Shown here piece after piece: positions 1 to 40,931 of a DNA stretch of 40,931 nt. The first letter of the stretch is position 1, and the number at the start of each line of letters is the position of its first letter. Origin of the DNA: Phenylobacterium sp. (GTDB taxonomy: Bacteria; Pseudomonadota; Alphaproteobacteria; Caulobacterales; Caulobacteraceae). Under the pieces are notes generated by a model. That model was not told the DNA's origin. It did no database searches and saw only the letters and a list, made by a program, of their open reading frames with translations. The translations under genes were made by a program, and so were the position numbers. Location: NCBI RefSeq assembly GCF_030651755.1, contig NZ_JAUSBZ010000042.1, positions 1 to 40,931 on the forward strand, in the 5' to 3' direction.

Positions 1-526
1 GGATGGTGAAGTCTTCCCGGGCGAGCTTGACGCACTCATCCACCGTGCGCGAGGCGTGCCCCACCTTGAAGCCCAGATCCCAGAGCGCATAGAGCATGAA
101 CTCGATCACGCTCTCCACATGGGCGGTCTGCTTGTAGGGTCGCAGGAACAACAGATCGAGGTCGGAGAAGGGCGCGAGCGTGCCCCGCCCATAGCCGCCG
201 ACCGCCATCACCGCCAGGCGCTCGCCCTCGGTGGGATTGCGCGCCCGGATCATGTGGACGGTGGTGAAGTCGTACAGCGCGGTGACCACCTCGTCGGTGA
301 CCCCGGACAGGAGCCGTGCGGTCTCGATGCCGCCGGCCCCATTCTCCAGCCGCTCCTTGGCGATCATCCGGCCGCGAAACAGCGCCTGCTTGAGGATCTC
401 CAGCGCCCGCCTGCGCTGCTCGGCCTCATCGCCGGCCGCATCCAGCGCCGCCGCCGACAACTGTGCCCGCAGCCGCACCCCATCGACGACATATTCCAGG
501 CGGGTCGGCTTCAGACGAGGGGGCAT
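1..526 (-). CDS. glnD: [Protein-PII] uridylyltransferase GlnD, N-terminal part (cut by window edge)
   Basis: Sensor of glutamine status that adds and removes UMP on PII proteins. Only the first 175 residues are present, running off the left end. The ATG at 526 opens a frame I translated directly. It carries the nucleotidyltransferase signature GGYGRG at residues 110-115, followed by the metal-binding SDLD at 121-124 and the context LAPFSDLDLLFL, typical of GlnD. A helical N-terminal segment (about residues 30-100) precedes the catalytic domain, as in the family. The HD and ACT domains lie outside the window. GlnE also has a nucleotidyltransferase fold, but the GGYGRGTLAPFSDLD wording fits GlnD. 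A promoter candidate lies 33-61 bases upstream of the start codon. Confidence 0.9.
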   Translation of the reverse strand, partial: MPPRLKPTRLEYVVDGVRLRAQLSAAALDAAGDEAEQRRRALEILKQALFRGRMIAKERLENGAGGIETARLLSGVTDEVVTALYDFTTVHMIRARNPTEGERLAVMAVGGYGRGTLAPFSDLDLLFLRPYKQTAHVESVIEFMLYALWDLGFKVGHASRTVDECVKLAREDFTI

Positions 527-558
527 GGGCTCTGGGGGCTGTGGCGGCGCAGGTACAG

Positions 559-587
559 CATATAGGGGATCAGCCCTGGCGCGTCAG
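559..587 (-). promoter_or_regulatory. Putative housekeeping promoter of glnD
   Basis: Read on the minus strand, CTGACG (587-582) and TATATG (564-559) are separated by exactly 17 bases. The first is one base off the TTGACG -35 element of Caulobacter and the second keeps the TATA core of a -10 element. Transcription would begin near 552, leaving a leader of about 25 bases before the glnD ATG at 526. This is a match by eye only. Confidence 0.35.
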
Positions 588-643
588 GTCGAGGGGTTTG
601 GGGCCGGGGCAGGGTCGACCATGGCAGGTCAACTAAAGCGCAG

Positions 644-664
644 GGCAACTTCGCTCTAGTTGCC
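644..664. repeat. Perfect 7-bp inverted repeat between glnD and the AIPR gene
   Basis: GGCAACT (644-650) and AGTTGCC (658-664) are perfect inverted arms around a 7-base spacer. There is no T-run on either side, so it is not an obvious terminator. It could be an operator in the shared upstream region of the two divergent genes, or chance. Confidence 0.35.
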
Positions 665-794
665 AACCCTAGCATCTGCGAGCGGTCAGTCGCGGCGCTT
701 CGGCGCGTTCGCCTACGACAGGGCGTCGGCAAGGGAAGTGGCGTTGGATAGACGTCCGCGATACAAAGATAGCGCTTCAAAGGGGGAACTTGTC

Positions 795-2495
795 ATGGCG
801 GATAACTCGCAGCAGTTGCTGGACGACGTGCTAAAACAACAGCGTGAGGAACTCGCGCCCGCACTCTCTGATCAAGATTACTTTGAGGTTTTCTGCGCCG
901 AACAGATCCTCAAGGATTATGATCTTTCCTACGAGGAGGTGCAGGCGGGCATTGTGGACGGCGAACACGACGGGGGCATTGATTCTGCTTACGCTTTTGT
1001 AAACGGCGAACTTGTCTATGAGGATTTTGACGTCTCTCCGTTCAAGAAGGACGTGCGTATTGAATTGCACATCATTCAGTCGAAGACATCCGGGGGCTTC
1101 AGCGAAGTACCAGTTAACAAACTAATTTCCGTTACTCGGCACCTTCTAAAGCTCGATGCCGACTATGATCAATTTCCACAATATAACTCAGCGGTAAAAG
1201 GCGTACTAGAAAATTTTCGGCAGGCTTATCGCGGCCTCGCGGCCAAGTTTCCGACGCTCCGAGTCTGCTATCATTATGCTTGTAAGCGCGCCGACTCGGA
1301 TATCCACCCAAACCTCGAACTTAAGGCAAAAGAACTATACGAGGTTGCTCTAAGTCTCTTTCTGGATGCAGAAGTAGAGATGGAGTTCTTGGGCGCTCGT
1401 CGATTGCTAGAGCTCGCCCGGCGCCGTCCGAAGACGACTTACGATCTAAGAATCTCTAAGAACTTAACTGGCACTAATGGCTACATCGTCCTCTGCCCGC
1501 TTAAAGAATATTCGCGGTTCTTGAAGACGGCTGATGGAAAAGTGCGTGCAGAGTTATTCGAGTCTAATGTGCGCGACTTCCAGGGCACGACAGAGGTGAA
1601 CGCAGAAATTGTAGCGACTCTCCAGAACGAGAAGGTAGTTGATTTCTGGTGGATGAATAATGGAGTGACGATACTAGCTAGTCGCGCGACGCTTAATGGC
1701 GACGTTGTTACTATCGCCAACCCGCAGATCGTTAACGGGCTTCAGACCTCCACCCAAATAGCCCGCCACTTCGATGAGCAGGCCGATGATCAACGTAGCG
1801 TAATGGTAAAAATCGTTTCCTCAGAAGACGAAGAGACACGCGACAAGATCATTAAGGCAACGAATAGCCAGAATCCTGTACAGCCCGCCACCCTTCGGGC
1901 GACCGATAAGGTGCAGCGCGATATCGAGGACGCGCTTAAGTCTGCCGGATTGTATTATGATCGCCGCAAGAACTTCTATAAAAATGAGGGCAAGCCGGCC
2001 GACAAGATTATAAGCATTCCACTTATGGCACAGGCTGTAATGACGATTTTACTAGGGAGGCCTGACACCGCGCGCGCGCGCCCTTCGTCGTTGATTAAAG
2101 ACAATGCAGTGTATGCATCAGCCTTTTCCGAAACCTATCCCATCGGGCTCTATACAAATGCTGCGCTTTTGATTCGTATGGTTGATGGAGTACTCAAAAC
2201 ACGCTCCGAAATGACCGGCCGCGACCGTTCGAACGTCCGCTTCTATGCCCTGTTCTGGTTGGCAGCACTGCTAACCCGTAAGGCCGCGCCCAAAGCGGCG
2301 GACGTCGCCAAACTCGACATTAAGAGTGTCGATGTCAGCGAGGTGGAGGCTGCGGCAGATGCGGTCTGGGGAATTTACGAGGCGCTGGGTAAAAGCGATC
2401 AAGCCGCGAAGGGCTCGGAACTTCGGAAGCTTACAATGGAAGGTGTCGCTAAGCGCGTCGCCGAGCTGAATGTACCATCTCCGAACGCAGCCTAG
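795..2495 (+). CDS. AIPR-family (abortive infection phage resistance) protein with Mrr-like N-terminal nuclease motif
   Basis: Probable phage-defence protein of 566 residues. The AIPR core is recognisable from FWWMNNGVTI (284-293), NPQIVNGLQTS (309-319) and TNSQNPV (356-362). The N-terminal domain holds GGID at 60-63 and, after a short hairpin-like stretch, HIIQSK at 92-97. The D63...Q95-x-K97 arrangement is that of Mrr-like PD-(D/E)xK nucleases, and E36 could be the preceding acidic residue. The start at 795 is chosen because AGGGGGAA lies just upstream (about 782-788); the frame stays open further upstream but without a better start. Codon use is much less GC-biased than the flanks, with many A/T third positions, which suggests horizontal acquisition. 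It stands alone between glnD and a moeB-like gene with no methylase, toxin partner or integrase. AIPR membership is fairly sure; the nuclease role is inferred from the motif. Confidence 0.85.
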   Translation: MADNSQQLLDDVLKQQREELAPALSDQDYFEVFCAEQILKDYDLSYEEVQAGIVDGEHDGGIDSAYAFVNGELVYEDFDVSPFKKDVRIELHIIQSKTSGGFSEVPVNKLISVTRHLLKLDADYDQFPQYNSAVKGVLENFRQAYRGLAAKFPTLRVCYHYACKRADSDIHPNLELKAKELYEVALSLFLDAEVEMEFLGARRLLELARRRPKTTYDLRISKNLTGTNGYIVLCPLKEYSRFLKTADGKVRAELFESNVRDFQGTTEVNAEIVATLQNEKVVDFWWMNNGVTILASRATLNGDVVTIANPQIVNGLQTSTQIARHFDEQADDQRSVMVKIVSSEDEETRDKIIKATNSQNPVQPATLRATDKVQRDIEDALKSAGLYYDRRKNFYKNEGKPADKIISIPLMAQAVMTILLGRPDTARARPSSLIKDNAVYASAFSETYPIGLYTNAALLIRMVDGVLKTRSEMTGRDRSNVRFYALFWLAALLTRKAAPKAADVAKLDIKSVDVSEVEAAADAVWGIYEALGKSDQAAKGSELRKLTMEGVAKRVAELNVPSPNAA

Positions 2496-2567
2496 TTTCA
2501 CTGATTGGGCGTGGATGAAGCTCGACGTTGTCGGACATATCCACAACCAACCTTCCGGCCGCGCTCG

Positions 2568-3320
2568 CTAGTTTCTGACAAGGTCCCCCCCACACACCTC
2601 ACACCCCGGATCAGCGCCAATCCGTACCGTCCGCGTCTCCGCGGCCAGGCCGTCATAGATCAGCAGCCGGCCCTCCAGCGGCTCCCCCGCCCCCGTAATG
2701 ACCTTGATCGCCTCCAGCGCCATCATCGAGCCGATGACGCCGGCGAGCGCGCCGATGACGCCGACGGCGGCGCAGGTTTCGGCGTCGGGGGGGATGGCGG
2801 GGACCAGGCACTGGTAGCAGGGCTGGCCGGTGAAGACGCCCACCTGGCCGGTCCAGCGGCCGATGGCGCCGGAGACCAGCGGCTTGGCATGGGCCACGCA
2901 GGCGGCGTTGACCGCAAACCGGGTGGCGAAGTCGTCGGTGCCGTCCAGCACCAGGTCGGCGCCGGCGATCAGGGGCCCGGCGTTGGCGCTGTCCAGGGCC
3001 AGGCGGACGGGATTGATCTTCACATGGGGGTTGAGGGCGGAAAGCTCGGCGGCCGCGGCCTCGACCTTGGCCCGGCCCACGTCTGAGGGGCGATAGATCA
3101 CCTGCCGTTGCAGGTTGGAGAGGTCGGCCTCGTCGGGGTCCACCAGGGTGATCTGGCCCACGCCGGCGGCGGCCAGATAGAGGCTGGCCGGGGCGCCCAG
3201 GCCGCCGGCGCCCACGATCAGCACATGGGCGGCCTTCAGCCTCTGCTGGCCCGGCCCGCCCACTTCGCGCAGCACCAGATGGCGGGCGTAGCGCTCGACC
3301 TCGGCGTCGGAAAATTCCAT
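2568..3320 (-). CDS. moeB: HesA/MoeB/ThiF-family E1-like adenylyltransferase
   Basis: Adenylates the C-terminal glycine of a ubiquitin-like sulfur carrier (MoaD for molybdopterin or ThiS for thiazole). The 250-residue protein has the nucleotide-binding GAGGLG near residue 40, the DxDxxxxSNLQRQ region that contacts ATP-Mg, a TDDF substrate segment and two CxxC zinc pairs (CYQC and CEVC). A Cys followed by a [11 protein letters not shown]-type helix, as in E. coli MoeB, lies near the C-terminal third. No rhodanese domain is fused. The ATG at 3320 starts [17 protein letters not shown], the usual beginning of the family; an upstream in-frame start at 3353 would run into the hslV promoter. It is divergent from hslV with only 41 bases between start codons. 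MoeB versus ThiF cannot be settled from sequence alone. Confidence 0.85.
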
Positions 3321-3324
3321 GGCG

Positions 3325-3353
3325 CTTGACCTCACCTGCCCTGGTCGCCACAT
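3325..3353 (+). promoter_or_regulatory. Putative sigma-32 (heat shock) promoter of hslVU
   Basis: CTTGAC (3325-3330) and CCACAT (3348-3353) are separated by 17 bases. Each hexamer differs by one base from the sigma-32 consensus CTTGAA / CCCCAT, and the spacing is within the known range. HslVU is a classic heat-shock operon, which supports the call. The -35 element almost touches the divergent moeB start, and the predicted transcription start (about 3360) falls at or just before the hslV ATG. Confidence 0.45.
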
Positions 3354-3361
3354 CCCGGCGG

Positions 3362-3913
3362 ATGTCGCAGACTTCTTCCAACTTCCCCGACTGGCACGGC
3401 ACGACCATCCTGGCGGTGCGCAAGGACGGCCAGACCGTCATCGCCGGCGACGGTCAGGTCTCCATGGGCCAGACCGTGGTCAAGGGCAACGCCCGCAAGG
3501 TCCGCACCCTGGCCGGCGGCCGGGTCCTGGCAGGCTTCGCCGGCGCCACGGCCGACGCCTTCACCCTGATCGAGCGGCTTGAGACCAAGCTCGAACAGTA
3601 TCCGGAACACCTGGCCCGGGCCTGCGTGGACCTGGCCAAGGACTGGCGCACCGACCGCTACCTGCGCAAGCTGGAGGCCATGCTGCTGGTGGCCGACAAG
3701 GACGCCATCTACACGGTCACCGGCGTCGGCGACGTGCTGGAGCCCGAGAGCGGCGTGGCGGCCATCGGCTCGGGCGGCAACTACGCGCTCGCCGCCGGCA
3801 TGGCCCTGATGGACTCGCAGCTTTCGGCCGAAGAGGTGGCCCGCAAGGCCATGGGCATCGCCGCGCGCATCTGCGTCTACACCAATGGCGAGCTGACGGT
3901 CGAACGTCTCTAA
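3362..3913 (+). CDS. hslV: ATP-dependent protease peptidase subunit HslV
   Basis: Proteasome-like peptidase of the HslVU (ClpQY) complex, forming double hexamers in the cytoplasm. From the ATG at 3362 the protein is 183 residues. A 13-residue propeptide ends ...DWHG, followed by the catalytic Thr14 in [10 protein letters not shown]. The conserved [20 protein letters not shown] region and the [11 protein letters not shown] segment match the family. An ATG at 3326 would add 12 residues but would start inside the likely promoter; alphaproteobacterial HslV proteins commonly have this short propeptide. There is no convincing Shine-Dalgarno sequence before 3362. hslU follows 31 bases after the stop, giving an hslVU operon. 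Confidence 0.93.
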
Positions 3914-3944
3914 GGCGGCCCGTCGGCTCAAACCTAGTGAACCC

Positions 3945-5245
<1,301 letters not shown>

Positions 5246-5249
<4 letters not shown>

Positions 5250-6304
5250 GCTTTAGGCGGATAGGGGTGGCGGACCCCTTGCGGGTCCTCGACCGCGTAG
5301 GCGCCATCGCCGCCTTCGATATAGTCCGGGCCGATGGGCGACTTGCCGTGACCGCCGGGGATGTCCAGCACATAGGTCGGCTGGCAGAGGCCGGAATAGT
5401 CGCCGCGAAGGGCGCGCATCAGGGCCTGGCCCTCAGCTATCGGAACCCGCAGATGGCTGGTGCCCGGCGCGAGATCCCCCTGGTGAAGGTAGTAGGGCTT
5501 GATCCGGGTCTCGATGAAGGCCCGCATCAGGGCGCCCAGGATGGCGACATCGTCATTGATCCCCCGCAGCAGCACGCTCTGGCTGACCATGGCGATGCCG
5601 GCGTCGATCATCCTGGCGCAGGCGGCCCGCGCCTCTGGCGTCAGTTCGTCGGGATGGTTGGCGTGCAGGGCCACATAGACCGCCTTGCCGGGCGCGCTTA
5701 AGGCCGCGACCAGTTCGTCGGTCACCGCGGCCGGATCGACCACCGGCAGGCGGGTGTGGAAGCGGACCACCTTCACATGGTCGATGGAGGCGAGACCCGC
5801 CATCAGTTCGGCAAGCCTTCGCGGCGACAGCACCAGGGGATCGCCGCCGGTGACGATGACCTCCCAGATCTCGTCATGCTCAGCCACATAGGCCAGCGCC
5901 GCGGCGAGTTCGGCCGGCGTCAGCGCGCCTTCGCCGCCCGGCCCCACCATTTCGCGGCGGAAGCAGAAGCGGCAATAGACCGCGCAGACATGGGTGATCT
6001 TGAGCAGCGCCCGGTCGCCATAGCGGTGGACGATCCCCTTGACCGGCATGTGGGCGTGATCGCCGATCGGGTCGGCGCGCTCTTCGGGCGTGGCCTCCAG
6101 CTCGGCAGGATCGGGCAGGTACTGGCGGGCGAGCCCCGGCCCGCCCTCGGCGATCTGCTGGGCGAGATAGGGCGTGATCGCCACGGCGTAGCGGGCGGCG
6201 ACCGCCTCCAGCGGCGCGATGTCGGCGGGCGCGATCAGCCCGGCCCCGGCCAGGGCGGCAGGCGTGCGCAGGGTCTTGGGCGCCGGGCTCGTCATCGGCG
6301 GCAT
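5246..6304 (-). CDS. epmB: EF-P (R)-beta-lysine pathway lysine 2,3-aminomutase EpmB (KamA family)
   Basis: Radical SAM, PLP-dependent enzyme that converts L-lysine to (R)-beta-lysine for attachment to EF-P. The 352-residue protein has the iron-sulfur motif CAVYCRFCF (C107, C111, C114), the TGGDPL glycine-rich SAM motif and a C-terminal [11 protein letters not shown] segment characteristic of the aminomutase family. The length is close to E. coli EpmB (342). It lies 39 bases downstream of epmA on the same strand, with efp just beyond, so a housekeeping EF-P role is much more likely than clostridial-type lysine fermentation. Two ATGs (6304 and 6295) could be the start; neither has a clear ribosome binding site. 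Confidence 0.93.
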
Positions 6305-6343
6305 ATGGCTGAGATGCGCCCGGCCCGCAATGGAAGCCCCCTG

Positions 6344-7390
6344 TCAGACCTCGGCCACCGGGGTCCAGATCACCTGTTCGATCCGCTGGGCGCCAGAGGC
6401 CAGCATGACCAGGCGATCGAAGCCGAGCGCGGCCCCGCTGGCGGCCGGCATGTGGGCCAGAGCGGCCAGGAAATCCTCGTCGATGGGATAGCGCTCCCCA
6501 TAGACCCTCGCCTTTTCGTCCATCTCGGCCTCGAACCGCCGGCGCTGTTCATCGGCGTCGGTGAGTTCGCCAAAGCAGTTGGCCAGCTCCACCCCACAGG
6601 CATAGAGCTCGAACCGCTCGGCCACCCGGGGATCGCTGGCCTTGGGCCGCGCCAGCGCGGCCTCAGCGGTGGGATATTCACAGAGGATGGTGGGCCGGCC
6701 AAAGCCCAGGTTTGGCTCCACCTTTTCGACCATCACCCGGCTGAAGATGTCGGCCCAGGTGTCGTCGGCGGCCACCCGGATGCCCGTGCCCGCCGCCGCT
6801 TGAGCCAGGGCCGCCCGGTCGGTGGTCCCGCCATCGCCCACCGTCGCCAGCAGGTCAATGCCTGCGAACTGCGCATAGGCCTGGGCCACCGTCACGCGCT
6901 CCGGCTCGGCGAAGGGGTCGGCCTCCGCGCCCCGCCAGGTCAGCACCTTGGCGCCCAGGGTCTGCGCCGCCAGGGCCAGCAGGCTGGCGCAGTCCTCCAT
7001 CAGGGTCTCATAGGGGGCGTCCGTCCGATACCATTCCAGCAGGGTGAATTCCGGATGGTGCAAAGGCCCGCGCTCGCGATTGCGCCAGACCCGGGCCAGG
7101 TCAAAGATCTTCGTCTCCCCCGCCGCCAGCAGCTTTTTGCAGGCGAATTCCGGCGAGGTGTGCAGGTGCATGGCCGCCCGGCGCCCGTCGTGCCCGATGG
7201 CCTCTGTCGAAAAGGCGTGCAGGTGCGCCTCATTGCCCGGCGAGACCTGCAGGGCCGCCGCCTCCACCTCGGTGAAGGCCTGATCCTCGAACCAGCGGCG
7301 TACGGCCTTGGTGACCTGCCCGCGGGCGGTCAGGAAGGGGCGGCGGTCGCGGTGGGCGTCCCGATCCCACCAGGGCGTCACGTGCGGCAT
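6344..7390 (-). CDS. epmA: EF-P--(R)-beta-lysine ligase EpmA (GenX/PoxA)
   Basis: Class II lysyl-tRNA-synthetase paralogue that attaches beta-lysine to EF-P rather than charging tRNA. The sequence shows the class II motif 2 (RVWRNRERGPLHHPEFTLLE), an ALQVSPGNE segment, and motif 3 (GFDRL near the C-terminus). The N-terminal anticodon-binding domain of LysRS is absent, as expected for EpmA. I prefer the ATG at 7390 (348 residues); the frame can be extended to a TTG at 7426, but that start is unsupported. epmB follows on the same strand and efp is divergent, separated by about 140 bases. Confidence 0.93.
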   Translation of the reverse strand: MPHVTPWWDRDAHRDRRPFLTARGQVTKAVRRWFEDQAFTEVEAAALQVSPGNEAHLHAFSTEAIGHDGRRAAMHLHTSPEFACKKLLAAGETKIFDLARVWRNRERGPLHHPEFTLLEWYRTDAPYETLMEDCASLLALAAQTLGAKVLTWRGAEADPFAEPERVTVAQAYAQFAGIDLLATVGDGGTTDRAALAQAAAGTGIRVAADDTWADIFSRVMVEKVEPNLGFGRPTILCEYPTAEAALARPKASDPRVAERFELYACGVELANCFGELTDADEQRRRFEAEMDEKARVYGERYPIDEDFLAALAHMPAASGAALGFDRLVMLASGAQRIEQVIWTPVAEV

Positions 7391-7531
7391 GAAGTTGTCC
7401 GGCCAGTAATGGAAAATCAGCGCCAAAGCTGGCGAAAACGCCTGCGATCCTATAGGTGCGCGGGACCTCTATAGGTTTTTGAGATCAAACGGGCCCGCGT
7501 CGGCCCGCCCCAGGTTCGAGGAAGACATCAC

Positions 7532-8098
7532 GTGAAGGTCGCCGCCAGCTCGCTCCGCAAGGGTAATGTCGTCGATGTGGACGGCAAGCTCTACGTGGTC
7601 CTGACCGTCGAGAACATCCACCCCGGCAAGGGCACGCCCGTGACCCAGCTGAACATGCGCCGCATCTCCGACGGGGTGAAGGTGTCGGAACGCTACCGCA
7701 CCACCGAGCAGGTGGAGCGGGCCTTCGTCGAGGAGCGGGAGCACACCTTCCTGTACCAGGACGGTGAGGGCTATCACTTCATGAACCCGGAAAACTTCGA
7801 CCAGCTGGTGGCCCCGGAAGACGTGATCGGCGACGCCAAGGTCTATCTGCAGGACGGCATGGCCGTGCAGCTCTCGACCCATGAGGGCGTGCCCATCGCC
7901 ATCTCCCTGCCCTCTCGGGTGACGGTCGAGATCACCGAGACCGAGCCGGCCATGAAGGGCCAGACGGCGTCCTCCTCCTACAAGCCGGCCATGACCGACG
8001 CCGGCCTGCGGGTGATGATCCCGCCCTACATCACCGTGGGCACCCGCATCGTCGTCCTCACCGAGGATGGCTCCTATGTGGAACGCGCCAAGGACTGA
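7532..8098 (+). CDS. efp: Translation elongation factor P
   Basis: tRNA-shaped factor that binds between P and E sites and rescues ribosomes stalled at polyproline. The 188 residues start at a GTG preceded by GAGGAAG. The N-terminal KOW-like domain carries the modified loop HPGKG, with Lys33 equivalent to the beta-lysylated Lys34 of E. coli; this fits the adjacent epmA and epmB. The two OB domains follow, ending with the conserved [19 protein letters not shown] segment. Its stop lies 8 bases from the end of the convergent ku gene. Confidence 0.97.
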
Positions 8099-8106
8099 GC
8101 CTCGGT

Positions 8107-8964
8107 CTAGGCGCTCTTCTTCCGGGTCGATTTGGCCGGCCCGCGCTTGGCCTTGGCGCCGGCGCGGCTGGCGGGCTTGCGCCGGGCGCCGCCGGTGTCG
8201 CCCAGGCTGCGCTTGAGCTGCTCCATGAGGTCGCTGACCTCCAGGTCCTTGGGCGCCTCAGGCGCCTCGATGGTGTGGCCCTCCTCCTTTTCGGCGATCA
8301 GGGCGCGCAGGGCCTCTTCGTAGCGATCGGCGAACATGGCCGGGTCGAAGTCGCCCTCCTGCTGCTCGATGATCTTGGTGGCGATTTCGACCATCTTCTT
8401 GTCGGGCTTGAGGTCGGGAATGTCCTCAAAGGCCTCATCGGCGCTACGCACCTCGTCGTTCGAGCGCAGGGTGTAGGCGAGGATGCCCAGGCCCCGGGGC
8501 TCCAGGGCCATGACCCGCTCGCGCTGGTGCATGGCCAGCCGGCCCAGCGCCACCTTGCCCGAGGCCTCCATGGCCGAGCGGATCACCGTATAGGCCTCCA
8601 CCGCCATGTCCCCATCGGGGACCAGGAAATAGGGGGCGTTCCAGTAGAGCCGGTCGATATCGGTCTCGTCGACGAACCGCTCGATATCCAGGCTGCGGGT
8701 CGTCTCCAGCTTGACGTTGTTGATCTCGTCCTGGGTCAGGACGACATAGCGGCCCTTCTCGATCTCATAGCCCTTGACGATATCGGCCCGATCCACCGGC
8801 CCGCTGTCGGGGTCGGTGGGGATCATGCGGATGCGGTTGTGGGTATCCTTGTGCAGCATGTTGAAGCTGACATCGCCCGAGCGGCTGGTGGCCGTGTAGA
8901 GCGTCACTGGGCAGCTCACGAGGGACAGGCGCAGATAACCCTGCCAGGTGGGACGGGCGGCCAT
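8107..8964 (-). CDS. ku: Non-homologous end joining protein Ku
   Basis: Homodimeric ring protein that binds DNA double-strand ends and recruits LigD. From the ATG at 8964 (GGAG upstream at proper spacing) the protein is 285 residues and starts MAARPTWQGYLRLSLVSCPV, the usual bacterial Ku beginning. The Ku core spans about residues 5-250. It ends in a lysine/arginine/alanine-rich tail (about 255-285), the kind that contributes to DNA threading and LigD interaction in other bacterial Ku proteins. A GTG at 8994 would add ten residues and is less likely. The partner ligase LigD is encoded at the right end of this window, not next door. Confidence 0.95.
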   Translation of the reverse strand: MAARPTWQGYLRLSLVSCPVTLYTATSRSGDVSFNMLHKDTHNRIRMIPTDPDSGPVDRADIVKGYEIEKGRYVVLTQDEINNVKLETTRSLDIERFVDETDIDRLYWNAPYFLVPDGDMAVEAYTVIRSAMEASGKVALGRLAMHQRERVMALEPRGLGILAYTLRSNDEVRSADEAFEDIPDLKPDKKMVEIATKIIEQQEGDFDPAMFADRYEEALRALIAEKEEGHTIEAPEAPKDLEVSDLMEQLKRSLGDTGGARRKPASRAGAKAKRGPAKSTRKKSA

Positions 8965-9043
8965 GGGAGGAACTCCGGCGAATTGTTGAGTCACCTCAAC
9001 GCCTTGGCCGGTGATTCGTTCTTAGGCTGCGGAGTCAGAAAGA

Positions 9044-9128
9044 GGGGACACGAAGACAGCCAAGGACACGAAGGCGCCGGCGACCTTGTTCTTAGTGTCC
9101 TTCGCGCCCCTTTGTGTCCTTCGTGACC
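9044..9128. repeat. Inverted, imperfect repeat built from GTGTCCTTCG units; one dispersed copy at 35.8 kb
   Basis: Between ku and the esterase, GGACACGAAG-type units (about 9044-9077) face GTGTCCTTCG-type units (9095-9128) in opposite orientation. The right-hand 34 bases recur at 35848-35881 with only three mismatches. No coding role is apparent. The element looks like a dispersed intergenic repeat family and could fold as an imperfect hairpin. Confidence 0.6.
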
Positions 9129-9167
9129 CGTTCTTTATAGCGCCTGCGGCGCGTAAGCCGCCGTCGG

Positions 9168-10682
9168 CTACTTCGCCGGCAAGCCGAGCGTCGGCAGGGT
9201 GAACTGTTCCAGGGCGTCCAGCTGGCGGCGGCCAAAGCCCTGGCGCACGGCGGTCTCGGCGCCGAACTCCAGGAGTTGATCGGAGACGGGGTCATAGGCC
9301 GGCCAGGCCTGGTCCTCGCAGGACGGCGCGCCCGTCCTGGCGAAGGCGACCCAGCAGCCGTGCATCAGGGTCGCCATGGCCCGGTCCTCGTCGCTGACCA
9401 CGCTGTCGGGCGTCCGGCGGCCCCAGTATTCGAAGACGTACTGGATCTCCGCCGCATGATGGGCCCGGTCCAGGACCCGCCGGAACCGGTCGCCCACATA
9501 GGAGAAGTGATAGAGGAAGGCCGGCGCCCCATCGGCGGCCTGGCCGGCGATCCAGCGGGCCGGCGCGCCGAACACCCGGTCGGTGAAGACCGCCCGGCCC
9601 AGGGCCTCGTCCCCCTCGGCGGCGGCTTCCTCGTAGAAGGCCCGCGCCATGGGCGGCAGGTTGGCGGCGAACCTCGCCCCGCCGCCGGGACCGCCCAGCA
9701 GGCTGTCCTCTCCATTGTTCCAGCCGATGATCATCGGCACGTCGATCTCAGCGCCGGCGGCGAAGGCCTGGGTCGCCGTGCGCGGCAGGAGCCGCCCGTC
9801 AGGGAAGGGGCCAAACTCGCCCTCGACGGTTTTGATCAGGGTGTCTGCGGGCACGGCGCGCAGCTGGGCGGTGGTGGCCTTGGCGGGCAGGCCGAGCTTC
9901 TCGCCCGCCGCAACGCCGATCTTTTCCCGGGCCGCCAGACTGTCCGGCTCAAACCAGCCCCCGCCCGACTGGACGATGGCCTTGTGGAACAGGCCCTTGG
10001 CCTGGGGCGTCGCCAGCAGGGCGAGCGTGCTCATGCCGCCCGCCGACTCGCCGAAGACCGTCACATTGCCGGGATCGCCCCCAAGGGCGGCGATGTTGCG
10101 CTGGACCCACTTCAGCGCCGCGATCTGGTCCATCAGCCCATAGGACCCCAGCGGGGCCTTGGCGCCGGCGGACTTGGTCAGGGCTGGGTGAGCGAAATAG
10201 CCCAGCGGACCCAGGCGATAATTGATCGCCACCAGCACTATCCCGTCGCGGGCGAAGTTCTGGCCGTCATAGACCCAGCCGGCGCCAGTGCGGTGCGAGC
10301 CGCCGTGGAGCCAGACCATGACCGGGGCGGGCTTGGCGTCCGGCCGGTAGAGGGGGGCGAAGACATTGAGCTGCAGGCAGTCCTCGCTCATCGGCCCATT
10401 GGCGCCGCCGGCGTTGGGGGCGCCGTCCTCGCGCATGGGCTGGGGACAGGAGGGCCCGGCCGCCACCGCCGGCCGCGCGCCGGTCCAGGGCTGGGGCGCT
10501 TGCGGCGGCGCCCAGCGCAGGGGCCCCACCGGTGGGGCGGCATAGGGGATGTTGCGGAAGATCCGCGCCCGGTCGGTGGCCTCGCCGGCCAGAACCCCGC
10601 TCTCGACGCCTACCCGAACCGTCTCTGCGCCCACCGGCGACGCCAGAAGCGCCAGGGCCGCCGCCATGATCCAAGCCCGCAT
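9168..10682 (-). CDS. Secreted type-B carboxylesterase
   Basis: Alpha/beta hydrolase of the carboxylesterase/para-nitrobenzyl esterase family, probably periplasmic. From the ATG at 10682 the protein has 504 residues, beginning with a signal peptide (MRAWIMAAALALLASPVGA, cut near 19). The oxyanion-hole HGG is at about 126-128 and the nucleophile Ser213 sits in GESAGG. A GWNNGED segment may give the acidic residue and DRAHHAAEIQYVF the catalytic His. NIPYAAPPVGPLRW near residue 44 is the family's N-terminal signature. An ATG at 10697 is an alternative start; 10682 is better because GGAGG lies just upstream. The substrate is unknown. Confidence 0.88.
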   Translation of the reverse strand: MRAWIMAAALALLASPVGAETVRVGVESGVLAGEATDRARIFRNIPYAAPPVGPLRWAPPQAPQPWTGARPAVAAGPSCPQPMREDGAPNAGGANGPMSEDCLQLNVFAPLYRPDAKPAPVMVWLHGGSHRTGAGWVYDGQNFARDGIVLVAINYRLGPLGYFAHPALTKSAGAKAPLGSYGLMDQIAALKWVQRNIAALGGDPGNVTVFGESAGGMSTLALLATPQAKGLFHKAIVQSGGGWFEPDSLAAREKIGVAAGEKLGLPAKATTAQLRAVPADTLIKTVEGEFGPFPDGRLLPRTATQAFAAGAEIDVPMIIGWNNGEDSLLGGPGGGARFAANLPPMARAFYEEAAAEGDEALGRAVFTDRVFGAPARWIAGQAADGAPAFLYHFSYVGDRFRRVLDRAHHAAEIQYVFEYWGRRTPDSVVSDEDRAMATLMHGCWVAFARTGAPSCEDQAWPAYDPVSDQLLEFGAETAVRQGFGRRQLDALEQFTLPTLGLPAK

Positions 10683-10942
10683 CCCGAAAGCCTCCATCCC
10701 CGATTTAGCAGGAGGAGACGGGGCGGCAGGGCCAAGGTCAAGGGAAGGGTGTTTGACATCTAGGCGGCGACGTCGCCCCCGGGAGGGCGGCCGCGGTTTT
10801 GTCATGACATGTGCTAACTGGAGATCCCGGCGCTCCCTTGGCGCAGCGCCTGAGCGATCTTGCCTTGGCAAAGGTTGCTACGGGTCGCCGATATCCGTCA
10901 TTGGGCTGCGGTCGTCCTGAAAGGACTGAGGAATGCGTGTCC

Positions 10943-11938
10943 ATGGCTGAGCCGAGCGCCCCTGTGTGGGATGAAAGACGCCTGCGGCTCGGCGTGACCG
11001 CCGCCGGTGTCGCCCTATGGTCATGGAACGTCGACAGTGACGCATTGACCATGGACGACGTCGGTTACGAGCTCTGGACCGTGCCCAATGACGTGATCGT
11101 GACATTCGAGGATCTTTCGGCGCACATCCATCCCGCCGACCGCGACCGGGTGCGGGTGGCCTTCAACGCCACCCGCGGCATTGTCGGGCCCTATGAGATC
11201 GACTTCCGGATTCTGGTCGGGGACGACGTGCGCTGGATTTCCGCCCGCGGGCGGGGTGATGACGAGGATATTGAGGGCCGCGTCATGTACGGGGTCTTTC
11301 TAGACGTCACCGGCCGCAAGCAGGCCGAGGAGGCGAACGAGCTGCTGGCGGGCGAGATGAGTCATCGGGTCAAGAACCTGATCACCATCGCCGGGGCGCT
11401 CACCTCGATGACATCGCGATCGGCGGAGACCAAGGAAGACATGGCGCGGGAGCTGATTCAGCGTCTCTCCGCCCTGGGCCGGGCTCACGACCTGGTCCGT
11501 CCTGTGCCGGGCCAGACTGATGAGGCCACCTTGCTTGGCGACCTGCTGTCGGTGCTGCTCAATCCCTATGACGACCTCGGCGCGTTCAGCGGACGCATCC
11601 GCGTGGCTGTGCCGCGGGTTGGAATAGGCGAGGGCGCCGCCACCGCCCTGGCCCTGGTGATCCACGAACTGGCCACCAACGCCGTCAAGTATGGCGCGCT
11701 CTCGGTGGCGGCCGGGTTGCTCGATGTGTCGTGCAAGATCGTGCAGGACGAGGCGGTGATCGTCTGGACGGAGCGCGGCGGGCCGGCAGTCAACGCCCCG
11801 AACCCAGGGTCGGGATTTGGCGGACGCCTCCTGGACCGTGTGGTGGAACGTCAGCTGCGCGGGTCGGTGGAGTACCAGTGGCCCGTCGAAGGCATGATCG
11901 CGACCCTGACGTTCAAGGCCGACCGCCTGGCGAGCTGA
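10943..11938 (+). CDS. PAS domain HWE-family sensor histidine kinase
   Basis: Cytoplasmic signalling kinase of 331 residues. A PAS domain occupies about 12-125 (ends ...GVFLDVTGRKQAEE). The HWE kinase core follows, with phospho-acceptor His141 in EMSHRVKNL, the N box HELATNAVKYGAL (241-253) and the WTE triplet at 275-277 that helps name the family. No membrane segment or receiver domain is present. HWE kinases in alphaproteobacteria often act in the general stress response (PhyR-EcfG) or in light/redox sensing; no partner regulator is nearby, so the pathway is unknown. The start at 10943 has TGAGGA upstream. It ends 13 bases before the end of the convergent dnaE2. Confidence 0.9.
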   Translation: MAEPSAPVWDERRLRLGVTAAGVALWSWNVDSDALTMDDVGYELWTVPNDVIVTFEDLSAHIHPADRDRVRVAFNATRGIVGPYEIDFRILVGDDVRWISARGRGDDEDIEGRVMYGVFLDVTGRKQAEEANELLAGEMSHRVKNLITIAGALTSMTSRSAETKEDMARELIQRLSALGRAHDLVRPVPGQTDEATLLGDLLSVLLNPYDDLGAFSGRIRVAVPRVGIGEGAATALALVIHELATNAVKYGALSVAAGLLDVSCKIVQDEAVIVWTERGGPAVNAPNPGSGFGGRLLDRVVERQLRGSVEYQWPVEGMIATLTFKADRLAS

Positions 11939-11951
11939 GACCCGCGCCCGA

Positions 11952-14900
11952 TCAGTGAAAATCCCGGCTGCGGATCAGGCGGCCGGTGACCTTGGAGGCG
12001 GCGGCGATCTCGGCCCGATCCTCCCGCAGGCGGGAAAGCTGGGGGGTCAGGTCCTCGAAGCGTTCGGCCACCACATGGATCACCTCGCCGGCCTTCTGCA
12101 GCCGGCCGTGGACCAGCAGGAAGGCCGAGGTCATCACCAGCCGGCGGTGGGCCTCGAAGGCGTCCTTCCAGATCACCAGATTGGCCCCTCCGGTCTCGTC
12201 CTCCAGGGTGACGAAGGTGACCCCCTTGGCCGTGCCCGGCCGCTGGCGGACCAGGACGAGGCCGGCCACGCAGACCTTGGCGCCGTGCCGCAGGCCAGCC
12301 AGCTGGACGGCGGGAACCGCGCCCCGGTCCGCCAGCCCCCGGCGGAAGAAGCCGCAAGGGTGAGCCTTCAGGGACAGGCGCGTGGTCCTGTAGTCCTCGG
12401 CCACCTGGTGAGGCAGGCTCATCAGGGGCAGGTCGGCCTGGGTCTCCGCCGCGGCCAGCCCGCCTTGGCGAGCGAACAGGGGAGCGGTGTCCTCGACGCG
12501 GCCCTCGCCGGTCAGCCCCTTGGCCAGCCAAAGCGCGGCGCGCCGGTCGAGACCCAGGGACCGACAGGCGTCGGCCTCGGCCAACAGATCCAGGGATCGC
12601 TGCGACAGACGGGCCTGGCGGGCGAGCCGCGGCAGGGTGTCGGCGCCGGCCGCCCGGGCGTCGACCAGGCGGTCCATCTCCTCGCGGCTCAGGCCCTTGA
12701 TCATGCGCAGGCCCAGGCGCACGGCCTTCAACCGGCCCTCCGCGTCCGGAGTCTCCAGGGTGCAGTCCCAGGCGCTGGCCAGAATGTCGGGGCCGCGCAC
12801 CTCCACCCCATGGTCGCGGGCGTCCCGGACCAGCTGGGCGGGCTGGTAGAAGCCCATGGGCTGGCTGTTGAGGAGCGCGGCGCAAAAGACGTCGGGCCAG
12901 CGCTGCTTGACCCAGGCCGAGGCGTAGACCAGCAGGGCGAAGCTGATCGCGTGGCTCTCAGGGAAGCCATAGGAGCCGAAGCCCTCGATCTGGGCGAAGC
13001 AGCGCCTGGCGAAATCGGGGTCATAGCCCCGGGCGACCATGCCTTCGATGAACTTGACCCCATAGTCCCCCACATTGCCGTGGTGGCGGAAGGTGGCCAT
13101 GGCCCGGCGCAGGCCGTTGGCCTCGGCGTCGGTGAACTTGGCCGCCTCGATGGCTAGGCGCATGGCCTGCTCCTGGAACAGCGGCACGCCGAGCGTCTTG
13201 CCCAAGACCTGTTTCAGTTCGTCAGCCGGCCCGTGGTCGGGATGGGGGGCGGGGAAGTCCACCGGGTCCTTGCCCTCCCGGCGGCGCAGATAGGGGTGGA
13301 CCATGTCGCCCTGGATGGGGCCTGGCCGCACGATGGCCACCTCGATCACCAGGTCATAGAACCGCCGGGGCTTGAGCCTGGGCAGCATGGACATCTGGGC
13401 CCGGCTCTCCACCTGGAAGACGCCGACGGAATCGGCCCGGCTCAGCATGTCATAGACCGCCGGGTCCTCCTGAGGGATGTCGGCCAGGTCGTGCAGGTGC
13501 TGGCCGTGGTCGGCCCGCAGCATGGTGAGGCTCTTGCGCAGGGCGCTCAGCATGCCCAGCGCCAGGACATCGACCTTCATCAGGCCCAGCGCATCGATGT
13601 CGTCCTTGTCCCACTCGATGAAGGTACGGTCCTTCATGGCCCCATTGCCAATGGGTACGGTCTCATCCAGCCGCCGCTTGGTGAGGATGAAGCCCCCCAC
13701 ATGCTGCGACAGGTGCCGGGGAAAGCCGATCAGCGCCGTGGCGAGCGTGGTGGCCCGGCGAATCTGCGGATTGTCGGGATCGAGCCCCGTCTGGCGGACA
13801 TGGTCGTCAGGCGTGCCGGTCCCGTAACTGCCCCAGACCGTGCCGGCCAGCGCCGCGGTCACGTCCTCGGTGAGGCCGAGCGCCTTGCCCACCTGGCGGA
13901 TGGCCATGCGCGGGCGATAGTGGATGACGGTGGCGCAGATCGCCGCCCGGTCGCGGCCATAGCGGCCATAGACGTACTGCATCACCTCTTCGCGCCGCTC
14001 GTGCTCGAAATCCACGTCGATGTCCGGGGGCTCGCCGCGCTCTTCAGAGATGAAGCGGGAGAACAATAGGTCCTGGTCGGGCTTGGTGGGGTCCACCGCC
14101 GTGACGCCCAGACAGAAACAGACGCAGGAATTGGCCGCCGATCCTCGCCCCTGGCAGAGAATGCCCTGGGCCCGCGCCCAGGCGACGATGTCATGGACGG
14201 TGAGGAAATAGTTGGCGTAGTCCAGCCGCTCGATCAGATCGAGCTCATGGTTCAAGAGCTTGCGCACCTTGTCCGGCACGCCCCGCCGGTAGCGCTGGGA
14301 GGCGCCGCGCCAGGTGATGTCGCGCAGGTGGGCGATGGGGGTCTTGCCCGGCGGCACGGGCTCGTCGGGATATTCGTAGCGCAGCTCTGACAGGTCGAAA
14401 CCGATCAGGCCGGCGATGGCTGTCGACCGTTCCAGGGCCTCTGGAAAGCGGGCGAACAGCCGGGCCATCTCGGCCGGCGACTTCAGGTGCCGCTCGGCAT
14501 TGGCCGCCAGGCGCCAGCCGGCCTGGTCGATGGTGGTCTTTTCGGCGATGCAGGTCAGGACGTCCTGCAAAGGCCGCCGCTCCGGCCCGTGATAGAGCAC
14601 GTCATTGACCGCGGTCATGGGCGCGCCGCTGGCCGAGGCCAGGGCCTCCAGCTGGGCCAGCCGGGGCAGGTCCCGGGCGCCATAGCCCCTCGCCGCCGCC
14701 AGCCAGACCTGGCCCGGAAAGTCCCCGGCCACCTTGGCCAGGGCCTGGGCGAAGGCCTCGTCCAGGTCGGTGGGCGGGACGGCCAGCACCACCTGGTCCT
14801 CCGCATGGGCGGCGAAGTCCTCGTAGAAGAGCTCGCAGCCCCCCTTCCTCGCCCGCCGCTGGCCGAGCGTTAGCAGGCGGGTCAGGCGGCCATAGGCCTC

Positions 14901-15167
14901 CCGGTCCTTGGGATAGCAGACCAGGCTCGGCGTCCCGTCGGCGAAGTCCAGGCGGGCCCCGGTCAGGACGCGGATCTTTCGCTCGCGTCCGGCGCTCCAG
15001 GCCCGCACGACGCCGGCCAGGCTGTTGCGGTCGCAGACGCCGATGGCCGCAATCCCCAAAGCCTCGGCGGTGGCCACCAGCTCCCACGGGTGGGAGGCGC
15101 CCCGCAGGAAGGAGAAGTTGCTGGCCGCCATCAGCTCGGCATAGGCGGGGGAGGGGTTAGGCGACAT
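11952..15167 (-). CDS. dnaE2: Error-prone DNA polymerase DnaE2 (ImuC)
   Basis: C-family polymerase that performs translesion synthesis as part of the ImuA-ImuB-DnaE2 mutasome after DNA damage. The 1071 residues start [23 protein letters not shown], an N-terminal PHP domain. The active-site PDIDVDF is at 381-387 and [10 protein letters not shown] at 339-347, followed by the palm/fingers, a helix-hairpin-helix region and an OB domain near the C-terminus ([26 protein letters not shown]). Length is standard for DnaE2 and shorter than DnaE1. The frame stays open upstream, but the ATG at 15167 is right for the family. It lies 7 bases downstream of imuB, consistent with a single SOS-induced transcript. 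Confidence 0.96.
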
Positions 15168-15174
15168 GGCTCGC

Positions 15175-16755
15175 CTATCCGAACAGGCCGTGCAGCCACC
15201 ACCTGGCCGGGGCGCCCGCCTCATAGAGGCCGGCGCGGAAGATCCAGAACCGGGCGCCGGCCTGGTCCTCCACCCGGTAATAGTCCCGCACATGGGTGGT
15301 CGAAGCCGCCTCGATGGGCGCCTTCCACCATTCCTCGGCGATCCGTTCGGGCCCCTCGGCCAGACGCACCCGGTGCAGCTGGCCCCGCCAGCGGAACTGC
15401 ACCGGCGGATCGTCCGGCACAGGGGCCGTGGCCTCAATGGGTTCGGGCCGGCGAAACAGGCGGATGGGCCTGGGCCGCGCCGGGTCCCAGCGGGCTGGCG
15501 GCTCGGGAGAAAAGGGCGCGCGCCTGGCCACCGCCCGCTCGGGCACATGGCTCTCCACCGCCTGGCTGGTCCAGACCCGCTCAGCCCCCAGGCGGTTGGC
15601 CAGGCGGTCCACCAAAGGTGCGATCTCCACAGCGCTCTGGCCCACAGGCTCCGGGGCCAGGGCCGCCTGCCGGGCGCTCAACGCCTCCACCTCGAAGGCC
15701 GCGAGCGTCACCTGCTCCACCCCAAAGCCCGGATCCACCTGGTCGAGCCTGGGCAGGAAGAGGCGGGTGATCCGCGCAGCCTCCCGGGCGCCGACGGCCA
15801 GGCCCACCTCCACGGTCTGGGGCCGGCCGTCCACCCGGTGATAGGCGAGCTCGAAGCGCCGGGCGCCCTGGCCCTCGGCGCTCAGCCGGGCGCAGAGCCG
15901 CTCGACGATGTCGCCGCACACCCGGGCCAGATCCTCTGGCGTGCTGATGGGCTCGGCCAGGATCAGGCGGTCGAACCAGGGATTGGGGGGCCTGCGAAAG
16001 GCCAGGGCCTCGGGCGCCTCGCCCAGGGCCTGATCCAGGCGGGTGATCAGCTCCAGGCCAAAACGCTGGGCGAGCTGGCTGCGCGGCAGGCGGCGGACCT
16101 CGCTGACCTTGCGCAGGCCCAGGCGTTCCAGCTGGGCGCAGGCGGCCTCTGAAATGCGCAGGGCGCTGGGGGGCAGGGGATCGAGCACCTGTCCTTGCCG
16201 CCCCGGCGGGCAGAGGCCGGCCCCGTCCCCGTGGCGGGCCAGGGCCCAGGCGGCGCCCGGCGTATCGGCCACCCCGCAGACCACGGGCAGACCGTTGCGG
16301 GCCAGGCGGCGGCGGAAGTCGGCTGTCAGGGCGGCCTCGCCCCCCCAAAGATGGGCCAGCCCCGTCACGTCCAGGAACAGGCCGTCAGGCGGATCGGGCG
16401 CCACCGCCGGGGAAAAGCGCACGCACCAGTCCACCAGGGCCCCGAGGGCCTGGGCGTCGGCCTCAGGCTCGGCCTCGGCGGTGACGAGATCAGGGACATA
16501 GGCCAGGGCGTCGGCGGCCTTCTGACCGGGAAACAGGCCAAGGGCCCTGGCCGCCCTGTCCACGGCCGCCAGCCGGCGGGTTCCACGGCTGGTCTCCACC
16601 AGGGCCAGGGGGGCTTCAGGCGCGGCGCCGGCGCGGCGCCCCTTGCCCCCCGGCGGGGAAGGGGACGGCGGGGCTTGCGGGGCGGGCGGCGGGTTGCGTC
16701 GGCGCCAGTTGTCGATCGCCCAGGTCGGCGACCAGGCGCAGAGGATGCGTGCCAT
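15175..16755 (-). CDS. imuB: ImuB, catalytically inactive Y-family polymerase-like protein
   Basis: Adaptor of the mutasome that links DnaE2 to the beta clamp and ImuA. The 526 residues start [14 protein letters not shown] at 16755. The Y-family fold is recognisable ([15 protein letters not shown] near 155-170), but the acidic SIDE motif of active Y-family polymerases is absent, as usual in ImuB. A proline/glycine-rich insertion occupies about residues 22-48, encoded by a palindrome-containing stretch that also encodes the tail of imuA. The C-terminal part ends with [19 protein letters not shown], a typical ImuB ending. The frame overlaps imuA by 140 bases. I see no canonical clamp-binding motif. 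Confidence 0.93.
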
Positions 16756-17524
16756 CCTGGATCTCCGTATCGTCATAGGCGGCGGGACTTTCAAACAGCC
16801 AGGCGCCGGGGCGTCCGCCGCGACAGCGCTCCAGGGTGGCGCGCCAGCGGGGCGCCCCCAGGCCCGGCCGCCCGGCCATAGGCGCGCTGGGGGCCGGGGC
16901 GATGGACCAGCGGGAGGCCGCCGCCGATCCCTGGGCCGCGCCCGCCGCTCCGCCGCCAAAGGGCCGTCGGGCGATGAGGAAGCCGGTGGCCTGACCCTTT
17001 TCGCAGGCCAGCTGCAGCCGGCGGCCCGCCGTCAGGTCGCAGGCCTGGGCCTCCACGAACACGACGCCCACCCCGGACGCCGCCAGGGCGTCCTCGGCCG
17101 CGGCCAGGGCCTGGGCCTCGTCCCTGGCCCAGACCTCGATCAGGGCGCCTGCGGGAAAGCCCAGCCCCGCCAGGCCGGGCGCGTGCAGGTCGTCCCGCCG
17201 GGTGATCCATACCGCCGGCCTCTTCCTCAGGAGGGGCAGGGCCATCAGGGCGGCGAAGGCGGCGGGCGCGGCGGCGGTCTCGGTCTCCATCCCTTCGCCC
17301 CCCACCTCATGCCAGCGGCGCAGGGGCAGGCCCCGGCCGCCCGGGAAGCAGCGGTCGATGCGCGGGTCGCCGAAGGGGAGGGACTCAGACTCCCCCCGCC
17401 CGCCCGTCTCCAGGGCGGCGATCTTCGCCCGCACGGCGTCCAGAGCGCGTTCCGCAGAGGTGGACCCCGGTTTTACGGTCAAGATGCGCTCCTGCTCGGG
17501 GCGCCCGCTGCAAAAACCGGCCAT
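16616..17524 (-). CDS. imuA: ImuA, RecA-like mutasome component
   Basis: RecA/SulA-like protein needed for damage-induced mutagenesis with ImuB and DnaE2. The 302-residue frame begins at an ATG with GAGGAG immediately upstream. The LPFGDPRIDRCFPGGRGLPLRRWHE segment (about 49-73) and the VWITRRDD beta strand match ImuA; the body ends near [15 protein letters not shown]. After that, about 35 residues of proline/alanine/arginine-rich tail overlap the imuB start region in another frame. It is the first gene of the SOS cassette and sits 16 bases from the LexA box. Whether the long tail is functional or a by-product of the inserted palindrome is unknown. Confidence 0.9.
   Translation of the reverse strand: MAGFCSGRPEQERILTVKPGSTSAERALDAVRAKIAALETGGRGESESLPFGDPRIDRCFPGGRGLPLRRWHEVGGEGMETETAAAPAAFAALMALPLLRKRPAVWITRRDDLHAPGLAGLGFPAGALIEVWARDEAQALAAAEDALAASGVGVVFVEAQACDLTAGRRLQLACEKGQATGFLIARRPFGGGAAGAAQGSAAASRWSIAPAPSAPMAGRPGLGAPRWRATLERCRGGRPGAWLFESPAAYDDTEIQDGTHPLRLVADLGDRQLAPTQPAARPASPAVPFPAGGQGAPRRRRA
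16639..16664. repeat. G/C palindrome inside the imuA/imuB overlap
   Basis: CCCCTT (16639-16644) and AAGGGG (16659-16664) bracket CCCC (16646-16649) and GGGG (16655-16658), forming a hairpin with one bulged base and a five-base loop. It is translated in two frames, as the imuA tail and the Pro/Gly-rich insertion of ImuB. It resembles intergenic palindromes of GC-rich alphaproteobacteria that have moved into coding sequence; this origin is inference. Confidence 0.45.
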
Positions 17525-17539
17525 GGCTCCTCATCCTTT

Positions 17540-17554
17540 GTTCTAGTTTTGTTC
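17540..17554 (-). promoter_or_regulatory. LexA (SOS) box of imuA-imuB-dnaE2
   Basis: GTTC (17540-17543), seven bases, then GTTC (17551-17554): a perfect match to the direct-repeat LexA operator GTTC-N7-GTTC of alphaproteobacteria. It overlaps the predicted -10 element and transcription start and lies 16 bases from the imuA ATG. Repression by LexA and induction on RecA-stimulated LexA cleavage follow from established knowledge of this cassette. Confidence 0.9.
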
Positions 17555-17578
17555 TAGTCCGGAGTCCGCCAGAGTCAA
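17551..17578 (-). promoter_or_regulatory. Promoter of the imuA-imuB-dnaE2 operon
   Basis: On the minus strand TTGACT (17578-17573) and TAGAAC (17556-17551) are 16 bases apart, 5/6 and 4/6 matches to sigma-70 elements. The -10 hexamer contains one LexA half-site, so repressor and polymerase would compete directly. The start would be near 17544, leaving a leader of about 20 bases. Confidence 0.55.
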
Positions 17579-17732
17579 TCAACCCAGAATGAGTCGGCGG
17601 ACCTCGGCCCTCGCCGGCCCTCGCGAATCTGATACCCCCAGGGACCGCGTGGGCGCCGGCCAGACCGCGAACCGGAGCCCGCGCCCCGCGTTGCGTCCTG
17701 GTTCAGGCGACGCATCGTCAGGAAGGGCGCGC

Positions 17733-18266
17733 ATGCTGCGACGATTTATCGACTGGTGGCGGGGGCCAGCCCCCGTTCCCCGGACGCCCGCGGCGCCGAC
17801 CCGGCAGGCCGGCGCGGTGCCCTATCGCGTGACGGACAAAGGCGTGTCGGTCCTGCTGGTCACCTCGCGGCGCACCGGCCGCTGGGTGTTTCCCAAGGGC
17901 GGGCTGATGAGCGGCCGCACCCCCTGGGAGTCCGCCGCCCAGGAGGCCCTGGAGGAGGCCGGGGTCGAAGGTGAGGTGGAGGATGTGGCGCTCGGCGCCT
18001 ATCCTTCCGTCCGCATTCGCGGCGATCGTCGGGAGGATCTGGAGGTCAGCCTCTACCTCCTGCGGGTGACCCGTCAGCTGGACCGCTGGCCCGAGCGGGG
18101 GCAGAGGCGCCGCCGGTGGATGAGCCTGTCCGAAGCCGCCGTCCGCCTCGGCGACCCGGGCCTGGTCGATCTGCTGAACCGGGCGGCCGAGCGCCTGGAG
18201 GCCCAGGCCGCGCCGGTCAAGGCAGCCAAGGGCCGCCGCAAGATCAAAGCCGCGTCAGGACGCTGA
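17733..18266 (+). CDS. Nudix hydrolase (DIPP/MutT-like)
   Basis: Probable pyrophosphohydrolase of 177 residues acting on a nucleoside- or inositol-diphosphate-like substrate. The Nudix box lies in KGGLMSGRTPWESAAQEAL plus EEAGV: the metal-binding EAxEE core is intact, but the G-x5-E glutamate is Arg and the REU arginine is Gln. Related alphaproteobacterial Nudix proteins commonly show such changes. The N-terminus (MLRRFIDWWRG) is basic and aromatic; the C-terminus ends in a lysine/arginine-rich tail. ATG 17733 is preferred over an in-frame upstream ATG because GGAAGGG lies before it. The last 23 bases overlap the end of the convergent phosphate transporter gene. Confidence 0.85.
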   Translation: MLRRFIDWWRGPAPVPRTPAAPTRQAGAVPYRVTDKGVSVLLVTSRRTGRWVFPKGGLMSGRTPWESAAQEALEEAGVEGEVEDVALGAYPSVRIRGDRREDLEVSLYLLRVTRQLDRWPERGQRRRRWMSLSEAAVRLGDPGLVDLLNRAAERLEAQAAPVKAAKGRRKIKAASGR

Positions 18267-19749
18267 GCAGGCCATACATGCCGGCCGCCAGCCCTCCGGC
18301 CGCCGGGACGGTGATCACCCAGGCTGCGGCGATGCTCCAGGCGTGACGCCGGCGCACCAGGCGGCGCTTCTCCGTCTTCTCCCGCTGACGTTCAGTGAGC
18401 TCGACAGGCGGGGGCGGCGGGGCGGCGAGGCCTTCGGGCGCGACCCCGTTGGGCCGCCGCCGCACCCCGCGATTGGTCAGGATCTCCCGCAGCAGACCCA
18501 CCCCGAAAATGCCGCCAATGGCGATGTGGGTCGAGGAGACCGGAAGGCCCAGGGTCGAGGCGCCCAGCACGGTGATGGCCGCGGCCTGGGCCACGCAATA
18601 GGCCCGCATGGCGTCCATCTTGGTGATTTTCTCCCCGACCGTGCGGATCAGGCGGGGGCCGAACAGAGCCAGGCCAAGGGAGATGCCCACCGCCCCGATG
18701 GCCAGCACCCAGAGCGGCAGGGCGACATCGCCGGCCGTGGTGGCCGAGCCGGTCTGGGTCGCGCTGACGATGGCCGCCAGGGGACCCACGGCGTTGGCCA
18801 CATCATTGGCGCCGTGGGCGAAGGACAGCAGCGCCGCCGCGCAGATCAGCGGCAGGACGAACAGCCGGCTGACCTCCTTGCGACGGTTCTCCATCCTGGC
18901 CGCGCGCCGCGCCACCCATGGGCGGGCCGCGAGCCAGCCGGCCAAGGCCATGATTCCGCCCAGGACCAGAGCGGTCTGGCCAGACGGGCTCCAGACCCGG
19001 TTCAGGCCCTTGCTCAGCATGTAGAGGGTGAAGACTCCGCTCATCAGGCCAATCAGCACCGGCACCCAGGTGCGAGCCGCTGCGACCCGGTCCTGACGGA
19101 ACAGGATGGTCACCTTGATCAGGCCCAGCAGGCCCGCGGCCACAAGTCCTCCAAGGACTGGCGAAATCACCCAGCTGGCGGCGATGGCGCCGAGCGTCGG
19201 CCAGGCCACCACCCCGAAGCCGGCGGCGGCGACGCCGGAGCCCAGGACGGCGCCGACAATGGAGTGGGTGGTGGAGACCGGGGCCCCGATCACCGTGGCC
19301 AGGTTGATCCAGACCGCAGCGGCGAACAGGGCGGCGGTCATCACCAGTATGAAGTTCACCGTCCCCAGGTCGGCCGGCGGGGTGATGATGCCCTTGGAGA
19401 CGGTGGAGACCACGTCGCCCCCGGCCAGGATGGCGCCGGCCGCCTCACAGACCCCGGCGATCACCAGGGCCGCGGCCATGGGCAGGGCCTTGCCGCCTAC
19501 AGCCGGGCCCATATTGTTGGCCACGTCATTGGCGCCGATGTTCAGGGCGAGGTAACCGGCGATCACGGCGCCGACGATGGCATAGATGGCCAGCGGGCCG
19601 TCGCCGACCACCAGGGTGGCGAAGATGGTGACCGCCACCAGGAACAGGACTGACAGCCCCGGCAGGGCGATGGAGCGCGACAGGTCGTGGGTCGCGCTCT
19701 GCAGGCGGGTGACCTTACCGAGGTCCTTGTCGAGGGTGGTCTTGGCCAA
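18244..19749 (-). CDS. pit: PiT-family inorganic phosphate transporter
   Basis: Low-affinity phosphate:cation symporter of the inner membrane, 501 residues with about ten hydrophobic segments. The duplicated PiT signature is clear: GANDVANNMGPAVGGKAL near residue 92 in the first half and GANDVANAVGPLAAI near 314 in the second. Both are followed by conserved STTHSI / SSTHIAIGG motifs. A long basic cytoplasmic loop (after GVRRRPNG, about 440-475) precedes the last membrane helix. No ATG suits the N-terminus; the frame begins at a TTG (19749) with GGAAG about ten bases upstream. No PhoU-like partner gene is adjacent. Confidence 0.9.
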   Translation of the reverse strand: MAKTTLDKDLGKVTRLQSATHDLSRSIALPGLSVLFLVAVTIFATLVVGDGPLAIYAIVGAVIAGYLALNIGANDVANNMGPAVGGKALPMAAALVIAGVCEAAGAILAGGDVVSTVSKGIITPPADLGTVNFILVMTAALFAAAVWINLATVIGAPVSTTHSIVGAVLGSGVAAAGFGVVAWPTLGAIAASWVISPVLGGLVAAGLLGLIKVTILFRQDRVAAARTWVPVLIGLMSGVFTLYMLSKGLNRVWSPSGQTALVLGGIMALAGWLAARPWVARRAARMENRRKEVSRLFVLPLICAAALLSFAHGANDVANAVGPLAAIVSATQTGSATTAGDVALPLWVLAIGAVGISLGLALFGPRLIRTVGEKITKMDAMRAYCVAQAAAITVLGASTLGLPVSSTHIAIGGIFGVGLLREILTNRGVRRRPNGVAPEGLAAPPPPPVELTERQREKTEKRRLVRRRHAWSIAAAWVITVPAAGGLAAGMYGLLSVLTRL

Positions 19750-19920
19750 GGGGCGTGTCTTCCGTGGAGCCGATCGTCCGTCGGCGGCGCATTAGCACAG
19801 ACGGTCGTCCAAAACAGGGGCGCGACGCGCCCGGGACGACGCGGGGCCGGACATTTCACTTGTCGGCCGCCCCTGGGTGGTCAAACCTGACGCCGCAGTT
19901 TGATGGAGATTTTGAACTTC

Positions 19921-20244
19921 ATGCGCCATGTCCTGCTCGCCACGCTGGCGGCCATCCTGCTGGCCGGGCCGGCCGCCGCCCAGGAGACGCCGCCGCCGCA
20001 GGGGCCCGCCACCGAGGTGAGTGGGGTGAATGTGGATGGAGAGACGCCGCCCGTTCCACAGACCGACCCGGTGATCTGCCGGCGGGTGGAATCGACCGGC
20101 TCACGGATCTCCACCCAGAAGGTCTGCAAGCCCAAGAGCGAGTGGGTCGCCCAGAGCCGGCGACGCTCGGGCGGCGGAGACGTCAACCAGTCCGACTGCG
20201 GCGGCCCCTCGGGCTGCGAAATCTACGCCTTGCCGTCCACCTGA
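19921..20244 (+). CDS. Small secreted protein of unknown function
   Basis: A 107-residue protein that I do not recognise. It begins with a clear signal peptide (MRHVLLATLAAILLAGPAAA, cleavage near residue 20), followed by a proline-rich linker and a segment with four cysteines (ICRRV, KVCKP, SDCGG, SGCEI) that could form two disulfides in the periplasm. ICRRVESTGSRISTQKVC resembles short secreted proteins common in Caulobacterales and Sphingomonadales. An ATG at 19903 is an alternative start; 19921 gives a cleaner signal peptide. The 3' end overlaps the convergent ParB-like gene by 22 bases. Confidence 0.75.
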   Translation: MRHVLLATLAAILLAGPAAAQETPPPQGPATEVSGVNVDGETPPVPQTDPVICRRVESTGSRISTQKVCKPKSEWVAQSRRRSGGGDVNQSDCGGPSGCEIYALPST

Positions 20245-20618
20245 GGGAGGCCAGCGGCGGGGACCATCCAGTCGGGTTCCGGCGTGACCGGGAAGCGGAC
20301 GGCGGCGATGTGGGTGCGGCCTTCCAGCCAGGCCTTGGCGAGACGGTGGGCGCCGTCCATCAGCTGACCCTCGGCGTTGAGGATCACCGGATAGGTCAGA
20401 TCGGCGTTGAAGATGCGCTGCGCATGGCCCGCCACCTCGCGGATGCTGGGCTTATGACGGCCCTGGAACCAGCAATCGACGTCAAACTCAGGAATGTCGG
20501 AGAGGGCGACCGGCTGCACGGGCAGGTCGGCCGCCAGGGTCCAGAGGCGCTGAGTCCACCAGTACCCGCGCCCGCCGGGCACGGTGCGGGAGTGCTTCTC
20601 ATCAGGGGGGCCGGCCAT
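20223..20618 (-). CDS. Small ParB/sulfiredoxin-fold-like protein
   Basis: A 131-residue protein. The stretch YPVILNAEGQLMDGAHRLAK (about 88-107) followed by a helix and IAAVRF resembles the ParB-like nuclease/sulfiredoxin fold, whose hallmark is DGxHR. Two PE/PD-type strands precede it. No DNA-binding helix-turn-helix is present, so it is not a chromosome-partitioning ParB; such stand-alone proteins are of unknown role, possibly enzymatic. It lies just downstream of serA on the same strand, with 41 bases between. Confidence 0.65.
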   Translation of the reverse strand: MAGPPDEKHSRTVPGGRGYWWTQRLWTLAADLPVQPVALSDIPEFDVDCWFQGRHKPSIREVAGHAQRIFNADLTYPVILNAEGQLMDGAHRLAKAWLEGRTHIAAVRFPVTPEPDWMVPAAGLPQVDGKA

Positions 20619-20659
20619 GGCGGCAGCGTCGCTTTGACGCCGCCGCCTGGCAAGACCGA

Positions 20660-22237
20660 TCAGAAGCGCAGGGTGCGGGCTTCCTTGACGTGGGGCAGGG
20701 CCTGGATGTTGGTCATCAGGGCCTCGCTGGGCACCTGGTCGACGCCGACCAGGGCGATGGCGTCGTCTCCGGCCGAGACGCGACCGAGGTTGAAGGTGGC
20801 GATATTGACGCCGGCCTCGGCCAGCATGACCCCGAGCGCGCCGATAAAGCCCGGCTTATCCTCATTGTTCACATAGAGCATGGTCGGGCCGAAGGGCGCG
20901 TCCAGATCCATGCCCTTGACCTCCACCACCCGCGGCGTGCCGGCCAGGACCGAGCCGGCGAACGAGCGCTTGCCCTTCTCGGTGGTGACCGTGATGCGGA
21001 TCAGGCTCTCATAGATGGGGGAGTCTTCCTGGTGCGACTCCGACAGGGTGATGCCGCGTTCCTTGGCCACGGCCGGGGCCGAAACCATGTTGACCGCGTC
21101 GCCCAGCATGGGCCGCAGGACGCCGGCCAGGGCCGCAGCGGTCAGCGGCTTGGCGTTCAGCTTGGAGACCTCGCCCTCATAGGCGATGTCGATGGCCGCC
21201 ACCCCGTAGTCGACCATCTGGCCGGCGAAGACGCCGAGCTTGCCGGCGAGGGCGATGAAGGGCGCCAGGCGCGGGGCCTCTTCGGCGGTGACCGAGGGCG
21301 AGTTCAGCGCATTGGTGACCGCGCCGGTGAGCAGGTAGTCGCTCATCTGCTCGGCCACCTGCAGGGCGACATTTTCCTGGGCCTCGTTGGTGGAGGCGCC
21401 CAGGTGCGGGGTGGCGATGAAGTTCTCGGCCCCGAACAGGACATTGGCCTTGGCCGGCTCCTCGACGAAGACGTCAAAGGCCGCCCCGCCGATATGGCCT
21501 TCGTCCAGCAGCTTGCGCAGGGCGGCTTCGTCCACCAGGCCTCCGCGGGCGCAGTTGATGATCTTCACGCCCTTCTTGGTCTTGGCCAGGTTCTCGGCCG
21601 ACAGGATGTTGCGGGTCTTGTCGGTGAGCGGGGTGTGCAGGGTGATGAAGTCGGCCCGGGCCAGCAGATCCTCCAGCTCCACCTTCTCCACACCCAGCTC
21701 CACGGCGCGCTCCGGCGATAGGAAGGGGTCGTAGGCGACCACCTTCATCTTCAGGCCCAGCGCCCGGTCGGCGACGATGGAGCCGATATTGCCGGCGCCG
21801 ATCAGACCCAGGGTCTTGGCGTAGACCTCGACGCCCATAAAGCGGTTCTTCTCCCACTTGCCGGCCTGGGTGGAGACGTCGGCGGCGGGCAGCTGGCGGG
21901 CCAGGGCGAACATCATGGCGATGGCGTGCTCGGCCGTGGTGATCGAATTGCCGAAGGGGGTGTTCATCACCACGATGCCGGCGGCGGTGGCGGCGGGGAT
22001 GTCGACATTGTCGACCCCGATGCCGGCCCGGCCGATGACCTTCATCTTCTTGGCGGCGGCGATGACATCCTTGTCGGCCTTGGTGGCCGAACGGACGGCC
22101 AGGCCGTCATAGTCGCCGATGATCTGCAGCAGTTCGTCCTTGGTCAGGCCGGTCTTCACATCGGCGTCGACGCCGCGTTGCTTGAAGATCTCGATGGCGG
22201 CGGGGCTCAGCTTGTCAGCGATCAGGACGCGGGGCAT
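20660..22237 (-). CDS. serA: D-3-phosphoglycerate dehydrogenase
   Basis: First enzyme of serine synthesis: oxidises 3-phosphoglycerate to 3-phosphohydroxypyruvate with NAD. The 525 residues start MPRVLIADKLSP at 22237. The Rossmann motif is LIGAGNIGSIVA, the catalytic region includes NCARGG, and the active-site His lies in ATPHLGAST. An ASB (intervening) domain follows from about 320 to 445, then a C-terminal ACT domain (VNNEDKPGFIGALG), giving the long type-1 form that is often serine-regulated. serC lies 102 bases upstream on the same strand; the two probably form one unit. Confidence 0.97.
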   Translation of the reverse strand: MPRVLIADKLSPAAIEIFKQRGVDADVKTGLTKDELLQIIGDYDGLAVRSATKADKDVIAAAKKMKVIGRAGIGVDNVDIPAATAAGIVVMNTPFGNSITTAEHAIAMMFALARQLPAADVSTQAGKWEKNRFMGVEVYAKTLGLIGAGNIGSIVADRALGLKMKVVAYDPFLSPERAVELGVEKVELEDLLARADFITLHTPLTDKTRNILSAENLAKTKKGVKIINCARGGLVDEAALRKLLDEGHIGGAAFDVFVEEPAKANVLFGAENFIATPHLGASTNEAQENVALQVAEQMSDYLLTGAVTNALNSPSVTAEEAPRLAPFIALAGKLGVFAGQMVDYGVAAIDIAYEGEVSKLNAKPLTAAALAGVLRPMLGDAVNMVSAPAVAKERGITLSESHQEDSPIYESLIRITVTTEKGKRSFAGSVLAGTPRVVEVKGMDLDAPFGPTMLYVNNEDKPGFIGALGVMLAEAGVNIATFNLGRVSAGDDAIALVGVDQVPSEALMTNIQALPHVKEARTLRF

Positions 22238-22339
22238 GGGGGGTCTTTCTGGGATGCACGCCTGCCGTTCGCGGTCAGGCGGTGATGTCGGGGAAGGCGG
22301 GAGCGTGCGCGGCACGCCCCCTTCAGGTCGGACGGAGGC

Positions 22340-23524
22340 TCAAGCCGCCTGGAGGTCGGCGACCAGGGACTCAAAGGCCCAGTCCAGCCAGGGCGTGAGC
22401 GCCTCCAGGTCGGAGGTCTCCACCGTGGCGCCGCACCAGATGCGTAGGCCCGGGGGAGCGTCGCGATAGCCGCCGATGTCCAGGGCCACGGCTTCCTTCT
22501 CAAGCGCTGAGGCCAGCTTCTTGGCGAAGTCGGCCTGGGCCGCTTCGTCCAGGGCCGTGACCTTCGGATCGACGACCTTCAGGCAGACCGAGGTGTTGGA
22601 GCGGAGGGCCGGATCGGCGGCCAGGAACTCGACCCAGTCTGTCTTTTCGACCCAGCGGGCCAGGACGTCGAGATTGGCGTCGGCCCGGCGGCGCATTTCC
22701 GTCAGGCCGCCGATGCGCTCGGCCCATTTCAGGGCGTCGATGGCGTCTTCCACACACAGCATGGACGGCGTGTTGATGGTGGCGCCCTCGAAGATCTCGA
22801 GATTCACCTTGCCGCCCTTGGTCATGCGGAAGAGCTTGGGCATCGGCCAGGCCGGGCTGTAGCTTTCCAGGCGGGCGACGGCGCGGGGTGACAGGATCAG
22901 GACGCCATGGGCGGCCTCGCCGCCGAGCGCCTTCTGCCAGGAGAAGGTGACCACATCGAGCTTGGCCCAGGGCAGGTCTTGGGCGAAGGCCGCGCTGGTG
23001 GCGTCGCAGATGGTGACGCCCTCGCGGTCGTCGGCGATGAAGTCGCCGTTCGGGACTCGCACGCCAGACGTGGTGCCGTTCCAGGTGAAGACCAGGTCGG
23101 CGTCCTTGCGCACCTTGGTCAGGTCCGGCAGCTCGCCATAGGGGGCCGACAGGACCTCGGCCTCGATCTTCAGCTGCTTGGTCACGTCGGTGACCCAGTC
23201 CTTGCCGAAGCTCTCAAAGGCCAGCAGCTGCACGGGTCGCGCGCCCAGCATGGACCACATGGCCATCTCGACGGCGCCGGTGTCGGAGCCCGGCACGATG
23301 CCGATCAGGAAGTCGTCGGGGACCTGCAGCACCTGGCGGGTGCGGTCGATGGCGTCCTTCAGCCGCGCCTTGCCCAGCTTGGAGCGGTGCGAGCGTCCGA
23401 GGACGGCGTTGGTCAGATTTTCGGGGGTCCATCCGGGGCGCTTGGCGCACGGGCCGGACGAGAATTCAGGGCGAGCCGGCCGCATGGCGGGCTTGGTATG
23501 GTCAGTCACTGCGATGTCTCCCAT
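22340..23524 (-). CDS. serC: Phosphoserine aminotransferase
   Basis: PLP enzyme converting 3-phosphohydroxypyruvate to phosphoserine with glutamate. The 394 residues contain the PLP lysine in [15 protein letters not shown] and the phosphate-binding [14 protein letters not shown] region near the N-terminus. The sequence is of the alphaproteobacterial type, different from enteric SerC. The ATG at 23524 gives the usual start; upstream in-frame codons lie in non-conserved sequence. It precedes serA in the same orientation. No phosphoserine phosphatase gene lies in the window. Confidence 0.96.
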
Positions 23525-23622
23525 CCTTGCAGATGAGCAGCGCCCCGTTGGGAGGGCGTGGCCCGCCGCGCACAAACGCCCATTTGCGCGTCAGGACAAG
23601 CAGTTTTTTGCTGAAAACCCCG

Positions 23623-24108
23623 TCAGATTGTCTCAGCGCGGGCAGGAATGACCGCCGCCTCAGCCCGCCGCCGCCGCCGGCTGGCGGCCCAGGTTCCCAG
23701 GGTCAGACAAGCCAGAATTCCGAAGAAGTTCAAATTGTTGATGACGACATAGATGGCGTCATGCTTCCGCTCCAGGACGAAGTAGGCAGCCTGAAGAGAG
23801 AATTGGACCGCCTGGAACAGCATGGCGCCGCCAAGCCAGAGGCTTGTGAAGCGTATAGCTAGCCCCAGAAACCCCAGGGCAAGAGCGCCTTCAAGGATCA
23901 TCCGCCCGACAAGAAAAGCCTCATACTGCCGCAGGCCATTCGAGTACGCGAAGAGGTCGCCAGCCGCGGTAACAACCGTGAGCGTGAGGATCAGGCCAGC
24001 GCCGACGCGTTCAGGGGCGCCACCACGGCAAAATGCGAAAGCGCACACCGTCAATAGTAGGGTCCAAAGGAGAACCCACGTCAGAATATAGATTGTGCCA
24101 GCAGTCAT
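23623..24108 (-). CDS. Four-helix membrane protein of unknown function
   Basis: A 161-residue inner-membrane protein that I do not recognise. Hydrophobic segments lie at about 5-27, 36-52, 66-88 and 92-112, possibly with a fifth at 120-140 (YVVINNLNFFGILACLTLG), and the C-terminus is rich in arginine (ASRRRRRAEA). Base composition is lower in GC than neighbouring genes, hinting at acquisition. Its only Shine-Dalgarno candidate (AGAGG, 7 bases before the ATG) is fully inside a perfect hairpin. The gene is flanked by serC downstream and a small conserved gene upstream on the same strand. Confidence 0.7.
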   Translation of the reverse strand: MTAGTIYILTWVLLWTLLLTVCAFAFCRGGAPERVGAGLILTLTVVTAAGDLFAYSNGLRQYEAFLVGRMILEGALALGFLGLAIRFTSLWLGGAMLFQAVQFSLQAAYFVLERKHDAIYVVINNLNFFGILACLTLGTWAASRRRRRAEAAVIPARAETI

Positions 24109-24143
24109 CGTTGCGCCTCTAAACCCGATTAGAGGCGCAACGA
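24108..24143 (-). promoter_or_regulatory. Perfect 13-bp hairpin sequestering the RBS of the membrane-protein gene
   Basis: Arms 24108-24120 and 24131-24143 are perfect inverted copies (TCGTTGCGCCTCT and its complement) with a ten-base loop. On the transcribed minus strand the 3' arm contains AGAGG seven bases before the ATG and ends on the first base of that ATG. No T-run follows, so it is not a standard terminator. It could block translation initiation or protect the 3' end of the upstream message. Confidence 0.75.
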
Positions 24144-24159
24144 AGTTAATCTATTGCAA

Positions 24160-24492
24160 TCAGCCGACGTCGCGCATGGCCGGGACGTTGCGGGCCGGCT
24201 CGAAGGGCTTGTCGGGGCCGACCAGCTTGGTGCGGATGCCCAGGCGGAGCTTGGCTTCGTTGAGTTCGCCATGCACGCCGACCATGGCGGTGCGGGCTTC
24301 GCCCAGCGCCTTGATGGCGTCCACCAGCTTGGCGGCGGCATCGTCGCCGAACACGGTGGAGACGCCGACATCCTTACGGGCCTTGAGCATTTCGGTCATC
24401 AGCTCGGTGGCTTCGACCAGGGCCGCGTCGACCGACTCTTCGGTCGCAAACAGCTTATTGGCCACACGCTGGGCTACAAACGCCTTTTCCAT
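24160..24492 (-). CDS. Small conserved helical protein of unknown function
   Basis: A 110-residue, soluble, mostly helical protein without a recognised domain. It is alternately charged (for example VDAALVEATELMTEMLKARKDVG) and ends in a short extended tail (KPFEPARNVPAMRDVG). A strong ribosome binding site (GGAGGG) precedes the ATG at 24492. Helix-rich, about 110 residues, no signal peptide: it could be a phasin-like or coiled-coil protein, but nothing establishes this. CtrA-like TTAA motifs lie 22-57 bases upstream, between it and the divergent hybrid kinase. Confidence 0.75.
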   Translation of the reverse strand: MEKAFVAQRVANKLFATEESVDAALVEATELMTEMLKARKDVGVSTVFGDDAAAKLVDAIKALGEARTAMVGVHGELNEAKLRLGIRTKLVGPDKPFEPARNVPAMRDVG

Positions 24493-24513
24493 GGGGGCAT
24501 CCCTCCTCGGGGG

Positions 24514-24549
24514 TTAACGGAATGCTAACCAAGCTAAACCAAAAGTTAA
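24514..24549. promoter_or_regulatory. Two near-consensus CtrA-type sites (TTAA-N7-TTAA-like)
   Basis: On the plus strand TTAA (24514-24517), seven bases, then CTAAC (24525-24529): one mismatch from TTAA-N7-TTAAC. On the minus strand TTAA (24549-24546), seven bases, then TTTA (24538-24535): again one mismatch. The stretch is AT-rich against a GC-rich background and lies between two divergent start codons. The consensus is that of the cell-cycle regulator CtrA; binding is inferred. Confidence 0.4.
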
Positions 24550-24682
24550 CGCCCGTCCTCCCTTGCAACCGTGACAACTTCACGCAGGGGTTGCGTCGCC
24601 TATTAGGCGAGTTCGAGAAGCGAATGATTAGGACTATTCCCTTAGAACGGGCGCTCGATCCTCCCAGGAGCTCGCCTCAATT

Positions 24683-26635
<1,953 letters not shown>

Positions 26636-26754
26636 GGCGCCTGAATCCAGGTGAACGCCTGACAACCATCCACTCAGACGCCTGTCAGCGTCGCCATGGC
26701 TTTCTCTCCTCAACGCCGCCCATCGCGGCTGACCTACCCACGAGGAGTTAGCCC

Positions 26755-27222
26755 ATGAAGTCCCTGCTGATCGCCCTGACCGCCGGCGCCGCCCTGACCG
26801 CCGGCCTCGCCACCGCCGCCGCCGCCGCCCCTGGCGGCTACGGTACGCCCAACCACGCGCCGGCCTATGGCGCTCAGCATGGGCCGGGCCAGAACATGGG
26901 TCCCCGTCCCGGTCATCCGGTCCGCGCCCCGGCCTGGATCCCGATCAACCAACGACAGGCCGCCCTGGAGCGCCAAATCGACCTTGGCCAGCGCACAGGC
27001 GCCCTGTCGCGCCGTGACGTGCTCCAGCTTCGTTCAGAGTTCCGGAGCATCCAGAATCTTGAGGTCAACTACCGTCGGGGCGGCCTGACCCGCTGGGAGA
27101 TGTCCGACCTCGACCGCCGGATGGACGCCCTGAGCGCGCGCATCAACTATGCGATGCGCCATGTCGATCGTCGCTATGGCCAAGGCTATGGCCAAGGCTA
27201 TGGCAACGGCTATCGCCGCTAG
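26755..27222 (+). CDS. Small exported protein with Tyr/Gly repeat tail
   Basis: A 155-residue exported protein. A signal peptide (MKSLLIALTAGAALTAGLATAAAAA) is followed by a glycine/proline/histidine-rich linker (about 26-60). A charged helical domain (about 65-140) contains INQRQAALERQIDLGQRTGAL and SDLDRRMDALSARI. The protein ends in tandem YGQG repeats, encoded by direct 12-base repeats. A clear ribosome binding site (GAGGAG) precedes the ATG. Similar small secreted proteins occur in Caulobacterales and Sphingomonads; I do not know a function. It ends inside a nested inverted repeat that starts at its own stop codon. Confidence 0.8.
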   Translation: MKSLLIALTAGAALTAGLATAAAAAPGGYGTPNHAPAYGAQHGPGQNMGPRPGHPVRAPAWIPINQRQAALERQIDLGQRTGALSRRDVLQLRSEFRSIQNLEVNYRRGGLTRWEMSDLDRRMDALSARINYAMRHVDRRYGQGYGQGYGNGYRR

Positions 27223-27266
27223 AGCCTGATGCGATCAGACGGAATCTGATCGTTGAATCAGGCTCT
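27221..27266. repeat. Nested inverted repeat at the 3' end of the exported-protein gene
   Basis: AGAGCCTGAT (27221-27230) pairs with ATCAGGCTCT (27257-27266), and inside it GATCAGA (27233-27239) pairs with TCTGATC (27245-27251). All arms are perfect. The first base of the outer arm is the second base of the stop codon. The pattern looks like a repetitive palindromic element of the Caulobacteraceae; it may also stabilise the 3' end of the message. Confidence 0.7.
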
Positions 27267-27350
27267 GCACTCCAAGTCTTGAGCGCGTTTCGTCCCGATA
27301 TCTGGTTCCCGCCTGTCGGAACGCGCTCGAGGCCTGACGCGCTGCAAAGG

Positions 27351-27380
27351 ACAAGCCGGGGTGGACCCCCGGCTTGTTTC
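27351..27380 (+). terminator. Intrinsic terminator after the exported-protein gene
   Basis: ACAAGCCGGGG (27351-27361) and CCCCGGCTTGT (27367-27377) make an 11-bp G/C-rich stem with a five-base loop, followed by TTTCGTTT. It lies between the plus-strand gene ending at 27222 and the convergent phzF-like gene ending at 27389, and may serve both directions. Confidence 0.75.
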
Positions 27381-27388
27381 GTTTGGGC

Positions 27389-28198
27389 TCAGAGCCGCAG
27401 CCGGCTGTCGATGACGCTGACCGCCTGGCCGCGCAGGATCACCCGATCCCCGGCCAGTTCGCAGTCCAGGTCGCCCCCCCGCCCAGGATAGGCCTGATGG
27501 AAGGCCAGTCGCGCGCGCCCGAGTTTCGCCGCGTAGATCGGGCTCAGCATGCAATGGAACGAGCCCGTCGCCGGGTCTTCGGGAATCCCTGACCCCGGGG
27601 CGAAGAAGCGGCTGACCACCTGGTAGGACAGGCCCTCGGCCAGGGCGCTCACCCCAACATTGCCCCGTCCCTGGGTGGCGGCGCTGGAGATGGTCTTGAG
27701 CGCCGCCAGGTCGGGGCTTGCCGCGCGGACCGCCGCCTCATCCTTAAGAATCGCCACCAGGAACGGCCCGGCCCAGACCTCGTCTGGCTCGATCCCCAGG
27801 GCCGCGGCGAGTCCCGCCGGGGTCTCCACCTGGCGGATGGGCGAGGCCGGGAAGTCCATGGCGTAGGCCCCGTTCTCCCGAGAGACGGTCAGGGGTCCCG
27901 AGAGGGTGTCGAAGGTGACGGTGTCAGCCGAAAGGCCCAGTTCAGCGAACAACATATGGGCGCTGGCCAGGGTGGCGTGGCCGCACAGGGGCACCTCAAG
28001 GCTGGGTGTAAACCAGCGCAGGCCAAACCGCGCGGGGTCGCTGGTGCGCAGCAGGAAGGCGGTCTCGGCCTGGTTGTTCTCCGCCGCGAGGGCCTGCATC
28101 CAGCCGTCCTCGGGCCAGGCGTCGAAGGGTTCGACCACACAGGCCGGATTGCCCCGGAAGGGGGCGGAGGCGAAGGCGTCGATGGTCCACTGGCGCAT
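27389..28198 (-). CDS. PhzF-family isomerase/epimerase
   Basis: Diaminopimelate-epimerase-fold protein of 269 residues, cytoplasmic. The family's catalytic glutamate is Glu45 in [11 protein letters not shown], exactly at the PhzF position. The GHATLASAH loop and EDPATGS near the C-terminus match PhzF-like enzymes. The ATG at 28198 starts [19 protein letters not shown], the normal start; an upstream in-frame start adds only unconserved residues. There are no phenazine genes nearby, so this is one of the many PhzF-like proteins of unknown substrate, not evidence for phenazine synthesis. Confidence 0.87.
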
Positions 28199-28277
28199 GG
28201 AAAGGCTCGCGGCTGAAGATGTTCGGCCCACTTATGCCCTCAACGCCACGCCATCAAGGCAGAGCTTGCCCTTTGTC

Positions 28278-28853
28278 TCAGGCCTGGACGGCGAGTTCCG
28301 GCCAGCGGGCCTGGGCGGCGGCGGCGGTGCGCGCAAAGCCCAGGGTCTTTCGGCTGGGATTGGGGACCAGCCGCAGGGCGAAGAGGTCGGAGAGACCGAA
28401 GGGGGCGAAGATGCGCAAGGTCCCATCCGGTTCGAGTCGGGCGCCCACGGCGAACATGGTCGAGGTGAAGCGGCTCAAGGCCTCGGCGCTGGAGGCCAGC
28501 GGGGCATAGGGCTCGCCGAACCGATCCTCGAACCACAGGTGCACGCGGGCCTGGTTACGCACCTCCACCAGGGTGTCCAGGGGCGGAGGATAGGCCGCCG
28601 CCCGGCGGATGACCACATCCTCGGCCTCATAGCTGAGGTCGCCAGAGTCGAAATAGCCGAGGTCATAGTCCTTCAGCCCATAGTCCGGGTCGCGGCCCGT
28701 CAGATGGTTCAACGCCTTCTGATAGATGGCGCCGGAGAAGATCATCCAGTCGGGCAGGGCGAGGTCCCGGGCGGTCTCCATCACCCCCATCAGGCTGGGC
28801 GCCCCCTGCAGGATGGTCGCCAGCCGGTGTTCCAGGTCAGCCTCTGAGATCAT
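28278..28853 (-). CDS. Nucleotidyltransferase-like protein (DUF925/NTP_transf_6)
   Basis: A 191-residue protein with the signature of the DUF925 nucleotidyltransferase-like family: WMIFSGAIYQKALNHL (about 36-51), GLKDYDLGYFD (59-69), and later a YEAEDVVIRR strand. The DYD pair could bind metal. The protein lacks a partner domain. Its ATG overlaps the thiD stop by four bases (ATGA), so the two genes are translationally coupled, thiD first. The cellular substrate is unknown. Confidence 0.8.
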   Translation of the reverse strand: MISEADLEHRLATILQGAPSLMGVMETARDLALPDWMIFSGAIYQKALNHLTGRDPDYGLKDYDLGYFDSGDLSYEAEDVVIRRAAAYPPPLDTLVEVRNQARVHLWFEDRFGEPYAPLASSAEALSRFTSTMFAVGARLEPDGTLRIFAPFGLSDLFALRLVPNPSRKTLGFARTAAAAQARWPELAVQA

Positions 28854-29659
28854 GCGCGCAGGGTCCAGCCGTGGTCCAGGGGGCCGTGGCCCTGGCCAAG
28901 GCCCGGGGCGCTGGCCATGGCCTCCTGCACATAGGCCCAGGCATGGGCCACGGCGGCGTCCAGGGGCAGGCCCTGGGCCAGTCCGACCGCACAGGCCGAG
29001 GCCAGGGTGCAGCCGGTGCCATGGGTGTGGCGGGTGTCCTGGCGGTCGGTCTCGAACACGGTCTCGCCTGTGGGGGTCAGCAGCAGGTCGATCACCCGAT
29101 CGCCGGCCACGTGCCCGCCTTTCATCAACACCGCACGGGCGCCGAGCTGAAGCAGCGCGGTCCCGGCGCGCCGCTGGTCGTCCAGGCTTTCCACCACAAG
29201 TCCGGTCAGGGCGTGGGCCTCAGGGGCGTTGGGGGTCAGCAGGGCCGCCCGGGGAACCATCAGGCTGCGCACCGCGTCGACGGCGTCAGACGCCAGCAGG
29301 CTCGCGCCGCCCTTGGCGATCATCACTGGATCAATCACCGCCGGGATCGGGGCGGCCTCGTCCAGCAGGGCGGCGACGGCCTCCACCATGGCCACATCGC
29401 CCAGCATGCCGGTCTTGATGGCGTCGGCGCCGATGTCGCTCAGCACCGCCCGGGCCTGGGCCTGGACGATGTCGACGGGGATCGGATGGACCCCGGTGAC
29501 GCCAAGGGTGTTCTGCACGGTCACCGCCGTGATGGCGGTGGCGCCATAGCCGCCCAGCGCCATCACGGTTTTCAGGTCGGCCTGCACGCCGGCGCCGCCA
29601 CCGGAATCGGAGCCGGCGATGATCAGCACCCGGCCGAGGGGAGAGGTCAGAGAGGTCAT
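28850..29659 (-). CDS. thiD: Hydroxymethylpyrimidine/phosphomethylpyrimidine kinase
   Basis: Phosphorylates HMP and HMP-phosphate for thiamine synthesis. The 269 residues start [24 protein letters not shown]. The ribokinase-fold markers are [14 protein letters not shown] at the N-terminus, DPVMIAKGG in the middle and the anion-hole/catalytic [15 protein letters not shown] near the C-terminus. The ATG at 29659 has GAAG upstream; in-frame ATG 29674 and further extension to 29749 would overlap the divergent SDR start. Its stop overlaps the following nucleotidyltransferase start. No other thiamine genes are adjacent. Confidence 0.95.
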
Positions 29660-29742
29660 GGCCGCTTCTTCCATATCCTTGGGCGTCTGACGAGGGGGCC
29701 GGCGGGCTTGCCCACAGGGCTGCGCCGGGCGAGGTTCGCCCC

Positions 29743-30495
29743 ATGACACAGCTTGCCAAGATCGCCCTGGTCACCGGGGCGGGTTCAGGGATCGGACGGG
29801 CCTGCGCGCTCGCTCTGCACCGTGGGGGATTCGCCCTGGCCCTCACCGGACGGCGCCGGGCGGCGCTGGACGACACGGCGGCAGGGTTGCCTCCGTCCGA
29901 CGTCCTGATCCACCCTGCCGATGTGTCCGACGAGGATCAGGTGGGCGCCCTGTTCGCCACCGTGCAGGCGCGGTTCGGCCGGCTCGACCTGTTGTTCAAC
30001 AACGCCGGGACTGGCGCGCCGCCGGTTCCTCTCGAGGATCTGTCGCTGAAGGCCTGGCGCCGCGTGGTCGACGTCAACCTCACCGGCGCCTTCCTGTGCA
30101 CCCAGGGCGCCTTTCGCCTGATGAAGGCCCAGGACCCCAGGGGCGGGCGGATCATCAACAACGGCTCGATCTCGGCCCACACGCCGCGGCCGCGCTCGGC
30201 GGCCTACACCGCCACCAAGCACGCGATCACCGGCCTGACCAAGTCGACCAGCCTCGACGGCCGGGCCTATGGCGTCGCCTGCGGCCAGATCGACATCGGC
30301 AACGCCGCCACCGAGATGACCGCCGCCATGACCGGCGGGGTCCCCCAGGCCGACGGGACCCTGAAGCCTGAGCCGATGATGGACGTGGCCGCCGTCGCCC
30401 AGGCGGTGGTCTACATGGCGAGCCTGCCGCTGGAGGCCAATGTCCAGTTCATGACGGTGATGGCCACCCAGATGCCCTATGTCGGCCGTGGCTGA
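29743..30495 (+). CDS. Short-chain dehydrogenase/reductase (SDR)
   Basis: NAD(P)-dependent oxidoreductase of the classical SDR type, 250 residues. The cofactor motif is TGAGSGIG (11-18), followed by NNAG (86-89). The catalytic set is Ser142, Tyr155 and Lys159 (AAYTATKH). After the active site the sequence [12 protein letters not shown] replaces the usual PG motif, as in some SDRs of unknown substrate. It is divergent from thiD and overlaps the next gene by 17 bases, suggesting a two-gene operon. Substrate unknown. Confidence 0.9.
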
Positions 30496-31246
30496 CGCCC
30501 GCGCCGCTCAGGTCGCGGTGTTCCGGGACTATTTCGGCCTGCAGCTCGCCTTCGCCGAGACGCTGGCGGCCCGCAGCGGCCTGCCGCTGTCGGAGGCGGT
30601 TCGCGGCTTCACCAACCTGCATCGCCGCCTCAGCCTCGGCGAGGTGTCCGAGGCGCCGCCGGGAGCCGAGTGGCGGCGCTACGCCGAGGGGCTGGACCGC
30701 GCGCCGGACGCCCCCTCGCGCCTCGACTGGACGATGGAGGTAATGGCCGCCGCCCCGGACGAACCGCCCCAGCCGAACAAGGTCCGCTTCGGCTGTTTCA
30801 GCTATGACCCGCCCGACGCCGGCGTGGTTCGCATCCACTTCAACAACCACGACAGCCGCGACGGCGCAGGACCCCTGGCCCGGTCCAAGGTCGGGGCGCG
30901 GCGTTCAGAGCTGGCGCGGATGTTCGCTCATCTGCGGCGGACCGCGCCGGAAGCCGAGACGGTGGCCGGCGCCTCTTGGCTCTACCATGTGGAAGCCTAT
31001 CGCCGCCTGTTTCCGCCCGCCTATACGGCCTCGGCCACCCTGGCGGGGAAGGTCGGCCTGACCGGCGTCTCCAGCTGGGGCCAGTTCCTGACTCATCAGG
31101 GCGCGGTCAAGGGCGACCTGAGCCAGACCTTCCTTGAGGGGCTGGGAGGCCTCGATCCCGACGCGCCCTGGCTCGCCTTCCCCTTGCGCCCCCTTCGGGT
31201 CTCGGCGCCGATCGCGTGCTTTGAGGACCATTTCGGTCTCGGCTAA
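30479..31246 (+). CDS. Conserved protein of unknown function coupled to the SDR
   Basis: A soluble 255-residue protein that I cannot assign. It contains well-ordered, probably conserved stretches: [11 protein letters not shown] (44-54), [23 protein letters not shown] (about 103-125), [18 protein letters not shown] and [11 protein letters not shown]. Aromatic and charged pairs (HFNN, SWLYH) look like active-site or ligand contacts, but no catalytic motif is clear. The ATG lies inside the SDR gene, 17 bases before its end, indicating coupled translation. It ends four bases into the convergent folP. Confidence 0.75.
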
Positions 31247-32100
31247 GGGCGTCGGGCCGCCTTGATGGCCGACCAGACATCCAGAGCCTGGATGGTTTCC
31301 CCCACATCATGGACCCGCACCGCGGCGACGCCGGCCTGCGCGCCGGCGAGGGCTGCGGCGATCGAGCCCGGCGCCCGTGCGTCCGGCGCCTCGGCCCCCG
31401 GATGGATGGCGGCGATGAACCGTTTCCGGCTGGCGCCCAACAGAACGGGAAAGCCCAGGGCGCAGACCGCGTCCAGATGGGCGAGCAGGGCCAGGTTGTG
31501 GTCCAGGGACTTGCCAAAGCCTATCCCAGGGTCGAGCCAGATCTTCTCCCGGGCCACCCCTGCGGCCATGGCGGCCGCCGCTCGATCGACCAGGAAGGCG
31601 CAGACCTCGGCTGTGACATCCTCATAGTGAGGGGCCGCCTGCATGGTGCGCGGCTCCCCCTGCATGTGCATCAGCACCACCTGGCAGCCGAGCTCGGCGG
31701 CCACATCGGCGCTGTCGGGCGCATGGGAGAGGGCGGTCACATCGTTCCAGATCGTCGCCCCGGCGGCCACCGCCGCCCGGGCCACCTGCGGTTTCATGGT
31801 GTCCACCGACAGGGGTGGGGCGGCTTCCGCAGCCAGGGCGGTGATGACCGGGACGACGCGACCGATCTCCGCCTCGGCCGGCACGGGTGAGGCGCCAGGG
31901 CGGGTGGACTCCCCGCCGATATCGAGGATGTCGGCGCCCTGGCCTATCAGTCGGCGGGCCTGGGCCAAGGCGGGCTCAAGTCCCTCATATCGACCCCCGT
32001 CGGAAAAGCTGTCGGGGGTGAGGTTGAGGACGCCCATCACGGCGGGTCGGCGGGGGGGGCGGATCAGGGCGGACCTCCAGGACTTCTCGCAGGCGCGCAA
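31243..32100 (-). CDS. folP: Dihydropteroate synthase
   Basis: Condenses p-aminobenzoate with hydroxymethyl-dihydropterin pyrophosphate in folate synthesis; the target of sulfonamides. The TIM-barrel signatures are present: VMGVLNLTPDSFSDGG (21-36), DIGGESTRPGA (60-70), SVDTMKP, IWNDVT, DPGIGFGK, LLGASRKRF and the final VRVHDV. The start is unusual: no ATG or GTG lies upstream, so either the TTG at 32100 or a nearby non-standard codon begins translation. The rest is 285 residues, a normal length. It overlaps the convergent unknown gene by four bases and is divergent from a 63-residue gene. Confidence 0.94.
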   Translation of the reverse strand: MRACEKSWRSALIRPPRRPAVMGVLNLTPDSFSDGGRYEGLEPALAQARRLIGQGADILDIGGESTRPGASPVPAEAEIGRVVPVITALAAEAAPPLSVDTMKPQVARAAVAAGATIWNDVTALSHAPDSADVAAELGCQVVLMHMQGEPRTMQAAPHYEDVTAEVCAFLVDRAAAAMAAGVAREKIWLDPGIGFGKSLDHNLALLAHLDAVCALGFPVLLGASRKRFIAAIHPGAEAPDARAPGSIAAALAGAQAGVAAVRVHDVGETIQALDVWSAIKAARRP

Positions 32101-32262
32101 CGCCCAATCGGTTATCCCACAAGGACCAGGGCGCCAATCGTGCGGGCGCCGCGGGCGAAATGCTGCGACTGCTCACATCGGGCGCCGGAAGTCTGTCACA
32201 CCTTCGCCTTAAGGTGCCAGCAGGGATGGCCAACCTCGGACCTGGGATGCACGCCCGTGATC

Positions 32263-32454
32263 ATGAACCCGATACGCCACCTGCGGCGCCGCAAGCGCCT
32301 GCAGGCCGAGGCGGAGGAAGAGGCGGCCTATCTGCGCCGCAGGTTTGGGGCTGAGGCCCATGGCGCCGCCATGGAGAAGCTCAAGCGCGCGGACCTGACC
32401 AGCTGGGGTCGCCAGGTGGTGGCTGAAGCCGCCCGGCGCCTGGAGCAGAGCTGA
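32263..32454 (+). CDS. Small basic helical protein of unknown function
   Basis: A 63-residue protein starting at an ATG at 32263. It has an arginine-rich N-terminus (MNPIRHLRRRKRLQ), then an amphipathic, probably coiled helix (AEAEEEAAYLRRRFG) and a second helix to the C-terminus. The frame can be extended to 32140 but the extra residues look like untranslated DNA. No domain is recognised. It lies between folP and ftsH, convergent with ftsH, whose end is 22 bases away. Confidence 0.6.
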   Translation: MNPIRHLRRRKRLQAEAEEEAAYLRRRFGAEAHGAAMEKLKRADLTSWGRQVVAEAARRLEQS

Positions 32455-32476
32455 GCCCTGCTCCAGACGGTCGGGA

Positions 32477-34360
<1,884 letters not shown>

Positions 34361-34410
34361 GGTGCTTTTGATCCGTCTCGGGAAAACGCGTGTTCAGACC
34401 CTAAGATAGG

Positions 34411-34436
34411 ATGGCCTGAGCGGTTTCACCAGCAAG
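34411..34436 (-). promoter_or_regulatory. Candidate sigma-32 promoter of ftsH
   Basis: On the minus strand CTTGCT (34436-34431) and GGCCAT (34416-34411) are 14 bases apart, each 4/6 to CTTGAA / CCCCAT. Heat induction of ftsH is well known in other bacteria. The match is modest and made by eye. Confidence 0.3.
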
Positions 34437-34494
34437 GGGCGGGCCAGAGTGACCGCAGGTCGCGGTCTGGCTGCAGAATCTCTGGGCTCTGGGA

Positions 34495-34528
34495 ACGAGA
34501 AAGGCCGCGCAGACGGGCTGCGCGGCCT
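34495..34528 (-). terminator. Intrinsic terminator of rpsU
   Basis: AGGCCGCGCA (34502-34511) and TGCGCGGCCT (34519-34528) form a 10-bp stem with a seven-base loop. On the minus strand the stem is followed by TTTCTCGTT. It sits about 50 bases after the rpsU stop and upstream of ftsH, separating the two transcripts. Confidence 0.8.
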
Positions 34529-34578
34529 GATATCTCTTCACGATCGCACGTCCCGCCAGGGCGAAGACGCAGGCGTCC

Positions 34579-34812
34579 TTAGCGGGCGCGCGGCTTGGGG
34601 GCCGCGATCAGACCTTCGCGCTGGGCGCGCTTGCGGGCCAGCTTGCGGGCGCGGCGGACGGCTTCAGCCTTCTGGCGCGCGCGCTTTTCCGAGGGCTTCT
34701 CGTAATGGACGTGGCGCTTCATCTCGCGGAACGAGCCTTCGCGCTGCATCTTCTTCTTCAGGGCCTTGAGGGCCTGGTCGACATTATTGTCGCGGACGAA
34801 AATCTGAACCAG
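34579..34812 (-). CDS. rpsU: Small ribosomal subunit protein bS21 (apparent CTG start)
   Basis: 30S protein near the anti-Shine-Dalgarno end of 16S rRNA. The 77 residues match bS21: [20 protein letters not shown] at the N-terminus, [20 protein letters not shown], and a long arginine/lysine-rich C-terminal extension as in alphaproteobacteria. The frame has no ATG, GTG or TTG at the conserved start; instead CTG at 34812 precedes GTTCAGATT. AGGAG lies eight bases before it, so CTG is probably the initiation codon. The next in-frame ATG upstream would add 18 unlike residues. A terminator follows the gene. Confidence 0.9.
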
Positions 34813-34990
34813 GGGACTCTCTCCTGCCTGCCTGCCGTTGCGCCACCCGGCGCACATGGCGGTGGCGGTGAAACAAAAATACGAAATAGCCCCGAAAGCG
34901 ACCGCTCCGGAGCCGAGGGCGGCGAAATAGCAGAAGGCTTGGCCCATGTCCACGCAAGACGGCGGCTTTCGGCAGGGTTAGACTGGGCGA

Positions 34991-35659
34991 ATGTCAGACT
35001 CCGCCTCATCCCCCCACCCCGATCCCGACGCCTGGGCCCGCAATGTCGAGGACCAGGTCCTCTCCCTCGCCCTGCCCCATGTGCCGCAGATGGGCTGGAG
35101 TCCCCTGCTTGTGGCCCGCGCCGGGGCCGAGGCTGGCCTCTCCAGGGGGGAGATCGAGCTTTTGTTCCCCAATGGGGCGGCCGACCTGGCGGCCCTGCTG
35201 GGCCGTCGCCATGACCGCGAGGCCCTGGCGATCCTGGCCGAAACCGATCCCCGGGCCCTGAAGATCCGCGAGCGCATCCGCCTGGCGGTGGAGACCCGGC
35301 TGGACGCCGCCGCCCAGGACGAGGCCATCGCCCGCCGCTGGAGCGGCTTCCTCGCCCTGCCACAGAACCTGCCCCTGGCCAGCCGCCTCCTGTGGGACAG
35401 CGCCGACCAGCTCTGGCGCTGGGCCGGCGACACCGCCACCGACGAGAACCACTATTCCAAGCGCGCCATCCTCTCGGGAATCCTGTCGGCGGCGCTCGCC
35501 ATCCGCGTGGCCTCGGGCCGCGGGACCTCCATGGACTTCGTGGACGCCCGCATCGCCAATGTGATGAGCTTCGAGAAGTGGAAGGCGACGACCAAGCTAC
35601 GCCCGTCCGAAGCCCTCAAGACCTTCGCCCAGACCCTTGGCCGCATGCGTTACGGCTGA
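34991..35659 (+). CDS. COQ9-family ubiquinone biosynthesis protein
   Basis: Lipid-binding TetR-fold protein that assists ubiquinone hydroxylation in alphaproteobacteria and mitochondria; 222 residues. The signature stretch is in the C-terminal half: a DQLWRWAGDTATDENHYSKR segment (about 138-157), then LSGILSAALAIRVASG (a hydrophobic helix) and FVDARIANVMSFEKWKA. The N-terminal part forms helices typical of the TetR-like domain (WSPLLVARAGAEAGLSRGEIELLFP). The ATG at 34991 is the only good start. It is divergent from rpsU. Its stop codon lies inside the first copy of a 76-base direct repeat. Confidence 0.88.
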   Translation: MSDSASSPHPDPDAWARNVEDQVLSLALPHVPQMGWSPLLVARAGAEAGLSRGEIELLFPNGAADLAALLGRRHDREALAILAETDPRALKIRERIRLAVETRLDAAAQDEAIARRWSGFLALPQNLPLASRLLWDSADQLWRWAGDTATDENHYSKRAILSGILSAALAIRVASGRGTSMDFVDARIANVMSFEKWKATTKLRPSEALKTFAQTLGRMRYG

Positions 35660-35729
35660 GGCGCCTTGCGTCCTTCGAGGCTCGCTATCGCTCGCGCCTC
35701 AGGATGAGGAGGGTGGGTTGAGGCCTCTC
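35654..35729 (+). repeat. Direct repeat, copy 1 (REP-like)
   Basis: About 76 bases from GGCTGAGGCGCC to GGCCTCTC, nearly identical to 35909-35985. It contains the core TCCTTCGAGGCTCGC ... CTCAGGATGAGG that is common between genes of alphaproteobacteria. The first six bases include the COQ9 stop codon. Confidence 0.75.
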
Positions 35730-35847
35730 CCCGCCCTCGTCATGCTCGGGCTTGACCCGAGCATCCATGAACACTGGTCCGGCCACGGTGTGCATGGGCC
35801 CTCGGATCAAGTCCGAGGGCGACGGAGGAGAGGTTGGGGCTCTCTTC

Positions 35848-35881
35848 GTGTCCTTCGCGCCCCTTCGTGTCCTTTGTGTCC
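35848..35881 (+). repeat. Dispersed 34-base repeat, second copy of the one at 9095-9128
   Basis: Starts GTGTCCTTCGCGCCCCTT and matches 9095-9128 with three mismatches. Composed of GTGTCCTT(C/T)G units. Unknown role. Confidence 0.7.
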
Positions 35882-35908
35882 GATCTTGAGTGCGCCCGCC
35901 GCACGCGA

Positions 35909-35985
35909 GGCTGAGGCGCCTTTGCGTCCTTCGAGGCTCGCTACCGCTCGCACCTCAGGATGAGGCAGGTGGGGTGAGGCCTCTC
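35909..35985 (+). repeat. Direct repeat, copy 2 (REP-like)
   Basis: About 76 bases, nearly identical to 35654-35729, in the same orientation. Its core forms the left half of the long hairpin described next. Confidence 0.75.
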
Positions 35986-36028
35986 AGTCCGTCCTCATCC
36001 TGAGGCGCCCGAAGGGCCTCGAAGGACG
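35925..36028. repeat. Long two-part hairpin (104 bases) before purK end
   Basis: Outer arms CGTCCTTCGAGGC (35925-35937) and GCCTCGAAGGACG (36016-36028); inner arms CCTCAGGATGAGG (35953-35965) and CCTCATCCTGAGG (35993-36005). All four arms pair perfectly. It lies between convergent genes and could end transcription from both sides. Confidence 0.75.
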
Positions 36029-36044
36029 AGGGCGGCTGCGCCGC

Positions 36045-37127
36045 CTATAGCCCCGACAGCCGGTTGATATGGCCCATCTTGCGGCCGGGCTTGGCCTCGC
36101 GCTTGCCGTAGAGGTGCAGGCGGGTCTCGGGCTCGCTGGCCAGTTTCAGCCAGGCCTCGGCCTCGTCGCCCAGCAGGTTGAGCATCTCCACATGGGCCCG
36201 GGCTGCGGTGGGCCCTAATGGCCAGCCGGCCACGGCGCGGATGTGCTGCTCGAACTGGCAGACCTCGCAGCCGTCCTGGGTCCAGTGTCCGGTATTGTGC
36301 ACCCGGGGCGCGATCTCATTGGCCAGCAGGCGGCCGTCCGCCAGCTCGAACAGCTCGATGCCGATGACGCCCACATAGTCCAGGCGGGTGAGGATCTGGG
36401 CGGCGATCCGTTCGGCCTGGTCCGCCAGGTCGGGACTGGCCGGCGCGGGCGCCACCGTGCGGCGCAGGATGCCGCCCTCGTGATGGTTTTCGCCCAGGGG
36501 ATAGATGGCCAGCTCGCCGTCGCGGCCCCGGCCGGCGATCACTGAAAGCTCGCGCACGAAATCGGCCGGCGCCTCCAGGATGCAGGGGACGCCCCCCAGG
36601 GCCTCAAAGACGTCGGCGGCTTCGGCCGCATGCTCGACCCACTTCTGGCCCTTGCCGTCATAGCCCTCCCTGCGGGAATTCATCAGGGACGGGACGCCGA
36701 TGCGCGCGGCGGCCTCCAGGGCGTCCTCACCGCTGTCCACCTGGGCGAAGGCCACGGTGCGGACACCGGCCTCATTGAGGAAGGTCTTTTCGGCCACCCG
36801 GTCCTGGGCCACGGCCAGGGTTTCGCCATTGGGCGCCACCGGGGCCCCAAGCGCCCTCAGCCGCTCGACCGCGGCGGCGGGCACGTTTTCGAACTCATAG
36901 GTGATGACGTCACAGAGGTCGGCCAGCCTCGCCAGCCCGTCGGGGTCGTCAAAGGGGGTGATGAGGGTTTCCCGCGCCACCCGGCTGGCCGGGGCGTCGA
37001 TCTCCGGCGTCAGGATGACCACGTCAAAGCCCAGACGGGCGGCGGCGAGCGCCAGCATTCGTCCCAGCTGTCCGCCGCCGAGAATGCCGATGGTCGCGCC
37101 GGGCGCGAGGGGAAAGCCCGAGTCCAT
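36045..37127 (-). CDS. purK: 5-(carboxyamino)imidazole ribonucleotide synthase
   Basis: ATP-grasp enzyme of purine synthesis converting AIR and bicarbonate to N5-CAIR. The 360 residues open with the dinucleotide-like GILGGGQLGRMLALAA (9-24). ATP-grasp segments follow (VPSLMNSRREGYDGKGQ, CILEAPADFVRELSVI) and the active-site ELFELADGRLLANEIAPRVHNTGHW with NEIAPRxHNSGH-type motif. The ATG overlaps the purE stop by one base (TGATG), so the two are translationally coupled. Confidence 0.97.
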   Translation of the reverse strand: MDSGFPLAPGATIGILGGGQLGRMLALAAARLGFDVVILTPEIDAPASRVARETLITPFDDPDGLARLADLCDVITYEFENVPAAAVERLRALGAPVAPNGETLAVAQDRVAEKTFLNEAGVRTVAFAQVDSGEDALEAAARIGVPSLMNSRREGYDGKGQKWVEHAAEAADVFEALGGVPCILEAPADFVRELSVIAGRGRDGELAIYPLGENHHEGGILRRTVAPAPASPDLADQAERIAAQILTRLDYVGVIGIELFELADGRLLANEIAPRVHNTGHWTQDGCEVCQFEQHIRAVAGWPLGPTAARAHVEMLNLLGDEAEAWLKLASEPETRLHLYGKREAKPGRKMGHINRLSGL

Positions 37128-37639
37128 CAGTCTTCCACCGTCTCGGACACGGCGTCCGCCAGGCCCTGGGCGAAGGCGGTGAGGCGTTCGGCCAGAGCGG
37201 GATCGCCCAGCGCCAGGATGCGAGCGGCGAGAATGCCGGCGTTCTTGGCGCCCGCCTCGCCGATGGCCAGGGTCGCCACCGGAATGCCCCCGGGCATCTG
37301 GACGATGGAGAGCAAGCTATCCATACCCTTCAGGGCCTTGGACTCCACCGGCACGCCCAGCACCGGCAGTTCGGTCATGGAGGCGGCCATGCCCGGCAGG
37401 TGGGCGGCGCCGCCGGCGCCGGCGATGATCACCTTGTAGCCCGCAGCCTTGGCGGTGGTGGCGAAGTCATAGAGGCGCTTGGGCGTGCGGTGGGCCGAGA
37501 CCACCTTGGCCTCCCAGGTCACGCCAAGCGCGTCGAGCTGGTCTGCGGCGCACCGCATGGTGGGCCAGTCGGAGCGGCTGCCCATGATGATGGCGACGGG
37601 CGGGCGACCGCCTGGGCCGGCGGGGTTGGAACTGGCCAT
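37127..37639 (-). CDS. purE: N5-carboxyaminoimidazole ribonucleotide mutase
   Basis: Rearranges N5-CAIR to CAIR in purine synthesis. The 170 residues show the class I PurE signature: [12 protein letters not shown] (18-29), [13 protein letters not shown] (50-62), and a [14 protein letters not shown] segment (75-88) with the catalytic His of SAHRTP. It is first in a purEK operon. A ribosome binding site (AAGGGGG) and a promoter with TATACT lie just upstream. Confidence 0.97.
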
Positions 37640-37669
37640 CGGACGGCCCCCTTAATGGGAAAGGCGCGG

Positions 37670-37697
37670 AGTATAGGCGCCGCCTTTGCGCCGGCAA
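37670..37697 (-). promoter_or_regulatory. Putative sigma-70 promoter of purEK
   Basis: On the minus strand TTGCCG (37697-37692) and TATACT (37675-37670) are 16 bases apart, 4/6 and 5/6 to consensus. Transcription would start near 37663, about 24 bases before the purE ATG. Confidence 0.45.
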
Positions 37698-37748
37698 CCG
37701 ATCACCGGTAGGTTTCTTATGGTTAAGGCTGGATGTGATTCCCTCCCC

Positions 37749-38468
37749 ATGAAGATCACGGGCGCGCGCACCGAACCCTTTGCGGCCATCCGCAAACGGG
37801 CCCTGGCCCAGGCCGGCGCCCAGAGCTCTGCGGCCCGCGCCCTGCCGGCCGACAAGGCGGGCTTCCTCGGCGTCTCCGAAACCGAGATGACGCCGGCGGT
37901 TCGCGGCGCCCTGCAGACCCTGCTGACCGAGATTGATGATCTGCGCGGCGAGGTGGCCCGGCTGAAGGCCAAGCTGATCGAGGCCGAGGGTCTGGCCGAC
38001 CGGGACGCCCTGACTCCGGTGCTCAATCGCCGGGCCTTCATGCGCGAACTGGCCCGGGTGCAGACCTTCTCCCGCCGCTACGCCTCGCCGGCCAGCCTGG
38101 TCTATTTCGACCTGGACGACTTCAAGAGCGTCAATGATCGCTTCGGCCATGCGGCCGGCGACGCTGTGCTCAAGGCCGTGGCCGAGCGGCTCACAGGCCT
38201 GGTGCGCGACAGCGACATTGTCGGGCGCATGGGCGGGGACGAGTTCGCCGTGGTGCTGGTCCAGGCCACCGCCATGACCGCCCAGGCCAAGGCCGAGGCC
38301 CTGGCAAGGACCCTGGAACAGGCGCCCATCCAGTTCGGCGACTGGTCGGCGCCCCTGCATCTGTCCTACGGGGTCTGTGAAATCCCCCATGACGGCGAGC
38401 CCGAGGCCATTGTCGCCCAGGCGGACGCGGCCATGTTCATCCGCAAGCGCGAGCGCCAGACCGGCTGA
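37749..38468 (+). CDS. Diguanylate cyclase (DgcB-like) with inhibitory site
   Basis: Makes cyclic di-GMP from two GTP. From ATG 37749 the protein is 239 residues: a short N-terminal region, a coiled coil (about 50-82, LQTLLTEIDDLRGEVARLKAKLIEAEG), and a GGDEF domain (about 83-235). The active site is GGDEF at 162-166. RDSD at 153-156, five residues before it, is an intact RxxD product-inhibition site. No membrane segment or receiver domain is present; a coiled coil fused to GGDEF is the layout of Caulobacter DgcB, which promotes surface attachment, but orthology is inferred. An ATG at 37719 with GGTAGG upstream would add ten residues. The stop overlaps the next ATG by one base. Confidence 0.88.
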   Translation: MKITGARTEPFAAIRKRALAQAGAQSSAARALPADKAGFLGVSETEMTPAVRGALQTLLTEIDDLRGEVARLKAKLIEAEGLADRDALTPVLNRRAFMRELARVQTFSRRYASPASLVYFDLDDFKSVNDRFGHAAGDAVLKAVAERLTGLVRDSDIVGRMGGDEFAVVLVQATAMTAQAKAEALARTLEQAPIQFGDWSAPLHLSYGVCEIPHDGEPEAIVAQADAAMFIRKRERQTG

Positions 38469-39259
38469 TGGCCTGGACGCGCACCTACGAAGAGGCCGAG
38501 CCCCAGCGGGTCAATCGCTGGCTGGCCCAGAGCGGCGTCTGCTCCCGCCGTGAGGCCGAGGCCCTGATCGCCGCCGGCCAGGTCTCCATCGACGGAGAGA
38601 CGGTCTCCGATCCTGGCCGCAAGATCGAGCAGGGCCAGACCCTCACCCTCGACGACGGCGCCCAGGCGAGACTCCAGGGCCAGATGACGGTGATCATCAA
38701 CAAGCCGGTGGGCTATGTCTCGGCCCAGCCGGAGCCTGGCCAGATTCCCGCCGCCCGCCTGCTGACCCGCCAGGGTCTCTGGGGAGAGGCCGCCGAAATC
38801 CCTGCCGCCGACCGCAGCCTGGCGCCGGTGGGCCGCCTGGACCTGGACAGCCGCGGCCTGCTGATCCTGTCGGAGGACGGGGTGGTGACCAAGGCGGTGA
38901 TCGGCCCGGACTCCCTGATGGAGAAGGAATATCTGGTCCGGGTGCGCGGCGACATTGCAGAGCCCGTCCTCGCCCGCCTGCGCCATGGGCTCGAACTGGA
39001 CGGCCGCCAGCTGAAACCCGCCAAGGTCACCCTGGCCGGCGACCAGCGCCTGCGCTTCATCCTGACCGAGGGCCGCAATCGCCAGATCCGCCGGATGTGC
39101 GACCTGGTGGGGCTGTCGATCATCGACCTCTACCGCCTGCGGGTCGGCCCCCTGAAGGTCGGCGACCTGCCGGAGGGCCGCTGGCGGCCGATCACGGCCC
39201 GCGAGCGCGAGGCCCTGATCACCCCGGGTTTCAGCCCCAAGTCCGTCCGCCGCCGCTGA
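38468..39259 (+). CDS. RsuA/RluF-family rRNA pseudouridine synthase
   Basis: Isomerises uridine in ribosomal RNA. The 263 residues have an N-terminal S4 RNA-binding domain (about 14-60, VNRWLAQSGVCSRREAEALI). The catalytic domain includes INKPVGYVSAQP (77-88), the nucleophile Asp125 in GRLDLDSRGLLILS, and TEGRNRQIRRMC near 198. The INKPVG and GRLD wording is closest to the RluF/RluB/RsuA branch; the exact target uridine (for example U2604 in 23S for RluF) is not decided by sequence. Start overlaps the cyclase stop (TGATG), so the genes are co-translated. Confidence 0.9.
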   Translation: MAWTRTYEEAEPQRVNRWLAQSGVCSRREAEALIAAGQVSIDGETVSDPGRKIEQGQTLTLDDGAQARLQGQMTVIINKPVGYVSAQPEPGQIPAARLLTRQGLWGEAAEIPAADRSLAPVGRLDLDSRGLLILSEDGVVTKAVIGPDSLMEKEYLVRVRGDIAEPVLARLRHGLELDGRQLKPAKVTLAGDQRLRFILTEGRNRQIRRMCDLVGLSIIDLYRLRVGPLKVGDLPEGRWRPITAREREALITPGFSPKSVRRR

Positions 39260-39262
39260 GCC

Positions 39263-40216
39263 TCAGGCCAGGGCCCGGGCGAGCGCCGCGCGGCTGTCCC
39301 GGGCGGCCGTCTGGCTGACCTTCGCCTCCGGCGCCCACTGGAAGCCGTGGAAGGCGCCGGGATAGACGTGCAACTCCACCGGAACCCCGGCCCGCAGCAG
39401 CCGCTGGGCGTAGGCCAGGTCCTCCTCCAGAAACAGGTCCAGGGCGCCGGTGGCGATGAAGGTCGGCGGCAGGCCAGAGACGTCCGTGGCCCGGGCGGCC
39501 GCCGCATAGGGGGAGACCCCGTCCACGCCAGGCTCATGTCCCAGCAGGGCCCGCCAGCCAAAGGTGTTGGCCTGGGGCGTCCAGACGAAGGCGCCGGCAT
39601 AGGGGTGCGGATCGGTGGTGACGCAGGTGCGGTCATCGATCATCGGATAGATCAGGTGCTGGAAGGCCAGGCGATAGTCCCCCCGGTCCCGGGCCAGTAG
39701 CGCCAGCCCCGCCGCCAGGCCGCCGCCGGCGCTCTCCCCCATCAGACCGATCCGACCCCGGTCGATCCCCAGGGCTTCGGCGTTGGCGAACACCCAGGCG
39801 AGCGCCGCATAACAATCCTCCACCGCACCCGGGAAGGGCGTCTCCGGCGCCAGCCGGTATTCCACCGAGACGATGCAGCAGGCGAGGTCAGCGGCCAGGG
39901 GCCGATGGACCGCCTCGTTGTCGGCCGCCGCGCCGGCGACATAGCCGCCCCCGTGGATATGCAGGATGCAGGGCAGCGGCCCCGCAGCGTCCTTGGGGTG
40001 ATAGACCAGCACCTCGACCTCTGGCGCGCCAGCGGGTCCAGGAATCGTCCGCCGCTCCAGGCTGGTGCGAGCCAGGTCCTCGGGCCGCACCTGAAAGCGA
40101 GCCGGCCGGCCGCGCATCAGGGGCAGGATCTCCTCCGTCAGGTCAAAGGCCGGGAAGGTGTCGAGCAGGGGCAACAGCTCCGGATCGACCAGGTCTCGGT
40201 TGGCGGCCCTGTCCAT
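39263..40216 (-). CDS. HSL-family (type IV) alpha/beta hydrolase
   Basis: Cytoplasmic carboxylic ester hydrolase of 317 residues. The oxyanion-hole motif is HGGGY (88-92) and the nucleophile Ser162 sits in GESAGG (160-165). Asp260 (GALDLF) and His290 (GAFHGF) complete the triad. The N-terminal cap region (about 1-55) is helical and charged. No signal peptide is seen. It is convergent with the pseudouridine synthase (3 bases between stops). Substrate unknown; a short-chain esterase or acetyl-hydrolase is likely. Confidence 0.9.
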   Translation of the reverse strand: MDRAANRDLVDPELLPLLDTFPAFDLTEEILPLMRGRPARFQVRPEDLARTSLERRTIPGPAGAPEVEVLVYHPKDAAGPLPCILHIHGGGYVAGAAADNEAVHRPLAADLACCIVSVEYRLAPETPFPGAVEDCYAALAWVFANAEALGIDRGRIGLMGESAGGGLAAGLALLARDRGDYRLAFQHLIYPMIDDRTCVTTDPHPYAGAFVWTPQANTFGWRALLGHEPGVDGVSPYAAAARATDVSGLPPTFIATGALDLFLEEDLAYAQRLLRAGVPVELHVYPGAFHGFQWAPEAKVSQTAARDSRAALARALA

Positions 40217-40291
40217 GTCTCGTCCCCTTGGCGATTTTCCGAAAGCTTGGCAGGCGCCGCGCGCTCTAGGAAGCCTGGACGCAAGGGAAGC

Positions 40292-40931
40292 CTAGACCTT
40301 TCCGAGCTTGCGGATGGCCGGCGCCAGCGGCCGTTCGCCTTGCGAATAGTCGGCCCAGGCCTCGGTCTTCTTCAACAGGTCAGGCACGGTGCGCAGGGTG
40401 AAGCGCAGGGGGTCGAGACCCTTGCGCACCTGGCCCCAGGTCAGCGGCATGGAGACCCCGGCGCCCTCCCGGGCCCGGGGGGACAAGGGCGCCACGGCCG
40501 TCGCCATCCGGGCGTTGCGCAGATAGTCGACGAAAATCCTTCCCTCGCGCCTGGCCTTGGACATCACCGCCACATAGCGATCAGGCTCGTCGGCGGCCAT
40601 CTGGCGGGCCACGTCATGGGCGAAGGTCTTGGCCTTGTCCCAATCCAGTCCGCGGCCCTTGGCCAGCGGGGTGACCACATGCAGCCCCTTGCCGCCGGTG
40701 GTCTTGCAGAAGGCCACCAGACCCAGCGCCTCCAGCCGGTCTTTCACGTCCTTGGCCGCGGCGACCACATCGTCGAAGTCGAGACCAGGGCCGGGGTCGA
40801 GGTCGAACACCAGACGCCCCGGGGTCTCCGGATCACCCTCGCGGCAGTTCCAGGGGTGCAGTTCGATGGCCCCCATCTGGGCGAGCGCCGCCAGGGCCGG
40901 GATGCGGTCGATCTGCAGATAGGGCTGCTTG
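40292..40931 (-). CDS. ligD: DNA ligase D, C-terminal polymerase domain (cut by window edge)
   Basis: Multifunctional NHEJ ligase; the portion here is the archaeal/eukaryotic-primase-like polymerase domain, about 212 residues, running off the right edge. It begins mid-domain with [27 protein letters not shown]. The catalytic VFDLDPG Asp pair (DxD) and [10 protein letters not shown] follow, with [22 protein letters not shown] near the end. The frame ends at 40292. In many alphaproteobacterial LigD proteins the ligase and phosphoesterase domains precede the polymerase domain, so the missing N-terminus should encode them. Its partner Ku is at 8107-8964. Confidence 0.93.

Follow-up and report, generated by a model that had tools for sequence, protein, structure and literature searches.

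A conserved hairpin over the hmrC start codon in Caulobacteraceae may silence read-through RNA from the hmrB side

In Caulobacter crescentus, the genes hmrCBA (CCNA_03324-03326) form a holdfast/motility signalling cluster that was published in 2024 (PMC11481889). HmrC is proposed to be a stress-sensing membrane protein at the top of the Hmr holdfast/motility pathway, HmrB is a small, helical protein with a proposed role in phosphotransfer, and HmrA is a hybrid kinase; jointly, these proteins set the balance between holdfast and flagellum (PMC11481889). The same paper presents the pathway as temperature-responsive and, citing others, reports that hmrC RNA rises with metals and in the cold and, in its section 12, that UzcR activates hmrC at the hmrC promoter. 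Elsewhere, a table of CtrA targets contains CC_3218 and CC_3219 (PMC3073932), and CCNA_03325 is named in a paper on GcrA (PMC3667746). In the available parts of PMC11481889, "hairpin" denotes a protein fold and "terminator" belongs to cloning (12 of 13 places), and no RNA element was noticed; the word "paralog" is absent from the paper. Our literature searches found no account of a hairpin at hmrC.

The window, by which we mean the whole 40,931-nt Phenylobacterium sp. contig analysed here, carries the same three genes in the same arrangement as C. crescentus. On the minus strand, hmrB (24160-24492, 110 aa, two predicted helices) is followed by a 51-nt gap, hmrC (23623-24108, 161 aa, five predicted helices) and serC, while hmrA (24683-26635, plus strand), which encodes a hybrid histidine kinase, is divergent. 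Judged by this synteny and by comparison with Caulobacter loci such as that of C. vibrioides (L191), the window gene is the Phenylobacterium orthologue of hmrC, with hmrB upstream, hmrA divergent and a predicted five-helix membrane protein as its product. The initial annotation, made from the sequence alone, had called the gene lower in GC and unrecognised. The first point is borne out (59.5% versus 68.4% for the whole window); the second is true of Pfam and NCBIfam, whereas the literature does describe the gene. In AlphaFold models, HmrC has five helices (mean pLDDT 91.9) and HmrB has two (84.6), and a fold search with HmrC against the PDB returned no match at E 0.001 or better. Homologues of HmrC, distant paralogues counted, occur in 92 of 101 genomes of the genus, and in all 29 family genomes, spread over 17 genera, that were picked for having hmrB. 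Between hmrA and hmrB lie two CtrA-like TTAA-N7-TTAA sites with one mismatch each (24514-24549, plus strand). Between hmrC and serC, the Rfam serC leader RF00517 is matched at 50.2 bits (23516-23568, minus strand), as it is in L014, L085 (cut off) and L191.

The hmrC start region is covered by a hairpin (24108-24143, minus strand) with two fully complementary 15-nt arms and a 6-nt loop. Its 5' arm spans 24129-24143 (read in the RNA from 24143 to 24129), and its 3' arm (24108-24122) contains AGAGG and has as its last base the A of the start codon (ATG, 24106-24108), which was placed by the ORF call and by alignment of relatives. The initial annotation had correctly seen a perfect hairpin that reaches the first base of the ATG, although its 13 bp are in fact 15. 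The upstream gene of 110 codons, hmrB, ends at 24160, with 16 nt between it and the first paired base. This is the longest perfect hairpin with a loop of 3-10 nt in the 40.9-kb window, the runners-up having 11 bp, and 20 mononucleotide shuffles of the window yielded two hairpins of 12 bp or more in total. The folding energy of the 81-nt region, a check that the annotation had proposed, is -33.5 kcal/mol against -16.9 ± 2.7 for shuffled sequences (z -6.05), and none of 200 shuffles was as stable. Chance is a poor explanation for such a hairpin. The absence of a T-run was also read correctly: no terminator-like site, in the sense of a G+C-rich stem followed by a T-run, was found at 24050-24600. 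At the hairpin, neither the window nor eight relatives reached the gathering threshold of any Rfam family.

We examined conservation in an alignment of 95 distinct leaders (A3), drawn solely from loci where the stem had been found. In this alignment, 94.9% of cells are paired, a percentage that the selection inflates while leaving the diversity of pair types unaffected, and 13 of 16 pairs show double-sided change. The covariation score is 0.538 versus 0.201 ± 0.010 after shuffling (0 of 500 as high); on four of the five measures no shuffle does as well, and on the other, the number of double-change pairs, 5 of 500 do. Within the inner 14 pairs, there are 104 G·U cells and 10 A·C cells, an excess that fits folding of the sense RNA. 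The compensatory changes on which the annotation had staked its hairpin are therefore present, with G·U tolerated. A palindromic operator for a dimeric regulator, with no role in RNA, would agree with the near-perfect symmetry beside a regulator-type box, yet paired changes occur freely in the arms, and on the sense side G·U cells are about ten times as common as A·C cells. This asymmetry disfavours a DNA operator alone, which we regard as very unlikely. As far as comparative evidence can tell, the hairpin acts as RNA and is a conserved structural element between two linked genes; pairing of the start region in the long RNA was found by prediction, by covariation and by comparison of start codons.

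This comparison of start codons placed a stem of at least 11 bp over the start in 138 of 156 hmrC loci versus 1 of 177 control ORF starts, where the hmrC start codons were picked with the stem in view, which favours hmrC, and the control starts are the first ATGs of ORFs of at least 200 codons, some of which may be wrong. Among 175 distinct loci with hmrB at most 700 nt upstream, 151 have a stem of at least 9 bp whose end falls -8 to +9 nt from an in-frame start codon; close homologues account for 101 (of 109) and distant ones for 50 (of 66). At a threshold of E 0.001, a covariance model finds a single match per genome in 134 of 390 genomes of the family, from 3 of 22 genera. Within the genus, 77 of 101 genomes match, with coordinates at hmrC leaders; another 13 weak hits fall on these same sites, read from the opposite strand. 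A stem of at least 9 bp at the hmrC start occurs in 193 of 200 loci with hmrB within 250 nt and in 0 of 15 without it, in counts that were not deduplicated and where the 15 include tandem second copies of hmrC, three duplicate pairs, loci at contig edges and members of the terminator clade described below. Deduplication was applied to covariation, box spacing, control starts, stop-to-stem distances, stem/terminator scoring and the counts of YTARRG. By these counts, the hairpin is tied to the hmrB-hmrC pair.

The dependence on hmrB, after which alone the hairpin is found, would also be expected if the stem-loop simply ended the hmrB mRNA, as an intrinsic or Rho-assisted terminator or as a block to exonucleases, and coincided with the start of hmrC by accident. 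Canonical terminators replace the hairpin in one clade, and the stems of the loci that we call clade C and module B have T-rich tails. On the other side, 72 of 96 tails in module A have three or fewer T in 8 nt (the remaining 24 have 4-5), the gap in the window holds no terminator-like site, and the position of the stem follows the hmrC start codon rather than the hmrB stop, which lies 13-55 nt away in module A (median 27). We judge this explanation unlikely, though worth keeping in view. The same distances bear on the suggestion in the initial annotation that ribosomes translating the upstream gene open the stem: the hmrB stop lies within 15 nt of the stem in 5 of 96 loci of module A, 0 of 36 of module B and 0 of 10 of clade C, which makes such opening look unlikely in most relatives.

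Opening by temperature, a further suggestion, does not survive folding predictions either. An RNA thermometer whose stem melts to admit ribosomes would suit a temperature-responsive pathway such as that of C. crescentus (PMC11481889). The predicted probability that AGAGG is unpaired is nevertheless 0.0002 at 37 °C, 0.0007 at 50 °C and 0.0045 at 70 °C, and the rise of hmrC RNA in the cold (PMC11481889) runs in the opposite direction. Since predicted melting does not fall within the physiological range, we reject this reading, whose probability we take to be close to negligible.

A nearly invariant TTAA lies ahead of the stem, and six bases before it stands TTGC in most loci and TTTC in others. 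In the window, this TTGC-N6-TTAA box (TTGCAATAGATTAA, 24159-24146, minus strand) is one base off the TTAC core of the UzcR consensus CATTAC-N6-TTAA (PMC8963506), and it is the only match in the window versus 0.09 expected. By pattern, the box is found in 95 of 103 loci of module A, and in 90 of these 95 the distance from TTAA to the start codon is 37-41 nt. According to the review PMC8963506, the UzcR-type motifs of urcA precede its transcription start by 43 or 53 bp. If the centre of the hmrC box lay at -43, transcription would start about 35 nt past TTAA, leaving 2-6 nt ahead of the AUG, and in the window we predict a start for hmrC's own mRNA at 24109-24113 (minus strand). The available text of the review omits the point from which these distances are measured, and other readings would give a start 26-45 nt after TTAA. 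Because the 5' arm ends at most about 20 nt after TTAA, the start falls beyond this arm under all readings of the 43/53-bp distance.

At the position where a -10 element would be sought, we observe the motif YTARRG, 23-25 nt after TTAA (85 positions among 99 loci). In the window, it reads TTAGAG (24117-24122, minus strand), a Shine-Dalgarno-like sequence within the 3' arm and a candidate -10 of hmrC's own promoter; the Caulobacter -10 consensus is GCTANAWC. The distance between YTARRG and TTAA is kept in most hairpin-free relatives. The initial annotation had described a Shine-Dalgarno sequence buried in the stem, and AGAGG is indeed paired in the 3' arm, but from its spacing and conservation the element is probably the -10 of hmrC's own promoter, besides or in place of a ribosome site. 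A genome-wide search for TTAC-N6-TTAA followed by CTANA gave no support for this promoter pattern: 3 of 101 genomes matched whether the spacing was the expected one or a control, and matches to reversed controls were as frequent or more so. A different -10 candidate, TCTAAT in the 5' arm, was dropped because the 5' side is no better conserved than the 3' side; it is also undercut by the hairpin-free clade, which retains CTAGAG.

The long perfect stem is absent from L180, L190, L235, L236, L239 and L242, and also from L165 and L179 at contig edges. In the six loci with hmrB in view, the gap between hmrB and hmrC is 180-357 nt. Strong stem-plus-T terminators were found by scan in L190, L235, L239 and L242 and are visible by eye in L236, L180 and L165, while a separate terminator scan reported one for L190 but nothing for L180; L190 also folds a weaker, imperfect stem that is no better than shuffles. 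All eight loci keep the box, and six have YTARRG at nt 23, where L180 has CCAGAG and L239 a shifted CTACAG. In L235, L236 and L242, the first in-frame start codon lies at least 95 nt after TTAA, so YTARRG cannot be the hmrC ribosome site there; L165 has an in-frame TTG at nt 35. The six terminator loci form one clade (SH-aLRT 96), with L235 and L236 as near sisters, and the exchange of hairpin for terminator thus counts as one event. For four loci on the tree, states were set by hand: L236 was entered as lacking the hairpin and having a terminator, L180 as having a terminator, and L231 and L241 as having a hairpin, judged imperfect by eye.

As the simplest account, we propose that the hairpin is a read-through silencer, or insulator, between hmrB and hmrC that RNA from hmrC's own promoter escapes, a reading to which we give somewhat better than an even chance. 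RNA begun upstream of hmrB and entering hmrC would contain both arms, which would pair and bury the start region, so that read-through RNA would yield no HmrC. The own promoter would combine a UzcR/OmpR-type box near -43 with a -10 inside the 3' arm and would instead start RNA after the hairpin, roughly 0-6 nt before the AUG. Such a nearly leaderless mRNA would be unable to form the hairpin and would be translated. The choice of promoter would then decide whether hmrC is translated and would uncouple HmrC output from hmrB. In this scheme we infer where the RNA starts, that UzcR acts on the box in this genus, and that read-through RNA is silent. The proposal draws on the reported activation of hmrC by UzcR in C. 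crescentus (PMC11481889); on the box and YTARRG being kept in the hairpin-free terminator clade, at some loci with distant start codons; on a stem that is tied to an upstream hmrB and placed by the hmrC start codon; and on stems of unrelated sequence before second hmrC-like genes that lie beside second hmrB-like genes.

These second copies take several forms. In Phenylobacterium, 17 of 20 second hmrB-hmrC pairs (L091-L110) have a start-site stem whose sequence is unrelated; a T-rich tail often follows it and a TCTGGCAGATT-like sequence often precedes it. Among further second hmrB-hmrC-like pairs in Caulobacteraceae genomes (L127-L136), 8 of 10 have their own start-site stem-loop. The second pair in the window's own genome (L230) has a stem that was not scored, its link to the start codon not being clear, and tandem second hmrC copies (L066, L067, L072, L122, L127, L129 and L130) have no long stem at the start. 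In a Phenylobacterium clade (L081-L090), most members have TCA(C/T)-N6-TTAA before the stem, and a T-rich stretch lies between stem and ATG, as if a terminator abutted the start codon. In another family of the order (L218-L221, four genomes), the HmrC match begins 26-37 nt after the hmrB stop; three of these loci were scored without the hairpin and the fourth was not scored. The box is absent from 33 of 36 loci of module B, and none of the 10 loci of clade C has YTARRG at the expected place; together with the T-rich tails, the sequences suggest that the stem in clade C and module B may act by termination. Clade C alone, whose 10 rows are too alike to be very informative, has double change in 2 of 12 pairs, which 18 of 500 shuffles reach. 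A further alignment (A4) holds 25 of the 36 module B leaders, and no counts were drawn from it.

Several observations speak against the silencer as we propose it. The terminator clade represents a single event, L077 has lost both hairpin and box without gaining a terminator, four loci were scored with a hairpin plus a terminator-like stem, clade C lacks YTARRG, most module B loci lack the box, and the search for the promoter pattern showed no enrichment. In addition, AGRGG precedes the first ATG by 6-9 nt in 84 of 95 leaders, a good spacing for a ribosome site, and could still be one. This spacing, the strong covariation and the rise of hmrC RNA in the cold and with metals (PMC11481889) would also fit a true translational switch, in which all hmrC mRNA carries the 5' hairpin and cold or metal stress leads a trans factor (a cold-shock protein, an RNA helicase, a small RNA or another RNA-binding protein) to open it. 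Against such a switch, the box and the -10-like motif fit a start after the hairpin, no alternative pairing partner was noticed by eye, and the hairpin is missing where hmrB is not directly upstream and, despite the box, in the terminator clade. We give the trans-acting switch a small but appreciable chance. The initial annotation had supposed a two-gene unit with structural RNA control to be undescribed; the genes are published, while a description of the hairpin was not found.

More tentatively, and with somewhat less than an even chance in our estimation, the silencer may belong to a broader, cell-encoded promoter-choice switch. One 36-nt sequence would serve in DNA as the -10 region of a stress promoter and in read-through RNA as a hairpin that buries the start; it would be kept across Caulobacter- and Phenylobacterium-type genera and recur, in unlike sequences, at the majority of duplicated hmrB-hmrC pairs, which would let a sensor gene placed behind another gene answer to its own promoter alone. 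It is seldom known how an inner gene of an operon escapes read-through without a preceding terminator, and a covarying hairpin over an inner promoter, swapped for a terminator in one clade, makes the question testable in C. crescentus. If true, the proposal would explain how HmrC is expressed apart from HmrB.

The final stem of the serC leader overlaps the serC ribosome site, and the corresponding Rfam family (RF00517) offers a comparison at the next gene of the same locus, whereas the hmrC hairpin reaches no Rfam threshold. The closest parallel in mechanism is found in the leaders of the phage T4 genes e, I-TevI, soc and 49, where a hairpin on long read-through RNA buries the start region and transcripts from a promoter near the ribosome site miss part of the hairpin and are translated (PMC3014915, PMC2988022). 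The hmrC hairpin differs in belonging to a bacterial chromosomal signalling gene and in its conservation across genera, and the hmrC transcript would be nearly leaderless. It also differs in that the proposed -10 of hmrC lies in the 3' arm, whereas the late promoter of T4-type phages lies in the region of the 5' strand.
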